Part shown: piece by piece, positions 1-64,000 of the stretch
Layout: every line of letters begins with the position of its first letter
Position numbering within the stretch: position 1 is the first letter of the stretch
Assembly (NCBI RefSeq): GCF_014641655.1
Contig: NZ_BMID01000001.1
Span: forward strand, 1,478,427-1,542,426
Length of the DNA: 64,000 nt
Reading direction: 5' to 3'
Origin: Pseudoblastomonas marina
GTDB lineage: Bacteria; Pseudomonadota; Alphaproteobacteria; Sphingomonadales; Sphingomonadaceae
Notes under the pieces: generated by a model
The model's database searches: none
Told to the model about the DNA's origin: nothing
What the model saw: the letters and a program-made list of their open reading frames with translations, nothing else
Translations under genes and position numbers: made by a program

Positions 1-381
1 GTGCTTTATGACGGGAACAAGGAGGCCGAGGAAAGCCTCGCCGCTGCGGTCAGCCTGGGTGCCGAAGCACGCGAAAAGGCTCGCGAGGGCATCGTCGAGA
101 AGGGCGATCCCGAAACCCTTGCCGCGCTTGCCTCGCGCTATGTCAGCCCCGAGCTCGGCCCGCTCTCGATCAGCCGCGAGGACGATACCTACTACGCCAC
201 GCTGACGTCGGGCAAATCCGCGATCGGTACGAAGGCGAATGACGACGGGACCGACTCGATCATCATGATGACCCCGGGCTTCTTCGGCTTTCCGTTCGTC
301 ATCGGCGAACAGGACGGCAGGCGCACGCTGAAGCTGCTCGACGCGCAGCACGAATACGTGTTCGTCGAGGAGACCGGTTGA
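1..381 (+). CDS. C-terminal fragment, probable serine hydrolase (beta-lactamase-like)
   Basis: The reading frame is open to the left edge, so this is the 3' end of a longer gene and the GTG at base 1 is probably internal. About 126 residues are visible. A helical stretch is followed by a beta-rich domain ending in DAQHEYVFVEETG, a pattern I associate with the C-terminal domain of class C beta-lactamase-related serine hydrolases in sphingomonads. The catalytic SxxK and YxN motifs would lie upstream, outside the window, so the assignment rests on a remembered C-terminal pattern only. The reading frame is real; the product name is uncertain. Confidence 0.5.
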   Translation: MLYDGNKEAEESLAAAVSLGAEAREKAREGIVEKGDPETLAALASRYVSPELGPLSISREDDTYYATLTSGKSAIGTKANDDGTDSIIMMTPGFFGFPFVIGEQDGRRTLKLLDAQHEYVFVEETG

Positions 382-477
382 AGCGAGCCATGCTTGCGTC
401 CCGACGCCGCGAAGCACGGACCCACCGCGCGTCTGAGCGGTTGGTTAGGTGTATTCCAAACTGAAGGGACGCACACC

Positions 478-909
478 ATGACCAGTACCGTTTTCAAGAG
501 CCTCACCGACACCACCTTCGATTCGGTCGAGGGCTATCGCAAGGCAGCCGAAAAAGCCGACAATCCTCAGCTCGAGCAGGCGCTGAACCAGCGTTGCCAG
601 CAGCGCGAACAGACGCTTCGCCAGATGAACGCCCAGCTCGAACAGCAGGGCGAGGAGCTAGTTACCAAGGGCACCGTGGCGGGCGAAGCCCACCAGATGT
701 GGGCAAGCATTACCAGCGCCTTCGAAGAAAACGACGAAGCCGCCGCCCAGCGCGTCGAGGAAGGCGAGGACTACATCGCCAAGAAGTTCAGCGAGGCGCT
801 CGAAAGCGACCAACTCGAAGCCCAGGAGCGGCAGGTCGTCCAGCAGGTCTACGACGAGATCCGCCAGGGCGAGCGCTTCGGAGACGTGATCGCGCACCAG
901 CAGAGCTGA
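478..909 (+). CDS. PA2169-family four-helix-bundle protein (DUF2383)
   Basis: A 143-residue, strongly helical, acidic and Gln/Glu-rich protein without signal peptide or membrane segment. The opening (SLTDTTFDSVEGYRKAAEKA) and the later QRCQQREQTL segment match ferritin-like DUF2383/PA2169 proteins, which are often linked to stress responses but have no settled function. The ATG is preceded by GAAGGGA at 463-469; an earlier in-frame start at 394 lacks a comparable ribosome site. A strong terminator hairpin follows, so it appears to be a single-gene transcript. Confidence 0.7.
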   Translation: MTSTVFKSLTDTTFDSVEGYRKAAEKADNPQLEQALNQRCQQREQTLRQMNAQLEQQGEELVTKGTVAGEAHQMWASITSAFEENDEAAAQRVEEGEDYIAKKFSEALESDQLEAQERQVVQQVYDEIRQGERFGDVIAHQQS

Positions 910-930
910 GCGCACCGCCTGTTCCGACGA

Positions 931-961
931 AAAGGGCGCGGGAGGAATCCCGCGCCCTTTT
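931..961. terminator. bidirectional intrinsic terminator
   Basis: A perfect 13-bp stem (931-943 with 948-960) around a GGAA loop, A-rich on the left foot and T-rich on the right. It lies between the convergent DUF2383 gene and aspS and can serve both. Confidence 0.85.
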
Positions 962-991
962 CACGTCGAAGGAAGCACCCTCTCGGGCAGA

Positions 992-2809
992 TCAATCGCC
1001 GATATTGTCGACCCGCGCCTTTTCCGCATCGTCCGCCTTGGGCGGGTCGATCGTGCGGATATGCACGTCGCGAAGCTGGCGGGGGCTGACCACGCTGGGC
1101 GCGCCCATCATCAGGTCCTGCGCCTTCTGGTTCAACGGGAAGGCGATCACTTCGCGGATATTGGGTTCGTCGGCGAGCAGCATCACGATGCGGTCGATCC
1201 CCGGGGCCGAACCGCCATGCGGCGGCGCGCCGAGCTTGAAGGCCTCGATCATTCCCGAGAAGTTCGCGTCGACCTCTTCCTGCGAATAGCCGGCGATCTC
1301 GAACGCCTTGTACATGATCTCGGGCTTGTGGTTCCGGATCGCGCCCGAGGACAGCTCGTAGCCGTTGCAGACGATGTCGTATTGCCAGGCGAGAATTTCG
1401 AGCGGGTCCTTGTTCTCCAGCGCTTCCATCTCGCCCTGCGGCATCGAGAACGGGTTGTGGCTGAAATCGATGCGCTTCAGTTCCTCGTCGTATTCGAACA
1501 TCGGGAAATCGACGATCCAGCAGAACTTGAAGCAGCCCTGCTCGATCAGCTCGAGTTCCTCGCCCACGCGGGTGCGCGCGGCACCGGCGAGCTTGGCGGC
1601 GTCCTTTTCCTTGCCCGCGGCAAAGAACAACCCGTCGTTCTCGCCGAGGCCGAGCTCGGCATAGAGTTTCTCCATGCCCTCGGTGCCGTGGTTCTTGGCG
1701 ATCGGGCCGCCGAACTCGCCGCCCTTGCGGGTGACGTAGCCGAGCCCGGCGAAACCTTCGCGCCGCGCCCAGTCGTTCATCTCGTCGAAGAACTTGCGGC
1801 TCTTTTCATGGGTGTTCGGTGCCGGGATCACGCGGACGCGCCCGCCGCCGCCCACGATCTTCTCGAACAGGCCGAAGCCCGATTTCTCGAAGTGGCTCGT
1901 GACGTCCGAAATCTGCAGCGGGTTGCGAAGGTCGGGCTTGTCGGTGCCGTATTTGAGCATCGCCTCGGCATAGGGGATGCGCGGGAATTCGCCCGCGGGG
2001 GTCACGCTCTTGCCGCCGGAGAACTCCTCGAAAACGCCCGCGAGCACCGGCTCCAATGCCTGGAAAACGTCTTCCTGCGTGACGAAGCTCATCTCGAAGT
2101 CGAGCTGGTAGAATTCGGGACTGCGATCGGCGCGCAGGTCCTCGTCGCGGAAGCACGGCGCGATCTGGAAATAGCGGTCGAACCCGGCGACCATCAGCAG
2201 CTGCTTGAACATCTGCGGCGCCTGGGGGAGCGCGTAGAAACGGCCCGGGTGGAGGCGGCTCGGCACGAGGTAGTCGCGCGCGCCCTCGGGACTCGAAGCG
2301 CCGAGGATCGGGGTCTGGAATTCGGAGAAGCCCTGATCGATCATGCGCCGGCGCAGGCTGGTGATGACCTGGTTGCGCAGCATGATGTTCGCGTGAACCC
2401 GCTCGCGCCGCAGGTCGACGAAGCGGTATTTGAGCCGCGTTTCCTCGGGATAGTCCTCCGCCGAATTGACGATCAGCGGGAGGTCGTCGGCGCGGCTCTG
2501 CACGGTCACGTCGCGCGCGAACACCTCGATCTCGCCGGTCGGAAGGTTGGGGTTCACCGCCGCATCGGCGCGCGCCTTCACCACGCCGTCGATCGTGACG
2601 ACCGATTCCAGCTTGATCCTGTCGAGCACGGGCAGCGCGGGGCTGTCCTCGTCGGCGACGATCTGGGTGATCCCGTAATGGTCGCGCAGGTCGACGAACA
2701 GCACGCCGCCATGGTCGCGCTTGTTGTGCACCCAGCCCGACAGGCGAACGGTGGCATCGACGTCGGCCTTGGTCAGCGCGGCGCAATTGTGGGTACGATA
2801 GGCGTGCAT
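992..2809 (-). CDS. aspS: aspartyl-tRNA synthetase, likely non-discriminating
   Basis: A 605-residue class II synthetase of bacterial type. It has an N-terminal OB-fold anticodon-binding domain (about 1-110), motif 2 around [14 protein letters not shown], the bacterial insertion domain, and motif 3 as [13 protein letters not shown] near the C terminus. ATG at 2809 is preceded by GGAAAGAG; a longer in-frame extension upstream has no synthetase character. The OB-fold reads NKRDHGGV with His33 where E. coli has Leu. In Pseudomonas AspRS the equivalent His31 goes with a non-discriminating enzyme that also charges tRNA-Asn for GatCAB amidation. That property is inferred here. Confidence 0.97.
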
Positions 2810-2970
2810 GAGGACTCTTTCCATTTCGGACGATATGGCGCTAGAGGCGCGCGAATTTCTTGGAATGGCGCATAGGCGCTTTGCGCGCGCGTCAACAGGG
2901 GAAGCGACGGCTTTTGTCAAGCTGCGTGACCCCGCCGGGCGGTGAACCGTCCACACGAGTGAAGGACAAA

Positions 2971-4161
2971 ATGAAGATACACCCCCTCATCACCACCACC
3001 GAAGAACTCGCGAAGCTCTGCAAGCGGCTCGCCGAGCACGATTTCGTCGCGGTCGACACCGAATTCATGCGCGAGAACACCTATTACCCGCTCCTGTGCC
3101 TCGTGCAGCTCGGCAACGAGGAAGAGGCCGCGGCGGTCGATCCGCTCGCCGACGGGATCGACCTCACCCCGATGCTCGACCTGCTGTGCGAGAACGACGA
3201 GGTGCTCAAGGTCTTCCATGCCGGCGGGCAGGACGTGGAAATCTTCTACAACCTCACCGGCGGCACCCCGCAGCCGATCTTCGACACCCAGATCGCGATG
3301 ATGGCGATCAGCCAGTCCGAACAGATCGGCTATGCCAACCTCGTCGAAAGCTGGCTCGGCAAGACGGTCGACAAGGGCGCGCGCTTCACCGACTGGAGCC
3401 GCCGTCCGCTGACCGACCGCCAGCTCGAATACGCGATAGGCGACGTCACCTATCTCGCCAAGATCTTCCCGATGATGCTCGAGAAGCTGGTCAAGACCGG
3501 ACGTGGCGCGTGGCTCAACCAGGAGATGGAAAAGCTCGCCGATCCGGACAATTACGCGGTCGACCCCGAGCAGAGCTGGAAGCGGGTGCGCGCCAGCGGG
3601 CGCAACCCCTCCGTGCTGGGCCGGCTGAAGGCGCTGGCCGCATGGCGCGAGCGCGAGGCGCAGGACAAGGACATCCCGCGCGGACGCATCGCGCGCGACG
3701 AGACCATTGCCGACCTCGCCAGCCACCCGCCCAAGACCCAGAAGGATCTCGCCAAGGTGCGCGGCCTGTCCAAGACCTGGGCCGAGAACGAGATCGGCAA
3801 GCGGTTGATGAAGACGCTGGCCGGCGCCCAGCCGCTGCCCGAGGACGAACGCCCCAAGCGCAAGGTCGGGGCCCCGCTGGGCAAGGAAGGCGCGCTGGTC
3901 GCCGACCTGCTCAAGCTGCTGCTCAAGATCCGCTCGCGCGAAATCGACGTCGCCTCGCGCCTGCTGACCAAGTCGGACGAGCTCGAGGCGCTCGCCGCCG
4001 GGCAGCGCAAGGACCTGCCGATCCTCGAGGGCTGGCGGTTCGAGGTGTTCGGCCGCGACGCGCTCGAACTGGTCGAGGGCCGGACCGGCTTCGCGGTCGA
4101 GAACGGTCGGCTCAAGATGAGCAAGATCAGCGATGCACCGCCGGAGGGCCCGCAGGGCTGA
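2971..4161 (+). CDS. rnd: ribonuclease D
   Basis: A 396-residue 3'-5' exoribonuclease of the DEDD superfamily, involved in trimming stable RNA 3' ends. Exo I carries Asp29 and Glu31 in VAVDTEF, Exo II lies at [11 protein letters not shown], and Exo III at YAIGDVTYL. An HRDC domain follows (about 210-285, with [14 protein letters not shown]), then a degenerate second C-terminal region as in E. coli RNase D. ATG is preceded by GAAGGA at 2961-2966; an upstream in-frame start at 2860 would overlap the aspS promoter region. Divergent from aspS and 80 bp before oxyR. Confidence 0.95.
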
Positions 4162-4241
4162 CCCCTTCGTCGACGCGGCAAGTGCCGGGGAAGGAAGGTG
4201 CAACACTTGCCGTCCGCCTGCGGGTCGAATAGCGCCGTCGC

Positions 4242-5138
4242 ATGACGATTCACCTGCCGACCCTGCGCCAGCTGCAATATCTCGTCGCCCTGCACGAGCA
4301 CGGCCATTTCGGCCGCGCGGCCGATGCCTGCTCGGTCTCGCAGTCGACGCTGTCGGCGGGCCTGCGCGATCTCGAGACCGCGCTCGAGGTGACGCTGGTC
4401 GAACGCACGCGGCGCTCGACCCGCTTCACCCCGCTCGGCGAGCAGATCGTCGCCAAGGCACATCGCGTGCTGCGCGAGGCGGAGGAACTGTCCGATCTCG
4501 TCCAGGCCAGCGGCAAGCCGCTGTCGGGGCAGATCCACATGAGCGTGATTCCCACGATCGCGCCGTTCCTGTTGCCACGCATGCTCCCGCGCCTACGCCG
4601 CGAACGCCCCGAGCTCAGCCTGTTCCTGCGCGAGGAAACCAGCGCCGACGCGATCGAATCGCTCCATCACGGGCGGGCCGATTGCGTGCTGCTCGCGCTC
4701 CCCTACCCCACCGGCGAGACCGAGCAGGAGATCATCGAGCTCGACGCGCTCTACGTCGCCTTCCCCGGCGACGATCCGCGCGAGCCGCCCGAGATCATCA
4801 AGCCCGAATTCATCGACGAGGGCCGGTTGCTGCTGCTCGAGGACGGCCACTGTCTCAAGGACCACGCGCTGGCCGCCTGCAACCGCCCAGAACTGCGCGC
4901 CTCGGCGACGATGATCGGCACCAGCCTGCACACGCTGGTGCAGATGGTCGACAACGGTCTCGGCGTCACGATGCTGCCCGAAATGGCGCTCGATGCGGGG
5001 ATCCTCGAAGGCACCAGCGTGATCGCGCGCCCGCTCAAGTCGGACACTCCCAACCGCGAAATCGCACTGGTCTGGCGCAAGGGTTCGCCGCGGGGCGACG
5101 AATTCAGGCTGCTGGCCGAGGAATTGCGCGCGGGCTGA
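4242..5138 (+). CDS. oxyR: hydrogen peroxide-responsive LysR regulator OxyR
   Basis: A 298-residue LysR-type regulator. The helix-turn-helix occupies residues 1-60 (LRQLQYLVALHEHGHFGRAA, SQSTLSAGLRDLE) and the inducer domain about 90-298. Cys204 and Cys213 lie in EDGHCLKDHALAAC with the nine-residue offset of the peroxide-sensing Cys199/Cys208 pair of E. coli OxyR, which supports OxyR over a generic LysR call. It follows rnd on the same strand and no catalase or peroxiredoxin gene is adjacent, so its targets are elsewhere. Confidence 0.92.
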   Translation: MTIHLPTLRQLQYLVALHEHGHFGRAADACSVSQSTLSAGLRDLETALEVTLVERTRRSTRFTPLGEQIVAKAHRVLREAEELSDLVQASGKPLSGQIHMSVIPTIAPFLLPRMLPRLRRERPELSLFLREETSADAIESLHHGRADCVLLALPYPTGETEQEIIELDALYVAFPGDDPREPPEIIKPEFIDEGRLLLLEDGHCLKDHALAACNRPELRASATMIGTSLHTLVQMVDNGLGVTMLPEMALDAGILEGTSVIARPLKSDTPNREIALVWRKGSPRGDEFRLLAEELRAG

Positions 5139-5169
5139 ACGACTGCAGCTTTCGCCGCTATGCCCTCGA

Positions 5170-5207
5170 GAAGCGAACCGACCGCTAACGACCCGATTTC
5201 GGACGTG
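5170..5207 (+). repeat. dispersed repeat, partial copy A (tail)
   Basis: Matches the 3' part of the repeat found complete at 7371-7465. It reads AACCGACCGCTAACGACCCG followed by an ATTTCGGACGT end, against ATTGCGGAC in that copy. It begins about 30 bp after the oxyR stop. Confidence 0.6.
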
Positions 5208-5449
5208 TTCTTTCGGGCTTAAATCAGGCTAAATGAATAGAAAACGCGCCCATTCTGAAAGGGTTGGCATTGCTTGCATGCCGAGCACCATCTCCGGATG
5301 GGGGTCGCCCTATGGGCTGCGTTTTCATGGTCCAAGCCCTATGGGCGAAAGCCAACTGGCCTGGAGAGGGACTGGGAACCTTCGTCACACTGACGATTTG
5401 GGTGATAGCTATCAGTCGCTTTGCCCATCATCGAAGCGCCTGACTTCGG

Positions 5450-5506
5450 CTTCCCACCTATGTTTGACCGATTTTCCGGCGGAGCGACGTGCCAAGAACG
5501 GATTGG
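5450..5506 (+). repeat. dispersed repeat, degenerate copy D
   Basis: A diverged version of the head and core of the repeat: CTTCCCACCTATG near 5450, then GAGCGACGTGCCAAGAACGG, compared with TAGCGATGTGCCAGGAGCGG in the better copies. A few substitutions separate it from copies B and C. Homology is likely but not proven. Confidence 0.4.
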
Positions 5507-5667
5507 AAACCGATGATTGGGTGGGATCCCGAAAGATTGCCGATCGCGACTAATTTCATCCCGCCATGATGTCAGTTCATCTATAAGCGAGACCGAACGG
5601 ATGGCGGTTCGGCTCCCAATTTAGCATGTGCCCCGCTAGCACCCTCCCAACGAACTCTTCTGGCACC

Positions 5668-6078
5668 ATGATGACCAACATTCTGATAGTCGAAGATGAA
5701 TTCCTGATCGCATTGGAAATGGAAGAGGTCGTTCGCGATCTCGGGCATGTCTGCGTAGGCGTCGCCGATAATCGGGAGGCGGCATTGGCATTGGCGAGCG
5801 ATGCGGTGGACGTTGCCCTTATAGACGTAAATCTCGCCGATGGCGCCACAGGCCCAATGATCGGGGCGACCCTAGCCAATGACTACGGCATCCACGTTGT
5901 CTTCATCACTGCCAATCCCAGCCAGCTTGGGGAAGGAGTGGAAGGGACTCTCGGTGCGGTGGAGAAGCCGGTCGACTTAGAAGCCCTCTCGGAAGTTCTG
6001 GATTTTGTGATCGCCTTGGATCGCGGGCACTCCAAGCCTAGTCTGCCGGAGAGGCTCCGATTGTTCCGAATGGTTTAG
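5668..6078 (+). CDS. single-domain response regulator
   Basis: A 136-residue stand-alone receiver domain with all key residues: Glu9 and Asp10 in the acidic pocket, phosphoacceptor Asp53 (ALIDVNL), Thr81 (VFITAN) and Lys100 (VEKPV). There is no output domain, so signalling would go through protein contacts or phosphotransfer, as in CpdR- or DivK-like regulators. Two adjacent ATGs (5668, 5671) are possible and no strong ribosome site is visible. Its stop overlaps by 4 bp the end of the convergent histidine kinase gene, the obvious candidate partner. Composition is less GC-rich than the flanking core genes. Confidence 0.85.
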   Translation: MMTNILIVEDEFLIALEMEEVVRDLGHVCVGVADNREAALALASDAVDVALIDVNLADGATGPMIGATLANDYGIHVVFITANPSQLGEGVEGTLGAVEKPVDLEALSEVLDFVIALDRGHSKPSLPERLRLFRMV

Positions 6079-7154
6079 GCGTTCTCAATCAAACGATTGC
6101 GATTAAAAACCATTGAAATTTCCAGACCGTGTTCGGTCCAACGCCTCTCATAACTACCGCCCAGTTGCTGGCTTATCGCAAGATCGATCAGTCGCGTGCC
6201 GAACCCAGAGAGCGGCTCTTCTAACGTGCCCCCCTTTCCGCTGGTTTCTTTCCACTCCAGACGAATTTCATCCTCGACCTCCACAAGTTCGAGGCGAACC
6301 TTTCCGGCGGATGTCGATAGAGCCCCGTACTTCATCGCGTTGGTTGCAAGTTCGTGGAAAATTAGCGCGACGGGAGTCGCTGACTTGCTGCCGATCACGG
6401 TGTCGCCCCCGAGGACGGAGATGCGTCCTTCGGAGAAGGCCGGATAAGCCTCGAAGATCGTTTCTAGCAAATCCGACAACGTCACTACGCCGAGACTGGG
6501 CCGAGATTTTTCGGAATGCGGACGCACGATTTCGTGAGCACGTCCGAGGGCCTTGATGCGTCCGAGAAGTTCGCTGGCGTGCTCACCGAATGCATCTCTC
6601 GCTCGCGCCGTCAGACTGATCAGGCTCGATATGATCGCGAAGATGTTCTTGATCCGGTGGCTGAGCTCCTGACTAAGGATCTCATTCTCCAGTGCCGCGC
6701 GCTTCTGGTCTTCGATATCGGTACATGTACCGATCCAGCGCTGAATGATGCCGTCGGTACCGATGATCGGATAGGCACGTCCGAGCATCCAGCGATATTC
6801 ACCGGTATGATGCCGCAAACGATATTCGACTTCGTAGGGCTCGCCAGTTTCCAGACTGTGATTCCATTTTGCCCAAGCTTTGGGTTGGTCCTCTTCGTGG
6901 AACATTCCTGCCCAACCCTCGCCGTCGGTCGAGCCGACCGACACGCCAGTGAATTCATACCAGCGTGCATTGTAATAGTCGTGGGAGCCGTCGGGCAGAG
7001 TTGACCAGACCAACTGTGGCATGGTGTCTGCAAGGGCATGGAAGGCATCGCTAGCAGATTGAAGCGCATGCTCTTCACCAAGAGGAAGTTCAGCAGTGAG
7101 ATCGGCGGGGTCGCGCTTCGCGAGCCGAAATGCGCTGATGGTTTCGGCATTCAT
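6075..7154 (-). CDS. PAS-domain HWE-family sensor histidine kinase
   Basis: A 359-residue soluble kinase with no membrane segment or signal peptide. A PAS domain spans about 40-148 (LVWSTLPDGSHDYYNARWYEFTG), ending in a PAC-like EYRWMLGRAYPI. The phosphorylated His166 lies in LSHRIKNIFAIISSL. The ATPase region has His267 (HELATNA) and a W301-K-E303 pair, which define the HWE subfamily common in alphaproteobacteria and often tied to light, redox or general stress signals. ATG at 7154 is preferred over a TTG two codons upstream. Convergent with and overlapping the single-domain regulator, so the two probably form one module. The sensed signal is unknown. Confidence 0.88.
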   Translation of the reverse strand: MNAETISAFRLAKRDPADLTAELPLGEEHALQSASDAFHALADTMPQLVWSTLPDGSHDYYNARWYEFTGVSVGSTDGEGWAGMFHEEDQPKAWAKWNHSLETGEPYEVEYRLRHHTGEYRWMLGRAYPIIGTDGIIQRWIGTCTDIEDQKRAALENEILSQELSHRIKNIFAIISSLISLTARARDAFGEHASELLGRIKALGRAHEIVRPHSEKSRPSLGVVTLSDLLETIFEAYPAFSEGRISVLGGDTVIGSKSATPVALIFHELATNAMKYGALSTSAGKVRLELVEVEDEIRLEWKETSGKGGTLEEPLSGFGTRLIDLAISQQLGGSYERRWTEHGLEISMVFNRNRLIENA

Positions 7155-7644
7155 CTGCAATAATCTTTCTAAACCCTAATTTCCCCTATTATTGCAACCG
7201 CCGTTCCTTCCGTCGAGGGAAGATTTCGATTCAGGAGCGGATTTTGCCCGACAGGTTTCGCGTAAGTTGAGACCAGCAAACCTCGCACTTGCCCCATATA
7301 TCTCGAAGAAAACCCAGCTCGAGAACGACACGATTTCCTGAAGTCTCAAGACCGGAGGGTTTGTCTTAGTGAATGTCCGCCTTCCACCCATTTTGCGACG
7401 CGGACACCGAGCTAGCGATGTGCCAGGAGCGGACCGACCGAAAACGACCCGATTGCGGACTGTCCGGCTTGGGCTGAATTTCCCTAGAAATTGCCATGCT
7501 GCCAATGGCTCGACATCGCGCTTGCCGGTTCCGAATCCGATAAGCGCCATCGCTATTTCTGAGGTCAACGCGTGGGGGAAGCGTTTAAAGGACCCAGATC
7601 TTCTGATGCGCCGACGTTGAGTTCCATTCCCCAAAGGATAGCCC
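7155..7644. other. 490-bp non-coding stretch between kinase and ATP-grasp gene
   Basis: It holds the upstream regions of the divergent kinase and ATP-grasp genes and the most complete dispersed repeat copy (7371-7465). A small frame at 7369-7620 starts inside the repeat and gives an Arg-rich product with no recognisable feature, so it is not called. The part near the kinase (7155-7200) is AT-rich, as expected for a promoter, but no clear -35/-10 pair was identified. Confidence 0.6.
7371..7465 (+). repeat. dispersed repeat, most complete copy B
   Basis: Three parts can be seen: a head GAATGTCCGCCTTCCACCCA, a core beginning CCGAGCTAGCGATGTGCCAG, and a tail ending GATTGCGGAC. The 34 bases at 7407-7440 are identical to 9726-9759 in the same orientation. 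With copy C it brackets the ATP-grasp/LLM gene pair. Confidence 0.85.
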
Positions 7645-8556
7645 ATGCCGGATTTGGCCCTGTTTTACGACCATGCCGAATGGCTCATACCTTTGCAGCG
7701 AGTGCTCGATGCGAGGGGTGTCGATTATGTCGGTATCGATGTCGCGGGTCATTGCTTTGATCCTGCCCACATAGCTCCGCCGGCGCCGATCATTTTCAAT
7801 CGCATCTCTATGTCGAGTTTCAAGCGAACGGCGGACCATCCCATTTTCTATGCCGACGCATTGCTTGGAGCGTGGGAGCGAGCGGGAGCGAGGATCATCA
7901 ATGGTGGCGAAGCTTTCGCGATCGACCATAACAAAGCGCGGCAGCTCGAAATTATCGCAAGCCTAGGCCTGAAGGCCCCGGATACCCGCGTCGTCCGCCG
8001 CCGCGAGGACATGGCCGCCGCTGCGCAGACAATCGGCTTCCCGCTACTCGTCAAGGGTAATATCGGCGGCGCAGGGGCGGGCATAGTTCGCTTCGACAGC
8101 GCTTCGGAACTCAAGGCAGCTGCCCTGCCCGACAGCATCGACAAGGTCTGGCTCGTCCAAGGCTACCATACGCCGCAAGATGGCCACATCATTCGCTTCG
8201 AATTCATTGGCGAGACGTTTGTCTATGCCATCGCAGTGGACGGCGGCGGACAATTCGACCTTTGTCCTGCCGATGCCTGTGTCAGCACGCCTGGGAAGCC
8301 GGTCGTGACGATGACAAAGTTCGAGCCTTCGGAAGAGCAGATCGAAGCCGCCCGGTCGCTAGTGCGCGCCGCTGGCATCGATGTAGGGGGCTGCGAGGCT
8401 CTGATTGACCAGGCAACTGGCGAGCTCATTTTCTATGACATCAACGCGTTTTCGAACTTCGCGGCCAACGCGGTAGAACTCCTTGGGTTCGATCCTCATG
8501 AGCAGTTGGCGGATATGCTCGAGGCCGAGATCACCGTGCTGAAGGAGACCGCGTAG
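7645..8556 (+). CDS. RimK-type ATP-grasp ligase of unknown substrate
   Basis: A 303-residue protein. Residues 1-95 form a pre-ATP-grasp domain and about 96-290 the ATP-grasp fold. HNKARQLEIIASLGLKAPDT starts the fold, Lys137 with a Gly-rich loop (VKGNIGGAGAG) binds ATP, and Asp265-Ile-Asn267 (FYDINAFSNF) supplies metal ligands where RimK has E-x-N. Such enzymes join a carboxylate to an amine through an acyl phosphate. AAAGGAT sits before the ATG. The stop overlaps the GTG start of the flavin monooxygenase (TAGTG), so the two are translationally coupled. Lower G+C than neighbouring core genes. Substrate and product cannot be deduced; a natural-product or amino-acid-conjugate role is inference. 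Confidence 0.85.
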   Translation: MPDLALFYDHAEWLIPLQRVLDARGVDYVGIDVAGHCFDPAHIAPPAPIIFNRISMSSFKRTADHPIFYADALLGAWERAGARIINGGEAFAIDHNKARQLEIIASLGLKAPDTRVVRRREDMAAAAQTIGFPLLVKGNIGGAGAGIVRFDSASELKAAALPDSIDKVWLVQGYHTPQDGHIIRFEFIGETFVYAIAVDGGGQFDLCPADACVSTPGKPVVTMTKFEPSEEQIEAARSLVRAAGIDVGGCEALIDQATGELIFYDINAFSNFAANAVELLGFDPHEQLADMLEAEITVLKETA

Positions 8557-9575
8557 TGCGCTATGGATATTGGATGCCGGTTTTCGGAGGCTGGCTGCGC
8601 AACGTCGAAGACGAAGGGATGGAAGCGAGCTTCGATTATGTGAAGCGCCTCGCCATCAATGCAGAACGCATCGGCTTCGATCTGACACTGATTGCCGAGC
8701 TTTACCTTAACGACATCAAGGGGGTGGATGCGCCTGCACTTGATGCCTGGTCGACTGCTGCAGCTCTCGCCGCGCTCACCGAACGACAGGAGCTGATGGT
8801 GGCAGTGCGGCCCAATTTTCATCAGCCGGGCCCCTTCGCCAAGACCTCTGCCAATATCGACCGCATTGCCAATGGGCGACTGTCGCTCAACGTTGTGTCC
8901 AGCTGGTGGGCGCGCGAGGCAGAAATGTTCGGACTGGACTTCGACCAGCACGACGACCGCTATGCGCGCACGTCGGAATGGATCGATGTCGTGGAGGGGC
9001 TATGGAGCGGGGAACCCTTTTCCTACGACGGTGACATCTATTCGACGAACGAAGCCCGGGTCGTTCCTTCCCCCGTGCGCAAGCCGCCGCTCTATGCGGG
9101 CGGAGAGAGCGAGGCAGCCAAGTCGCTCATCGCCGAAAAGTGCGACGCTTACGTCATGCATGGGGATGACCCGGACGTGGTCGCATCAAAGATCGCCGAC
9201 ATGGCGGAGCGGCGCGTAACGGCTGAGCGCGAGCCGCTATCATTCGGAATGGCGGGTTTCGTCATCGTTCGAGACAGCGAAGCGGAAGCGCAGGCTGAGC
9301 TCGATCGGATACTCGAAATGAAAGATGTCCCGCCCGGCTACGACAATTTCGATCAATGGCTGGCTGGGACCGAGCTCGAGCGCGAGTTGAAAATCCGGGA
9401 ATACGCGGTGTCCAATCGCGGCCTGCGTCCAAACCTTATCGGCACTCCCGAGCAGGTGCGCCAACGCATCGCGGATTTCGAAGGTGCCGGCGTAGATCTT
9501 CTATTGCTGCAATTTAGTCCGCAATTTGAGGAGATGGAGCGCTTCTCTGTCCAGGTGATGCGGCACACTGAATGA
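8556..9575 (+). CDS. LLM-class flavin-dependent monooxygenase (SsuD/SfnG-like)
   Basis: A 339-residue luciferase-like TIM-barrel protein resembling FMNH2-dependent alkanesulfonate (SsuD) or dimethylsulfone (SfnG) monooxygenases. Recognisable segments are VAVRPNFHQPGPFAK, NGRLSLNVVSSWWAREAEMF, the HDDRYARTSEWIDVV stretch and PPLYAGGESEAAKSL. These enzymes use reduced flavin from a separate reductase and O2 to oxygenate or cleave C-S or related bonds. No flavin reductase, ssu transporter or sulfur regulator is adjacent, so a sulfonate role is doubtful. The GTG start overlaps the ATP-grasp stop, suggesting successive steps of one pathway. Confidence 0.85.
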   Translation: MRYGYWMPVFGGWLRNVEDEGMEASFDYVKRLAINAERIGFDLTLIAELYLNDIKGVDAPALDAWSTAAALAALTERQELMVAVRPNFHQPGPFAKTSANIDRIANGRLSLNVVSSWWAREAEMFGLDFDQHDDRYARTSEWIDVVEGLWSGEPFSYDGDIYSTNEARVVPSPVRKPPLYAGGESEAAKSLIAEKCDAYVMHGDDPDVVASKIADMAERRVTAEREPLSFGMAGFVIVRDSEAEAQAELDRILEMKDVPPGYDNFDQWLAGTELERELKIREYAVSNRGLRPNLIGTPEQVRQRIADFEGAGVDLLLLQFSPQFEEMERFSVQVMRHTE

Positions 9576-9689
9576 TGGCCAGCTGATCACACAGACTGGC
9601 CTGCAGCGATTCTGGATAGTGGCATTCTATGCCCTCCCATGTTGGGACTAATTCAGCCGGGCCCTAAGGCGACATTTCTTTTCGCATTC

Positions 9690-9783
9690 GCAGGTCAGCT
9701 TTCGACCTGCTTGGCGACGCTTTCGCCGAGCTAGCGATGTGCCAGGAGCGGACCGACCGCTAACGAACCGGTTGCGGACGTCC
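9690..9783 (+). repeat. dispersed repeat, copy C, with hairpin at its left edge
   Basis: Bases 9726-9759 are identical to 34 bases of copy B, followed by the tail CTAACGAACCGGTTGCGGAC. GCGACGC just left of the core is shared too. At 9690-9710 lies a hairpin (GCAGGTC/GACCTGC, 7-bp arms, 7-nt loop) not seen in copy B. The repeat ends 24 bp before the CDF gene and so forms part of its leader. Confidence 0.85.
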
Positions 9784-9806
9784 ACTGTCGCAACCACATA
9801 GCCAGC

Positions 9807-10430
9807 ATGTCGGCCGATTGCTGTTCCGCCAAGTCCACCGAACTTGAAAAGCTTGCCCTCCAGCGCGAGCAGCGGCGCGTGCTCGTGGTCGTGCTCGCCA
9901 TCAACGCCGTGATGTTCGTGCTCGAATTCGGCGCCGGCGTGATCGCCGGGTCCACCGCGCTTATGGCCGATGCCTCCGACATGCTCGGCGATGCGGTGGT
10001 TTACGCGGTTAGCATCTATGCCCTCGCGCGCTCGGAGCGTTGGAAGGCGGGGGCAGCGATGCTCAAGGGGGTGGTGATTCTATGCCTCGGGCTCGGGATC
10101 GCGGTCAACGTGGCACTCAAGATCGAGAGCGGCGTGCCGCCGTCCTCGACGCTGATGGTGGCGTTCGGCACCTTGGCGCTCGCCGCCAACCTCGTGTGTT
10201 TCCGCCTCCTCACCCGATTCCGGCACCAGGACGTCAACATGGCGAGCACTTGGGAATGCTCGAGGAACGACCTGATCAATAACTGCGGCGTGCTGCTCGC
10301 CGCCGCGCTTGTCTGGTGGTTCGCCTCGCCTTGGCCCGACATCGCGATCGGTGGTGTGATGGCGTTGATATTCCTTCGCTCCGCCGTTCGCGTGATCGCC
10401 GACGCTGCACCGCAATTGCGCGCGACCTGA
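9807..10430 (+). CDS. short cation diffusion facilitator family transporter
   Basis: A 207-residue membrane protein holding only the six-helix CDF transmembrane domain; the usual cytoplasmic C-terminal domain of about 90 residues is absent. Metal-site signatures are ADASDMLGDAVVYAVS in TM2 and SRNDLINNCGVLLAA in TM5, as in a family of short CDF-like proteins in proteobacteria. The N terminus carries a Cys pair (MSADCCSAKS) that could touch metal. Zn2+, Co2+ or Cd2+ export is the family role; the substrate here is unknown. Its upstream leader contains repeat copy C. Confidence 0.8.
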   Translation: MSADCCSAKSTELEKLALQREQRRVLVVVLAINAVMFVLEFGAGVIAGSTALMADASDMLGDAVVYAVSIYALARSERWKAGAAMLKGVVILCLGLGIAVNVALKIESGVPPSSTLMVAFGTLALAANLVCFRLLTRFRHQDVNMASTWECSRNDLINNCGVLLAAALVWWFASPWPDIAIGGVMALIFLRSAVRVIADAAPQLRAT

Positions 10431-10679
10431 AGTCCGCTTCTCTCCCACCAGCCGCGATCAAGCGCATTTTCCTACATCGTCGCAAGCTGCCATCATGGCG
10501 GGATGGCATCGATCCACTTTCGCTGTCGGCCCTCAGCCTCGCCTCGCCTTCGCCACGCGGGCGCGGAGACGGTCGCGGCTAAGGTTACACCCGGGCCCGC
10601 AAGAACGCGCGCAAGTGACTGCAATCGCTTGGGTTTTTCGAACGGCGAAGTTTTGCTAACACCCCCGGTCGGCGGTCCA

Positions 10680-11273
10680 TCAATCCATGTGCTTGAGGCC
10701 GACGCGGAGGTAGTCCCAGCCGGTGACGACCGTGAGCAGCGCCGCCGCCCACAGCGTGGCGAGGCCGACCGTGTGCGGCACGTTGGCTTCGAGTTCGCCC
10801 AGCATCACCGTCCATTCGGGCAGGCCGCGCCCGAGGATCAGCGAGCCGAGCGCCAGCAGCTGGAAGGTCGTCTTCCACTTGGCGAGGCGGCTGACGGGCA
10901 TCGAGATCTTCAGCGGGCCGAGGAATTCGCGCAGGCCCGAGACTGCGATCTCGCGGATCAGGATGATCAGCCCGGCGACCACATGCGCGTCGCCGACATA
11001 GGGCCCGCGCAGCACGCCCTGCGCCGCCAGCGTGAGGATGACCGCGGCGACCATGATCTTGTCGGCGATCGGATCGAGGAACTGGCCGAGCTTCGACACC
11101 GTCCCGCTCGAGCGGGCGAGATAGCCGTCGAAATAATCGGTCAGCGCCATCAGCGAATAAAGCGCGAAGGCGAACAGGTACCCCGTGGTCCAGTTGGGCC
11201 ACCACATCAGCGCCACCAGCAGCGGCACCATCACGATCCGCGTCAGCGTCAGGATATTGGGCAGGTTGAGCAT
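10680..11273 (-). CDS. pgsA: CDP-diacylglycerol--glycerol-3-phosphate 3-phosphatidyltransferase
   Basis: A 197-residue polytopic membrane enzyme that makes phosphatidylglycerol phosphate, first step to phosphatidylglycerol and cardiolipin. The CDP-alcohol phosphotransferase signature is present as DYFDGYLARSSGTVSKLG followed by FLDPIAD. The opening NLPNILTLTRIVMVPLL is typical of PgsA. It is divergent from the LplT-like transporter, 125 bp apart. No gene is seen in the 249 bp beyond its stop. Confidence 0.95.
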   Translation of the reverse strand: MLNLPNILTLTRIVMVPLLVALMWWPNWTTGYLFAFALYSLMALTDYFDGYLARSSGTVSKLGQFLDPIADKIMVAAVILTLAAQGVLRGPYVGDAHVVAGLIILIREIAVSGLREFLGPLKISMPVSRLAKWKTTFQLLALGSLILGRGLPEWTVMLGELEANVPHTVGLATLWAAALLTVVTGWDYLRVGLKHMD

Positions 11274-11398
11274 GGCGCGCGGACGATCCCCTGGTCTTTC
11301 CGCGTCCGCCTTAACAGGGGGATGGACGCTGCAAAAGCCTTGTGCTGCAGGCTTGAACCGTTACGGACGGCGGCACCAAGGGGCTATCGGGAAGCGAC

Positions 11399-12724
11399 AT
11401 GACGACATCCACGCACCTCGTGCGGACACGGCGGTTCGCCCCGCTTTTCGTCACCCAATTGCTCGGCGCCTTCAACGACAATCTCTACAAGAACGCGATG
11501 GTGCTGTTCGTCGTCTACAGCATCTACAATTCCGAAAGTGCCGAGGCGAGCTTCTCCGCCCTCGCCTCGGGTATCTTCATCATCCCGTTCTTCCTCTTCT
11601 CCGCGCTCTCCGGCCAGCTTGCCGACATGCGCGACAAGGCGAAGATCATCCGCATCGTGAAGCTGTGCGAGATCGGCATCATGCTGATCGGCGGCGCCGG
11701 GCTGCTGATGGCGTGGCAGGGCATCGCGATCGACCTTTTCGCGATCCCGCTGATGCTCGCCGCGCTGTTCGCGCTCGGCATGCATTCCACCTTCTTCGGG
11801 CCGATCAAATACGCGATCCTGCCCCAGCACCTGCACAAGGAAGAAGTGCTCGCGGGTACCGGGCTGGTCGAGGCGGGGACCTATATCGCGATCCTGTTCG
11901 GCACGATCCTCGCTGGCTGGATCCCGGTCGAGGTAGCGGCAATCGCGACGATCGCGACCGCGGTGATCGGCTACGTCGCCGGGCGGCAAGTGCCCGAAGC
12001 GCCGCCGCTGATGGAACCGGAAAAGCTCGACTGGAACGTGTGGCGCGCCTCGAAAAGGCTGATCGGCGACACGCTGGTCGACAAGCGCGTGTTTCTCGCC
12101 ATCGTGGCGATCAGCTTCTTCTGGACGATCGGCACGGTGCTGTTCATCCAGTTCCCGCCGCTGGCCAAGAACGTGCTCACCGCGAGCAAGGAAGTGGCGA
12201 GCCTGTTCCTCGTGATCTTCTCGATCGGGGTCGCGATCGGATCGGTCTCGATCAACGCGCTGCTCAGGGGCAAGGTCTCGGCACGCTATTCGCCGATGTC
12301 GGTGATCGCGATGGGCGGTTTCGTGGTGATCTTCTATTTCGTCTGCCAGCTGTGGCAGCCGCTCGAAGGCGGCGCGCTGCTCGATGCCGAAGGCTTCGTC
12401 CATCAGCGCATGGCGATCCCGCTGATGCTCGCGCTGCTCGGCATCGCGGTGGCGGGCGGGATGTTCGTGGTCCCGCTCTACGCCTTCCTCACGACCTTCG
12501 TGGAAACCTCGCAGGCCGCGCGCACGATCGCCGCCAACAATATCGTCAACGCGCTGGCGATGGCGGTGGGCTCGCTGGTCGCGATCGGCCTCAGTGCGGC
12601 CGGGGTCCCGATCGTCGAGCAGGTCCTGCTGAGCGCGGCGATGTGCCTGGTCTCGGCGTGGCTCGGCGCGATCCTCTACAAGGCCGAAATCGCCGCCGAG
12701 GCGCCGCCCGCTCAGGAAATGTAG
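11399..12724 (+). CDS. MFS transporter, LplT-like (putative lysophospholipid transporter)
   Basis: A 441-residue major facilitator with about 12 hydrophobic segments. The N-terminal LLGAFNDNLYKNAMVLF and the loop FGPIKYAILPQHL match the LplT branch, which flips lysophospholipids across the inner membrane for reacylation. In many bacteria this module is fused or adjacent to an acyltransferase (Aas); here it stands alone, divergent from pgsA. The subfamily call comes from sequence character and neighbourhood, not a search. Confidence 0.75.
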   Translation: MTTSTHLVRTRRFAPLFVTQLLGAFNDNLYKNAMVLFVVYSIYNSESAEASFSALASGIFIIPFFLFSALSGQLADMRDKAKIIRIVKLCEIGIMLIGGAGLLMAWQGIAIDLFAIPLMLAALFALGMHSTFFGPIKYAILPQHLHKEEVLAGTGLVEAGTYIAILFGTILAGWIPVEVAAIATIATAVIGYVAGRQVPEAPPLMEPEKLDWNVWRASKRLIGDTLVDKRVFLAIVAISFFWTIGTVLFIQFPPLAKNVLTASKEVASLFLVIFSIGVAIGSVSINALLRGKVSARYSPMSVIAMGGFVVIFYFVCQLWQPLEGGALLDAEGFVHQRMAIPLMLALLGIAVAGGMFVVPLYAFLTTFVETSQAARTIAANNIVNALAMAVGSLVAIGLSAAGVPIVEQVLLSAAMCLVSAWLGAILYKAEIAAEAPPAQEM

Positions 12725-12906
12725 AGGAGCGTCGCGACGAAGCAGGCGACGTAGAAGTGGACGAAGGTCCGCGCATCCTGCCGCGTGATCCACGGTCGTG
12801 TGGCCGTCGTCTGCGGCGGTACCGGAATGCGAGTGACATGGCGGGGCAGCGACATCCGGAACGGGTGCCGTGCACCCTCGTCGGTAAGGACCAGTGCTCT
12901 TCTCAT
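12712..12906 (-). CDS. putative 64-residue single-TM protein
   Basis: A basic N-terminal part (RRALVLTDEGARHPFRMSLP) and a C-terminal hydrophobic helix (FVHFYVACFVATLLYIS) suggest a tail-anchored membrane protein. It overlaps by 13 bp the 3' end of the convergent LplT-like gene. No good ribosome site precedes the ATG at 12906 and the family is not recognised, so the call is tentative. Confidence 0.35.
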   Translation of the reverse strand: MRRALVLTDEGARHPFRMSLPRHVTRIPVPPQTTATRPWITRQDARTFVHFYVACFVATLLYIS

Positions 12907-12916
12907 GTCGGGGCTG

Positions 12917-12955
12917 TTAACGCTTCGGTAACCATGTGGCTCCCGCGTTAACCAT
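12917..12955. promoter_or_regulatory. possible CtrA binding sites
   Basis: TTAA-N7-GTAA at 12917-12931 (consensus TTAA-N7-TTAA) and TTAACCAT at 12948-12955, the alphaproteobacterial CtrA half-site form. They lie 70-110 bp upstream of the TPP enzyme gene and just before the small opposite-strand frame. Motif match only. Confidence 0.35.
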
Positions 12956-13025
12956 GTTTTTTCGAACTGCACAGGCTTGGGACAGTCTGCTTCGCAATTG
13001 CACCGTTCCGCCGGATCGCTAGAGC

Positions 13026-14699
13026 ATGCGTCCCATGACAGAACATTCCAAACTCGCTGGCCGCCTGTTGGTCGATTGCCTCCTCGAACAGGGCTGCGAC
13101 CGGATCTTCACCGTCCCCGGCGAAAGCTTTCTCGCCGTGCTCGACGGGCTCCACGATGTGCCCGCGATCGACACCGTGGTGTGCCGCCAGGAAGGCGGCG
13201 CAGCGTTCATGGCCTGCGCCGACGGTGCAATGACCGGGCGACCGGGCGTGTGCTTCGTGACCCGCGGCCCGGGCGCGACCAATGCCAGCATCGGGGTCCA
13301 TGTCGCACACCAGGATTCACAGCCGATGATCCTGTTCGTCGGCGACGTCGATCGCGGGATGAAGGACCGCGAGGGCTTTCAGGAGCTCGATTTCCAGGCC
13401 GTGTTCGGACCGATGTGCAAATGGGCGGCGCGGATCGACGATGCGGCGCGCATTCCCGAATATGTCGCGCGTGCATGGTCGGTCGCGATCGCCGGACGCC
13501 CCGGCCCCGTCGTGCTCGCCCTCCCCGAAGACATGCTGCGCGAGGAAATCGAAGGCATCGCCCCCCGTCCGGCCGTGGTTCGCCCCGCGCAGGCCGCCTG
13601 CCCCGACGCGATGGGTGCGCTGATGGCTATGCTCGGCGACGCGGTCGCGCCGATCGCGATCGTCGGCGGCGCCGGCTGGAATGCCAAGGCGCGCGATCAC
13701 TTCACCGCTTTCGCCGAAGCGGTCGGGCTGCCCGTTGCGGGGGCCTTCCGCCGGCAGGACGCAGTGCCCAATTCGAGCAGCGTGTGGGCGGGCAATCTCG
13801 GCTACGGCCCCAATCCCAAGCTGATCGAGCGGGTCCGCGCAGCAGATCTCGTGATCGCGGTCGGGGCGCGACTCGGCGAGGCGACGACCGACGGCTACGA
13901 ACTTCTCACCCCCGACCATCCCGACCAGACGCTGGTCCATGTCCACCCCGATCCGGAAGAACTCGGCCGGGTCTACCGGGCCGACCTCGCGATCTGTGCC
14001 GACATGGCGGAGTTTTCCGAAAGCGCCGCGCTGTTGGCCGACGAGGTGATCGATTTCGACGCCGGGGCCGAGGCGCATCGCGAGTGGATCGACTGGTCCA
14101 CTCCGCAGGACAGCGGGACGAGCGGGCTCGACCTCGCGCTCGCCGTCAAAACGATGCGCGAGCTGCTGCCTGCCGATGCGATCATCTGCAACGGGGCCGG
14201 CAATTTCTCGGGCTGGTGGCACCGCTACTGGCCGTATGAAGGCTACCCCTCACAGCTTGCTCCGACCGCGGGTGCGATGGGGTACGGCGTCCCCGCCGCC
14301 GTCGCCGCCGCGCGGCGTTTCCCCGATCGCAGCGTGGTCGCGGTGGCGGGCGATGGCGATTTCCTGATGAACGGACAGGAACTCGCGACCGCCGCCGCGC
14401 TCGATCTCGACCTGCTCGTGCTCGTGATCGACAACGGGGTCTACGGCACCATCCGCATGCACCAGGAACGCGACTACCCCGCGCGGGTCTCGGGTACCAC
14501 GCTCGCCAACCCCGACTTCGCCAGGTTCGGCGAGGCCTTCGGCGCATGGACCGCGACCGCGGACGACAATGCCGGATTCGATGCGGCGATCAAGGAAGCG
14601 GCTGGGCGCTCTGGCCTACGACTGATCCATTGTCGCACCGAAATCGAGAACCTCGCCGCCTCGGGTTTGAAGCTCAGCACGCTGCGCAGCCGGGCATAG
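13026..14699 (+). CDS. thiamine diphosphate-dependent enzyme, acetolactate synthase large-subunit-like
   Basis: A 557-residue three-domain TPP enzyme. The PYR domain has the activating Glu56 in VVCRQEGGAA, the central domain occupies about 200-330, and the PP domain carries the GDGDF...DN cofactor motif (VAGDGDFLMNGQELATAA to VIDNGVYGTI). The fold suits acetolactate synthase or related carboligases and decarboxylases. No small regulatory subunit (ilvN) or ilvC is adjacent, so this is more likely a paralogue than the ilvB of branched-chain synthesis. A second start nine bases downstream is possible; neither has a strong ribosome site. A terminator follows at once. Confidence 0.85.
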   Translation: MRPMTEHSKLAGRLLVDCLLEQGCDRIFTVPGESFLAVLDGLHDVPAIDTVVCRQEGGAAFMACADGAMTGRPGVCFVTRGPGATNASIGVHVAHQDSQPMILFVGDVDRGMKDREGFQELDFQAVFGPMCKWAARIDDAARIPEYVARAWSVAIAGRPGPVVLALPEDMLREEIEGIAPRPAVVRPAQAACPDAMGALMAMLGDAVAPIAIVGGAGWNAKARDHFTAFAEAVGLPVAGAFRRQDAVPNSSSVWAGNLGYGPNPKLIERVRAADLVIAVGARLGEATTDGYELLTPDHPDQTLVHVHPDPEELGRVYRADLAICADMAEFSESAALLADEVIDFDAGAEAHREWIDWSTPQDSGTSGLDLALAVKTMRELLPADAIICNGAGNFSGWWHRYWPYEGYPSQLAPTAGAMGYGVPAAVAAARRFPDRSVVAVAGDGDFLMNGQELATAAALDLDLLVLVIDNGVYGTIRMHQERDYPARVSGTTLANPDFARFGEAFGAWTATADDNAGFDAAIKEAAGRSGLRLIHCRTEIENLAASGLKLSTLRSRA

Positions 14700-14701
14700 A
14701 A

Positions 14702-14732
14702 AAGGCCGCCCCGGTTTCCGGAGCGGCCTTTT
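14702..14732. terminator. intrinsic terminator between convergent genes
   Basis: Stem AAGGCCGC/GCGGCCTT extended by CCGG/CCGG past one mismatch, loop TTT, followed by TTTTCC on the + strand. It begins two bases after the TPP enzyme stop and also faces the csbD-like gene. Confidence 0.85.
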
Positions 14733-14751
14733 CCTGTCGATCGCAGTGCGA

Positions 14752-14922
14752 TCAGATGTCGTTGCCGAGCTTGCCTTCGACTTCGCCCTTGAACTGCTGG
14801 GCCTTGCCCTTGGCTTCCTGCTCGCGCCCTTCGGAGCGGGTCTCGGGATCGTTCGACTGCTGCTTGATTTCGCCAGCCGCTTCGTTGGCGTTGCCCTTGA
14901 TCTTCTCTTTCAGTTCACCCAT
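14752..14922 (-). CDS. CsbD-family small stress protein
   Basis: A 56-residue hydrophilic protein starting MGELKEKIKGNANEAAGEIK and containing the repeated-motif pattern EAKGKAQQFKGEVEGKLG of the CsbD family, small general-stress proteins with no defined biochemical role. A good ribosome site (GAAAGGAAA) precedes the ATG. Monocistronic, ending against the shared terminator. Confidence 0.9.
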   Translation of the reverse strand: MGELKEKIKGNANEAAGEIKQQSNDPETRSEGREQEAKGKAQQFKGEVEGKLGNDI

Positions 14923-15037
14923 TAGAATTTCCTTTCAGCTTCAACGGCTTGATTGCCGCATTGTGAAAAGAAAACGGGCGACCGGAGAACGCGTTTCCGC
15001 TCCGGCGACGAACCGAGACTCGCATGCGACCGTGCGA

Positions 15038-15466
15038 TCAGATGCCGGCCATTCCGCAGATGATCGACCATTCCTCTGGGGTGATTTCCGCGACCGAGAG
15101 CCGCGAAAGCGTCACCAGTTCGCAATCGGCTAGACTGGGTTCGGCCTTGATCTGCTTTAGCGTTACCGGCTTGGGCAGCTTGGTCTTGGGCACGACCTTC
15201 ACCGCCGCCCATTTCCCGGTCTCGTCGGTCGGGTCGAGGATGTCGGCAACGCTGATCTCGCAGATGCCAACGATTTCCAGCCCCTCGCGCGAGTGGTAGA
15301 AGAACGCCTGCTCGCCGACGCGCATGGCGGCGAGGTTGTTGCGGGCGCGATAGTTGCGCACCCCGTCCCAGGTGCCCTCCTTTTCCGCGACCAGGTCGTC
15401 CCAGCCGTATTTGAACGGCTCGGACTTCATCAGCCAGTAGCGGGGATTTTCGGGCAGATTGCTCAT
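15038..15466 (-). CDS. EVE domain-containing protein
   Basis: A 142-residue PUA-like EVE domain protein similar to human THYN1. It begins NPRYWLMKSEPFKYGWDDL and has the conserved WDGVRNYRARNNL and FYHSREGLEIVGI segments that build the aromatic cage expected to bind modified bases. GGAGAG precedes the ATG at 15466; an upstream ATG at 15526 overlaps the divergent gene. It is divergent from the 2OG-oxygenase gene with 59 bp between starts, so promoters may be shared. Confidence 0.9.
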   Translation of the reverse strand: MSNLPENPRYWLMKSEPFKYGWDDLVAEKEGTWDGVRNYRARNNLAAMRVGEQAFFYHSREGLEIVGICEISVADILDPTDETGKWAAVKVVPKTKLPKPVTLKQIKAEPSLADCELVTLSRLSVAEITPEEWSIICGMAGI

Positions 15467-15525
15467 GAAATTTCTCTCCGGGGTGCTATGGGGCGCGCCA
15501 TAACCAGTTGAATCGGACTTTGCCA

Positions 15526-16464
15526 ATGCCGCTCGAAACCCTTCCCGTCCTCTCGCTCGAGGCCCCCGCCGGCCAGTTCTCGCAGGATATCGGCGACAGC
15601 TTCCGCACCTTCGGCTTCGCGATGGTCAAGGATCACGGGATCGATTCCGACCTGATCGATCGCGCCTGGAAGCTGACCGCCGAGTTCTTCGCCCTCCCGC
15701 GCGAGGAGAAGCACCGCTATCACCTCGAAGGCATGGCCGGTGCGCGCGGCTACACCCCGTTCGGGACCGAGATCGCCAAGGATGCGAAGGCACACGACCT
15801 CAAGGAATTCTGGCATGTCGGCCGCGACCTGCCCGAAGGCCACCCGCTGGCCGACAGCCAGCCCAACAATATCTGGCCCGACGCGCCCACCGGCTTTCGC
15901 GAGACGATGGAAGAACTCTTCGCCGCGTTCGACGAGACCGGGGCGAATATCCTGTCGCGGATCGCGGTCTATCTCGGCCTCGAGGAAAACTGGTTCGACG
16001 GCCCGATCGAGGACGGCAATTCGGTGATGCGCCTGCTGCATTATCCGCCACTCGGCGACGATGCCGAGGAAGGCGCGATCCGCGCCGGTGCGCATGAGGA
16101 CATCAACCTGATCACCCTGCTGCTCGGTGCCGAAGAAGCCGGGCTCCAGCTCAAAACCCGCGCCGGCGAATGGCTCGACGTGTCACCGCCCGACGGTGCG
16201 CTCGCGATCAATGTCGGCGACATGCTCCAGCGGTTGACCAACCATTACCTGCCTTCGACCACCCATCGGGTGCTCAACCCCTCGGGCGAGCGCGCCAAGC
16301 ACAGCCGCTATTCGATGCCGTTCTTCCTCCACCTGCGCAGCGACTACCGCTTCGCAACGCTGCCGCAGTGCATTTCGGCTGAAAATCCCGATCGCTACCC
16401 GGAAAGCATCACCGCCGACGACTATCTGAAGCAGCGCTTGCGCGAGATCGGCCTGCTCAAATAA
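15526..16464 (+). CDS. isopenicillin N synthase-family 2OG-Fe(II) oxygenase
   Basis: A 312-residue non-haem iron dioxygenase. The N-terminal DIOX_N part (DSFRTFGFAMVKDHGI, ARGYTPFG) leads to a jelly-roll with Fe ligands His190 and Asp192 (AHEDINLITLL) and His247 (TTHRVLNP), and the R261-x-S263 pair (RYSMPFF) that usually holds 2-oxoglutarate. Substrate unknown; members range from antibiotic synthases to small-molecule hydroxylases and no biosynthetic genes flank it. Confidence 0.88.
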   Translation: MPLETLPVLSLEAPAGQFSQDIGDSFRTFGFAMVKDHGIDSDLIDRAWKLTAEFFALPREEKHRYHLEGMAGARGYTPFGTEIAKDAKAHDLKEFWHVGRDLPEGHPLADSQPNNIWPDAPTGFRETMEELFAAFDETGANILSRIAVYLGLEENWFDGPIEDGNSVMRLLHYPPLGDDAEEGAIRAGAHEDINLITLLLGAEEAGLQLKTRAGEWLDVSPPDGALAINVGDMLQRLTNHYLPSTTHRVLNPSGERAKHSRYSMPFFLHLRSDYRFATLPQCISAENPDRYPESITADDYLKQRLREIGLLK

Positions 16465-16543
16465 CCGCGGATTCCCGCCGCGTTTAACAAAAAATAAAGC
16501 TTAAGCGGCTAGCCCCTCGGTCGTGTTTCAAGGGGGTAAGGCG

Positions 16544-18214
16544 TTGTCTGCTAGAAAAGCAAAGCCCGTCGACAGCAAATCCCAGGCCGATCGCGATCTC
16601 ATCGCGCTCGGCATCGCCGCGGCCGCCATCATCATGTTCCTTGGCACCGGCAGCGCCGTCCTGCCCCAGATCGTGCGCGCCCAGCTCGAAGGGATCGCGG
16701 GCCCCGATACGGTGCTGACCAACGCCCTGCTGCTCAACATCGCGCTGATCATTTTCGGCTGGCGCCGCTATCGCGAGCTGCGGGTCGAAGTCCAGGAACG
16801 CCGTGCCGCCGAAGAACAGGCGCGCATACTGGCCGAAACCGATCCGCTGACCGGCTGCCTCAACCGCCGCAGCCTCAACAAGCAGACCGACCGCCTGATC
16901 GCCACCTGCGAGGATGGTGACGATGCGATCGCGTTCCTGATGATCGATCTCGACAACTTCAAGACGATCAACGATGTCAACGGACACCGCGCCGGAGACA
17001 CGGTGCTGAGCGAGATTACCGAGCGAATCAGCTCGATCCTGCCCGAAGAAAGCCTGCTGGCCCGACTTGGCGGGGACGAGTTCGGCTGCGTGGTAAGGTT
17101 CGAGAGCGATCATCCGCAGGTGGTCGACGACCTTGCCAAGCGGATCATCGAACGGATCTGCAAGCCGATCGCGCACGAGGACATCGCGCTCGATATCACC
17201 GCCTCGATCGGGCTCGCGCGGAGTGATTCCGGCCGTCCCGGCAGCGACGGCTCGACCGATGCGGCGAGCCTCATGCATTTCGCCGACATCGCGATGTACC
17301 ACGCGAAGAAGCACGGCCGGAACCGCTACTACTGGTTCGAACACCAGATGGAGCACGAGCTGCGGTTCCGCAGCCAGCTCGAGGCCGGGATCCGCCGCGG
17401 GCTGCACGAGGACGAGTTCGAACCCTATTACGAACAGCAGATCGACGTCGCGACGGGCGAACTCGTCGGTTTCGAGATGCTGGCACGGTGGAACTCGCCC
17501 CAACTCGGGATCGTCAACCCGGACGTCTTCATTCCGATTGCCGAGGAACTCGGCGTGATCGGCGAATTGTCCGAACAGCTTATCCGCAAGGCACTCGACC
17601 ACGCGAAGGAATGGGACGAGGATTTGACGCTGTCGGTGAACATATCGCCGGTCCAGCTGCGCGATCCTTGGTTCGCACAGCGCCTGCTCAAGCTGATGGT
17701 CGAAGCGAATTTCCCCGCCAACCGCCTCGACGTGGAAATCACCGAGACCTGCCTGCACGAGAATATCGGCCTGGTCCGCTCGCTGGTTTCGAGCCTCAAG
17801 AACCAGGGCGTCACCGTGAGCCTTGACGATTTCGGGACCGGCTACAGTTCGCTGGCGCAGCTGCGCTCGCTCCCCTTCGACCGAATCAAGATCGATCGCA
17901 GCTTCGTTTCGAACCTGCCCGAGGACCAGGAAGGCATGAAGATCGTCGAGGCGATCACGTCGCTGGGCGACGGGTTCGGCTTGCCGATCACCGCCGAAGG
18001 GATCGAAAACGAGCAAGTGCTCGCCAAGCTGCGCGGCCTCGGCAATTTCAAGGGCCAGGGCTACCTCTACGGTCGCCCCGAGCCAGCCGACCTCATTCGC
18101 ACCCGGTTGCGCAAGCTCGACCGGCTGCGGAAGGAAAACCCCACCTTCAAGACCAATGTCGTCGACGGTGCGGTCGCGTTTCGCAAGGATGCCGGCTCGG
18201 TCGTCAAGGGCTGA
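16544..18214 (+). CDS. membrane GGDEF-EAL cyclic di-GMP enzyme
   Basis: About 556 residues: two N-terminal TM helices (near 20-36 and 58-73), a GGDEF domain (about 95-260) and an EAL domain (about 280-545). The cyclase motif GGDEF is intact at 176-180, but no RxxD inhibitory site precedes it, so product feedback may be absent. The EAL signature is EML, while the catalytic NISPVQL, EITETCL and DDFGTGYSSL loops are kept, so phosphodiesterase activity is plausible. A TTG start at 16544 is preferred because AGGGGGTAAGG lies just before it; a GTG at 16523 is the alternative. A 21-bp TTAA-bounded AT-rich segment (16484-16504) precedes it. Confidence 0.9.
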   Translation: MSARKAKPVDSKSQADRDLIALGIAAAAIIMFLGTGSAVLPQIVRAQLEGIAGPDTVLTNALLLNIALIIFGWRRYRELRVEVQERRAAEEQARILAETDPLTGCLNRRSLNKQTDRLIATCEDGDDAIAFLMIDLDNFKTINDVNGHRAGDTVLSEITERISSILPEESLLARLGGDEFGCVVRFESDHPQVVDDLAKRIIERICKPIAHEDIALDITASIGLARSDSGRPGSDGSTDAASLMHFADIAMYHAKKHGRNRYYWFEHQMEHELRFRSQLEAGIRRGLHEDEFEPYYEQQIDVATGELVGFEMLARWNSPQLGIVNPDVFIPIAEELGVIGELSEQLIRKALDHAKEWDEDLTLSVNISPVQLRDPWFAQRLLKLMVEANFPANRLDVEITETCLHENIGLVRSLVSSLKNQGVTVSLDDFGTGYSSLAQLRSLPFDRIKIDRSFVSNLPEDQEGMKIVEAITSLGDGFGLPITAEGIENEQVLAKLRGLGNFKGQGYLYGRPEPADLIRTRLRKLDRLRKENPTFKTNVVDGAVAFRKDAGSVVKG

Positions 18215-18274
18215 ACGCTCCCGTCGTCCGGATGCTGGACCTGCCGGGTCCAGCCGCCTACTAGACCGCGCATC

Positions 18275-19090
18275 ATGCGTGTCGATTTCACCAAGATGCA
18301 CGGGCTCGGTAACGACTTCGTCGTGATCGACCAGCGTGCGCGCGAAAACGTGCACATGGACCGCGCATTGGCGGCCGCCCTCGCCGATCGCAACACCGGC
18401 ATCGGCTGCGACCAAGTGATCCTGCTCGAACCGTCCGAAGTCGCCGATTTCCGCATGCGGATCTTCAACGCCGATGGCGGCGAGGTCGAGGCCTGCGGCA
18501 ACGCCTCGCGCGCGATCGCGCTATTCCACGGCAGCGCCGCCCGGATCGAAACCGGCGGCGGGCTGCTAGAGGTCACCCCCGGAAATGGCGGCGCGGCGGT
18601 GGCGATGGGCCGACCGCGCTTCGGCTGGGAGGATATCCCGCTCGACTACGCGATGGACACGAGCGAAATGCCGCTCTCCTGGGACGGGCTCGAACGCCCC
18701 TTCGCGGTCAATGTAGGCAATCCGCACGCGGTCTTCTTCGTACCCGCGATCGAGGACGTCGAGCTCGGCTCGCTCGGCCCGACGATCGAACGCGATCCCG
18801 TCTTTCCCGAAGGCGTCAATGTCGGCGTCGCGAGCGTGGCTTCGCGCGACCGCATCTCGCTGCGCGTGTGGGAGCGCGGCGCCGGGCTGACCCGCGCCTG
18901 CGGCACCGGCGCCTGCGCCGCGGTGGTCGCCGCGGTCGAACGCGGTCTCACCGATCGTATTGTCACCGTCGCCTTGCCGGGCGGCGAGCTCGTCATCTCC
19001 TACGATGAAGACGGGCAGATCACCATGCGCGGGCCCGCGAGCGAAAGCTTCCGCGGCAGTTTCGATCCCGCCGATTACGGTGCCGCCTGA
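18275..19090 (+). CDS. dapF: diaminopimelate epimerase
   Basis: A 271-residue PLP-independent racemase converting LL- to meso-diaminopimelate for lysine and peptidoglycan. The two catalytic cysteines are Cys74 (EACGNASRA) and Cys209 (RACGTGACAA), and the N terminus FTKMHGLGNDFVV is diagnostic. Its stop overlaps the mtaB start (TGATG), and it opens the dapF-mtaB-ftsY-yciB run. Confidence 0.97.
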   Translation: MRVDFTKMHGLGNDFVVIDQRARENVHMDRALAAALADRNTGIGCDQVILLEPSEVADFRMRIFNADGGEVEACGNASRAIALFHGSAARIETGGGLLEVTPGNGGAAVAMGRPRFGWEDIPLDYAMDTSEMPLSWDGLERPFAVNVGNPHAVFFVPAIEDVELGSLGPTIERDPVFPEGVNVGVASVASRDRISLRVWERGAGLTRACGTGACAAVVAAVERGLTDRIVTVALPGGELVISYDEDGQITMRGPASESFRGSFDPADYGAA

Positions 19091-20271
19091 TGGGCGCGCA
19101 CGTCGTCACGCTGGGCTGCCGCCTGAACCTTGCCGAAAGCGAGGAAATCCGCAGCATTCTGTCGCGCGAGGACGACCTCGTGGTGATCAACAGCTGCGCG
19201 GTGACGAGCGAGGCGGTGAGGCACACCCGCCAAGCGATCCGCCGCGCGCGGCGCGAACACCCGGGAGCGCGCCTGCTGGTGACCGGCTGCGCGGCCGAGA
19301 CCGAACGCGACCAGCTCGCCGCGATGCCCGAGGTCGACGGCCTCGTGCCCAATGCCGAAAAGCGCGATCCGCGGCGCTGGAACGTCGCGCCCGAAGGCGT
19401 CCTCGCCCCGGAGCACACCCGCGCCTTCATCGAGATCCAGAACGGCTGCGATCACAGCTGCACCTTCTGCATCATCCCGCAGGGCCGCGGGCGCAGCCGC
19501 TCTCGCCCGATCCCGGAGGTTGTCGCCGATATCGAGCGCCATCTAGACCGCGGCGCGGCCGAAATCGTGCTCACCGGGGTCGATGTCACCAGCTGGGGGC
19601 ACGACCTGCCCGGTGAACCGCCGCTCGGTACACTGGTAGAGGCGATCCTCGCCCGCCTCCCGGAGGTCCGCCGCTTGCGGATGTCCTCGGTCGACGGGAT
19701 CGAGCTGGACGATACCCTGCTCGACCTGCTTGCGCACGAGCCGCGCATGATGCCGCATGTGCACCTCTCGCTGCAGCATGGTCACGATTTGATTCTCAAG
19801 CGGATGAAGCGGCGCCATAGCCGCGCCGACGCGGTCTCGCTGGTCGCGTGGCTCAAGGCGCGCCGGCCCGAGATCGCGATCGGTGCCGACCTGATGGCCG
19901 GCTTCCCGACCGAGAGCGAAGAAGCACACAAAGCCAACCTTTCGATCATCGGCGAGCTCGACATCGTTCACGGCCATATCTTCCCGTTCTCGCCACGCCA
20001 CGGCACGCCGGCTGCGCGGATGCCGCAGGTCGACGGCCTGACGATCAAGGCGCGCGCCAAGGCGCTTCGCGGAGAGGTCGCGCGGGTTCGTCGGGAATGG
20101 CTCGAAAGCCGCGTCGGGATCGCGCAGGACGTGCTGGTCGAAAAGGGCGGAGTCGGCCATGCCCCCGATTTTGCGCCTTTCAGGGTCGGAGACGGACCCC
20201 ATAGTGCATCGGAGCCCGGCGAAATCGTGCGCATCGCACCGAGCAAAGTTGAAGAAGGAATGCTGGTTTGA
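19090..20271 (+). CDS. mtaB: tRNA t6A37 methylthiotransferase MtaB
   Basis: A 393-residue radical SAM methylthiotransferase that converts t6A37 to ms2t6A37. The N-terminal UPF0004 domain has Cys10, Cys36 and Cys67 for one [4Fe-4S] cluster; the radical-SAM triad is Cys120/Cys124/Cys127 (GCDHSCTFCIIPQGRG). The GCRLN opening favours MtaB over MiaB or RimO. The C-terminal TRAM-like region is short. It overlaps both neighbours by 1-4 bp, the dapF-mtaB-ftsY order seen in other alphaproteobacteria. Confidence 0.93.
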   Translation: MGAHVVTLGCRLNLAESEEIRSILSREDDLVVINSCAVTSEAVRHTRQAIRRARREHPGARLLVTGCAAETERDQLAAMPEVDGLVPNAEKRDPRRWNVAPEGVLAPEHTRAFIEIQNGCDHSCTFCIIPQGRGRSRSRPIPEVVADIERHLDRGAAEIVLTGVDVTSWGHDLPGEPPLGTLVEAILARLPEVRRLRMSSVDGIELDDTLLDLLAHEPRMMPHVHLSLQHGHDLILKRMKRRHSRADAVSLVAWLKARRPEIAIGADLMAGFPTESEEAHKANLSIIGELDIVHGHIFPFSPRHGTPAARMPQVDGLTIKARAKALRGEVARVRREWLESRVGIAQDVLVEKGGVGHAPDFAPFRVGDGPHSASEPGEIVRIAPSKVEEGMLV

Positions 20272-21188
20272 GCCTGAGTTGGTCCGAACGCCTGACGGGC
20301 GGCTTCAAGAAAACGTCGGAGCGCCTCTCGGGCAATCTCGCCGGGCTCGGCGGGACGACGAAGCTCACCCCTGCGCAGCTCGACGAGATCGAGGACGCGC
20401 TGATCGTTTCCGACCTCGGCCCGCGCGCCGCCGCGCGGATCCGCGACAAGCTGGAGGAGCATCGCTTCGAAGGCGGTGCCGACGAACGCGCGATCCGCGA
20501 ACAGGTCGCGGTCGAGATCGCCGAAATCCTGCGACCGGTGGCCAAGCCGCTCGAAGTCACGGCTTTTCCCCGCCCGCAGGTGATCCTCGTGATCGGGGTC
20601 AACGGCAGCGGCAAGACCACCACCATCGCCAAGCTCGGCCACCTGTTCCAGGAGGACGATTACGAAGTCATGCTGGCGGCGGGCGACACCTTCCGCGCAG
20701 CCGCGATCGGCCAGCTGAAAGTCTGGGGCGAGCGGCTCGGCGTACCGGTGGTCGCGGGCGCTGAAGGCGGCGATCCCGCCTCGATCGTGTTCGACGCGGT
20801 TAAGCAGGCAACCGATATCGGCACCGACGCACTGATCGTCGACACCGCCGGCCGCCTCCAGAACAAGCGCGAGCTGATGGACGAGCTAGCGAAGATCCGG
20901 AAGGTGCTCGGCAAGCTCAATCCCGAGGCGCCGCACGACGTCGTGCTGGTGCTCGACGCGACAAATGGCCAGAACGCACTCTCGCAGATCGAAGTTTTCA
21001 AGGAGATGGCGGGCGTGACCGGGATCGTGATGACCAAACTCGACGGCACCGCGCGTGGCGGCGTGCTGGTCGCCGCGGCCGAGCAATACGGCCTCCCTGT
21101 CCACGCGATCGGCGTCGGCGAGAAGATGGATGACCTGCGCCCCTTCGACCCCGACCTCGTCGCGCGCGTCATTGCGGGAGTGGCTTGA
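20268..21188 (+). CDS. ftsY: signal recognition particle receptor FtsY
   Basis: A 306-residue SRP GTPase docking ribosome-nascent-chain-SRP complexes at the membrane. The N domain (about 1-95) is followed by the G domain: G1 GVNGSGKTTTIAKL, the insertion box with GDTFRAAAIGQL, G3 DTAGRLQ, G4 TKLDGTARGG. The long acidic A domain of E. coli FtsY is missing, as in many alphaproteobacteria. TTG start overlapping the mtaB stop (TTTGA), with GAAGGA upstream. The matching SRP RNA lies at 55.8 kb. Confidence 0.96.
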   Translation: MSLSWSERLTGGFKKTSERLSGNLAGLGGTTKLTPAQLDEIEDALIVSDLGPRAAARIRDKLEEHRFEGGADERAIREQVAVEIAEILRPVAKPLEVTAFPRPQVILVIGVNGSGKTTTIAKLGHLFQEDDYEVMLAAGDTFRAAAIGQLKVWGERLGVPVVAGAEGGDPASIVFDAVKQATDIGTDALIVDTAGRLQNKRELMDELAKIRKVLGKLNPEAPHDVVLVLDATNGQNALSQIEVFKEMAGVTGIVMTKLDGTARGGVLVAAAEQYGLPVHAIGVGEKMDDLRPFDPDLVARVIAGVA

Positions 21189-21832
21189 TGACCGATACCC
21201 CTGCCCCCAAGCCCAAGTCTGGCCTCGCCAACCTGCTGGTCGATTACGGCCCGATCATCGTCTTCTTCGGCGTCTACAAATATTTTGCCCCCGAGGGCGA
21301 TAACCCGATCCAGAACGTGATCGCGGTAGTGTGGGGCACCGGCGCCTTCATGATCGCAGCGGTCGCCGCGCTGCTCTATTCCAAGTTCAGGCTCGGCAAG
21401 GTGTCGCCGATGCTCAAGCTGTCGACCGCGCTGATCGTGTTTTTCGGCGGGCTGACCGTTATCCTGCGCGATCCTGTCTTCGTCCAGCTCAAGCCCACGC
21501 TGATCTATGCCGGATTCGGCATCGCGCTGCTGGTAGGCGTGTGGCGCGGCCACGCGCTGCTTAAATACCTGCTCGAAGCGGCGTTCGAAGGGCTCGACGC
21601 GGAAGGCTGGCGCAAGCTGTCCCTGCGCTGGGGCGTGTTCTTCCTCTTGCTAGCCGTCACCAACGAGGTGCTGCGGCTGCAGTTCGATTTCGAAACCTGG
21701 CTCGCAGCGAAGCTGTGGCTGTTCCTGCCCGCGACCTTCCTCTTTACCTTTGCGCAGGTCCCGATGCTGCTAAAGCACGGTCTCGCGGTCGAAGAAGACG
21801 CGTTGAAGGACAAGCCGCATACGGGGGAATAA
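21188..21832 (+). CDS. yciB: inner membrane-spanning protein YciB (septation protein A)
   Basis: A 214-residue protein with five to six membrane helices. The opening NLLVDYGPIIVFFGVYKYF and the FVQLKPTLIYAGFG and LRWGVFFLLLAVTNEVLRL segments are characteristic of YciB/IspZ, involved in envelope integrity and division. ATG overlaps the ftsY stop. Last gene of the dapF run; a small GGGGAATAATTCCCC palindrome covers its stop. Confidence 0.92.
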   Translation: MTDTPAPKPKSGLANLLVDYGPIIVFFGVYKYFAPEGDNPIQNVIAVVWGTGAFMIAAVAALLYSKFRLGKVSPMLKLSTALIVFFGGLTVILRDPVFVQLKPTLIYAGFGIALLVGVWRGHALLKYLLEAAFEGLDAEGWRKLSLRWGVFFLLLAVTNEVLRLQFDFETWLAAKLWLFLPATFLFTFAQVPMLLKHGLAVEEDALKDKPHTGE

Positions 21833-21838
21833 TTCCCC
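21823..21838. terminator. short palindromic hairpin at yciB/kup convergence
   Basis: GGGGAA-TAA-TTCCCC spans the yciB stop and lies 5 bp before the convergent kup stop. The stem is short and lacks a T-tract, so termination is only plausible. Confidence 0.4.
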
Positions 21839-21842
21839 AGGA

Positions 21843-23804
21843 CTAGATCTTCAGCTGGCTGCCCAGTTCGACCACGCGATTGGTCGGCAGGCGGAAGAAG
21901 TCCATCGGCGTCGCAGCATTGCGCAACATCCACGCGAACAGCTTTTCACGCCACAGCGCCATGCCCGGATTGTCCGAGGCCAGCAGCGTCTGGCGCGAAA
22001 GGAAGAAGCTGGTCTTCATCAGGTCGAACGGCCCGCCGCACAGATCCTGCGCGGTCAGCGCCTTGGGCAGGTCGGTTTCCTCGACGAAGCCGTAATGCAG
22101 GACCAAGCGATAGAATCCGTCGCCTAGGTCGATCATCTCGCAGCGGTCGGCAGGATCGACCACCGGCACGTCTTCCACCTGCACCGTCAACACCACCACG
22201 CGCTCGTGCAGCACCTTGTTGTGCTTGATGTTGTGAAGCAGCGCCGATGGCACGCCCTTGCTCGCAGACGCCATGAAGATCGCTGTGCCCGGCACGCGCT
22301 TGGCCGACGAGCGCGCGCTCTTGGCGAAGACTTCGAGCGGCAGGCCGCTTTCGGCCATGCGTGCGCGCATCAGCTTACGTCCCCTCGCCCAGGTGGTGAG
22401 CATGGTGAAGACCACCCCACCCACGACCAGCGGGAACCACCCGCCATCGGGGATCTTGGTCAGGTTCGCGGCGAAATAGGCCCCGTCAACCACCAGGAAC
22501 AGCAGAACCACCGGCGCGGCATACCACCACTTCCATTTCCACACGCCGACCAGCAGCACCGCCATCAGCAGCGTATCGATCGTCACCGCACCGGTCACCG
22601 CGATGCCGTAGGCGCTCGCGAGGTTGGACGAGTCCTGGAAGGTCAGCACAAGCAGGATCACCGCCACCATCAGCGCCCAGTTGACGACCGGGATGTAAAT
22701 CTGCCCGGCCTCGGTCTCGCTGGTGTGGCGGATCGACATACGCGGGATAAAGCCGAGCTGCATCGCCTGGTGGGTGATCGAGAACGCGCCCGAGATCACC
22801 GCCTGGCTGGCGATGAAAGTCGCCATGGTGGCAAGAATCACCAGCGGCAGACGCAGTTGTTCAGGCGCCATCAGGAAAAACGGGTTGCGGACTGCTTCTT
22901 GCGCCTCGGCCAGCGGCAGCGAGGCGATCATCGCCGCCTGGCCGAAATAGTTGAGCAGCAGGCACGGCATGACGAAGCCGAACCACGAGAGCCGCATCGG
23001 CCCGCGTCCGAAATGCCCCATGTCCGAATACAGGGCTTCAGAACCGGTCACCGCGAGGACCACGGCACCCAGCGCGAGGAATGCAACGAAGCGATCGGTG
23101 ATGAAGAACTGGATCGCATAATAGGGGTTGAGCGCGGCGAGGATTTCGGGGTGGCCGACGATCTGGATCGTGCCGAGCGTTGCGATCACGCAGAAATACA
23201 CCACCATCACCGGGGCGAAGAGCTTGCCCACCGTTGCCGTCCCGCGCTTTTGCAGCAGGAACAGGAACACGAGGAGAAACAGCGCGATCGGAATGACAAG
23301 CGGATCGAGAGATTCATTCACCACCGTGAGCCCCTCAACCGCGGAGAGGACGGAAATCGCCGGTGTGATCATGCTGTCGCCGTAGAACAGCGAAGTTGCA
23401 AAGACGCCGAGAAGCACGACGAGCCATGCCCATCGGCCCCCTTTCATACGGCGCGAGAGCAGCGCAACCAAGGCGAGGCTGCCACCCTGCCCGTTATTGT
23501 CCGCGCGCATCAGGATGGTGACGTACTGGATCGCGACGACCAGCAGCATCGACCAGAAAATCAGGCTGACGACGCCGTAGATGTGCAGCGCGTCGACCGG
23601 GATCGAATAGTCGCGCTGCGCCGAAAAAGTCTCGCGGAAGGCGTAGAGCGGGCTTGTGCCGATATCGCCGAACACGACGCCGATCGCGCCGAGCGCGAGT
23701 GCACCCTTGGTCGCACCCTTGCGATGGCCGCCATTGGCGGTCCGGTCCTTGGCGGCCCCGGAATCGCCGGGTTCGGGAATGTTGTCGCTGGTGCTAGCGC
23801 TCAT
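21843..23804 (-). CDS. kup: Kup-family potassium uptake protein
   Basis: A 653-residue K+/H+ symporter with about 12 TM helices. The first helix carries [22 protein letters not shown] and the second the RADNNGQGG loop, both hallmarks of Kup. A cytoplasmic C-terminal domain (from about 470) includes the HYGF-containing part ([18 protein letters not shown]). The hydrophilic N terminus is a little longer than in E. coli Kup. Monocistronic, 103 bp after the ccmI stop on the same strand. Confidence 0.96.
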
Positions 23805-23907
23805 CGCAGTGCCTGTTGCTGGCCGACTCGAAGTGCGGATGCGGTCGATCCCGCAGGCGCGAAGGCGCGCGCTCTATCACCACGCGGCAGCCAGGGCAAA
23901 CGTGCGT

Positions 23908-24567
23908 TCATTCCGTCTCGCTTCGGGGCGATTCCGGCATCCGGCGAGCGCGCTCGAGCATCATGCCGAGTTGCGCCACCCGCGCCTCCATCACAGCGCG
24001 TGCGGGTGTGCCCTCTTCGGTACGCTCGAGCGCGAGCGCCCACAATTCAAGCACTCGATCGAATTCGCCCGCGGTGAGCCAGCCGACGCCGAGGAAGAAA
24101 TAGGGTGCCGGATTGGCCTCGTCGGCGATCGCGGCGCGGCGATAGGCCTCGGTCGCAGCCTCAGTGAGATTGCCTTCGGCCTCCGCGAACAGGGCGTTGC
24201 CTAGCGCGGTCCAGGCCTCGGAATCCTGGGGGTTTTCGCGCAGGTAGCCATTGAGGAGACCGGCCGCGTACTCGAACCGTCCATTGCGGGCGAGTGCATC
24301 GGCGGTGACGATCTCGCGGGTCGGCGAGATCGCTTCGTCCTCGAACTGGCGGCGCGCCTCGACCAGTGCGGCTCCATCGTAGCCGGCCTCGCTCGTAAGT
24401 TGCTTGGGCGCACCCGCCTGACCGGGTTCCGATTGCAAGGCATAGCCGGCAGCCCCGAGCACCAGCGCCGCGGCGACAGCTTCCCACGCGCCGCGCTCGA
24501 GCTTGAGCACGACCACCAGCGCCGCCATCACCAGCACCACGAACAGGATGATCGGGATCCACGCCAT
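23908..24567 (-). CDS. ccmI: cytochrome c biogenesis TPR protein CcmI (CycH)
   Basis: A 219-residue protein with two N-terminal TM helices (about 2-20 and 28-44) and TPR-like helices (AGLLNGYLRENPQDSEAWTALGNALF, AYRRAAIADEANPAPYFFLG). This is the CcmI module that hands apocytochrome c to the haem lyase. It is shorter than typical CcmI (around 400 residues), lacking a large C-terminal periplasmic part. The start overlaps the ccmH stop (ATGA), and it ends the ccm operon. Confidence 0.85.
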   Translation of the reverse strand: MAWIPIILFVVLVMAALVVVLKLERGAWEAVAAALVLGAAGYALQSEPGQAGAPKQLTSEAGYDGAALVEARRQFEDEAISPTREIVTADALARNGRFEYAAGLLNGYLRENPQDSEAWTALGNALFAEAEGNLTEAATEAYRRAAIADEANPAPYFFLGVGWLTAGEFDRVLELWALALERTEEGTPARAVMEARVAQLGMMLERARRMPESPRSETE

Positions 24568-24977
24568 CAGCCGCGTCCCTTGCGCCGGATCCGGCTCCAG
24601 GCAAGCCCGCCGACCGCGAGCAGGATCAGCAGAGGCCCGGCGAAGAGCGGCCAGGTCGTGGTGTCGAGTTCGGGTTCGAAGGTAACGTAGGCGCCATAGC
24701 GTTCGACCAGCCAGTCGCGGATTTCGTCCGGGCTTTGGCCTTCCGCAATGCGCTCGCGCACGAGGCTGCGCATGTCGGCCGCCATCGGCGCGTCACTGTC
24801 GGCGATCGACTGGCTCTGGCAGGTGATACAGCGCAGCGAGTGCATGAGGTCGCGCGCCGCAGCTTCCTGCGCCGGATCTTCCAGCTGGCGATCGGCATAG
24901 GGACTCGTCACCGCAGCTTCCTGCGCCGCTAGCGGTTGCGCGACAAACGCCAGCAGCAGGGGTGCCAGCCACTTCAT
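24567..24977 (-). CDS. ccmH: cytochrome c maturation thioredoxin-like CcmH
   Basis: A 136-residue periplasmic, membrane-anchored thiol oxidoreductase that keeps the apocytochrome CxxCH reduced. A signal peptide (MKWLAPLLLAFVAQPLAAQE) is followed by LRCITCQSQSIADSDAP with Cys50 and Cys53, and a C-terminal TM helix ending in RIRRKGRG. ATG at 24977 lies within the ccmG stop overlap. Confidence 0.94.
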   Translation of the reverse strand: MKWLAPLLLAFVAQPLAAQEAAVTSPYADRQLEDPAQEAAARDLMHSLRCITCQSQSIADSDAPMAADMRSLVRERIAEGQSPDEIRDWLVERYGAYVTFEPELDTTTWPLFAGPLLILLAVGGLAWSRIRRKGRG

Positions 24978-25504
24978 CGCGACGCCTCCCGCCACTTCTC
25001 GATGATTTCCGGCACCTGTTCGGGGCGGATCTCGCCGATATGCTGGTAGCGGATCACCCCCGCACCATCGACGATGAAGCTTTCGGGCACGCCCGCGCTG
25101 CCTAGCATCACCTGGAAGCGGCCATTCGGATCGGCCCCGATGCGCTGGAACGGGTCGCCATATTGCGCGAGGAAGGCCTGCACCTGGGCCGGCGTATCGC
25201 GCACTGCGACCGCATCGATCGGCACGCCGGCTCGCGCGAGTTCGACCAGCTGCGGGTTCTCGACCCGGCAGGGGATGCACCAGCTCCCGAACACGTTGAT
25301 CATCCGCGCCTCGCCCGCTCGGAAATCGGCGCGCGAGAGGCCCGGACGACCGGCAATCTGTGGGTCGAGCGCGAATTCGGGGAGCTGCTGGCCGACCAGC
25401 CGACTGGGGATGTCGCGCGAAGGAGGCGCGACCAGCGCCCAGATCGCCAGGCCTGCGAAAGCCACAAAGATCACCAGCGGGACCCAGATGAAGAGCTTGC
25501 GCAT
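24974..25504 (-). CDS. ccmG: thiol:disulfide interchange protein CcmG (DsbE)
   Basis: A 176-residue thioredoxin-fold protein with an N-terminal anchor helix (about 4-24). The active site is Cys76-Ile-Pro-Cys79 in FGSWCIPCRVENPQL, and the cis-Pro region is AGVPESFIVDGAG. It reduces apocytochrome or CcmH. Four-base overlaps with ccmF upstream and ccmH downstream. Confidence 0.95.
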   Translation of the reverse strand: MRKLFIWVPLVIFVAFAGLAIWALVAPPSRDIPSRLVGQQLPEFALDPQIAGRPGLSRADFRAGEARMINVFGSWCIPCRVENPQLVELARAGVPIDAVAVRDTPAQVQAFLAQYGDPFQRIGADPNGRFQVMLGSAGVPESFIVDGAGVIRYQHIGEIRPEQVPEIIEKWREASR

Positions 25505-27441
25505 CAGGCGACCTCCCGCCGTTGGGTGGCGCGCCCTACGGCGATCGACCGGCGCAAGGCCGAGCGTGCGCGGCCCGACAAGGCCAGCAAGCCGCCCAGC
25601 GCGACCAGCAGCGCACCATACCAGATCAGCGTAACGAAGGGTTTCCACCACAGGCGGACCTTGCGCTTGCCGCTTTCGGCGGGCTCGCCGAGCACCGCGT
25701 AGAGCTGCCCGTTCCAGCGCGTCCACAGCGCGGCTTCGGTGGTCGTCTGCGGAGGCGACCAGAAGCTGCGACGCTGCGGGGAGAGGATCGTTGCGATCGC
25801 GCCGTCGCGCGAAACGGCAAGCTCACCCTCGATTGCGGTCCAGTTGGGCCCGGCTACGGGTATGGTGCCGCGCAGCGTCACGTCCCATCCGCTGATCCGC
25901 GTGCTTTCGCCGGGGGTCAGCGACACAAGGCGTTCCTCGATGAACGCGCTTTCCGCCGAGGCGCCGGCGAGCGTTACCGCGAGCCCGAAATGCGCGACCA
26001 CCATGCCCCATAGCGTCAGCGGGGCGCGCCATGGCTTGCGGCGAGCCAGCGGCAACAGGCTGGCGAGCGCGAGGCCGGCGGCAAGCACGAGGCCGGTGCC
26101 CGACAACAGCCCCGCCCTGCCGTCGATCACCACCAGCAGCGCCACGAAAGCCATCGCCGCGAATGCGGGGGCGAGGCGCTGGACCACCGGGGTCCATTTC
26201 GTGTCGCGCCAGCGCAGCAGCGGGCCGACCATCATCGCCAGCACCAGCGGGAAGAAGAAGATCGCGCCGACCGGGTTGAAATAGGGCGGTCCAACCGACA
26301 CGCGCGTCCCCATCGACTCGGTCAGCAACGGGTAAAGCGTGCCGAGCAGCACGATCCCGAGCAGCGCGGTCAGCAGCACGTTGTTGACCACTAGCGAGGC
26401 CTCGCGGCTCTTCCAACTGAAGCGCGATCCCTCGGCGATCTTGCCCGCCCGCAGCGCGAACAGCGCAAGCGCACCGCCGATGAAGATTCCGAGCAGGACG
26501 AGGATGAAGGTCCCGCGCTCGGGGTCGACGGCGAAGGCGTGCACGCTCGTCAGCACACCCGAACGGACGAGGAAGGTCCCGACCATCGCCATCGAGAAGG
26601 CGACCACGGCGAGCATCACCGTCCACACGCGCAAGGCATCGCGCGAGGCGAGCACGCTGGTCGAATGGAACAGCGCCGTCGCCGCCAGCCACGGCATCAG
26701 CGAGGCGTTCTCGACCGGGTCCCAGAACCACCATCCGCCCCAACCGAGCTCGTAATAGGCCCACCACGAACCGGCGGCGATCCCGAGTGTCAGGAACACC
26801 CAGGCGGCGAGCACCCAGCTGCGCATCGTGCGCGCGAAATCGCGCCCGACCTCGCCGGTCACCAGTGCGCCGACCGCAAAGCTGAATGCCACCGAGAGCC
26901 CGACATAGCCGAAGTAGAGAGTCGGCGGATGGAAGGCGAGACCCGGGTCCTGCAGCAGCGGGTTGAGCCCGTTGCCCTCGACCGCGGGGGTCGCGAGCCG
27001 CTCGAACGGGTTCGAACTGATCAGCAGGAACGCGTAGAAACCCAGGGTCACGATCGCCTGCGCGCCGAGCGTGGCGCGCATCGTTGCGACCGACAGCCGC
27101 CGTTCGAACAGCGCCACCAGTGCGCCCGAGAACGCCATCACCATCACCCACAGCAGCATCGAGCCTTCGTGGTTCGCCCATGCGCCCGACAGCTTGTAGA
27201 CGAACGGCTTGGCCGAGTGCGAATGCTGCGCGACCAGCGCTACCGACAGGTCGGTGCGTGCGAACAGCCATACCAACATCGCGAAGGCAAAGGCAGCGAG
27301 CAGCCCCTGCATCACCGCGACCGGCCGGATCGCCTCCCCGAGCACCGCCGCGCCGCGCCCGGCAAGGATCGCCGCGAACAGCTGGAATCCGGACAGGCCC
27401 GCAGCGAGCCACAGCGCCAGCAGCCCCAGTTCTGCGATCAC
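25504..27441 (-). CDS. ccmF: cytochrome c haem lyase CcmF
   Basis: A 645-residue polytopic protein of the HHLP family. The WWD-type periplasmic domain appears as WWAYYELGWGGWWFWDPVENASLMPW, with conserved histidines nearby (for example SGAWANHEGSMLLW). It accepts haem from CcmE and ligates it to the CxxCH of apocytochrome c with CcmH and CcmI. It overlaps ccmE and ccmG by 1-4 bp. Confidence 0.96.
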   Translation of the reverse strand: MIAELGLLALWLAAGLSGFQLFAAILAGRGAAVLGEAIRPVAVMQGLLAAFAFAMLVWLFARTDLSVALVAQHSHSAKPFVYKLSGAWANHEGSMLLWVMVMAFSGALVALFERRLSVATMRATLGAQAIVTLGFYAFLLISSNPFERLATPAVEGNGLNPLLQDPGLAFHPPTLYFGYVGLSVAFSFAVGALVTGEVGRDFARTMRSWVLAAWVFLTLGIAAGSWWAYYELGWGGWWFWDPVENASLMPWLAATALFHSTSVLASRDALRVWTVMLAVVAFSMAMVGTFLVRSGVLTSVHAFAVDPERGTFILVLLGIFIGGALALFALRAGKIAEGSRFSWKSREASLVVNNVLLTALLGIVLLGTLYPLLTESMGTRVSVGPPYFNPVGAIFFFPLVLAMMVGPLLRWRDTKWTPVVQRLAPAFAAMAFVALLVVIDGRAGLLSGTGLVLAAGLALASLLPLARRKPWRAPLTLWGMVVAHFGLAVTLAGASAESAFIEERLVSLTPGESTRISGWDVTLRGTIPVAGPNWTAIEGELAVSRDGAIATILSPQRRSFWSPPQTTTEAALWTRWNGQLYAVLGEPAESGKRKVRLWWKPFVTLIWYGALLVALGGLLALSGRARSALRRSIAVGRATQRREVA

Positions 27442-27893
27442 TTTGTGGTCTCCGCGACCGCAGCCTTGGCCTGCGCGGCAGTCATTTCTTCGAGTTCGCG
27501 TGGCACGTAGTTCTCGTCATGCTTGGCGAGCAGCGTATCGGCGACGAAGGTCCCTTCCGGTGTGAACCGTCCCTCGGCCACGACGCCCGATCCCTCGACG
27601 AACAGGTCGGGCAGGATGCCGCGATAGCGCACCGGGACCTGCGCCTCGCCGTCGTGCACGGTGAACAGGATCGAGACTCCGTCGTCTGCCTGTCCGAGCG
27701 ATCCCTCGAGCACCATGCCGCCGAGGCGGATGTTCTGGCCGACCGCGGGCGGATCGCTCTCGACCTGCGCGGGCACGTAGAAATAGCTCGCCTGGCTGCG
27801 CAGCCCCCACATGGCGAGCAGCACCGCGCCGACGAGCGCGACGAGCGCGACGCCGAGCAACGCCATCCGCTGGTGCTTCGGTTTCCAGCTCAC
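27438..27893 (-). CDS. ccmE: haem chaperone CcmE
   Basis: A 151-residue periplasmic OB-fold protein anchored by an N-terminal helix (about 10-30). The covalent haem-binding His125 lies in LAKHDENYVP with Tyr129 as likely axial ligand. GTG start overlapping the ccmD stop. It shuttles haem from the CcmC complex to CcmF. Confidence 0.95.
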   Translation of the reverse strand: MSWKPKHQRMALLGVALVALVGAVLLAMWGLRSQASYFYVPAQVESDPPAVGQNIRLGGMVLEGSLGQADDGVSILFTVHDGEAQVPVRYRGILPDLFVEGSGVVAEGRFTPEGTFVADTLLAKHDENYVPRELEEMTAAQAKAAVAETTK

Positions 27894-28033
27894 TTGCGCC
27901 TGGCCTCCTCACGCCGCTTCTCGGCGCGACGCATCGCGACCCAGCTCCAGCCGACCAGCGCCAGCGTCGCCAGCGCCGCAACGGCGTAGGCGGCGAGCAC
28001 ATAGGGCCACTGGTCGATCGATTCGCGGATCAT
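27890..28033 (-). CDS. ccmD: haem exporter accessory protein CcmD
   Basis: A 47-residue single-TM protein: N-terminal SIDQWPYVLAAYAVAALATL helix, then a strongly basic cytoplasmic tail (RRAEKRREEARRK). Size, topology and place between ccmC and ccmE identify it. It helps release holo-CcmE from CcmABC. Overlaps both neighbours by 4 bp. Confidence 0.92.
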   Translation of the reverse strand: MIRESIDQWPYVLAAYAVAALATLALVGWSWVAMRRAEKRREEARRK

Positions 28034-28749
28034 GGCTGCATCGCCTTGCGGCGCAGCCGCGCCTCTGCCTGGCTGTGGGCGAGGATCGCGCGCATCCGCG
28101 CCAGCAGCACCCCGCCGAAGATGCAGGTGAATCCGAGCACTGCGATGCCGAGCGGCCACAGGAACGCCGCGTCGATCGACGAGGTGCCCGCGGTGATGCT
28201 CGCGCGCTGGTGCTGGGTTTCCCACCATTCGACCGAGCGGTTGATGATCGGGATGTTGATCGCGCCGACCAGTCCGAAGATCGCCGGGATCCGACGCGAA
28301 GCCTCCGATTGCGCGGCGCCGTTCGACAGCGCGATATAGCCAAAATAGAGGAACAGCAGGATCAGGAAGCTGGTCAGCCGCCCGTCCCATACCCACCACA
28401 CGCCCCAGGTCGGTCGCGCCCAGATCGAGCCGGTGGCGAGGCAGATCGCGGTGAAGCAGGCGCCGGGCCAGGCAGCGGCCCGCGCGGCGATGTCTGCGAG
28501 CGGGTGACGCCACACGAGATAGGCGAAGCTCGCCCCCGCGATCGTGGTCCAGCCGGCCATGCCGAGCCACGCTGTCGGCACGTGCACGAACAGGATGCGC
28601 ACGGTTTCGCCCTGCAGTCGTTCGGGCGGGACTTGCGTCAGGCCCCAGGCCAGCGCTCCGCCCGCCAGCACGAGGCCGACGACCAGCAACACCGGCGTGA
28701 GCCAGCGCGCAATCTTCAGGAAACGGGCAGGATTGGCATATCCGTGCAT
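28030..28749 (-). CDS. ccmC: haem transporter subunit CcmC
   Basis: A 239-residue, six-helix HHLP-family protein with the WWD domain as TWGVWWVWDGRLTS and a conserved His on each side (FVHVPTAW; SVEWWETQHQRAS). It presents haem to CcmE. First gene of the ccmCDEFGHI run here. ccmA and ccmB are not in the window and must lie elsewhere if the pathway is complete. Confidence 0.96.
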   Translation of the reverse strand: MHGYANPARFLKIARWLTPVLLVVGLVLAGGALAWGLTQVPPERLQGETVRILFVHVPTAWLGMAGWTTIAGASFAYLVWRHPLADIAARAAAWPGACFTAICLATGSIWARPTWGVWWVWDGRLTSFLILLFLYFGYIALSNGAAQSEASRRIPAIFGLVGAINIPIINRSVEWWETQHQRASITAGTSSIDAAFLWPLGIAVLGFTCIFGGVLLARMRAILAHSQAEARLRRKAMQP

Positions 28750-28787
28750 GGTGCGGCCTTAGCGGCTTTCGCGCCCTCGCCCAATGT

Positions 28788-29852
28788 CTATCCGCGCCCG
28801 ATCAGTTCTTGCGCGCGGGCGTCGGCGATCTCGGCCGAAGTCCGGCCCGAGCTGGCGGCCTCTTCCCAGATCGACACCAGCCGCCCCGGGATCTCGGCGA
28901 TCCGCTCGCGCACTTCGGCGACATCGACTTCGCGGTTTTCGGTCTTGGCGAAATATTCGCTCGCGACCGAAATGATCCCGCCGGCATTGATGACGTAATC
29001 GGGGGCATAAAGGATCTCGCGCTGGGCGAGCAGCTTCCCGTGTTCTGGGCGCGCGAGCTGGTTGTTCGCGCCGCCCGCCACGATCGGGGAGCGCAGCGCG
29101 GCGATGCTGGCATCGTCGAGCACGCCGCCCAGCGCGTTGGGGCTGAACACGTCGCATTCGACCTGCATGATTTCGTCGGTCGAGACGATTTCGGCACCGA
29201 GCTCGCTGGCGAGGTCGTTCGCGCCGTCGGCATCGATATCGGCGAGCGTCAGTTTCGCTCCGTCCTTGGCAAGAAGGCGCGCCAGCCGTCCGCCGACGCT
29301 CCCGGTGCCCTGGATCGCGACATGGACGCCGTCCATGCTGTCGCGGCCGAGCTTGAACTTCGCCGCGGCCTGGATGCCGAGGAATATCCCGAAGGCGGTG
29401 AACGGGCCGGGATCGCCGCCCGCATTGTCGCCTTCGGCCGGGAGGCCCGAAACGAAGGAGGTGCGTTCGGCCACGGCCTGCATGTCGGCGACCGAAATCC
29501 CGACATCCTCGGCGGTGACGTAACGACCGCCGAGGCGTTCGACCGCATCGCCGAAGGCGGCGAGCATTGCGGGCGTCTTGGTGCGGTCTTCGTCGGCGAG
29601 GATCACCGCCTTGCCGCCGCCCATCGGCAGGCCGGCCATGGCATTCTTGTAGCTCATCCCGCGCGACAGGCGCAGGACGTCCTTCACCGCGTTGGTCTTG
29701 TCGGCATAGTGCCAGAAGCGCGTGCCGCCCGCGGCGGGGCCGAGATGGGTCGAATGCAGCGCGATGATCGCGCTAAGCCCGCTGGCGTGATCGCGAACGA
29801 AATGGACGACCTCGTGATCGTCGTAATCGGGCAGGTCCCAAAGTGCGCTCAT
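28788..29852 (-). CDS. Glu/Leu/Phe/Val family amino-acid dehydrogenase
   Basis: A 354-residue NAD-dependent dehydrogenase resembling leucine or phenylalanine dehydrogenases. Catalytic lysines are Lys69 (SRGMSYKNAMAG) and Lys81 (MGGGKAVI); the Rossmann motif is GTGSVGG. It deaminates a branched or aromatic amino acid to its keto acid reversibly. GGGAGAGG precedes the ATG at 29852; in-frame sequence further upstream runs into the tRNA gene. Substrate preference cannot be read with confidence. Confidence 0.87.
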   Translation of the reverse strand: MSALWDLPDYDDHEVVHFVRDHASGLSAIIALHSTHLGPAAGGTRFWHYADKTNAVKDVLRLSRGMSYKNAMAGLPMGGGKAVILADEDRTKTPAMLAAFGDAVERLGGRYVTAEDVGISVADMQAVAERTSFVSGLPAEGDNAGGDPGPFTAFGIFLGIQAAAKFKLGRDSMDGVHVAIQGTGSVGGRLARLLAKDGAKLTLADIDADGANDLASELGAEIVSTDEIMQVECDVFSPNALGGVLDDASIAALRSPIVAGGANNQLARPEHGKLLAQREILYAPDYVINAGGIISVASEYFAKTENREVDVAEVRERIAEIPGRLVSIWEEAASSGRTSAEIADARAQELIGRG

Positions 29853-29896
29853 CACGCCTCTCCCTATCGGGGCACGCTGCGATTGAAGGGGGCGGA

Positions 29897-29974
29897 TGGG
29901 GCGATCGAGGGGTCTCGAACCCCCGACCTCCGGTACCACAAACCGGCGCTCTAACCAACTGAGCTACGATCGCC
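29897..29974 (-). tRNA. tRNA-His (GTG), CCA encoded
   Basis: Complete cloverleaf on the minus strand. The extended 8-bp acceptor GGCGATCG/CGATCGCC includes the extra G-1 paired with C73, followed by encoded CCA. D-arm GCTCAGTTGGTTAGAGC, anticodon loop TTTGTGG with GTG anticodon, T-loop TTCGAGA. The G-1:C73 identity pair is of the canonical bacterial type. Confidence 0.98.
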
Positions 29975-30178
29975 ATACCGCCGCAAAAGCGTGCCGAAAG
30001 GCCCGCTTAGGCACGTCGCGTTCCCCGTTTCAAGCAAGGAATTGCGAGGCGCGCGCCTGTTGCACAGCGGGCCCGATTTGGGAAGTAAAAAGTGCCTCGC
30101 AACCCGATTATCGCAATATTGTGTCGTGCCCGGAATCGACCGGTTGGCGAGCGGCCTGCGAGTCGGTATCCACCGGGC

Positions 30179-30811
30179 ATGCATTCGGCCGGCGAGACGA
30201 CTCCGGAAATCCTGCGCGCCCATCCCGGCGTCAGGCATGCTCCCACGCCCAAGCTCGACCTGTTCATGGTCGACGATTTCCTGCCCGACGAGCTGTGCGA
30301 TGCACTGATTGCGCTGATCGAGGCCGATCGCCGTCCCTCTACCGTGGCGGATTACAATGGCGACGTGCATTTCCGTACCAGCGAGACCTGCGATCTCGAC
30401 GTGACCAATCCGCATGTCGCCAAGCTCGAGCGCCGGCTCGACGCTTTTCACGGCATCGACCCCGCGCATGGCGAGACCCCGCAGGGCCAGCGTTACGCGG
30501 TGGGGCAGGAATTCAAGCAGCACACCGACTGGTTCAATCCCGACGGGGAAGACTGGGAGAGATATTGCAGCGTCGCGGGCCAGCGCACCTGGACCTTCAT
30601 GATCTACCTCAACGATGTCGAGGCCGGTGGCGGCACGCGGTTCAAGGCAATCAGGAAGACGGTGCAGCCCAAGAAGGGCAAGCTGCTATGCTGGAACAAC
30701 CGCAAGCCCGACGGCAGCGGCAACGTCAACACGCTCCATCACGGCATGAAGGTGCGCAGCGGCGTGAAATACGTGATCACCAAATGGTATCGGGAAAGGC
30801 CATGGCAATGA
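30179..30811 (+). CDS. prolyl 4-hydroxylase-like 2OG-Fe(II) oxygenase
   Basis: A 210-residue P4H-alpha type dioxygenase. Fe ligands are His115 and Asp117 (KQHTDWF) and His187 (LHHGMKV); Lys197 (GVKYVITKW) should bind 2-oxoglutarate, and the central TFMIYLNDVEAGGGTRF strand is typical. There is no signal peptide. The ATG at 30179 is chosen because the family begins about there; the ribosome site is weak and an earlier in-frame start at 30092 exists. The stop overlaps the DksA-like start (ATGA). Confidence 0.87.
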   Translation: MHSAGETTPEILRAHPGVRHAPTPKLDLFMVDDFLPDELCDALIALIEADRRPSTVADYNGDVHFRTSETCDLDVTNPHVAKLERRLDAFHGIDPAHGETPQGQRYAVGQEFKQHTDWFNPDGEDWERYCSVAGQRTWTFMIYLNDVEAGGGTRFKAIRKTVQPKKGKLLCWNNRKPDGSGNVNTLHHGMKVRSGVKYVITKWYRERPWQ

Positions 30812-31125
30812 GCGACTACAGCGAACTCGAACAACAATTGCGCACCCGGCTCGACGAGCTGATCGAACGCGCCGACGTGATCGAGGACGATCTGCGTCAT
30901 CCGCTCGAATCGGACCTCGACGACCAGGCGATCGATCTAGCCGACGACGAGGCACTGGCGGGAGTCGACGATGTCCTCAAACAGGAGATCGCGCAGGTCC
31001 GGATGGCGCTCTACCGGATCGAGAAGGGCACTTACGGCCGGTGCGCGGTGTGCGGCGAGGAGATCGCGATCGAGCGGCTCCGCGCGAGGCCGATCGCCAC
31101 GCGCTGCGTCCGCCACGCTAGTTGA
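30808..31125 (+). CDS. TraR/DksA-type zinc finger protein with CxxC...CxxH ligands
   Basis: A 105-residue acidic protein with a helical N-terminal half (SELEQQLRTRLDELIERADVIE) and a C-terminal DksA-like finger YGRCAVCGEEI...TRCVRH. The fourth ligand is His instead of Cys. Full-length DksA is about 145 residues, so this is a short relative that might act on RNA polymerase or have another role. The second ATG (30808) has GGGAAAGG at optimal spacing and overlaps the upstream stop. Confidence 0.8.
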   Translation: MSDYSELEQQLRTRLDELIERADVIEDDLRHPLESDLDDQAIDLADDEALAGVDDVLKQEIAQVRMALYRIEKGTYGRCAVCGEEIAIERLRARPIATRCVRHAS

Positions 31126-31142
31126 CCGAAAAGAGAGCGGCC

Positions 31143-31177
31143 AAAAAATAGAAAGGGCGGCCCCGTCGGACCGCCCT
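31143..31177 (-). terminator. intrinsic terminator of rpmE
   Basis: Read on the minus strand: stem AGGGCGG/CCGCCCT followed by TTTCTATTTTTT. It lies about 40 bp after the rpmE stop. A second hairpin (GCCGATC/GATCGGC, 31183-31200) stands between. Confidence 0.8.
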
Positions 31178-31215
31178 CCCCGGCCGATCTTGCGATCGGC
31201 AAGCTGTTGAAGCGC

Positions 31216-31446
31216 TTACTTCTTCTTGAGCGAGAGCCCACCGAAACGCTTGTTGAACTTGTCCACGCGACCGCCCTTGTCGAGCAGACGCTGGCCGCCG
31301 CCGGTCCAGGCCGGGTGGCTCGTCGGGTCGATGTCGAGCGTCAGGGTGTCGCCTTCGCTGCCCCAGGTGGAGCGCGTTTCGAACTCGGTGCCGTCGGTCA
31401 TCTTGACCTTGATCGTGTGGTATTCGGGATGCGTATCGGTCTTCAT
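31216..31446 (-). CDS. rpmE: 50S ribosomal protein L31
   Basis: A 76-residue L31 beginning [20 protein letters not shown], without the zinc-binding cysteines of the C+ form, so a zinc-independent version. The Lys-rich tail LSLKKK is typical. Monocistronic with its own terminator, directly after fabZ where lpxA often stands in proteobacteria. Confidence 0.95.
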
Positions 31447-31543
31447 GTCATATCTCCGCTAACGGACCGGTTCCGACCGGCCCTCGGATGATGGAATTTC
31501 GGTGAAGCGCGCCGTTAATCGCGGGCGCGCGAAAACGCAAGCA

Positions 31544-31999
31544 CTATGCGGGAGGATCCGCGATCATCGCGGTGAACTCGACATTGCAGGTTGTCTTGCC
31601 CTCGACGCTGGCCTCGCCCTTGAACTTGTATACGCGGCTGCGCTTCTGGACGAATTCGACCTTGAGGTCGAGCAGGCAACCCGGCTCCACGGGGGCACGG
31701 AACTTGGCGTTCTCGATCCCCATGAAATAGACCAGCTTGCCCGTACCCGCGAGTTCGAGCGTCTCGATTCCGAGGATCGCGGCGGCCTGCGCCAGCGCTT
31801 CGACCTGCAGCACGCCGGGCATGATCGGACGGCCCGGGAAGTGCCCCTGGAAGAATTCCTCGTTGAAAGTCACGCCCTTCACGGCGTGAATGCGCTCACC
31901 CTTCTCGAGCTCGCGCACCCGGTCGACCAGAAGCAGCGGATAGCGGTGCGGAAGCGCCTTCAGCACCTTGGTAATGTCGAAAGACGTATCGTCCGCCAT
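31544..31999 (-). CDS. fabZ: 3-hydroxyacyl-ACP dehydratase FabZ
   Basis: A 151-residue hot-dog fold dehydratase of fatty acid elongation. The catalytic His53 lies in [20 protein letters not shown] with Glu67, and the opening [13 protein letters not shown] is diagnostic of FabZ over FabA. Last gene of the bamA cluster; lpxD and lpxA, its usual partners, are absent. Confidence 0.96.
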
Positions 32000-32032
32000 G
32001 GTTGCCCCTTGTCGGATGGATTCAACGATCGG

Positions 32033-32055
32033 CCCGCCCCCGCGCGGGGGGCGGG
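32033..32055 (-). terminator. GC-rich hairpin between ompH and fabZ
   Basis: Minus-strand CCCGCCCCCC-type stem facing GGGGGCGGG with a GCGC loop, starting 7 bp after the ompH stop. No T-tract follows, so it may only attenuate read-through into fabZ or protect RNA ends. Confidence 0.45.
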
Positions 32056-32061
32056 AACCGA

Positions 32062-32736
32062 TTACATGCGCGAGTCGCCGGTGGTCTGCGGCTGCTGCTG
32101 CTGCTGTGCAGCCTGCTGGGCGGCGGCCATCAGCAGCTGCTGGACCTGCTGGAACACCGCAACCGCCTGACGGCTCGGCTGCCAGTCGGCAGGAATAGCG
32201 GTCTGCACGCTGGGCAGAGCGGTGTTGATCGCGGTCACGACCTTGGGCGTGATGTCCGCACCCTGCTGGGCGTAAAGGACGCTGTCGGGCGACAGGAGCA
32301 CGGCCACGCCGTCCTGCGTCACGATCTGCTGCACGGTCGTGCTGTACTGGCGCAGGATCTGCTCCACGGCATAGACGCGCGCGCGGTCGATCTGGTTCTG
32401 CAGGCCGGCGATCTCCTGGTCGAGCTGAGCGTACTGCTGCGCCTGCGGCGTGCCCTGCGCGGCGCGCTGCTCGTTCTCGTCGAGATTGCCGTCGCTGTTG
32501 GTGTCGAGCTGCTGGAGCAACGTGTTCTGCTGCTGCTGGCGCTCCTGGATCGTGGTGCGCTGCGTCTGGTAGGTCGCGGCAATCTGCTGATAGGCGGACT
32601 GGAAGGCCTGCGTCTGCGCGACCGCGGCGGGGGCGTTCACGATGGCGATGGAGCCCTGCACCTGCGCGGCGGCGGGAGTCGCGGCGGCGGCCCCGGCGGT
32701 CAGCGCGAGTGCGGCGGTAAGTGCTTTGAATTTCAT
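32062..32736 (-). CDS. OmpH/Skp-family periplasmic chaperone with EF-hand loop
   Basis: A 224-residue protein with a Sec signal peptide (cleavage near AAAQ25), a core of long Gln-rich helices ([22 protein letters not shown]) as in Skp, and a low-complexity Gln-rich C terminus. Between the helices, residues 78-89 ([12 protein letters not shown]) match an EF-hand Ca2+ loop exactly (D1, N3, D5, G6, L8, D9, E12), which is not part of classical Skp. It lies directly after bamA with the start inside the bamA stop, consistent with delivering barrel proteins to the BAM complex. Confidence 0.87.
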
Positions 32737-35450
32737 TAGAATTGCGTTCCTACATTGAATGTGAAGGCCTTCGTGTCGTCGCCTTCCTGCTTGACCAGGA
32801 CGTGGGCGAAGTCGATCCGGAAGGGACCGAAAGGCGAGTTCCAGTTCACGCCGACGCCGATCGCCACGCGCGGTGCAGCGGTGTCGCCGACATATTCCTC
32901 GACAAAGGGCGGGATCGTACTGCCGATCGCCGTATTGGCGGAGCCGTCCGGCGCCAGCGGATTGGTCGTGATGGAGGTTTCGGGCGTTCCGTCGCCGTTA
33001 GTATCGAACACCTGGCTGAACAGGGGATTACCATCGGTGTCCCGGCGCGGCAGGAAGATGCCGTCCGGGAACGGACTTTGCTGGAGGATCGGATCGCGCA
33101 GCCCGAAGACCGCGCCGACATCGGCGAAGATCGACGGCCGGAGCCCCAGTTCGCGCGCACCCGATCCCAGCGGGATCTCGAGTTCGGCCCGGCCGAGGTA
33201 GTAGGCCTTGCCGCCGAGGGCATCGTCGACCACGCGCTCGCGGTCCTGCAAGGGCACGCCGACACCGTTCTCGTCGGCGATGATCGGACGGCGGATCACG
33301 CGCGGACCGATGCCGCGGATGTCGAAACCGCGGATCTGTCCTTCGCCGAGGAAGAAGCGGTCGGTCAGGCGAACGTCGTCGGTGCCGGGGATCCCGCGAT
33401 CGTCGAACGAGCGGATCGCACCGCCTTCGCCCCTGAGGGAGAAGATGAAGCCGTTGCCGAGCGGGAAGTATTGCGACGCGTTGAGGCGCAGGCGCAGGTA
33501 GTTCACATCGCCGCCGAGGCCAGCGAAATCGGCATTGAAGGTGACCAGCTGGCCCTTCGACGGACGGACGCGGTTGTCGAGACGGTCATAGACCACCGAC
33601 GCACCGAGGATCGAGCTGACCCGATTGCCGAGCGAATCGCACAGGTAGCGACCGGCCAGCAGCGGTTCGCACGACGGCACGCCGTCGCCATCGAGGTCGG
33701 AGAAGAACTGGCTCTCGTCGACCGTCACGTCCTCGAAATTGAGCGTGTAGCGACCGAGCGCCGAGATATATTCGGTGATCGGGATGCCGAGCCGCGCCTG
33801 CAAGCCCGCGGTCTGCTGCTCGTAAGTGGTGTTTCGCAGGTTGCGGAAACCGTTGTCGAGATCGCGATAGTAGATATCGATCCCGGCCGAGATGTTGCGA
33901 TCGAACACGTAGGGTTCGGAGAAGCTCAGCTGCGCACTGCGCGAATAGCCAGAATAGCTCGCGCTGACGCCGACCGTCTGGCCGCGCCCACGGAAGTTCT
34001 TCTGACGGATCGAGCCCTGGAAGATGAACTGCTCGATCGACGAGAAGCCTGCCGAAAGCTGGAGTTCGCCGGTCGGCTTTTCCTCGATATTGGCTTCGAG
34101 CACGATCCGGTCGGGCGCGCTGCCCGGCTTCTGTTCGACTTCGAAGCCTTCCTGGAAATAGCCCAGCGAATTGATCCGCGCATTGGTGCGCGCGATCGCG
34201 AAGGAATTGAACGCATCGCCCTCGACCACACGGAATTCGCGGCGGATGACCTTGTCCTGCGTCAGCGTGTTGCCGTTGATGTCGATGCGTTCGACATAGA
34301 CCCGCGGCGCCTCGTTGATCAGGAAGGTCACGTCCATCGTGCCGGCTTCCTTGTTCCGCTCGAACTGCGGACGGACGTCGGCGAAGGCATAGCCGAAGGC
34401 ACCGGCGGTTTCGGTCAGCTGTTCGACCGTGTCCTCGACCGCCTGCGCGTCGTACCAGTCGCCGGTGCTCATCGGCAGCTGGCTCGTCAGGACGCTCGAG
34501 TCGAAATCGCGGATCTGGCTGTCGACCTTGACGTCGCCGAACTTGTAGCGCTCGCCCTCTTCCACGACGTAGGTGATGATGAAGTCGCGCCGGTCGGGCG
34601 TGAGCTCGGCCACCGCCGAGACGACGCGGAAGTCGACATACCCGTTGGTGAGGTAGAACTTGCGCAGGTTCTGCTGGTCGAAGGCGAGGCGATCGGGATC
34701 GTAGCTCGTCCCGCTCGAGAAGATGCGCAGGAAGCTCGCTTCCTTGGTCACCATCTCGCCGCGGAGGTCACCGTCGGAGAACACCTCGTTGCCGATGATG
34801 TTGATCTTGCGGACCTTGGACTTGGGACCTTCGTCGATCTCGAAAATCACGTCGACGCGGTTCTGGTCGAGCATCACCATCTTGGGCTCGACCGTGGCGG
34901 CGAAGCGGCCCTGGCGCTTGTACAGCTCGATGATGCGGTTGACGTCCGCACGCACCTTGGCGCGGGTGAAGATCTGGCGCGGCGACAGCCGGATTTCGGG
35001 CAGGATCTTGTCGGGCTTGAGCCGGTCGTTGCCCTCGAAGATGATGCGGTTGATCACCGGGTTCTCGACCACGGTGATGACGATGTTGCCCTGGTTATTG
35101 CGGATCGTGAAATCCGCGAACAGCCCGGTCGCCGCGAGGTCCTTGAGCGCCTGGTCCGCCGCTTCGGGCGTATAGGGCTGGCCGTTGCGCAGGCGGATGT
35201 AGGATATGATCGTGTCGGGCTCGAGCCGCTGCGCACCGATCACCGCGATCGAGCGGATGATGTCGGGCTGCGCCTGAGCGGGCTGCGGCGCGGCAGTCGG
35301 CGTCGGTGCGGGGGTCGGCGCGGTCTGGGCGCCGGTGTCCTGCGCCAGCGCGATGCCAGGCATGCCGGCCAGTGCGGTTGCGGCGAGAAGCGAGGCGACG
35401 GAGCGCGTCTTCAACGTGAAACGATCCCGTCCGGAAACTTGAGCGGTCAT
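32736..35450 (-). CDS. bamA: outer membrane assembly factor BamA
   Basis: A 904-residue Omp85 protein. Signal peptide, then a Pro/Ala/Gln-rich linker (about 40-62), five POTRA domains (about 63-460, starting [18 protein letters not shown]) and the 16-strand barrel with the conserved [16 protein letters not shown] segment. It is about 90 residues longer than E. coli BamA. Two barrel loops carry DxDxDG-type acidic motifs: D585 onward ([11 protein letters not shown], with a second Cys about 15 residues on) and D816 onward ([11 protein letters not shown]). It inserts barrel proteins in the outer membrane. Neighbours rseP and ompH fit the envelope-biogenesis cluster. Confidence 0.97.
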
Positions 35451-35616
35451 AAGGGTCCCGATTGCAGATTTTGCGCCGACGCCCCGGGCCGGCCAGTAAA
35501 GTCGCGCGTTGTTGCCGACGGGCCCAACGCACCCGTCGCCCCTTGCCCGAAGCGTGTGAGAGTATCAAGTTCGCGTCGCATCTGCGGCGCAGGCCCTCCC
35601 CGAATTTCCGCCCCGA

Positions 35617-36756
35617 TCAACCGCCGAAGATCGGCAGCGAGGCGATATCGTTCACCGTGACGAACAGCATCAGCGCGAGCACGAAGGCTAGACCGGTGCG
35701 GAACGCCCACTCCTGACCGCGGGGACCGATGGGTTTCCGACGGACCGCTTCGGCCGCGTAGAAAGCCAGGTGCCCGCCATCGAGGGTCGGGATTGGCAGG
35801 AGGTTGATGAATGCCAAGTTAAGCGAGATCAGGGCGATGAAATTGACGAAGGCGAGCGCTCCGAGGGTCATTTGCTCGCCCGAATACTTGGCGATCTTGA
35901 TCGGCCCGCCGAGTTCCTTGACCGAGCGCGTCCCGCTCACGATCTGGCCGATCCCGGTGATCATCATGTCGACGATCAGCACGCTCTGGCGCCCTGCCAT
36001 GCCGATCGCCTCGATCGGACCGACGGGAACGAATTCGGGCGGGCTCGGCTCGGCCATGATCCCGATCAGGCCGATATCGCTCTTGTTGCCGAACTCGTCG
36101 GTGATGCTTTCGCGCCGCGTGGTGACGGGGATGCCGACCCGCTCGCCATCGCGCATGACATGGACCGTGATCTCGGTCCCGGGGCGATAGAAGATTTCGC
36201 GCTGCACCTCGCGATAGGTCTCGGTCTCGACATCGTCGACCGCGACCACCCGGTCCCCGATCCGGATCCCGGCATCGCGCGCGGGCGATTGCTCGGCATA
36301 GCCGGTGACGACGCTCTCGTTCTCGACGTCGCCGGGCACCGGCTTGCCGTAAATCATGAAGAACGCCGCGAAGATCAGCACTGCGACCAGCAGGTTTGTG
36401 ACCGGGCCCGCGAGCACGATCAGGCTGCGCTGCCACAGCGGCTTCAAATGAAACTGCTCGCTGCGCGCTTCGGGAGCGACAGCATCGAGCGCATCCTTGT
36501 CCGGAATGCTCGCCGGGTTCATGTCGCCTGCGAACTGGACGTAGCCGCCCAGCGGGAGCGCGGAGAGCTTCCAGCGCGTGCCGCGGCGGTCGGTCCAGCC
36601 GGTCAATTCCCTGCCGAAACCGATCGAGAAGGCCTCGGCCTTCACCCCGAACCAGCGACCGACGAGGTAATGACCCAGTTCGTGCACCAGCACGAGCGGG
36701 CCGAGCACCAGCGCGAAGGCGAGGATGTAGATCAGGAGGTTGGGGCTATCGAACAC
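35617..36756 (-). CDS. rseP: site-2 intramembrane metalloprotease RseP
   Basis: A 379-residue S2P protease. The zinc motif HExxH is His25-Glu26-Leu-Gly-His29 in TM1, the third ligand lies in LLPIPTLDGGHL near the C terminus, and one PDZ region is visible between (SPARDAGIRIGDRVVAVDDVE). It cleaves membrane-bound anti-sigma factors or signal-peptide remnants. Placed between dxr and bamA as in most proteobacteria, 3 bp after dxr. Confidence 0.96.
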   Translation of the reverse strand: MFDSPNLLIYILAFALVLGPLVLVHELGHYLVGRWFGVKAEAFSIGFGRELTGWTDRRGTRWKLSALPLGGYVQFAGDMNPASIPDKDALDAVAPEARSEQFHLKPLWQRSLIVLAGPVTNLLVAVLIFAAFFMIYGKPVPGDVENESVVTGYAEQSPARDAGIRIGDRVVAVDDVETETYREVQREIFYRPGTEITVHVMRDGERVGIPVTTRRESITDEFGNKSDIGLIGIMAEPSPPEFVPVGPIEAIGMAGRQSVLIVDMMITGIGQIVSGTRSVKELGGPIKIAKYSGEQMTLGALAFVNFIALISLNLAFINLLPIPTLDGGHLAFYAAEAVRRKPIGPRGQEWAFRTGLAFVLALMLFVTVNDIASLPIFGG

Positions 36757-36759
36757 GGA

Positions 36760-37917
36760 TCAAAGGCTTTCCAGTACGGCACGGGCGGTGGCACGCGCGC
36801 TTTCGTCCAGCATCGTAACGTCGTCGAGCGAGTTCGGTGCCGGATCGTCCTGGTGCCGTTCTAGCACGACCTCATTAACACAAACGATATCGGTGAACTT
36901 GCAGCTCCCGTCGAGGAACCGCGCCACCGCGACCTCGTTGGCGGCATTGAGCACGCAGGGTGCGCCCCCACCTGCCTGCGCCGCCTCGCGCGCGACCCGG
37001 GTGGCGGGGAAGCGCTCCTCGTCGGGAGCCTCGAAGGTGAGCGTGCCGAGCGCGGGCAGATCGAGCGGCTCCATCGGCGTGTCCATCCGGTCGGGCCATG
37101 CGAGCGCGCTGGCGATCGGGACGCGCATGTCCGAAGGGCCGAGCTGAGCCAGCGTCGAGCCGTCGCGATATTCGACCATCGAATGGATCACGCTTTGCGG
37201 ATGGACCACGATATCGAGCCGGTCGAGACCAACCGGGAACAGGTGGTGCGCCTCGATCAGTTCGAGGCCCTTGTTCATCATCGTCGCCGAATCGACGCTG
37301 ATCTTGGCGCCCATATCCCAATTGGGATGCGCGACCGCCTGCGCCGGAGTCGCGGCCTCGAGCTCGGCCTGGCTCCAGCCGCGCAACGGGCCGCCGCTGG
37401 CGGTCAGGGTAATGCGACGGACGTCCTCGATGCGGTTGCCCTGGAGGCACTGGAAGATCGCATTATGTTCCGAATCGACCGGCAGCAGCGTCGCGCCGTG
37501 GCTCCGGACGGCGGCGGTCATGACGCCGCCCGCCGAGACCAGCGCTTCCTTGTTCGCCAGCGCGACCGCCCCGCCCCGTTCGATCGCCGCCATGGTCGGC
37601 CTGAGGCCCGCGCAGCCGACGATCGCCGCGACCGTGACGTCCGCTGGGCGCGCCGCGGCCTCGACCAGCGCGGAGGTGCCGCCGGCCGCCTGGATGCCGC
37701 TATCGCCGAGCGCGTCGCGCAGGTCCGAAAGGCAGCTCTCGTCTCCGACCACGGCGATCTCGGCGCCGAACTCCCGCGCCAGCTTGGCCAGTTCGGCCGC
37801 GCTGCAATTGGCAGTCAGCGCGACGACCCGCCAGCCGGCGCGGTTGCGCCGCACGAGGTCGAGCGTCGAGGATCCGACCGAGCCGGTCGCGCCGAGAATG
37901 GAAATCGAACGGGTCAT
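36760..37917 (-). CDS. dxr: 1-deoxy-D-xylulose 5-phosphate reductoisomerase
   Basis: A 385-residue enzyme making MEP, the committed step of the non-mevalonate isoprenoid pathway. NADPH motif GATGSVGSSTL at the N terminus; metal and substrate residues in LPVDSEHNAIFQCLQG, TASGGPLRGW and HPNWDMGAKISVDSATMMNK. Its start overlaps the cdsA stop (ATGA). It feeds uppS and ispB, which are also in this window. Confidence 0.97.
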   Translation of the reverse strand: MTRSISILGATGSVGSSTLDLVRRNRAGWRVVALTANCSAAELAKLAREFGAEIAVVGDESCLSDLRDALGDSGIQAAGGTSALVEAAARPADVTVAAIVGCAGLRPTMAAIERGGAVALANKEALVSAGGVMTAAVRSHGATLLPVDSEHNAIFQCLQGNRIEDVRRITLTASGGPLRGWSQAELEAATPAQAVAHPNWDMGAKISVDSATMMNKGLELIEAHHLFPVGLDRLDIVVHPQSVIHSMVEYRDGSTLAQLGPSDMRVPIASALAWPDRMDTPMEPLDLPALGTLTFEAPDEERFPATRVAREAAQAGGGAPCVLNAANEVAVARFLDGSCKFTDIVCVNEVVLERHQDDPAPNSLDDVTMLDESARATARAVLESL

Positions 37918-38603
37918 GGGTGGGCGGCCCACAGAAAATACGAGGCGATGGCAACCGGCAGCATGCCGTCGATACGGTCGAACACACCGCCATGGCCCGG
38001 GATGAGGCGCGAGGAATCCTTCACTCCTGCGCGCCGCTTGAGCCAACTTTCGAAGAAGTCGCCCGCCTGCGCGAGCACTGCGAGCGCGGCGCCGATCGCG
38101 AAGGCGATGAACAACATCGACCGCAGCTCGAATTCGCCGGTATTGTAGACGAATGCGCAGGCCGCAACGAGCCCCGCCGCGATAGCTCCGCCGACAAGGC
38201 CCGCCCAGGTCTTGGACGGGCTGATCCGGGGCGCGATCTTGGGGCCGCCGATCGTCCGCCCGCTGAAATAGGCCCCGGTATCGGTCGCGATCACCACCGC
38301 GATCACGCCGATCACCACCGCGACGGGCAGTATCGCGAGCGCGTAGCCGGCGAGCGCGATATAGGCCGCCCCCGCGAACACCGCTAGCGTGGCGGCAGGG
38401 CCCCGCCCCCATCCGCGCCGGACGAGGCGGCTGAATTCGAAGAAACACGCTCCCGCGACGAGCGCGACGAACACGTGCCACACGCTCCCTCCGGCCCACA
38501 GCGCGCCCGCCGCCAGCACGATCATCACCACTGCCGATGCGGCGCGCACCGGCAGGTCGCTGGTCTTCACCGCGCCGGGGACGGGTTCGCTCTCACCGGC
38601 CAC
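37914..38603 (-). CDS. cdsA: phosphatidate cytidylyltransferase
   Basis: A 229-residue polytopic enzyme producing CDP-diacylglycerol. The C-terminal signature is RISPSKTWAGLVGG, DFFESWLKRRAGVKDSSRLIPGHGGVFDRIDGM. GTG start at 38603 overlaps the uppS 3' end by 11 bp. The product feeds pgsA and pssA of this window. Confidence 0.95.
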   Translation of the reverse strand: MAGESEPVPGAVKTSDLPVRAASAVVMIVLAAGALWAGGSVWHVFVALVAGACFFEFSRLVRRGWGRGPAATLAVFAGAAYIALAGYALAILPVAVVIGVIAVVIATDTGAYFSGRTIGGPKIAPRISPSKTWAGLVGGAIAAGLVAACAFVYNTGEFELRSMLFIAFAIGAALAVLAQAGDFFESWLKRRAGVKDSSRLIPGHGGVFDRIDGMLPVAIASYFLWAAHP

Positions 38604-39285
38604 CGAAACGGCGCTCCCGGTTGGCGAAGTCGTCGAGCGCGGCGCGAAGGTGATCGGGGGTGAAATCGGGCCACAGCGTGTCGACGAACATCATCTCGGC
38701 ATAGGCCGCCTGCCACAGCAGGAAATTCGACAGGCGGACTTCGCCGCTGGTGCGGATCAGCAAGTCGAGATCGGGCAGCGCCGCGGTGTCGAGGTTTTTC
38801 GCGATACTCTCGGCGGTAATCTCCCCCGCGTCCGCAGCCGTGGCCGCGGCGCGCGCGATTTCCTGCTGCGAGCCGTAATTGAGTGCCACGGCAAGCGTGC
38901 GGGTGCCGTGCTTCGTGCGCTCGAGCGCATCCTCGAGCAATTCGACGATATCGGGCGCAAGTCCTTGCCAGTCGCCGATAATATGGAGCTTCACGTCGTT
39001 CTCGATGAACTCGGGCAAGTCCGATTTGATGAACTTCCGCATGAGGTTCATCAGGTCGTCGACCTCGTCCTCGGGGCGCTTCCAGTTCTCCGAGCTGAAG
39101 GCGTAGAGGGTCAGGCACTCGAGATCGATGTCCTTCACCGCGCGCACGATCGCGCGCACCGCCTCGACCCCGCGCTTGTGCCCCATCGCGCGCGGCAGGT
39201 GCTTGCGCTTGGCCCAGCGACCATTGCCGTCCATGATGATCGCGACGTGTCTGGCGCGGTTTGCGGTCAGGGAACGATACTCCAC
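38593..39285 (-). CDS. uppS: isoprenyl transferase (undecaprenyl diphosphate synthase)
   Basis: A Z-type prenyltransferase extending FPP to the C55 carrier lipid. The P-loop is HVAIIMDGNGRWAKRKHLPR, followed by AFSSENWKRP and the C-terminal RTSGEVRLSNFLLWQ. The start is uncertain: GTG at 39285 gives a normal 230 residues but has no ribosome site; an ATG at 39444 lies within frr and would add a basic extension. A CCGAGC/GCTCGG hairpin occupies the 100 bp between frr and this start. Confidence 0.93.
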   Translation of the reverse strand: MEYRSLTANRARHVAIIMDGNGRWAKRKHLPRAMGHKRGVEAVRAIVRAVKDIDLECLTLYAFSSENWKRPEDEVDDLMNLMRKFIKSDLPEFIENDVKLHIIGDWQGLAPDIVELLEDALERTKHGTRTLAVALNYGSQQEIARAAATAADAGEITAESIAKNLDTAALPDLDLLIRTSGEVRLSNFLLWQAAYAEMMFVDTLWPDFTPDHLRAALDDFANRERRFGGR

Positions 39286-39385
39286 ATCCGTTCGTGCCGA
39301 GCCGGTGGCGCCGTACGCCCTCTGCGACTGCGTAGCACGTTTGCGCGAACGCCCCGAGCCAAGCTCGGGACGAACCCGGAAAAGC

Positions 39386-39943
39386 TCACTGAGTGAGGAT
39401 TTCCTTTTCCTTCTCCTCGGCGGCCTTGTCGGCCTCGGCGACATATTTGTCGGTCATTTCCTGGACCTCGGTCTCGAGACGCTTCTTGTCGTCCTCGCCG
39501 ATTTCCTTCTTCTTCTCGTCGTCCTTGATGTTTTCCATCCCGTCGCGGCGGACGTTGCGGATCGCGATCCGCGCCTTCTCGGCATATTGCCCGGCGAGCT
39601 TGGCGAGCTCCTTGCGGCGCTCCTCGGTCAGGTCGGGGATCGGCAGACGCACGGTCTGGCCGTCGGTCTGCGGGTTGAGACCGAGCCCGGCCTTGGTGAT
39701 GCCCTTTTCGACCGCCGAGACATTGGCCTTGTCCCACACCTGCACCGCGAGCATGCGCGGTTCGGGCGCATTGACCGTGGCAACCTGCTGGAGCGGCATC
39801 AGCGAACCGTAGACCTCGACCTGCACCGGATCGAGCAGCGAGATATTGGCGCGGCCCGTGCGCAGGCCCGAAAGGTCGCTCTTGAGCGCCTCGACCGCGC
39901 CTTTCATCCGGCGTTCGAGATCGGATTTGTCGTATTTGGCCAT
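39386..39943 (-). CDS. frr: ribosome recycling factor
   Basis: A 185-residue RRF with the coiled three-helix domain I and a small domain II. Typical segments are [38 protein letters not shown] and [15 protein letters not shown]-like ([17 protein letters not shown]). It splits post-termination ribosomes with EF-G. Three bases after pyrH on the same strand. Confidence 0.97.
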
Positions 39944-39946
39944 CGC

Positions 39947-40672
39947 TCAGCCTTCCTTTGTCTTGACTATGGTCTGCACGCCTTCGCCCGACAGGACCCG
40001 CGCCAGATTGCCCTTCTCGCGGATCGAGAAGACGACGATCGGGATGTCGTTGTCGCGGCAGAGCGCCACGGCCGAGGCATCCATCACCTTGAGATTGTCC
40101 GAGAGCACACGGTCGTAACTCACGGTTTCGAAACGTTTTGCGTCCGCGTTCTTCTTGGGATCGCTATCGTATACGCCGTCGACGCTGGTGCCCTTGAGCA
40201 GCGCGTCGCAGCGCATTTCGGCCGCGCGCAAGGCAGCCCCGCTGTCGGTGGTGAAATAGGGCGCGCCGACGCCGGCGGCGAAGATCACCACGCGGCCCTT
40301 TTCGAGATGCCGTTCGGCGCGACGGCGGATCACCGGTTCGCACACCTGGTCCATCTGCACCGCGCTCTGTACCCGGGTTTCGACGCCCAGCTGCTCGAGC
40401 GCATTCTGCATCGCGAGCGCGTTCATCACCGTCGCCAGCATGCCCATGTAATCGGCCTGCGCCCGGTCCATGCCCTGCGCCGCGCCCGCCATCCCGCGGA
40501 AGATATTGCCGCCGCCGATCACGAGGCAGATTTCGAGCCCGGTTTCCTTGGCGGTCTTCACCTCGCGCGCGAGCTCCTGCACGAAGCCGGGATCGATCCC
40601 GAACTCCTGCTCGCCCATCAGCACCTCGCCCGAGAGCTTCAGGAGGATGCGTTTGGCGGAGGTGAGCGGCAT
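39947..40672 (-). CDS. pyrH: UMP kinase
   Basis: A 241-residue hexameric bacterial UMP kinase. It begins close to [15 protein letters not shown] and contains [10 protein letters not shown], the [14 protein letters not shown] substrate region and [11 protein letters not shown]. The ATG at 40672 gives the usual family length and is preferred; an ATG at 40717 would add 15 polar residues. It heads the pyrH-frr-uppS-cdsA-dxr-rseP-bamA run. Confidence 0.95.
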
Positions 40673-40820
40673 GGATGGTTTTTCCGTTTTCTGGCGGGCT
40701 TGCGGCTCCTTAGCCATGATTGACGGACACGCAAAGGGAAAGGGGGCGCTGTGAGCGCGAGAGGCCGAGGAGGCGCACTGCGCTGGCGAATGGCAGCGCT
40801 CGAGCCTATAGCGCGCGGCC

Positions 40821-42050
40821 ATGATTGCCGCGTTCAACCAGGTCCGTACCTTCCTCCTTGCGATCTTCATGATCATGGCGGGCAGCGGTTTCCTGTCGAC
40901 GCTGCTCGCAGTGAGGCTCGAGAACGACGGCACGGCGGCGCCGCTGATCGGCCTCGTCGGCACGGCCTATTTCGCGGGTCTGACGGTCGGATCGCTTCGG
41001 GTCGGCGGATTGATCGCACAGATCGGTCATATCCGCTCGATCGCGGCGTTCGTTTCGGTCTTCTCGGCGAGCAGCCTGTCCTATGCGCTGTGGCAGGACG
41101 TCGCTTTCTGGGCGGTGTTGCGCTTTATCGACGGCTTCGCGATCGCGGGGGTGTTCGTCTGCCTCGAAAGCTGGCTGAGCGAGCGCACCGACACACGCAC
41201 CCGCAGCTCGGCGCTCGCAGCCTACATGGTGGCGCTCTATCTCGGCCAGGCGATGGGGCAGTTCCTGCTCAATATCGGCGAGGACGCCCCCGCCCTGCCC
41301 TTCATGTTTTCGGCCATCCTGCTGTCGTTGGCGCTGCTACCGGTGGTGCTGACGCGGGTCCCCCAGCCCGACATCGGCGAATTGCAGCCGCTCTCGGTCA
41401 AGCGCCTCTATGCCATTTCGCCGCTGGGGATGATCGGGACTGCGGCGACCGGACTGATGCTCGGCGCTTTTTATGCCCTTGCCGCGGTGTTCGTGCGGCG
41501 GATGGGGCTGAGCCTTGCCGACGTCGCCTTCTTCACCTCCTGTGCGATCGGCGGCGGGGTGCTGTTCCAGTGGCCGCTCGGCTTGCTGTCCGACCGGTTC
41601 GACAGGCGCAAGGTGATCGTGGCGATCTTTCTAGCCGCGGCGCTGGTCGCCAGCGCGATCGCGCTGGTCGGCGACCATCGCGGCCTGCTGTTCGTGCTCG
41701 GCAGCCTGTTCGGCGGTGTCGCTTTCGCGCTCTATCCGCTGTGCGTCGCGCATACCAACGACCATATCGAGGCGCATGAGCGCGTCGGGGCGAGCGGCGG
41801 CCTCGTCCTGCTCTATTCACTCGGCGCGGTGGCGGGACCTCTGGTCGGCTCGCTGGCGATGGCAGTGGCCGGACCGGCGGGCCTGTTCGGTGCGATCGGC
41901 GCGACCGCGCTGCTGGCGACCGGCTTCGGCCTGTGGCGCGTATATGCGGCCGATCCGGTTCCGAGCGAGGACCAGTCCGCCTTCCAGAGCATCCCGCGCA
42001 CCAGCGCCGTGGCGCTGGGGGCGGAAGAAGAGAGCAGCGAGGGCCGGTAG
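40821..42050 (+). CDS. MFS transporter (YcaD-like)
   Basis: A 409-residue major facilitator with about 12 TM segments. Conserved spots are the TM4 region [22 protein letters not shown]-like ([19 protein letters not shown]) and [11 protein letters not shown] in the central A-type loop. Substrate unknown. It sits on the opposite strand between tsf and pyrH, which are normally neighbours. A terminator shared with tsf follows. Confidence 0.85.
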
Positions 42051-42082
42051 GTTTACGCCGCCCGCTACGGCGCGAACGAAAA

Positions 42083-42110
42083 CGGCCGCCGGATCGAAAC
42101 CCGGCGGCCG
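42083..42110. terminator. intrinsic terminator between MFS gene and tsf
   Basis: A 10-bp perfect stem CGGCCGCCGG/CCGGCGGCCG with an 8-nt loop. On the minus strand it is followed by TTTTCGTT, so it chiefly ends the rpsB-tsf transcript. Confidence 0.85.
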
Positions 42111-42132
42111 CTCGATTCGGTTTCGGAAAGGA

Positions 42133-43056
42133 TCAGCCCTTCATCGCGGCGGCGACTTCGGCGGCAAAATCCTCTTCCTTCTTCTCGATGCCTTCGCCCA
42201 GCTGGAAGCGGACATAGTCCTTGAGGACGATGTCCTTTCCGGCGTCCTTGCCGGCCTGCTTCACGACTTCGGCGACGGGCGTCTTGTTGTCCATCACGTA
42301 GATCTGGCTGAGCAGCGCGTTTTCCTTGGCGAATTTAGCGATCGCGCCGTCGACCATCTTTTCCTGCACCGCTTCGGGCTTGCCGCTTTCGGCAGCCTTT
42401 TCCTGCGCGATGGCGCGTTCACGCTCGATCACGTCCTGGTCGAGCCCTTCGGCGTTGAGCGCCTGGGGGAACGCCGCGGCAATGTGCATGGCGAGCGACT
42501 TGCCGAGCGGTTCGAGCACGTCGGCGCCGGCTTCGCTTTCCAGCGCCACGAGCACGCCGATCTTGCCGAGGTTCGGCGCGATCGCATTGTGCATGTAGGG
42601 CACGACGACGCCGTTCTCGACCGAGATCGTGCGCATGCGGCGGATCTGCTGGTTCTCGCCGATCGTCGCGACGTTGTTGGTCAGCGCATCGCCGACCGTG
42701 CCGCCACCGGGGTAATCGGCCTTGCGCAGCGCTTCGATGTCGTCGCTGTCGGACTGCAGCGCGACCTGCGTGGTCTTGTTGACGAAGTCCTGGAACTGGT
42801 CGTTCTTGGCGACGAAGTCGGTTTCCGAGTTGACCTCGACGGCCACGCCCTTGGTGCCTTCGACGGCGACGCCGACAAGGCCCTCGGCCGCGGTACGGCT
42901 CGACTTCTTCTGCGCGGCGGCAAGGCCCTTGGCGCGCAGCATGTCGACCGCGGCTTCCATGTCGCCATCGGTTTCGGTGAGCGCCTTCTTGCAATCCATC
43001 ATGCCCGCGCCGGTCCGTTCGCGCAGGGCTTTCACGTCAGCGGCGGTATAGGCCAT
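42133..43056 (-). CDS. tsf: elongation factor Ts
   Basis: A 307-residue guanine nucleotide exchange factor for EF-Tu. The N-terminal UBA-like part has [21 protein letters not shown], followed by the TDFVAKN segment. Second gene after rpsB with a 125-bp gap; a terminator after it separates it from pyrH. Confidence 0.97.
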
Positions 43057-43181
43057 GAGGTGAATCCTTTATTAGCTGTGGTGTGAGGCGCCGGGGTCCT
43101 CTCGAAAGATCATCGAGTGATCGCCCGGCGCACTGGAATGTGTTTGTGACGCCGGCGTCACCCGGCGCCCGAAACGTTCGC

Positions 43182-43925
<744 letters not shown>

Positions 43926-44278
43926 AGGGAATTCCTTTCCGGTTGTGCCTCTGGGAAGCTGGAACCCGAGCGGTTGGCCCGCGGCGAGCACCGGTATGTC
44001 AGCGCTTCCCATGTGGATTTTCCGCCGATCGCCGGATGCGGAATGCACCCGATTCATCTGCGGATGCGCGCCCTTAGCGGGGATGGGACACGATTTCCAG
44101 CCCGAATTTCGTCGCAAACCCGATTCGCCTGGCCGCGATTTCGGTTGACAGAACAGGAACAGTTATGGAACAAAAAGGAAACTGATGGAACAGATTGCGG
44201 AACTGCCGACCATCCGGCGCCGTTTTCGATCCGTAACATGCCGGGAATAACCCCGCTTCAAGCGTAGGAAATCCAGAG
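43926..44278. other. 353-bp leader region between rpsB and a small frame
   Basis: It must contain the rpsB promoter and leader on the minus strand. A less GC-rich patch (44140-44190) has a TTGACA at 44145-44150 on the + strand but no convincing -10 at the right distance, and no minus-strand promoter could be placed firmly. No gene is supported inside. Confidence 0.5.
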
Positions 44279-44518
44279 ATGACCTCCATTCTGATCACCG
44301 CCGTGATTGCCGCCGCCGCTTCCTTCGCGCTCTACATGTTGGTTCGCGATACCGGCTACCTGGTGGCGAAACATGGCGAATGGCAGGGGAAGCTCGCCCG
44401 GATCGACCGCGATTCGCTGCGTGATCCCGCCGCCTTCACCTTGCGCGCGCCGTGCGATGCTAAGCGGGGTGTTCCGGCGCGTCCTTCGTCGCCGCGGCCT
44501 CTGCGCGCTGCCGCCTGA
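44279..44518 (+). CDS. putative small membrane protein
   Basis: A 79-residue product with an N-terminal hydrophobic helix (SILITAVIAAAASFALYML) and then a polar GEWQGKLARIDRD stretch. GGAAATCC lies before the ATG. The last 20 codons overlap the convergent pssA 3' end and look like out-of-frame sequence. Family not recognised; a real gene is possible but unproven. Confidence 0.4.
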   Translation: MTSILITAVIAAAASFALYMLVRDTGYLVAKHGEWQGKLARIDRDSLRDPAAFTLRAPCDAKRGVPARPSSPRPLRAAA

Positions 44519-45290
44519 TCCGGCGATAGCGCAGGATGCTGTACGGCACCGTCGCGAGATAACCGATACTGATCACCGACAGTGCGATCCACGGCTCGAG
44601 GATCAGCGCGGCAACCACCAGCCCCGTCAGCAGCAATAGTTCGAGCCGGATGCTCCGGCGCGGCCGCAGCGAGGTCCAGCTGAGCGTGGCGGTATTCGAG
44701 ATCATCAGGAACGCGATCACCACCAGCCAGATCGCGACGAACACCGGCTCGCGCAGGACCGGATTGTCGGTCTCGAGCCACAGATACATCGGCAGGAAGG
44801 CGACCCCTGCCCCTACCGGCGCAGGCACCCCGGTCAGGAAGCCGGCGGATTTGTGGGGTTGTTCGTCGGTATCGATCTGCGCGTTGAAACGCGCCAGCCG
44901 CAAGGCGCAGGCGACCGCCACCGCGAGCGCGGCGAACCAGCCGATCCGCGGCAGGAACTGCAGCGACCACAGGTAGATGATCAGCGCCGGGGCGACTCCG
45001 AAGCTGAGCGAATCGGCCAGGCTGTCGAGTTCGGCCCCGAATTTGGACTGGGCATTGAGGAAACGCGCGGTGCGGCCGTCGAGCCCATCGAGGATCCCTG
45101 CAGCGAACACCAGCAGCACCGCCGCATCCCAATCCTGCATGATCGCGGCGCGGATCGCGGTCAGACCGAGACACATTGCCGCCGCGGTGATCGCATTGGG
45201 AATGAGCGTGCGCAGCGTCAGCCCGCGAACTTCGCGTCGACGCCCCATTCCCTGCGGCTTGCTCACGTCGACATCCTCACTGGGAGACAC
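44460..45290 (-). CDS. pssA: CDP-diacylglycerol--serine O-phosphatidyltransferase
   Basis: A 276-residue polytopic type II PssA. The CDP-alcohol phosphotransferase motif is [20 protein letters not shown] followed by LDSLAD. It opens with [22 protein letters not shown], as usual. The start overlaps the psd 3' end by 14 bp; the pair makes phosphatidylethanolamine. Confidence 0.95.
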
Positions 45291-46026
45291 CCTCGATCAG
45301 CGGCTGCTGGCTCATCTCGGCGATCACGGTTTCGCCCGCGACCATCTTCTGCCCGAGCACCACGCGCGGTTGCGTATCGCGCGGGAGGTAGACGTCGACC
45401 CGGCTGCCGAAGCGGATCAGCCCGACGCGCTGGCCCGCTGCGACGGTGTCGCCCGGCTTCACGAACGGCACGATCCGGCGTGCCACGAGGCCGGCAATCT
45501 GGGTGAAGCCCACGCGCCGGCCGTCGGCGCGTTCGACGAGGATGTGCTGGCGTTCGTTCTCTTCGCTCGCCTTGTCGAGATCGGCGTTGAGGAACTTGCC
45601 GGGGACATAGATCACCCGCTTGATCGTCCCCGCCATCGGCGAGCGATTGATGTGGACGTCGAACACGCTCATGAAAATCGAGACGCGGGTCACCGGCTCT
45701 TCGCCGAGCCCTTCGCCGCCCTGCCCGTCATCGCTCACCAGCTCGGCGGGCGGCGGGACCTGTTCGATCAGCGTGACGAGGCCGTCGGCCGGTGCGACGA
45801 TGTTGTCCTCGCCCTGCGGGGTGACGCGAACCGGATCGCGGAAGAAGGCGAGCACGCCCAGCGACAGGAAGGCGAGCGGCCAGGCCAGGGTTTCCCAAGC
45901 GAGGAAGGCGAATACGAGGCTCAGCCCAAACACGGCGAGGCCGTATTTGCGGCCTTCGGGATGGATCGCGGGCCAGCTCCAGCCGGCTTCGCCATTCCCG
46001 CGGTTATCGACGATCTGTGATGACAT
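45277..46026 (-). CDS. psd: phosphatidylserine decarboxylase (short type)
   Basis: A 249-residue pyruvoyl enzyme precursor with two TM helices near residues 30-65. The conserved [18 protein letters not shown] precedes the self-cleavage site [11 protein letters not shown], where the Ser becomes the pyruvoyl group; this is the short archaeal/alphaproteobacterial form. The second ATG (46026) has AAAGG at good spacing. Upstream of and overlapping pssA. Confidence 0.95.
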
Positions 46027-46126
46027 GGTCATGGCCTTTAAGAGCGCATGGGCCGCACCACAAGTTCCCGCGCGATGCAGTCCCGAAGCGACACCGTCCC
46101 GCTGTGCGACAATCGCTCGCCTATCG

Positions 46127-46909
46127 CTAGACGCCGAGCGCGGAGGCGCTCTGCCATAGCATATAGGCCGCCACGACGAAGATCAGCCCGGCAAACACCG
46201 TCTTGAGGTGCCCGCCACCCGAAAGCCGACGCGCGGCGAGCGTGCCGAGGAAGCTTCCGAGCACGCCGCCGACGATGAAGACCAGCGCCAGCTCCCAGTT
46301 CACGAGCCCCGAAAAAGCGTAGTTGGCCGCCGTCGTCAGCCCGAACGCGGTCACCGCGACGAGGCTGGTGCCGACCGCTGCGATCATCGGCATCCGCGTC
46401 GCGGCGATCAGTCCAGGGACGATAAGGAATCCGCCGCCGATCCCGAAGAACCCGCTGACGACCCCGGCGCCGAGCCCGTAGCCGATCACCTTCGGCGCAT
46501 TTGCGCGGGTCAGGTCCGCGCCCGTCTCGCCCGCGTCCTTGCGCGAGCGCAGCATCAACGCACCGACCACGATCATCAGGATCGCGAACAGGAACAGGAG
46601 GCCCTGCCCGTCGAAGTTCTTGCCCGCGGTCGAACCGCCGAATGCACCGAGGATCCCGGCCCCCGCGAACAGCAGTCCTGCCTTCCAGCGGACATTGGCG
46701 ACGCGGGCGTGCTGGAGCAGGCCGGTCGCCGCATTGGCGGCGACCGCCAGCGCACTCGTCCCGATCGCGACATGCGGCTGCGAGACCCCGACGAGGTAGA
46801 CCATCAACGGCACGGCGAGGATCGATCCGCCCCCGCCGACCAGGCCGAGCGAAAAGCCGACCAGCCCGCCCGACAGCGCGCCGAGCACCCATTGCATCGT
46901 ATCGAGCAT
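46127..46909 (-). CDS. sulfite exporter TauE/SafE family permease
   Basis: A 260-residue protein with about eight TM helices arranged as two repeats, marked by [20 protein letters not shown] and [17 protein letters not shown]. The family moves sulfite, sulfoacetate or other sulfur anions. Last gene of the persulfide operon, 6 bp after the second YeeE half, so a sulfite or thiosulfate role is likely. Confidence 0.88.
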
Positions 46910-46915
46910 CGGCGC

Positions 46916-47332
46916 CTAGGCCCGCTTGCGATCGAGGAGCGCGAACACGGCCATCCCGGCAAGCATCGCCGCAACGAAGATCAGCGCTGGCCGGAAGGCG
47001 GTGCCGAGCGATGCGATCGCCGGCCCTGGACACAGGCCGGCGAGGCCCCAGCCAATCCCGAACAGCGCGGCTCCGCCGAGCAGGCGGCGATCGATCGCCC
47101 GGGTTCCGGGCAGGTGGAATTCGGCCTCCGCGATCGGCGCCGCCATTCGCGCCTGGACGAACCATGCGAGCGCCATCACCAGCATCGCCCCGCCCATCAC
47201 GAAGGCGAGCGTCGGGTCCCATTCGCCGAACAGGTCGAGGAAGCCCCGCACGCGCGAGGGGTTCATCATGCCCGAGAGCGCGAGACCGAAGCCGAAAATC
47301 GCTCCGGACAGGAGAGCAAGAAATGCACGCAT
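46916..47332 (-). CDS. YeeE/YedE half-transporter B (DUF6691-type)
   Basis: A 138-residue protein with four TM helices. LALSGMMNPSRVRGFLDLFGEWDPTL and GLAGLCPGPAIASLG are the conserved second half of YeeE/YedE thiosulfate or sulfur transporters. The ATG at 47332 overlaps the upstream stop (TGATG) and has GGGAGGAG at 7 bp. With half A it should form one transporter, as PmpA/PmpB are thought to. Confidence 0.85.
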   Translation of the reverse strand: MRAFLALLSGAIFGFGLALSGMMNPSRVRGFLDLFGEWDPTLAFVMGGAMLVMALAWFVQARMAAPIAEAEFHLPGTRAIDRRLLGGAALFGIGWGLAGLCPGPAIASLGTAFRPALIFVAAMLAGMAVFALLDRKRA

Positions 47333-47778
47333 CACCATGCTCCTCCCGCAGCGTTGACGATCGCGACGGTCGCGAATCCGGTCGCCATGAAAGTCAGCGT
47401 CGCGACGATCGAGCGCTTGGACAGGCGCGACATGCCGCACACGCCGTGGCCGCTGGTGCAGCCGCTGCCGAGCCGCGTACCGAATCCGACCACGAGCCCG
47501 CCCGCGACCAGCCAGCCCCAGCCGGGCGGGAAATCCGCCTCGACCGGGCCGACCGTTTGGGCGAACACCACTGAGCCGACGACAAGTCCGACGACGAACA
47601 GCGCTGCCACCAGCCAGGGCGTACCCGAGCGGTTGAGGAGGACGGCGCGCGAAAGCATGCCGGACACGCCGGCGATGCGGCCGGTGCCCAGCAGCATGAC
47701 GAGCGCCGCGAGGCCGATCAGCAGCCCACCCACGAACCCTTCGAGCGGGGCGGCTTCGGGAAAACCGGGCAGCATCAT
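47332..47778 (-). CDS. YeeE/YedE half-transporter A
   Basis: A 148-residue protein with four TM helices and the cysteine motif GSGCTSGHGVCGMSRLSKRS, conserved in YeeE/TsuA thiosulfate uptake proteins. GRIAGVSGMLSRA near the N terminus is also typical. The start overlaps the hydrolase stop (ATGATG); the second ATG (47775) is possible. Confidence 0.87.
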   Translation of the reverse strand: MMLPGFPEAAPLEGFVGGLLIGLAALVMLLGTGRIAGVSGMLSRAVLLNRSGTPWLVAALFVVGLVVGSVVFAQTVGPVEADFPPGWGWLVAGGLVVGFGTRLGSGCTSGHGVCGMSRLSKRSIVATLTFMATGFATVAIVNAAGGAW

Positions 47779-48701
47779 ACCGCGTTCACCGGAATCTTGA
47801 TGTAGCTCACGCCGTTCTCCTCCGGATCGGGCAGGCGACCGCCCCTGATATTGACCTGCACGCTGGGCAGGATCAGCTTGGGCATCGCCAGCGTGCTGTC
47901 GCGCTCGGTGCGCATGGCGACGAATTCCTCTTCGGTGGTGCCGTCCTTCACATGCACGTTCTCGTCGCGCTGCTGGCCGACGGTGGTCTCCCACGCATAG
48001 TCGTCACGCCCCGGTGCCTTGTAGTCGTGGCACAGGAATATCCGCGTTTCGCGGGGGAGCTCGAGCAGGCGCCGGATCGAGCGGAACAGCTGCGCCGCAT
48101 CGCCCCCGGGAAAATCGGTTCGCGCGGTGCCGAAATCGGGCATGAAGATCGTGTCGCCGACGAACGCCGCATCGCCGACGATGAAGGCCATGTCGGCCGG
48201 GGTGTGGCCGGGCACATGCAAGGCGATCCCCTCGAGCTCGCCGATCGCGAAGGTGTCGCCATCGTCGAACAGGCGATCGAACTGCGATCCGTCGCGTTCG
48301 AAATCGGATCCGGCGTTGAATATCTTGCCGAACACGTCCTGCACCCGGATGATCTCACGCCCAATCGCAAGCTTCCCGCCGAGCTTGTCCTGCAGGTAGG
48401 GCGCAGCGGAAAGGTGATCGGCATGGGCGTGGGTTTCGATCAGCCAGGTGACCGACAGCCCGTTCTGTTCGATATATTCGACGATCCGGTCGGCCGAGCC
48501 GTTCGAGGTCCGGCCGGAGGCCGCCTCGTAATCGAGCACCGAATCTATCACCGCCGCCTCGCGCGTGGCGGGATCGTGCACGACGTAGCTGATCGTGTTG
48601 GTCGCCTCGTCGAAAAACCCCGCAATCGTGGGGCGTTTGCTCTTTTCGGCCCGCGCGCGCTCGATCTGTTCGGCGGCGGCGGCCAGCGCTGTGTCTGCCA
48701 T
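47775..48701 (-). CDS. MBL-fold persulfide dioxygenase-like hydrolase (Blh/ETHE1 type)
   Basis: A 308-residue metallo-beta-lactamase-fold protein. The metal motif is H91-x-H93-x-D95-H96 (ETHAHADHLSAA), with HVPGHTPADM, VGDTIFMPDFGTARTDFPGG and FLCHDYKAPGRDDY following, which match the Blh/ETHE1 group oxidising glutathione persulfide to sulfite. The ATG at 48701 is chosen by GAGGAG spacing over one at 48707. First gene of an operon with two YeeE halves and TauE, the set controlled by BigR/SqrR in other bacteria. Confidence 0.9.
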   Translation of the reverse strand: MADTALAAAAEQIERARAEKSKRPTIAGFFDEATNTISYVVHDPATREAAVIDSVLDYEAASGRTSNGSADRIVEYIEQNGLSVTWLIETHAHADHLSAAPYLQDKLGGKLAIGREIIRVQDVFGKIFNAGSDFERDGSQFDRLFDDGDTFAIGELEGIALHVPGHTPADMAFIVGDAAFVGDTIFMPDFGTARTDFPGGDAAQLFRSIRRLLELPRETRIFLCHDYKAPGRDDYAWETTVGQQRDENVHVKDGTTEEEFVAMRTERDSTLAMPKLILPSVQVNIRGGRLPDPEENGVSYIKIPVNAV

Positions 48702-48720
48702 GGTCATTGCTCCTCTGCCG

Positions 48721-48751
48721 ATGATATAATGTATCATTAGAAGAAGTCCAA
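48721..48751 (-). promoter_or_regulatory. promoter with operator-like palindrome upstream of the persulfide operon
   Basis: Minus-strand -35 TTGGAC (48746-48751), a 17-bp spacer and -10 TATATC (48723-48728). The -10 lies inside the inverted repeat ATGATA-TAATG-TATCAT (48721-48737, perfect 6-bp arms). This layout suits an ArsR-type repressor such as BigR/SqrR acting on sulfide stress. No regulator gene is in the window. Confidence 0.65.
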
Positions 48752-48895
48752 TCGGTGGTGCCGATCAGTGAGATTTTCATGGACACAGCGCCAAATCGAT
48801 GCGTCGGTCAAGGCCCGTCACGCCCGCTTCGCGTGCATGTCGCGCAGGTGCCGCGCTCTTGGCGGTCGTCTTTCGATGTCAGTCTGGTGTACCGG

Positions 48896-48981
48896 TGGTG
48901 GACAGGGCTGGATTCGAACCAGCGTACGCTTGCGCGGGCAGATTTACAGTCTGCTGCCTTTAACCACTCGGCCACCTGTCC
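48896..48981 (-). tRNA. tRNA-Tyr (GTA), CCA encoded
   Basis: Class II tRNA on the minus strand: acceptor GGACAGG/CCTGTCC, D-arm GGCCGAGTGGTTAAAGGC, anticodon loop CTGTAAA with GTA anticodon, a long variable arm, T-loop TTCGAAT, discriminator A, encoded CCA. Confidence 0.98.
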
Positions 48982-49133
48982 ATACCGGTGTCGGAAGCGG
49001 GCGGACCCGCTGGTTCGGCAAGCTCCGGAGAGCCTCGCGCGACCGAGAGGCGCCCCATTGGCGAAGCCGCGCTTGCCTGTCAATGGGCTCGCTGGCAGGG
49101 ACCGCCGCATAACGACAGGCAAGGAACGATATC

Positions 49134-49922
49134 GTGGGCAAGAAGGGCAAGGAACGAGTGCTGCGCGGACGCGCCGGGCGGATGAAGGGCGGTCGCGGCA
49201 GCGGGCGCGCGGGCAAGGGTGCGGTGCGGCTTTGGGGGCGGCACGCGGTCGAGGCCGCGCTGAAGAACCCGGCGCGCCAGCATCGCAAGCTGTGGGCGAC
49301 GCACGAGGCGATCGAGGCGCTCGACGGCGAACTCCCGCACGACTTCCCGATCGAATATGCCGACAATCCCGATCTCGACCGGTTGGTGTCGCGCGATGCG
49401 CCGCACCAGGGGATCGTGCTCGATTGCGAACCGCTCGAGACGGTGTTCCTCGAAGATGTGCTACACGGAGATCCCTCTCGCCCGCTGGTGGTGCTCGACC
49501 AGGTCACCGACCCGCACAACGTCGGCGCGATCCTGCGTTCGGCGGCCGCGTTCGACGCTTGCGCGATCCTCACCCAGGACCGCCACTCCCCGCCCGAGGG
49601 CGGCGCGCTGGCGAAGGCCGCCTCGGGCGCGCTCGAAACGGTGCCGTGGGTCCGCGCGGTCAACCTCGCGCGCGCGCTCGACCAGGTCGCGGACGCCGGG
49701 TACTGGCGACTCGGCCTCGCGGGCGAAGCCGAGGCGACGCTCGGCGAAGCGCTCCCCGCAGGCCCCGTGGCGATCGTGCTTGGCGCCGAAGGCCCGGGCA
49801 TGCGGCACAACATTGCCGAACATTGCGACGCGCTCGCTCGCCTGCCGATCAGCGAGACGATGGAAAGCCTCAACGTGTCGAACGCCGCCGCGGTCTCGCT
49901 TTACGCCATCGCTGCGCGCTGA
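49134..49922 (+). CDS. rlmB: 23S rRNA 2'-O-ribose methyltransferase, RlmB/TrmH family
   Basis: A 262-residue SPOUT enzyme with a basic N-terminal tail, a substrate-binding domain (VRLWGRHAVEAALKNP) and the three SPOUT motifs: LDQVTDPHNVGAILRSA, IVLGAEGPGM and ESLNVSNAAAVSLY. It probably methylates G2251 of 23S rRNA. GTG start with AAGGAACG upstream. Monocistronic between tRNA-Tyr and the convergent HU gene. Confidence 0.9.
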   Translation: MGKKGKERVLRGRAGRMKGGRGSGRAGKGAVRLWGRHAVEAALKNPARQHRKLWATHEAIEALDGELPHDFPIEYADNPDLDRLVSRDAPHQGIVLDCEPLETVFLEDVLHGDPSRPLVVLDQVTDPHNVGAILRSAAAFDACAILTQDRHSPPEGGALAKAASGALETVPWVRAVNLARALDQVADAGYWRLGLAGEAEATLGEALPAGPVAIVLGAEGPGMRHNIAEHCDALARLPISETMESLNVSNAAAVSLYAIAAR

Positions 49923-49937
49923 AATCACGCGCCCATG

Positions 49938-49971
49938 AAAAAGGCCCCGCCGGATCGCTCCGGCGGGGCCT
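49938..49971. terminator. intrinsic terminator between rlmB and HU
   Basis: A 13-bp perfect stem AGGCCCCGCCGGA/TCCGGCGGGGCCT with a TCGC loop. On the minus strand TTTTTC follows, so it ends the HU transcript; rlmB may use it less efficiently. Confidence 0.87.
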
Positions 49972-49992
49972 CTCAGTTCGCTGGAACGCGTC

Positions 49993-50265
49993 TTAGTTGA
50001 CGGCGTCCTTGAGGCCCTTGCCGGCCTTGAACTTCGGCTGGTTGGACGCCTTGATCTGCATCGTTTCGCCGGTGCGCGGGTTGCGCCCGGTCGAAGCCTT
50101 GCGATGCGCGACCGAGAAGGTCCCGAAACCGACGAGGCGAACTTCCTCGCCCTTGCCGAGCGAATCCTGGATCGCATCGAACACGCCCTCGACGGCTTTC
50201 CCCGCATCGCTGCGAGACAGGCCGGAATTGTCGGCGACGGTGCTGATCAGGTCATTCTTGTTCAT
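49993..50265 (-). CDS. DNA-binding protein HU
   Basis: A 90-residue HU/IHF-fold protein: NKNDLISTVADNSGLSRSDAGKAVEGVF dimer helices, GFGTFSVAHRKASTGRNPRTGE flexible arm with the intercalating Pro, and a helical C terminus. GGGGGAG precedes the ATG at 50265. Next gene after lon, an arrangement common in proteobacteria. Confidence 0.96.
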   Translation of the reverse strand: MNKNDLISTVADNSGLSRSDAGKAVEGVFDAIQDSLGKGEEVRLVGFGTFSVAHRKASTGRNPRTGETMQIKASNQPKFKAGKGLKDAVN

Positions 50266-50424
50266 GAAGCTCCCCCTAGAAGTTGGTTTGAATACGTACC
50301 CCGGTGGAATCACCGTGGGGCGAAGCCGCGAATTGAGACTTTTTTCGAAGCGCTGTCAAAGGTCAATTCGCCCGAAAACCGCCGAAATACAGCGAATAGT
50401 GCGATAAAGCGTTGCGCCGGGGTC

Positions 50425-52815
<2,391 letters not shown>

Positions 52816-52836
52816 GCTAGCCGTCCAGTATATCTA

Positions 52837-52858
52837 GGCGCGCTCTGGTTAGCGCGCC
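52837..52858. promoter_or_regulatory. inverted repeat upstream of lon
   Basis: GGCGCGCT-CTGGTT-AGCGCGCC, perfect 8-bp arms, starting 22 bp before the lon start. A minus-strand TATACT (52827-52832) could be the -10, which would place this element over the spacer and -35. No heat-shock sigma consensus was found. Confidence 0.4.
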
Positions 52859-53042
52859 GTTTCACCGGAGATATGGGAAGCCCGCCGCCCGCCCGCAATG
52901 CCGAGTGCGCGCCTAGCTGTGGACCCGCGCCGACGGCGGGGCATGGACCGGGTGCTACACTGTCCAGGCGAAGGAATCCGCAAAGGCAATCGACGCGCGT
53001 TATGCAGCCAATCTGCACGAGCGCGCGCCGGTAGGAAAGCGA

Positions 53043-53468
53043 CTAGCCGAAATCCCTGTTTTCGGCGGCCGCGCCGGGCCGATAGGCCTCGAAATAGGCG
53101 ACGTATACGCTCCGGACGGCATTGCCAGCGGCATCGCGCGCCGGCGCAAAGCGGGCGTGTTCGACGATGCTGGGGCACAATTCCTTGCCATAGGCGGGGC
53201 CGCCCTGTTCGAGCGCCAGCGGCAGGCATTCGCCGACCGTGCCGTCGGCTTCGATCATCAGCCCGATCTTCATCGCCGGGCGCGCCTCGAAGCGGGAAAA
53301 GCCCGCGGTTTCACGCACGAACACGCGCTGGACTTCGGCGGGATTCTGCCATTCCGCCTCGATGGCAGGCGTCATCGGCTCCACGCGCACGTCGCTCTCG
53401 TCCTGCGCCACCACAGGCGCCGCGAGCAGTGCGATCGAAAGTGCAATCAGTCCGGATTCAAGGCGCAT
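53043..53468 (-). CDS. periplasmic protein with TonB-C-like domain
   Basis: A 141-residue protein with a clear signal peptide (GLIALSIALLAAPVVAQ). The mature part reads KIGLMIEADGTVGECLPLAL and later EHARFAPARDAAGNAVRSVYVAYF, close to the strand-helix-strand pattern of TonB C-terminal domains (an ADG turn followed by RF-PA-D-G). Cys81 and Cys98 could form a disulfide. No TonB membrane anchor or Pro-rich spacer is present. Function unknown; not in an obvious operon. Confidence 0.7.
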   Translation of the reverse strand: MRLESGLIALSIALLAAPVVAQDESDVRVEPMTPAIEAEWQNPAEVQRVFVRETAGFSRFEARPAMKIGLMIEADGTVGECLPLALEQGGPAYGKELCPSIVEHARFAPARDAAGNAVRSVYVAYFEAYRPGAAAENRDFG

Positions 53469-53547
53469 CGGCTTTCTCCCTCTTCGGTTTCCCGTCTCGA
53501 CCCTGCGGCAAACCCTTGCGATCGCCCGATTAACCGGACGTGAGTCG

Positions 53548-53886
53548 CTACATCCCCGGCATTTTGAAGCCCGGAGGCAGGCCCATCCCGCCCTGGATCT
53601 TCTCCATCTCGGCGGCGCTGGCGGCGTCGGCCTTCTGGCGGGCGTCGTTGAACGCAGCGGCGACGAGGTCTTCGACCATCTGCTTTTCTTGCGGAGTCAT
53701 CAGGCTCTCGTCGATCGTCACGCCGATCACGCGGCCCTTGGCCGAGCACTTGACCTTGACCATCCCGCCGCCGGCGACGCCCTCGACCTCGATCTCCTCG
53801 AGCTTGGCCTGCGCATCGCTCATCTGCTGCTGGATCTTCTGCGCCGCTTCCTGCGCGGCCTTCATCATCTCTTCCATCGACTGCAT
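53548..53886 (-). CDS. YbaB/EbfC nucleoid-associated protein
   Basis: A 112-residue DNA-binding protein: a long N-terminal helix (MEEMMKAAQEAAQKIQQQMSD), the VEGVAGGGMVKVKCSAKG strands and the IDESLMTPQEKQMVEDLVAAAFNDA helix are diagnostic. A Met/Gly/Pro-rich tail ends it. The gene begins 4 bp after dnaX, the usual order. Confidence 0.95.
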   Translation of the reverse strand: MQSMEEMMKAAQEAAQKIQQQMSDAQAKLEEIEVEGVAGGGMVKVKCSAKGRVIGVTIDESLMTPQEKQMVEDLVAAAFNDARQKADAASAAEMEKIQGGMGLPPGFKMPGM

Positions 53887-53890
53887 GGTA

Positions 53891-55723
53891 TCAGGCTCTC
53901 TTGCTGAATGTGGTTTCGGTGCCAGAACCGTCGTCGACGATCTCGGCATCGGGGAATGCCGCCAAGGTGGCCTTTACCAGCGGCTGTTCAAGCGTTTCTC
54001 GACGATCCGCCTCCTGCGCGGCATCGGCGCGTTCCTTGAGGCTCGGCGCGGCCTCGCCCCAACTATCTTCGGCGCCCAGCTCGACCTGCCAGCGCTTGCC
54101 GGTGACGGTGAGCAGAGCGTCGCGCAGTTCGGGGCCGAGATCGCCCGAGAAACCCGGGGCGAGCGCATAGGTCAGCTTGCCGTCCTCGAGCGCGATCACC
54201 CGCACCCAGCCGCGCATGTTCTGCGCCGCGAGCAATTCGCCCGAGGCCTCGACCTGCGCGACCAGGTTTTCCCAGTCGGGTGCCGCGGGAGCCTGGGCGG
54301 TTGCGGCAGGGGCATCGGAGGAGGCCGGCGCGGCCTGCGGAGCCCCGCCGCCAATATTCGCACCGCCCTCGGCGATCATCTTCGCGAGCTCGCCCGGATC
54401 GGGCAGGTCGGCGGCGTGGAGCACGCGCAGCAAGGCCATCTGCGCGCTGGCGAGCGGATCGGGTGCGGCGCGCACTTCCTCGTAGCCCTTGAGCAGCAAT
54501 TGCCACAGGCGATGGAGCTGGCCCGCGGGCACGCGCTCGGCATAGCCCGCAATCGCCGTGCGCTCTTCCTCGCTCGCGGCATTGGGCACGCGCCCGCCGA
54601 CCTGCGCCACGGTGGCGCGGTGGGCGAAATTCATCACCGCGCGCAGCATGGCGAGCGGTTCGACCCCGAGCGCGAACTGGCGGTCGATCTCGTCGAGCAG
54701 CTTCTCGGCATCGGCCTCGAGCAGCGCGTCGAACAATGTCCGCGCCGCGCCGCGATCGGCCAAGCCGAGCATTTCACGCACCTGCGCCGCGGCGATCGTC
54801 CCCTCGCCCGCGAGGTCGGCATGCGCGATCGCTTGGTCGAGGATCGAGAGGCCGTCGCGCACCGATCCTTCGGCGGCGGCCGCGACCATGGCGAGCGCCT
54901 CGTCCTCGGCCCCGACCTGCTCGGCTTCGCACACCCGTGCGAAATGCTCCTTGAGCAATCCGGTCGGAATGCGCCGAAGGTCGAAGCGCTGGCAGCGCGA
55001 CAGCACCGTGATCGGCACCTTGTCGACCTCGGTGGTCGCGAAGAGGAATTTGACGTGCGGCGGCGGCTCCTCGAGCGTCTTCAGCAACGCATTGAAAGCA
55101 TTGCGTGAAAGCATGTGAACTTCGTCGATGATGTAGATCTTGTAGCGCGCCGAAACCGCAGCATAGCGCACCGCCTCGATAATCTCGCGCACGTCGTCGA
55201 CGCCGGTATGCGAGGCGGCGTCCATCTCGATCACGTCGATATGCCGGCCTTCGGAAATCGCCACGCAGGGCTCGCACACGCCGCACGGATCGATCGTCGG
55301 CCCGCCCTCGCCATCGGGCCCGATGCAATTGAGCGCCTTGGCGATCAGCCGCGCGGTCGAAGTCTTCCCGACCCCGCGCACCCCGGTCATCAAAAAGGCG
55401 TGTGCCAGCCGGTCGCGCGCGATCGCATTGCCAAGGGTCTGGACCATCGCATCCTGCCCGATCAGCTCGGAAAAGGTCTGGGGCCGGTATTTGCGCGCGA
55501 GCACGCGATAGGGCTGCGCGTTGGCAGGTGGCGCCTTGGCGGGCGACGTTTCGGACTTGGTTTCGGTCGGGGCCGGCGCGGCAGGCGGCTCCTTCGCCAC
55601 CGGCGGCGCCGGTTCGGGCCCGCCGAACATCGAGTTTTGCCCCGCCGCCTCGAGCTCGGCAGCGGTCGGCTTCGGCTCCTCTTCGGTGGGGAGCGCGGGT
55701 TCGTTCGGATCGGAATCGGTCAC
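53891..55723 (-). CDS. dnaX: DNA polymerase III subunits gamma and tau
   Basis: A 610-residue clamp-loader ATPase. A Pro/Glu-rich N-terminal extension of about 70 residues precedes the conserved YRVLARKYRPQTFSELIGQ. Walker A is GVRGVGKTSTARL, the zinc-module cysteines lie in ALNCIGP and CGVCEPC, and Walker B/DExx is IIDEVHMLS. A tau-type C-terminal domain follows (to 610). No frameshift signal was examined in detail. Downstream of the SRP RNA and upstream of ybaB. Confidence 0.97.
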   Translation of the reverse strand: MTDSDPNEPALPTEEEPKPTAAELEAAGQNSMFGGPEPAPPVAKEPPAAPAPTETKSETSPAKAPPANAQPYRVLARKYRPQTFSELIGQDAMVQTLGNAIARDRLAHAFLMTGVRGVGKTSTARLIAKALNCIGPDGEGGPTIDPCGVCEPCVAISEGRHIDVIEMDAASHTGVDDVREIIEAVRYAAVSARYKIYIIDEVHMLSRNAFNALLKTLEEPPPHVKFLFATTEVDKVPITVLSRCQRFDLRRIPTGLLKEHFARVCEAEQVGAEDEALAMVAAAAEGSVRDGLSILDQAIAHADLAGEGTIAAAQVREMLGLADRGAARTLFDALLEADAEKLLDEIDRQFALGVEPLAMLRAVMNFAHRATVAQVGGRVPNAASEEERTAIAGYAERVPAGQLHRLWQLLLKGYEEVRAAPDPLASAQMALLRVLHAADLPDPGELAKMIAEGGANIGGGAPQAAPASSDAPAATAQAPAAPDWENLVAQVEASGELLAAQNMRGWVRVIALEDGKLTYALAPGFSGDLGPELRDALLTVTGKRWQVELGAEDSWGEAAPSLKERADAAQEADRRETLEQPLVKATLAAFPDAEIVDDGSGTETTFSKRA

Positions 55724-55789
55724 GCGCCAACGCTAGCGACTGGCGCGGGGCTTGTCGAAGCAGAGAATCGTCGATGTCGTGAAAAAATC

Positions 55790-55886
55790 AAAAGGAGCCG
55801 GGCGACCCGTCGCAATTCACCTGGGCTGCTTCCTTCCGGACCTGACCCGGTGAGCGAACGCAAACGTCCACCCGACTCCCAGCGCC
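55790..55886 (-). ncRNA. ffs: signal recognition particle RNA (4.5S type)
   Basis: The minus strand carries the conserved apical domain GGTCCGGAAGGAAGCAGCCC. The outer stem pairs GGAGTCGGG (near 55879) with CCCGGCTCC (55794-55802), and a T-tract (TTTTGATTTTTT) follows as a terminator. Short bacterial form, directly upstream of dnaX, the typical place in alphaproteobacteria. Exact ends are approximate. Confidence 0.95.
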
Positions 55887-55924
55887 CATATGGCGAGGGT
55901 CGGCGTAACTTTCAAGCGTTGCGC

Positions 55925-56203
55925 TTAGCGAAAATTGTCGGCGTAGGCCTGGATCTTGAGCGTCTTTTTGGGCGTCTGGTGGACGCGCGCAGCGATCCCG
56001 TGCTTGGCGGCGTATTCCTGCGCCGCTTCACAGGTGGGGAATTTGAGCACGACCTGCACCTGCGTGTCGCCGCTGCCGGTCCAGCCCATCAGCGGATCGG
56101 CACGGCGCGCCTCGGCGGGCCCGAATTCGAGCACCCACTGATCGGTCTGCGCCTTGCCCGATTGCATCGCGCTCTTGGGACGTTGGTAGATTCTCGCGGC
56201 CAT
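55925..56203 (-). CDS. ETC complex I subunit, NDUFS4-like
   Basis: A 92-residue soluble protein of the ETC_C1_NDUFA4/NDUFS4 family: ARIYQRPKSAMQSGKAQTDQWVLEFGP, then MGWTGSGDTQVQVVLKFPTCEAAQEYAAKHG. This is the alphaproteobacterial homologue of the mitochondrial 18-kDa complex I accessory subunit. It lies apart from any nuo operon. Confidence 0.93.
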   Translation of the reverse strand: MAARIYQRPKSAMQSGKAQTDQWVLEFGPAEARRADPLMGWTGSGDTQVQVVLKFPTCEAAQEYAAKHGIAARVHQTPKKTLKIQAYADNFR

Positions 56204-56217
56204 GCGGCTCCCCTAAT

Positions 56218-58650
56218 TCAGCCACCCGATTTTGCAAAGGCGTTCTTGGTCTTCAAACTCGGCTGTTCGGCCCACGGTTCCTCGGGCCAGCGGTGCTTGG
56301 GATAGCGGCCCTTCATGTCCTTGCGCACGTCGCTCCAGCTACCGCGCCAGAAGGCCGGCAGGTCGGCGGTCGATTGCAGCCGGCGCCCGGCCGGGCTGGT
56401 GAGCTTGATAAGCAGCGGCACCGCCGCCTCCCCACGCCCGATCACCGGGTGCGAATCGAGCCCGAATAGCGCCTGCACCCGCACCTCTGCACTCGGTCCT
56501 GCCGGATCGGCATAGTCGATCGCATGGGTGGTCCCCGCCGGGCTGGTGAATTGGCGCGGCGCGACCGAATCGAGCCGCTGGCGGTCGTCCCAATCGACGA
56601 GGCCGAGCGCGGCGTCGGCGAGACGCCCGGGCGCGATGGCGAGGTCGCGACGATTTTCGAGTAGCGGCGCGAGCCACTGGTCGCCGCTTTCGGCCAGTGC
56701 CTCGGGCGACAGCGCCTCGATCCCGGCATAGCGGGCGCGGGCCAGCAGGGTCGGCGGCAGGAGCTCGGCGATCGTCTCGCGCGCCTTTTCGAGCAGGAAG
56801 GCGGCGACCGCCTCTGCGTCGGGATTCGGATCGGGTTCGCTCGCCAGCGTGATCGCGCCGAGCCGGCGTTCGAGCTTCGCGCGGACCTTGCCTTCCTGCC
56901 AGGCTAGCGTCGAACGGCGATCGAATCGCTCGGGAAGCCATTGTTCGAGCGCTTCGAGCGTCAGCGTGGCCGCCGCCATGATCCGCGCTTCCTTGGCCCT
57001 CCCCTGCGCATCGCCGATCGCGAGCCAATCGGAGCGCGCGAGCGGGCTGGCGGGATCGAGCCGGTAGCCGCGCCCGCCTGCGCTGATCCAGTATTCGCCC
57101 GATTGATCGCGCCGCCGCGCGATGTTCTGCGGCAACCCGGCTGCGAGGATAATCCCGAGCGGGGGAGACGATGCCTGGGCCGGTTTGGCGAGTTTCCCGA
57201 CGCGCTTCGCCCAGCCCTGCGCCAGCCGCCGATGCGCATCGGCCTTGCCGCCGCGCTGTCCGTTCCAGCGCGACAGGCGCTGCTCCAAATCCTCGCCCCG
57301 TCCGCCGAGCGTGCGATCCTGCAGCAGGGCGACCAGCTTCGCCGCGTCCTCGCCCACGCCGTGTTCCGCCCCGAACAGCAGCATCGCGCCGTGCTGCGGG
57401 CCCATCGGAAGCTGGGCGAGCGACCTGCCGCGCGGTGTTATGCCGCCCTCCGCTTCGAGCGCATCGAGCGCCATGAGCCGTTCGCGCGCGCTCGCCATCG
57501 CCGCTACCGGCGGCCGATCGAGCCAGGCGAGCTGGTCGGCGCTCGCGCCCCATTCGGCCAGACCCAGTGCGAGCGGGGCGAGATCGGCGGTCTCGACCTC
57601 GGGCGGATCGTAGGCCGGGCGACCGGCGTGCGCGGCAGCATTCCACAGGCGATAGGCAACGCCGGGGCCCTGCCGCGCGGCACGGCCCGCGCGCTGATCG
57701 GCGCTGGCGCGGCTTGCCTGCACGGTCACCAGCCGCGTGGTGCCCGCGGCCGGATCGAACTCAGCACGGCGCGAGAGCCCTGCATCGACCACGACCGAAA
57801 CCCCGTCGAGCGTGACCGAGCTTTCGGCGATCGCGCTCGCCAGCACGATCCTGCGCCGGCCGTCGGGATCGCGCCGGATCGCCCCGCGCTGCCCCGCCGG
57901 ATCGACCTGTCCGTGCAACGGCAGCACCGGCACGTCCGGAAGGCGCCTTTCGAGCCGTTCGCGGGTGCGTTCGATCTCGCCGAATCCTGGCAGGAAGGCG
58001 AGCAGGTCGCCCTCCTCGGCCTTCCACGCGGTCGCCACCGCATCGGCCATCGCGTCCTCGATCCGCAGCTCGGGCTTCGCGCCGAGCCATTCGATCCGCA
58101 GCGGATGCGCGCGGCCCTCGCTCTCGACCACCGGGGCATCGCCCATCAGCGCCGCGAAGCGGGCCCCGTCGATCGTCGCCGACATCACGACGATCCGCAG
58201 GTCCTCGCGCAGCGCGCCCTGGCTCTCGAGCGCGAGCGCCAGGCCGAAATCGCTGTCGAGATGGCGTTCGTGCGCCTCGTCGAACAGCACCGCAGAAACG
58301 CCCGCAAGCTCGGGATCATCGCGGATCGTGGCGACGAAGATCGCCTCGGTCATCACCAGCACGCGGGTGTTCGCCGAGCGCCTCGTGTCGAGCCGGGTGA
58401 GATAGCCGATCGTTTCGCCCGGTTTCTCGCCGCGCAATTCGGCCATCCGCTCGGCCGCTGCGCGCGCGGCCACCCGCCGCGGGCTCAAGAGAATCACCGT
58501 GCCCTCGCACCAGTCCTCATCGAGCAGCGCGGGGGCGACACTGGTGGTCTTGCCCGCCCCAGGTGGCGCGACGAGCACCGCCGACGACCGCGCGCGCAAA
58601 TGCGCGAGCAGATCGGGCAGGACGTCGTGGATGGGGAGGTCTGCGCTCAT
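56218..58650 (-). CDS. hrpB: ATP-dependent helicase HrpB
   Basis: An 810-residue DEAH/RHA helicase: APPGAGKTTSVAP (motif I), FDEAHERHLDSD (motif II), MSATIDG (III), and QRAGRAARQGPG (VI), followed by the HA2 and HrpB-specific C-terminal domains. ATG at 58650 fits the family N terminus; in-frame sequence upstream is not conserved-looking. Cellular role poorly known. Confidence 0.95.
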   Translation of the reverse strand: MSADLPIHDVLPDLLAHLRARSSAVLVAPPGAGKTTSVAPALLDEDWCEGTVILLSPRRVAARAAAERMAELRGEKPGETIGYLTRLDTRRSANTRVLVMTEAIFVATIRDDPELAGVSAVLFDEAHERHLDSDFGLALALESQGALREDLRIVVMSATIDGARFAALMGDAPVVESEGRAHPLRIEWLGAKPELRIEDAMADAVATAWKAEEGDLLAFLPGFGEIERTRERLERRLPDVPVLPLHGQVDPAGQRGAIRRDPDGRRRIVLASAIAESSVTLDGVSVVVDAGLSRRAEFDPAAGTTRLVTVQASRASADQRAGRAARQGPGVAYRLWNAAAHAGRPAYDPPEVETADLAPLALGLAEWGASADQLAWLDRPPVAAMASARERLMALDALEAEGGITPRGRSLAQLPMGPQHGAMLLFGAEHGVGEDAAKLVALLQDRTLGGRGEDLEQRLSRWNGQRGGKADAHRRLAQGWAKRVGKLAKPAQASSPPLGIILAAGLPQNIARRRDQSGEYWISAGGRGYRLDPASPLARSDWLAIGDAQGRAKEARIMAAATLTLEALEQWLPERFDRRSTLAWQEGKVRAKLERRLGAITLASEPDPNPDAEAVAAFLLEKARETIAELLPPTLLARARYAGIEALSPEALAESGDQWLAPLLENRRDLAIAPGRLADAALGLVDWDDRQRLDSVAPRQFTSPAGTTHAIDYADPAGPSAEVRVQALFGLDSHPVIGRGEAAVPLLIKLTSPAGRRLQSTADLPAFWRGSWSDVRKDMKGRYPKHRWPEEPWAEQPSLKTKNAFAKSGG

Positions 58651-58718
58651 TTCCAGCGGGTTCTTACATAGTCCTCGCAGGGATTCACAAACCCCGTGCA
58701 TGTCCCTAGGGTCGCTGC

Positions 58719-58877
58719 ATGCGCGAATTGCTCGAGATCGTGGTGGGGCTGACCACCGGGATCCTGATCAGCGGAATGCTGGTCGGGGTGGTGATCCTCG
58801 GCGCCTGTGCGCTCGCCGGGGGCGGTTGCTGGTATCTGTGGAAGCGCCGCGCAAGGGAGCGAGTCTCGAAGGACTAG
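58719..58877 (+). CDS. putative 52-residue single-TM protein
   Basis: MRELLEIVVGLTTG is followed by a long hydrophobic Gly-rich helix (GMLVGVVILGACALAGGGCW) and a basic tail (KRRARERVSKD): inside-positive membrane anchor topology. AGGG lies 7 bp before the ATG. Its stop overlaps by 4 bp the end of the convergent ispB gene. Not recognised. Confidence 0.5.
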   Translation: MRELLEIVVGLTTGILISGMLVGVVILGACALAGGGCWYLWKRRARERVSKD

Positions 58878-59887
58878 AACCGGCGCGAGACCGCGAACAG
58901 CGCGGCTTCCTCCATCGCGTCGCGCGCTGCGTTCTGGCGGAAGCAGCCGATCGCGTCGATCGCGCGTTGGACGAAATGGCGCGCCCGTTCGCGGGTCGCC
59001 TCGACGCAATCGTGCTTGGCAATCAGCCGCACCGCTTCGGCGAGATCCTCGTCCGTCGAACGCCGCCCGGCGATCGCGTCCTTCCAGAACGCGCGCTCGG
59101 CCTCGTCGCCGCGGGCATAGGCGAGGATCACCGGGAGCGTCATCTTGCCTTCGCGGAAATCGTCGCCGCGGCCCTTGCCCATCTCGTCGGCACTCGAATC
59201 GTAATCGATCGCATCGTCGACCAGCTGGAACGCGATACCGAGATTGCGGCCATAGGCGTCGAGCGCCTGTTCCTCGGCCTCGCCGCGCTCGGCGACGACG
59301 GCGGAGATGCGGCAGGCGGCGGCGAACAGCGCGGCGGTCTTCGCGCCGATGATGTTGAGATAGCGTTCTTCGCTGGTTTCGATCTGGCGCTGCGCGGTGA
59401 GCTGGTCGACCTCGCCCGCGGCGATCACCGCGCTGGCATTCGAGAGGATCTTGAGCACCTTGAGGCTGCCGTCCTCTACCATCAGTTCGAAGCTGCGGCT
59501 GAACAGGAAATCGCCGACCAGCACGCTCGCCGGATTGCCGAAGACGAGGTTGGCGGTCTTCTTGCCGCGGCGCAGGTCCGACCCGTCCACCACGTCGTCG
59601 TGCAGGAGCGTCGCGGTGTGGATGAACTCGACGCTGGCGGCGAGCTTGTGGTGCCGGTCGCCTTCATATTCGAGCAGCGCCGCACTCGCGAGCGTGAGCA
59701 TCGGGCGCATTCGCTTGCCGCCGCCGGAGATCAGGTGGCCGGCGAGCGTGGGGATCAGCGGAATGTCGCTCTGCATCCGGTCGAGGATGATGTGATTGAC
59801 CGAATTCATGCCGCTCGCGGTCAGCGAGAGGAGCGGATCGAGCGAGGGATTTTCCCTCCGCGGAAGGGGAATAACGTCTGCAGACAT
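58874..59887 (-). CDS. ispB: polyprenyl diphosphate synthase (octa/decaprenyl, ubiquinone side chain)
   Basis: A 337-residue E-type prenyltransferase. The first Asp-rich motif is D97-D98-V-V-D101 (LLHDDVVDGSDLRRG), the second DDAIDYD, with GGGKRMRPML at the start of the fold. The likely product is the quinone side chain. ATG at 59887 follows a strong hairpin by only a few bases, leaving no ribosome site. Confidence 0.93.
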   Translation of the reverse strand: MSADVIPLPRRENPSLDPLLSLTASGMNSVNHIILDRMQSDIPLIPTLAGHLISGGGKRMRPMLTLASAALLEYEGDRHHKLAASVEFIHTATLLHDDVVDGSDLRRGKKTANLVFGNPASVLVGDFLFSRSFELMVEDGSLKVLKILSNASAVIAAGEVDQLTAQRQIETSEERYLNIIGAKTAALFAAACRISAVVAERGEAEEQALDAYGRNLGIAFQLVDDAIDYDSSADEMGKGRGDDFREGKMTLPVILAYARGDEAERAFWKDAIAGRRSTDEDLAEAVRLIAKHDCVEATRERARHFVQRAIDAIGCFRQNAARDAMEEAALFAVSRRF

Positions 59888-59890
59888 GAC

Positions 59891-59921
59891 AAAGCCGCCG
59901 TGCACACAGCCCGGCGGCTTT
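59891..59921 (-). terminator. hairpin after the lipoprotein gene, touching the ispB start
   Basis: A 10-bp stem AAAGCCGCCG/CGGCGGCTTT with an 11-nt loop on either strand. It lies 37 bp after the lipoprotein stop and ends 3 bp before the ispB ATG. It could terminate the upstream transcript or mask ispB translation. Confidence 0.6.
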
Positions 59922-59957
59922 GCAAGAATATTGCGCGCAACGGCGCTTGCTACGAGA

Positions 59958-60779
59958 TCAATCGGGTTCCTTGCGCGGAGCCCCGTTATTGCGGCTGGGT
60001 GCCTGGCGGCGTTCGGTGCGGGGTGCGGGCGCCGGTGCCGGCGTCGCCGCGCGGCGGGTGGGTGCCTGGGCCTGGGGACGGGCGGGTGCCTGCGCACTGG
60101 GCTGCGGCGCAGGTGCGGGCGCGGCGCGACGCTGGGACACCGGCGGGGTTACCGCCTGCCGCTGGCGGCGCTGCTGGACCTGCCGATCGACGGGCGCCGG
60201 ACGGCTTTCGCTGACGCGGTCGCGGCCGCGTACGCCGCGTTCGATACCGCGCGCTTCGCGGCGATCGACCTCCTGCTGCACGCGCGGCGTGACCCGGCGC
60301 TGGACACTGCCCTGCTCGGCACCGCGCTGATCGGCGCGACGCTCTTCCCGGCGCTCCTCGCGGCGCTCGGCCCTGCGTTCGCTGCGCCGTTCCCCGCGGC
60401 GCTCGGCCCGGCGATCGCGGCGCTGGTCGCGATAGCGACCGTCGTCGCCGCGGGTGTAGCCCGCCCAGTTCTCGCGGATGTCGCGCGCGACGCTGCGCTC
60501 ACGGTAATAGGCGCGGCGGCGTTCCCAGTGGCGGCGATGGCGGTCGGACCAGCGATGGCGCTTGCCCCAGCTGTCGTAGACGTAATAGCCGGTACCCGGG
60601 TAATAATAGCTGTCGTACCAGCCGTAATAGTAGTCGTCGTAATACGGGTCGTAATAGCCGTTGTCGTAATACGGGTCATACGGGTCGCCATACACGCCAT
60701 AGAGACCCAGCGTGCTGCATCCGCCGAGCGTGGCAGCGGCCATAGCGACTATTGCGGGCTTGATGATGGATGTTCTCAC
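59958..60779 (-). CDS. Tyr/Arg-rich low-complexity lipoprotein
   Basis: A 273-residue protein with a lipobox (AAATLGG-Cys21). Residues 25-70 are dominated by Tyr, Asp and Gly (YDPYYDNGYYDPYYDDYYYG), about 85-165 by Arg/Glu/Asp repeats (RRAERRGERRSERRAERREE), and the rest by Pro/Ala/Arg/Gln. No family recognised; it resembles other disordered, highly charged envelope proteins of sphingomonads in composition only. A terminator-like hairpin follows. Confidence 0.75.
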   Translation of the reverse strand: MRTSIIKPAIVAMAAATLGGCSTLGLYGVYGDPYDPYYDNGYYDPYYDDYYYGWYDSYYYPGTGYYVYDSWGKRHRWSDRHRRHWERRRAYYRERSVARDIRENWAGYTRGDDGRYRDQRRDRRAERRGERRSERRAERREERREERRADQRGAEQGSVQRRVTPRVQQEVDRREARGIERGVRGRDRVSESRPAPVDRQVQQRRQRQAVTPPVSQRRAAPAPAPQPSAQAPARPQAQAPTRRAATPAPAPAPRTERRQAPSRNNGAPRKEPD

Positions 60780-60862
60780 GATAATTCCCCTGCCTGTTCG
60801 ACGGTGCCTTCGTTCATAAAGAACGGGGGTTGAATGAACGATGAACTGAAGTCTCCCTGCGA

Positions 60863-62692
60863 TCAGTCGTTCGCCGCGGTGTTCGAGGCTTGCTGCGCCA
60901 ATTGCCAGTCGGTGGCCACGAGATTGCGGTAAATCCGGCTGAAGCGCCGGGCAAGGCGACTGGCCTCGAGATCGGTGGCCTGGCGCTCGGTCAGCGTCGC
61001 GATCCGGCGACCCGCATCGCGAAACCAGTGCCGCGCCGTGCGCGCCGAAGATGCGCGCAGGCTGTAGATTTCACCCAGCGCGCCCAACCGGTCGATCATC
61101 ACCGGGCTACGATCGCTGAACTCGCGCCGCATCAGCGGCAGCATCGGCAGGAAACGCGCGATCGCCGCATCGACCTTGCCAGTCCCCGCCAGCGCTTCCG
61201 CCCCGCCGGTCTCGCACATCACGATATCGCCGCGATAGCCGGGGGCATGTTGCCGGAACAGGGCGGCGCAATTTTCGAACCGCGCCAACGCCTCGGCATG
61301 GCGCTGCTGGAGCAGGTAGATGCGGCCGAGCAGTCCTTGCGACACCGCTTCATTCGCCTTCAGCCAGCCTTCCAGCCCGGAGAATTCCCTGATTGCGGCC
61401 AACAACGCGATCTCGGCCTGCGGGGGATCGGCGAGCGTCAGGCTGCGCCCGCGGACATATTGGACCACGCCGCGCTGGAGAGCGAGGTCCGCTTTCGAAC
61501 CAGTCAGGATCGCATCGGCCCGGGCGATCAACGGCGCGGCCTCGTCGGGACGGCCCAGGTCGAGGAACAGGTTGGCGAGCGCGGTCAGCGCGTCTGCGCG
61601 CTGCGCAAGGTCGCCGCTTCGATCGGCCAGCTCGAGCCGCGCCCGCGCGATATCGTCGGCCAGCGCGGGAAGGCCCGCATCGTAGGCCCATTTCACCAGT
61701 TCGCCGAGACGCTGGAGGCGCAGCGGAGGTGCGACCGCCTCGTATTGCGCCAGCGCCTGGCGCAGCAACGCCTCGGCCCGGTCCGCCCGCCCGATCCGGC
61801 TATTGAGGTCGGCCACGCGCATCATGTCCATCGCAATCTCGGCCGGATCGTCGCCCAGCTGCAGGCGATAATCGACGCGCTGCTGCATGGTGACGATCGC
61901 CGCTTCGAAGCGACCGGCATTGTCGTGCAGGTTGGTCTGGTTGAGCAGGCTGGCGACCAACAGTCCGTCGCCGAGATCGCCCCGTGCGCGATAGGTGTCG
62001 ATGATCCGTCCATAAAGCGCCGTCGCCCGCTCGGCCTCGCCCGTCCCGGCCAGCGCATAGGCAAGGTCGAACAGCGGCACCGCCAGGCGATATCCATCCT
62101 CCTCGCTGCCCGTATCGACGCGCGCGAGATAGGCCTCCAGCAACGGGATCGCCTCCGCATGGCGGCCCTGCCAGCGCAGGATCGTACCGAGCCGAAGCGA
62201 CCATTCGACGGCCAGCTCCTCGCGTTCCGCTTCGGTGAAATCGGAGAAGGCCAGTGCCTGGAGCGATTCGCGGCGCAGGCGTTCCGCCTCCTCGTAACGG
62301 CTGGCGGATTCCAGCGCGTGGGCATAATCGTCGAGCGACGTCGCCAGCAATTCGGGCCTCGAGGCGCGATAGGCCGCGATCGCGGCCTCGAAAGCGGCGA
62401 ACCCCTCTTCCGTGCGCTCGCTGCGATCGAGCACCAGCGCCAGTTGCAGGCTGGCGTTGCCGGTCGCCCAGTGGAGCGGACCGAGCGCGGCGGTCCGCAG
62501 CGCAAGCGCCTCCCGGAAGCGGCGCTCGGCGAGTTCCTCATCCCCCGCTTCGCCTGCCGCCTGGCCTTCGCGCATCGCCGCGAGCGAACGTTCGATACGT
62601 GGCTCGGTTTCGTCGAGTTCGTAGGACTGAGCGTGGGCAGGCGCGACGCATAACGCGGCGACAGCGGCCAGCAGGAGGAAAATCTCGCGCAT
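60863..62692 (-). CDS. secreted tetratricopeptide-repeat protein
   Basis: A 609-residue protein with signal peptide (LLLAAVAALCVAPAHAQ) and many TPR-like helix pairs from about 30 to 560 (EERRFREALALRTAALGPLHWATGNASLQLAL-like units). The N-terminal unit is of the kinesin-light-chain type. The C terminus resembles the spacer region of CHAT-domain proteins but no CHAT protease follows. Periplasmic scaffold role inferred. 43 bp after the histidine kinase gene on the same strand, so probably co-transcribed. Confidence 0.75.
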   Translation of the reverse strand: MREIFLLLAAVAALCVAPAHAQSYELDETEPRIERSLAAMREGQAAGEAGDEELAERRFREALALRTAALGPLHWATGNASLQLALVLDRSERTEEGFAAFEAAIAAYRASRPELLATSLDDYAHALESASRYEEAERLRRESLQALAFSDFTEAEREELAVEWSLRLGTILRWQGRHAEAIPLLEAYLARVDTGSEEDGYRLAVPLFDLAYALAGTGEAERATALYGRIIDTYRARGDLGDGLLVASLLNQTNLHDNAGRFEAAIVTMQQRVDYRLQLGDDPAEIAMDMMRVADLNSRIGRADRAEALLRQALAQYEAVAPPLRLQRLGELVKWAYDAGLPALADDIARARLELADRSGDLAQRADALTALANLFLDLGRPDEAAPLIARADAILTGSKADLALQRGVVQYVRGRSLTLADPPQAEIALLAAIREFSGLEGWLKANEAVSQGLLGRIYLLQQRHAEALARFENCAALFRQHAPGYRGDIVMCETGGAEALAGTGKVDAAIARFLPMLPLMRREFSDRSPVMIDRLGALGEIYSLRASSARTARHWFRDAGRRIATLTERQATDLEASRLARRFSRIYRNLVATDWQLAQQASNTAAND

Positions 62693-62735
62693 GCGCCGCC
62701 TTATTCCGTCCCCGGCGCGGAAAAAAGCGACCAGA

Positions 62736-64000
62736 TCAGTCGTCGCGCGCATTCTTCGAGCGGGGCAGGCGAAGGACCACGTGCAGGCCGCCGAGGTCCT
62801 CGCTCTCGAGCAGCTCGGCGCCGCCGCCGTAGATCTCCGCCACGTCGCGCACGATCGCGAGGCCGAGGCCGGTGCCGGGCTTGCCGGTGTCTAGCCTCGC
62901 GCCGCGATCGAAGATCCGGATGCGGTCCTTTTCGGGGATGCCGAGCCCGTCATCCTCGATCCAGATGTCGCAGAAATCGGGATCGTCGGGCTGCGCGTCG
63001 ACCGTGACGAAGACCGAACCGCCGCCATACTTGGCGGCGTTCTCGATCAGATTGCCGAGGATTTCGTCGAGATCCTGCCGCTCGATCGCGACCAGCGCCT
63101 GCTTGTTGCCGTCGAGGTCGAAGCGGGTGTCCTCGTAAAGCCGGGTCACCGCGCGCAACACGCTTTCGGCACTCGGCCAGACCGCGGCGCGCGACAGGCC
63201 GGTGGCGCGCCGCCCGACCGCGCGGGCGCGGGCCAGGTGGTGCTCGACCTGCCGTTGCATCACGCGGGTCTCTCGGTGGACCAGCTTGGAGAGGTCGGGA
63301 TCGCGCGCGGTCGCCGCGTTTACCAGCACGGTCAGCGGGGTCTTGAGCGCATGCGCGAGATTGCCCGCATGCATGCGCGCTTCCTCGGCCTGCTTTTCCG
63401 AATGCGCGAGCAACCCGTTCAATTCGGTCACCATCGGCTGGACTTCGAGCGGGAGCGGCTCGGTGACGCGGTGCTCGTCGCCCCCGCGCATGCGCTGGAT
63501 CGCACGCCGCACGCGCCGCAGTGGGGACAGGCCGTAATAGACCTGCAGCCAGGCTAGCAGGACCAGCCCGAAACCAAGGATGATGAACGACCAGAACAGG
63601 ATCGAGCGGATCTCGGCGATCTCGGCCTCGAGCTCGGCGCGGTCGGCGGCGACCGCGAAGGTCCAGTCGCTGGCGCTGCCGGGCAGCGTGGTCGACCGCT
63701 CGACGATGCGGAGCCTCTCGCCCTCGAACTGATCGCTGTTGTAATAGACCGGCTCGGCCTGGGTATGATCGCTGCGCAGGGTCAGCGTGCGGTCCCACAG
63801 CGAGCGCGAGGGCCAGGGTTCCTTGTCGGTCCCGTCGATCTGCCAGTAGAGCCCGCTATTGGGTTCGAGGAATCGCTGGTCGCCGAGCACGCGGTTGAAC
63901 CAGACGTCGCCCTCGGCATCGATTTCGGCCGAGCCGACCATCGAGGTGAGGATGTAGTTCAATCGTTCGTCGAGATTGCGCTCGAGCAGATTGGTGATGG
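62736..64000 (-). CDS. sensor histidine kinase, 5' truncated by the window edge
   Basis: At least 421 codons; the frame stays open to the right edge, and a TTG at 63962 is probably internal. The visible N-terminal part is a periplasmic sensor with NYILTSMVGSAEIDAEGDVW, then a TM helix (ILFWSFIILGFGLVLLAWL), HAMP, the His box NLAHALKTPLTVLVNAA, and an ATPase domain with NLIENAAKYGGG, DDGLGIP and GTGLGLAIV. The PhoQ/CvrS-like layout suggests cation or envelope sensing. The partner regulator probably lies just outside. Confidence 0.9.
   Translation of the reverse strand, partial: ITNLLERNLDERLNYILTSMVGSAEIDAEGDVWFNRVLGDQRFLEPNSGLYWQIDGTDKEPWPSRSLWDRTLTLRSDHTQAEPVYYNSDQFEGERLRIVERSTTLPGSASDWTFAVAADRAELEAEIAEIRSILFWSFIILGFGLVLLAWLQVYYGLSPLRRVRRAIQRMRGGDEHRVTEPLPLEVQPMVTELNGLLAHSEKQAEEARMHAGNLAHALKTPLTVLVNAATARDPDLSKLVHRETRVMQRQVEHHLARARAVGRRATGLSRAAVWPSAESVLRAVTRLYEDTRFDLDGNKQALVAIERQDLDEILGNLIENAAKYGGGSVFVTVDAQPDDPDFCDIWIEDDGLGIPEKDRIRIFDRGARLDTGKPGTGLGLAIVRDVAEIYGGGAELLESEDLGGLHVVLRLPRSKNARDD

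Follow-up and report, generated by a model that had tools for sequence, protein, structure and literature searches.

A conserved two-gene unit of a RimK-like ATP-grasp ligase and an LLM-class flavin monooxygenase, with a likely role in sulfur scavenging, in Pseudoblastomonas marina and its relatives

Two overlapping genes in the window (the whole 64,000-nucleotide stretch of the Pseudoblastomonas marina genome analyzed here) encode an ATP-grasp ligase and a flavin-dependent monooxygenase, and together constitute a two-gene unit that is fixed and uncharacterized in dozens of soil and plant bacteria. It is near certain that the ligase and monooxygenase are functionally coupled, and sulfur scavenging is the likely role of the pair. 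The more specific reading that we prefer, and to which we give an even chance, is that the pair forms a short sulfur-scavenging pathway in which an imported amino-acid-like organosulfur compound is ligated and then oxygenated. The uptake of an amino-acid-like substrate and the link to sulfur are supported by genome context, and we infer the amide bond, the order of ligation before oxidation and the substrate itself. An earlier note on this DNA had described an uncharacterized pathway of a ligase and an oxygenase, and this description stands: Pfam and NCBIfam give it no name, no sulfur pathway is known to contain the pair, and it was not described in the open-access papers searched for an ATP-grasp protein together with an LLM enzyme, a sulfonate monooxygenase or cysteate.

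The ligase gene (positions 7645–8556, forward strand, 303 aa) runs from an ATG at 7645 to a TAG at 8554–8556, and the monooxygenase gene (8556–9575, forward strand, 339 aa) from a GTG at 8556–8558 to a TGA at 9573–9575. As the earlier note had read, the stop and start codons overlap in TAGTG (8554–8558, forward strand), with one shared base. Each gene is preceded by a Shine-Dalgarno-like sequence on the same strand, AAAGGA (7633–7638) for the ligase and AAGGAG (8542–8547), which is within the ligase gene, for the monooxygenase. In each of the 14 copies measured, the two genes overlap by either 1 or 4 bases. This arrangement supports translational coupling at most, and the fixed stoichiometry that had been read into it goes too far. 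No riboswitch was found near the pair with Rfam, and scans for promoters and terminators around it gave results at about chance level.

The assignment of the ligase is based on a RimK-like ATP-grasp domain (PF08443, 28 bits against a Pfam cut-off of 21) and on a predicted model (mean pLDDT 87) whose nearest folds in the PDB are ArgX, LysX, and RimK (TM-scores of approximately 0.7–0.85, the highest, 0.85, being to ArgX). These two results place the protein in the RimK-like ATP-grasp superfamily. Membership of the RimK or LysX/ArgX families is not indicated, as its scores are far below the NCBIfam equivalog cut-offs (TIGR00768, 50 against 143; TIGR02144, 35 against 276; PRK10446, 26 against 331). 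In addition to the fold, it shares the ATP-grasp lysines and an Asp-x-Asn metal motif with LysX/ArgX and RimK; however, it is 15–20% identical to them, has its own motif (FDLCPADxC) and was seen with no LysW or ribosomal S6 context. ArgX, LysX, and RimK form amides between an amino acid and an amine or peptide. The bond had earlier been left as amide or ester and, because the predicted fold is closest to LysX/ArgX/RimK, an amide is more likely to be formed and an ester is less likely. A RiPP/graspetide pathway was considered and rejected, as a precursor was not seen and the ligase is nearer to ArgX/LysX than to PsnB.

In the alignment of the paired ligases Lys97, in a KARQ motif (codon at 7933–7935, forward strand), and Lys137 (8053–8055, forward strand) are invariant, and from knowledge of the family we take Lys97 to be the likely ATP-grasp nucleotide-binding lysine and Lys137 the likely second one. 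The sequence DINAFSNF (residues 265–272; 8437–8460, forward strand) corresponds to the metal-binding E-x-N motif of RimK, with Asp replacing Glu. Its residues D265, N267, S270, and N271 are invariant in the paired ligases, as are the predicted nucleotide- and metal-binding residues. The clade is defined by the motif FDLCPADAC (residues 204–212; 8254–8280, forward strand), which is present as FDLCPADxC in 93/93 ligases of the paired clade and in the form FxLCPA[DE]xC in homologs from Spirosoma and Pediococcus. In the predicted model this motif is in or beside a loop of low pLDDT, and it may contact the substrate. Four relatives from one genus (L034–L037, 41–43% identity) have no monooxygenase partner, and the two of these that were inspected, L034 and L035, have lost FDLCPADxC; the motif may therefore mark the paired activity.

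The monooxygenase has a Bac_luciferase domain (PF00296, 209 bits) which, together with the FMN-phosphate residues of an H-x-x-R-Y motif and a Ser, identifies it as an LLM-class (group C, two-component) FMN monooxygenase. The motif (H132-x-x-R135-Y136; 8949–8963, forward strand) aligns with H123/R126/Y127 of MsuD (PMC8234197), and H132, R135, Y136, and S185 are invariant in all 51 loci compared. Sulfonate binding in MsuD involves W195, R225, and an RGGA loop (R296, A299) (PMC8234197), which are replaced here by H202, A233, and NRGLRP, with the alignment of the loop uncertain by 1–2 residues. H202-G-D204 (9159–9167, forward strand) is at the place of W195, and the N287-R-G-L-R-P292 loop (9414–9431, forward strand) is at that of the RGGA loop of MsuD and SsuD; H202, A233, N287, R288, and R291 are themselves invariant in 51/51 loci. 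The likeness to SsuD and MsuD is in the fold family and the FMN-binding residues but does not extend to the sulfonate-binding Trp, Arg, and RGGA loop and, for this reason, a simple sulfonate substrate is not supported.

Among structures in the PDB, the closest match to the monooxygenase is 3rao (luciferase-like monooxygenase, 405 bits), which is presumably from B. cereus, followed by 8vw6 ("alkanesulfonate monooxygenase," 359 bits). Both are of the same subfamily as the monooxygenase of the pair, and NRGLRP is kept in 3rao. The closest functionally characterized homolog is the dimethylsulfone monooxygenase SfnG (8t0u, 168 bits), followed by MsuD (129 bits), SsuD (100 bits), and RutA (65 bits). 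No NCBIfam equivalog reached its cut-off for either the ligase or the monooxygenase. The best match of the latter, TIGR04021 (SfnG), scored 232 bits against a cut-off of 383, and identity as SfnG was rejected. Identity as SsuD/MsuD was also rejected, based on the TIGR03565 score (167 bits against 518) and the absence of the sulfonate-binding residues, and the NtaA/DmoA family TIGR03860 scored 111 bits against 280. The description "SsuD/SfnG-like" in the earlier note is accurate at the level of the superfamily but not below it, given those missing residues and an SfnG score far under its cut-off. Unlike SfnG, the monooxygenase is almost always found with a ligase, and no sfn or msu genes were seen nearby. 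As is the trait of its class, it is predicted to receive FMNH2 from a separate reductase. A scan of viral contigs with the monooxygenase gave no match.

The pair is conserved in relatives, which disposes of the suggestion that the pairing might be unique to this strain. Across 299 genomes of the order, 20 copies of the ligase were found. The 14 ligases with at least ~49% identity, the window copy included, all have a monooxygenase gene directly downstream on the same strand, and the four copies at 41–43% identity mentioned above have none. A general tie of distant (~30% identity) ligases to LLM genes was rejected, as no LLM gene was present in 22 neighborhoods. Since the distant ligases lack the partner, the pairing defines a subfamily. 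In the best 80 named ligase loci from GTDB species genomes, which are top matches and biased to close relatives, the monooxygenase is directly downstream in 79. These loci are from Sphingomonas, Novosphingobium, Sphingorhabdus, Brevundimonas, Caulobacter, and related MAGs, with two, L071 and L122, oddly named and maybe mislabeled. The exception, L080, has the ligase alone, and the monooxygenase of one locus counted among the 79, L126 from a Sphingomonas MAG, is frameshifted. After this frameshifted gene, L126 also encodes another RimK-like ATP-grasp protein that has an extended C-terminus (~11980–13345). A search with a monooxygenase profile found 16 copies in 15 of 150 genomes of the family, with the ligase directly upstream in all 16. 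The co-occurrence that the earlier note had proposed to check is, on both of these counts, conserved.

Pairwise identities of the ligases and of the monooxygenases across 51 loci are correlated (r = 0.77, with 0 of 2000 permutations as high), the ligases averaging 63% and the monooxygenases 78% pairwise identity. As judged from these alignments, the correlated divergence shows joint inheritance and not contact, and shared species history contributes to it. For these comparisons the open reading frames in relatives were called by simple rules and not by a gene finder; the whole-genome searches covered Pseudomonadota, and other phyla were sampled via plasmid records. Two copies of the pair in Sphingorhabdus soli (L070 and L098) have near-identical monooxygenase starts and are both cut by a contig end at the same residue, which suggests that the pair was recently duplicated or that the assembly broke within a repeat.

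The window copy is on a strain-variable segment (~5153–10451), as determined by comparison with a same-genus genome and by its GC content, which is 0.55–0.60 over most of its length vs. ~0.64 around it. At the same site the other genome has ~2 kb of unrelated DNA with a gene of ~1.5 kb that is serine-hydrolase-like by eye. The segment is bounded by a LysR regulator and a PgsA-like gene, and also encodes a PRK13435-type response regulator, an HWE-type histidine kinase and a short cation-efflux protein. An 86-nt imperfect direct repeat flanks the pair on its left (7375–7460, forward strand) and right (9694–9779, forward strand), the two being 83% identical, and the repeat core has three occurrences in the window, all intergenic and around the segment, the third being at 5169–5215. 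The earlier note had seen neither a flavin reductase nor a sulfonate transporter nearby. Both observations were borne out, as the sole match to PF01613 (Flavin_Reduct) in the genome is ~1 Mb from the pair and, as far as PF09084 represents such transporters, the NMT1/SsuA-type binding proteins have no match genome-wide. The genome also has no MetQ-family protein; it has three SDF-family symporters elsewhere and one other LLM protein. The window pair may therefore rely on genes elsewhere for its carrier and its reductase.

In a set of 93 neighborhoods (~86 distinct, as some genomes are present under two identifiers), the pair itself is the sole thing conserved throughout and no further gene family recurs in all surroundings. 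Those neighbors that do recur suggest that an organosulfur amino acid is taken up. In 25/93 loci the pair is next to a MetN-MetI-MetQ importer, in two arrangements: directly downstream in 22 loci, in most of which MetN overlaps the stop of the monooxygenase gene, and directly upstream in L092, L094, and L107, where MetQ ends ~60–90 bases before the ligase. MetQ was identified with PF03180 (288 bits), and the best NCBIfam match of the pair-linked MetN is TIGR02314 (318 bits, under the cut-off of 500). The MetN of L118 (11919–12650) has 244 aa, compared to ~322 aa at other loci, matches the first 239 of 343 model positions and, from its sequence, seems to have no C-terminal regulatory domain. 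In five separate loci (L104, L110, L122, L134, and L136) a symporter gene with best matches to GltP and DctA lies just after the monooxygenase gene or overlaps it, and 63 of the 93 loci, the window included, have neither importer type. As the 22 downstream cases are mostly from related Sphingomonas, the independent associations are few, namely the two arrangements of the importer and one or more of the symporter. Single cases are a TauE-like protein (named by eye) that precedes the pair in L089 and a TauD-like dioxygenase (243 bits vs. a cut-off of 313) that follows it in L092. A dedicated deacylase is not among the recurring neighbors, nor are peptide precursor, carrier protein, export or resistance genes, and CuyA/CuyB are in none of the sphingomonad loci.

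Pairings of ATP-grasp and LLM genes were also found further afield. Two Deinococcus plasmids, one from D. peraridilitoris and one from D. deserti, encode an ortholog of the window monooxygenase (56% identity) directly after a 426-residue ATP-grasp protein that has no significant similarity to the window ligase. In D. deserti (plasmid 3; L166, 4876–9023) the two genes belong to an apparent operon, cuyA-cuyB-ATP-grasp-LLM, in which the overlapping upstream genes encode D-cysteate sulfo-lyase (CuyA, 535 bits against a cut-off of 450) and cysteate racemase (CuyB, 271 bits against 190); this is the one organism in which cuyA and cuyB were found with an ATP-grasp/LLM pair. The only other close plasmid relative of the Deinococcus ATP-grasp protein is that of the haloarchaeon Natrononativus amylolyticus (L190, 5935–8609), whose gene is directly before one for an LLM enzyme of the NtaA/DmoA family (541 bits, cut-off 280). 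A Spirosoma plasmid encodes a ligase homolog (40% identity) and, after it, two amino-acid permeases and an LLM enzyme most similar to SsuD, and a Pediococcus plasmid a ligase homolog (29% identity) after a GltP/DctA-like symporter, without an LLM enzyme. The Deinococcus, Natrononativus, and Spirosoma cases thus indicate that different ATP-grasp and LLM families have been juxtaposed more than once, often with amino-acid carriers. The absence of a sulfur link in the earlier note holds for the window copy only, and relatives with MetN-MetI-MetQ and Deinococcus with cysteate enzymes speak against it elsewhere; these two contexts make a sulfur amino-acid role likely.

In two known pathways for sulfur amino acids the amine is acetylated, the C–S bond is cleaved by an LLM enzyme and the acyl group is then removed (PMC9706529, PMC10863075). 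YxeL acetylates S-(2-succino)cysteine, which is then cleaved by the LLM enzyme YxeK (PMC9706529), and the substrate of CmoJ is an N-acetyl-S-alkylcysteine sulfoxide (PMC10863075); SfnG, MsuD, and SsuD also cleave C–S bonds (PMC10863075). By analogy, we propose that an ATP-grasp ligase here takes the place of the acetyltransferase of the YxeL/YxeK and CmoJ pathways. The pair resembles YxeL-YxeK-YxeP of B. subtilis and CmoO/CmoJ in that an amine-modifying enzyme (here predicted) accompanies an LLM-class FMN monooxygenase, and the likeness to yxe includes an amino-acid importer in the same locus. Those systems, however, employ an N-acetyltransferase and a dedicated deacetylase, whereas here there is an ATP-grasp ligase and no recurring deacylase. 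The LLM enzyme also differs, scoring 232 bits with SfnG vs. 111 bits with NtaA/DmoA, unlike YxeK and CmoJ, which we take to be of the NtaA/DmoA group. A gene set of the YxeL/YxeK/YxeP type is not present, as the annotated window neighbors (4242–10430) include no N-acetyltransferase, NtaA/DmoA monooxygenase or deacetylase, and none of these recurs in relatives.

In the proposed pathway the ligase would spend ATP on making an amide bond to the substrate, the simplest case being that the substrate's amino group is coupled to an amino acid or another carboxylate. The monooxygenase, with FMNH2 supplied by a reductase encoded elsewhere, would then insert oxygen beside the sulfur of the conjugate, breaking the C–S bond to give a carbonyl and release sulfur in a usable form, as sulfite, sulfinate or thiol. 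Removal of the attached group would come later, perhaps by an ordinary peptidase; if that group is an amino acid general peptidases would suffice, which would explain why no deacylase recurs. Candidate substrates would be S-alkylcysteine or methionine sulfone/sulfoxide, or a cysteate-type sulfonate. From the importers, the substrate would be similar to methionine or to a dicarboxylic amino acid; the D. deserti operon suggests one that leads to cysteate or resembles it, and the kinship of the monooxygenase to SfnG perhaps a sulfone. Points against this pathway are the 63 loci with neither importer type, the lack of MetQ in the window genome, the Sphingomonas bias of the downstream importers, the missing deacylase and sulfonate-binding residues, and the finding of CuyA/CuyB with such a pair in D. 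deserti only.

The same two enzymes might act in the reverse order, the monooxygenase first oxidizing an imported organosulfur compound and the ligase then conjugating the product for export, detoxification or further use. Gene order does not fix reaction order, free compounds are the substrates of SfnG and SsuD, and the cysteate-degrading enzymes of the D. deserti operon could act after oxidation. We nevertheless think this order rather unlikely, based on the fact that the amine is modified before the LLM step in the two closest worked-out amino-acid cases (YxeL/YxeK and CmoJ), and that PMC8234197 describes monooxygenases, reductases, and regulators in the sfn and msu loci and mentions no ligase. 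A biosynthetic role is another explanation, with the ligase producing a dipeptide-like amide that the monooxygenase would N- or S-oxidize to a small bioactive or signaling compound. Natural-product clusters contain both ATP-grasp ligases and LLM enzymes, and the patchy distribution of the pair (15/150 family genomes) in changing genomic contexts is in keeping with such a role. However, it is an unlikely one considering that the recurring extras are importers and that no peptide precursor, carrier protein, export or resistance gene recurs.

It is more doubtful still that the pair scavenges nitrogen or carbon, the LLM enzyme hydroxylating a C–N or C–H position of an imported amino-acid derivative with sulfur uninvolved. 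The LLM enzymes NtaA, EDTA monooxygenase, and RutA act on nitrogen compounds, and the MetQ-like and GltP-like carriers are also able to import sulfur-free amino acids, but the nearest characterized homologs use sulfur compounds (SfnG, MsuD, and SsuD at 168, 129, and 100 bits vs. 65 bits for RutA), and the cysteate enzymes of D. deserti and the TauE-like protein of L089 also count against this role. That the genes are chance neighbors or a strain oddity with no functional link might be supposed from the position of the window copy on a variable, low-GC segment. Chance adjacency was rejected, as it is contradicted by the conserved pairing (79/80 and 16/16) in variable surroundings, the conserved overlap, the correlated divergence and the independent ATP-grasp/LLM pairings in Deinococcus, Spirosoma, and an archaeon, and we consider the probability of this explanation to be negligible.

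The pairings outside the sphingomonads raise a broader idea, which we hold tentatively and think somewhat improbable: that ATP-grasp conjugation is a general, repeatedly evolved way of priming amino-acid-like organosulfur compounds for C–S cleavage by LLM enzymes. It would combine at least two unrelated ATP-grasp families with at least three LLM families (SfnG-like, SsuD-like, and NtaA/DmoA) in Alphaproteobacteria, Deinococcus, Bacteroidota, and haloarchaea, and would represent an undescribed class of sulfur acquisition. The two-gene unit is small enough for direct testing, and a close relative of the monooxygenase already has a solved structure (3rao). If the proposed ligate-then-oxygenate pathway is correct, it would aid the annotation of orphan LLM enzymes, give a testable substrate class and add a ligase-based variant to the acetyltransferase-based C–S cleavage pathways. 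Sphingomonads, caulobacters, deinococci, and others would then reach organic sulfur by an ATP-costly route that standard annotation has missed under names such as "RimK-like," "carboxylate-amine ligase," "LLM class oxidoreductase," and "hypothetical."
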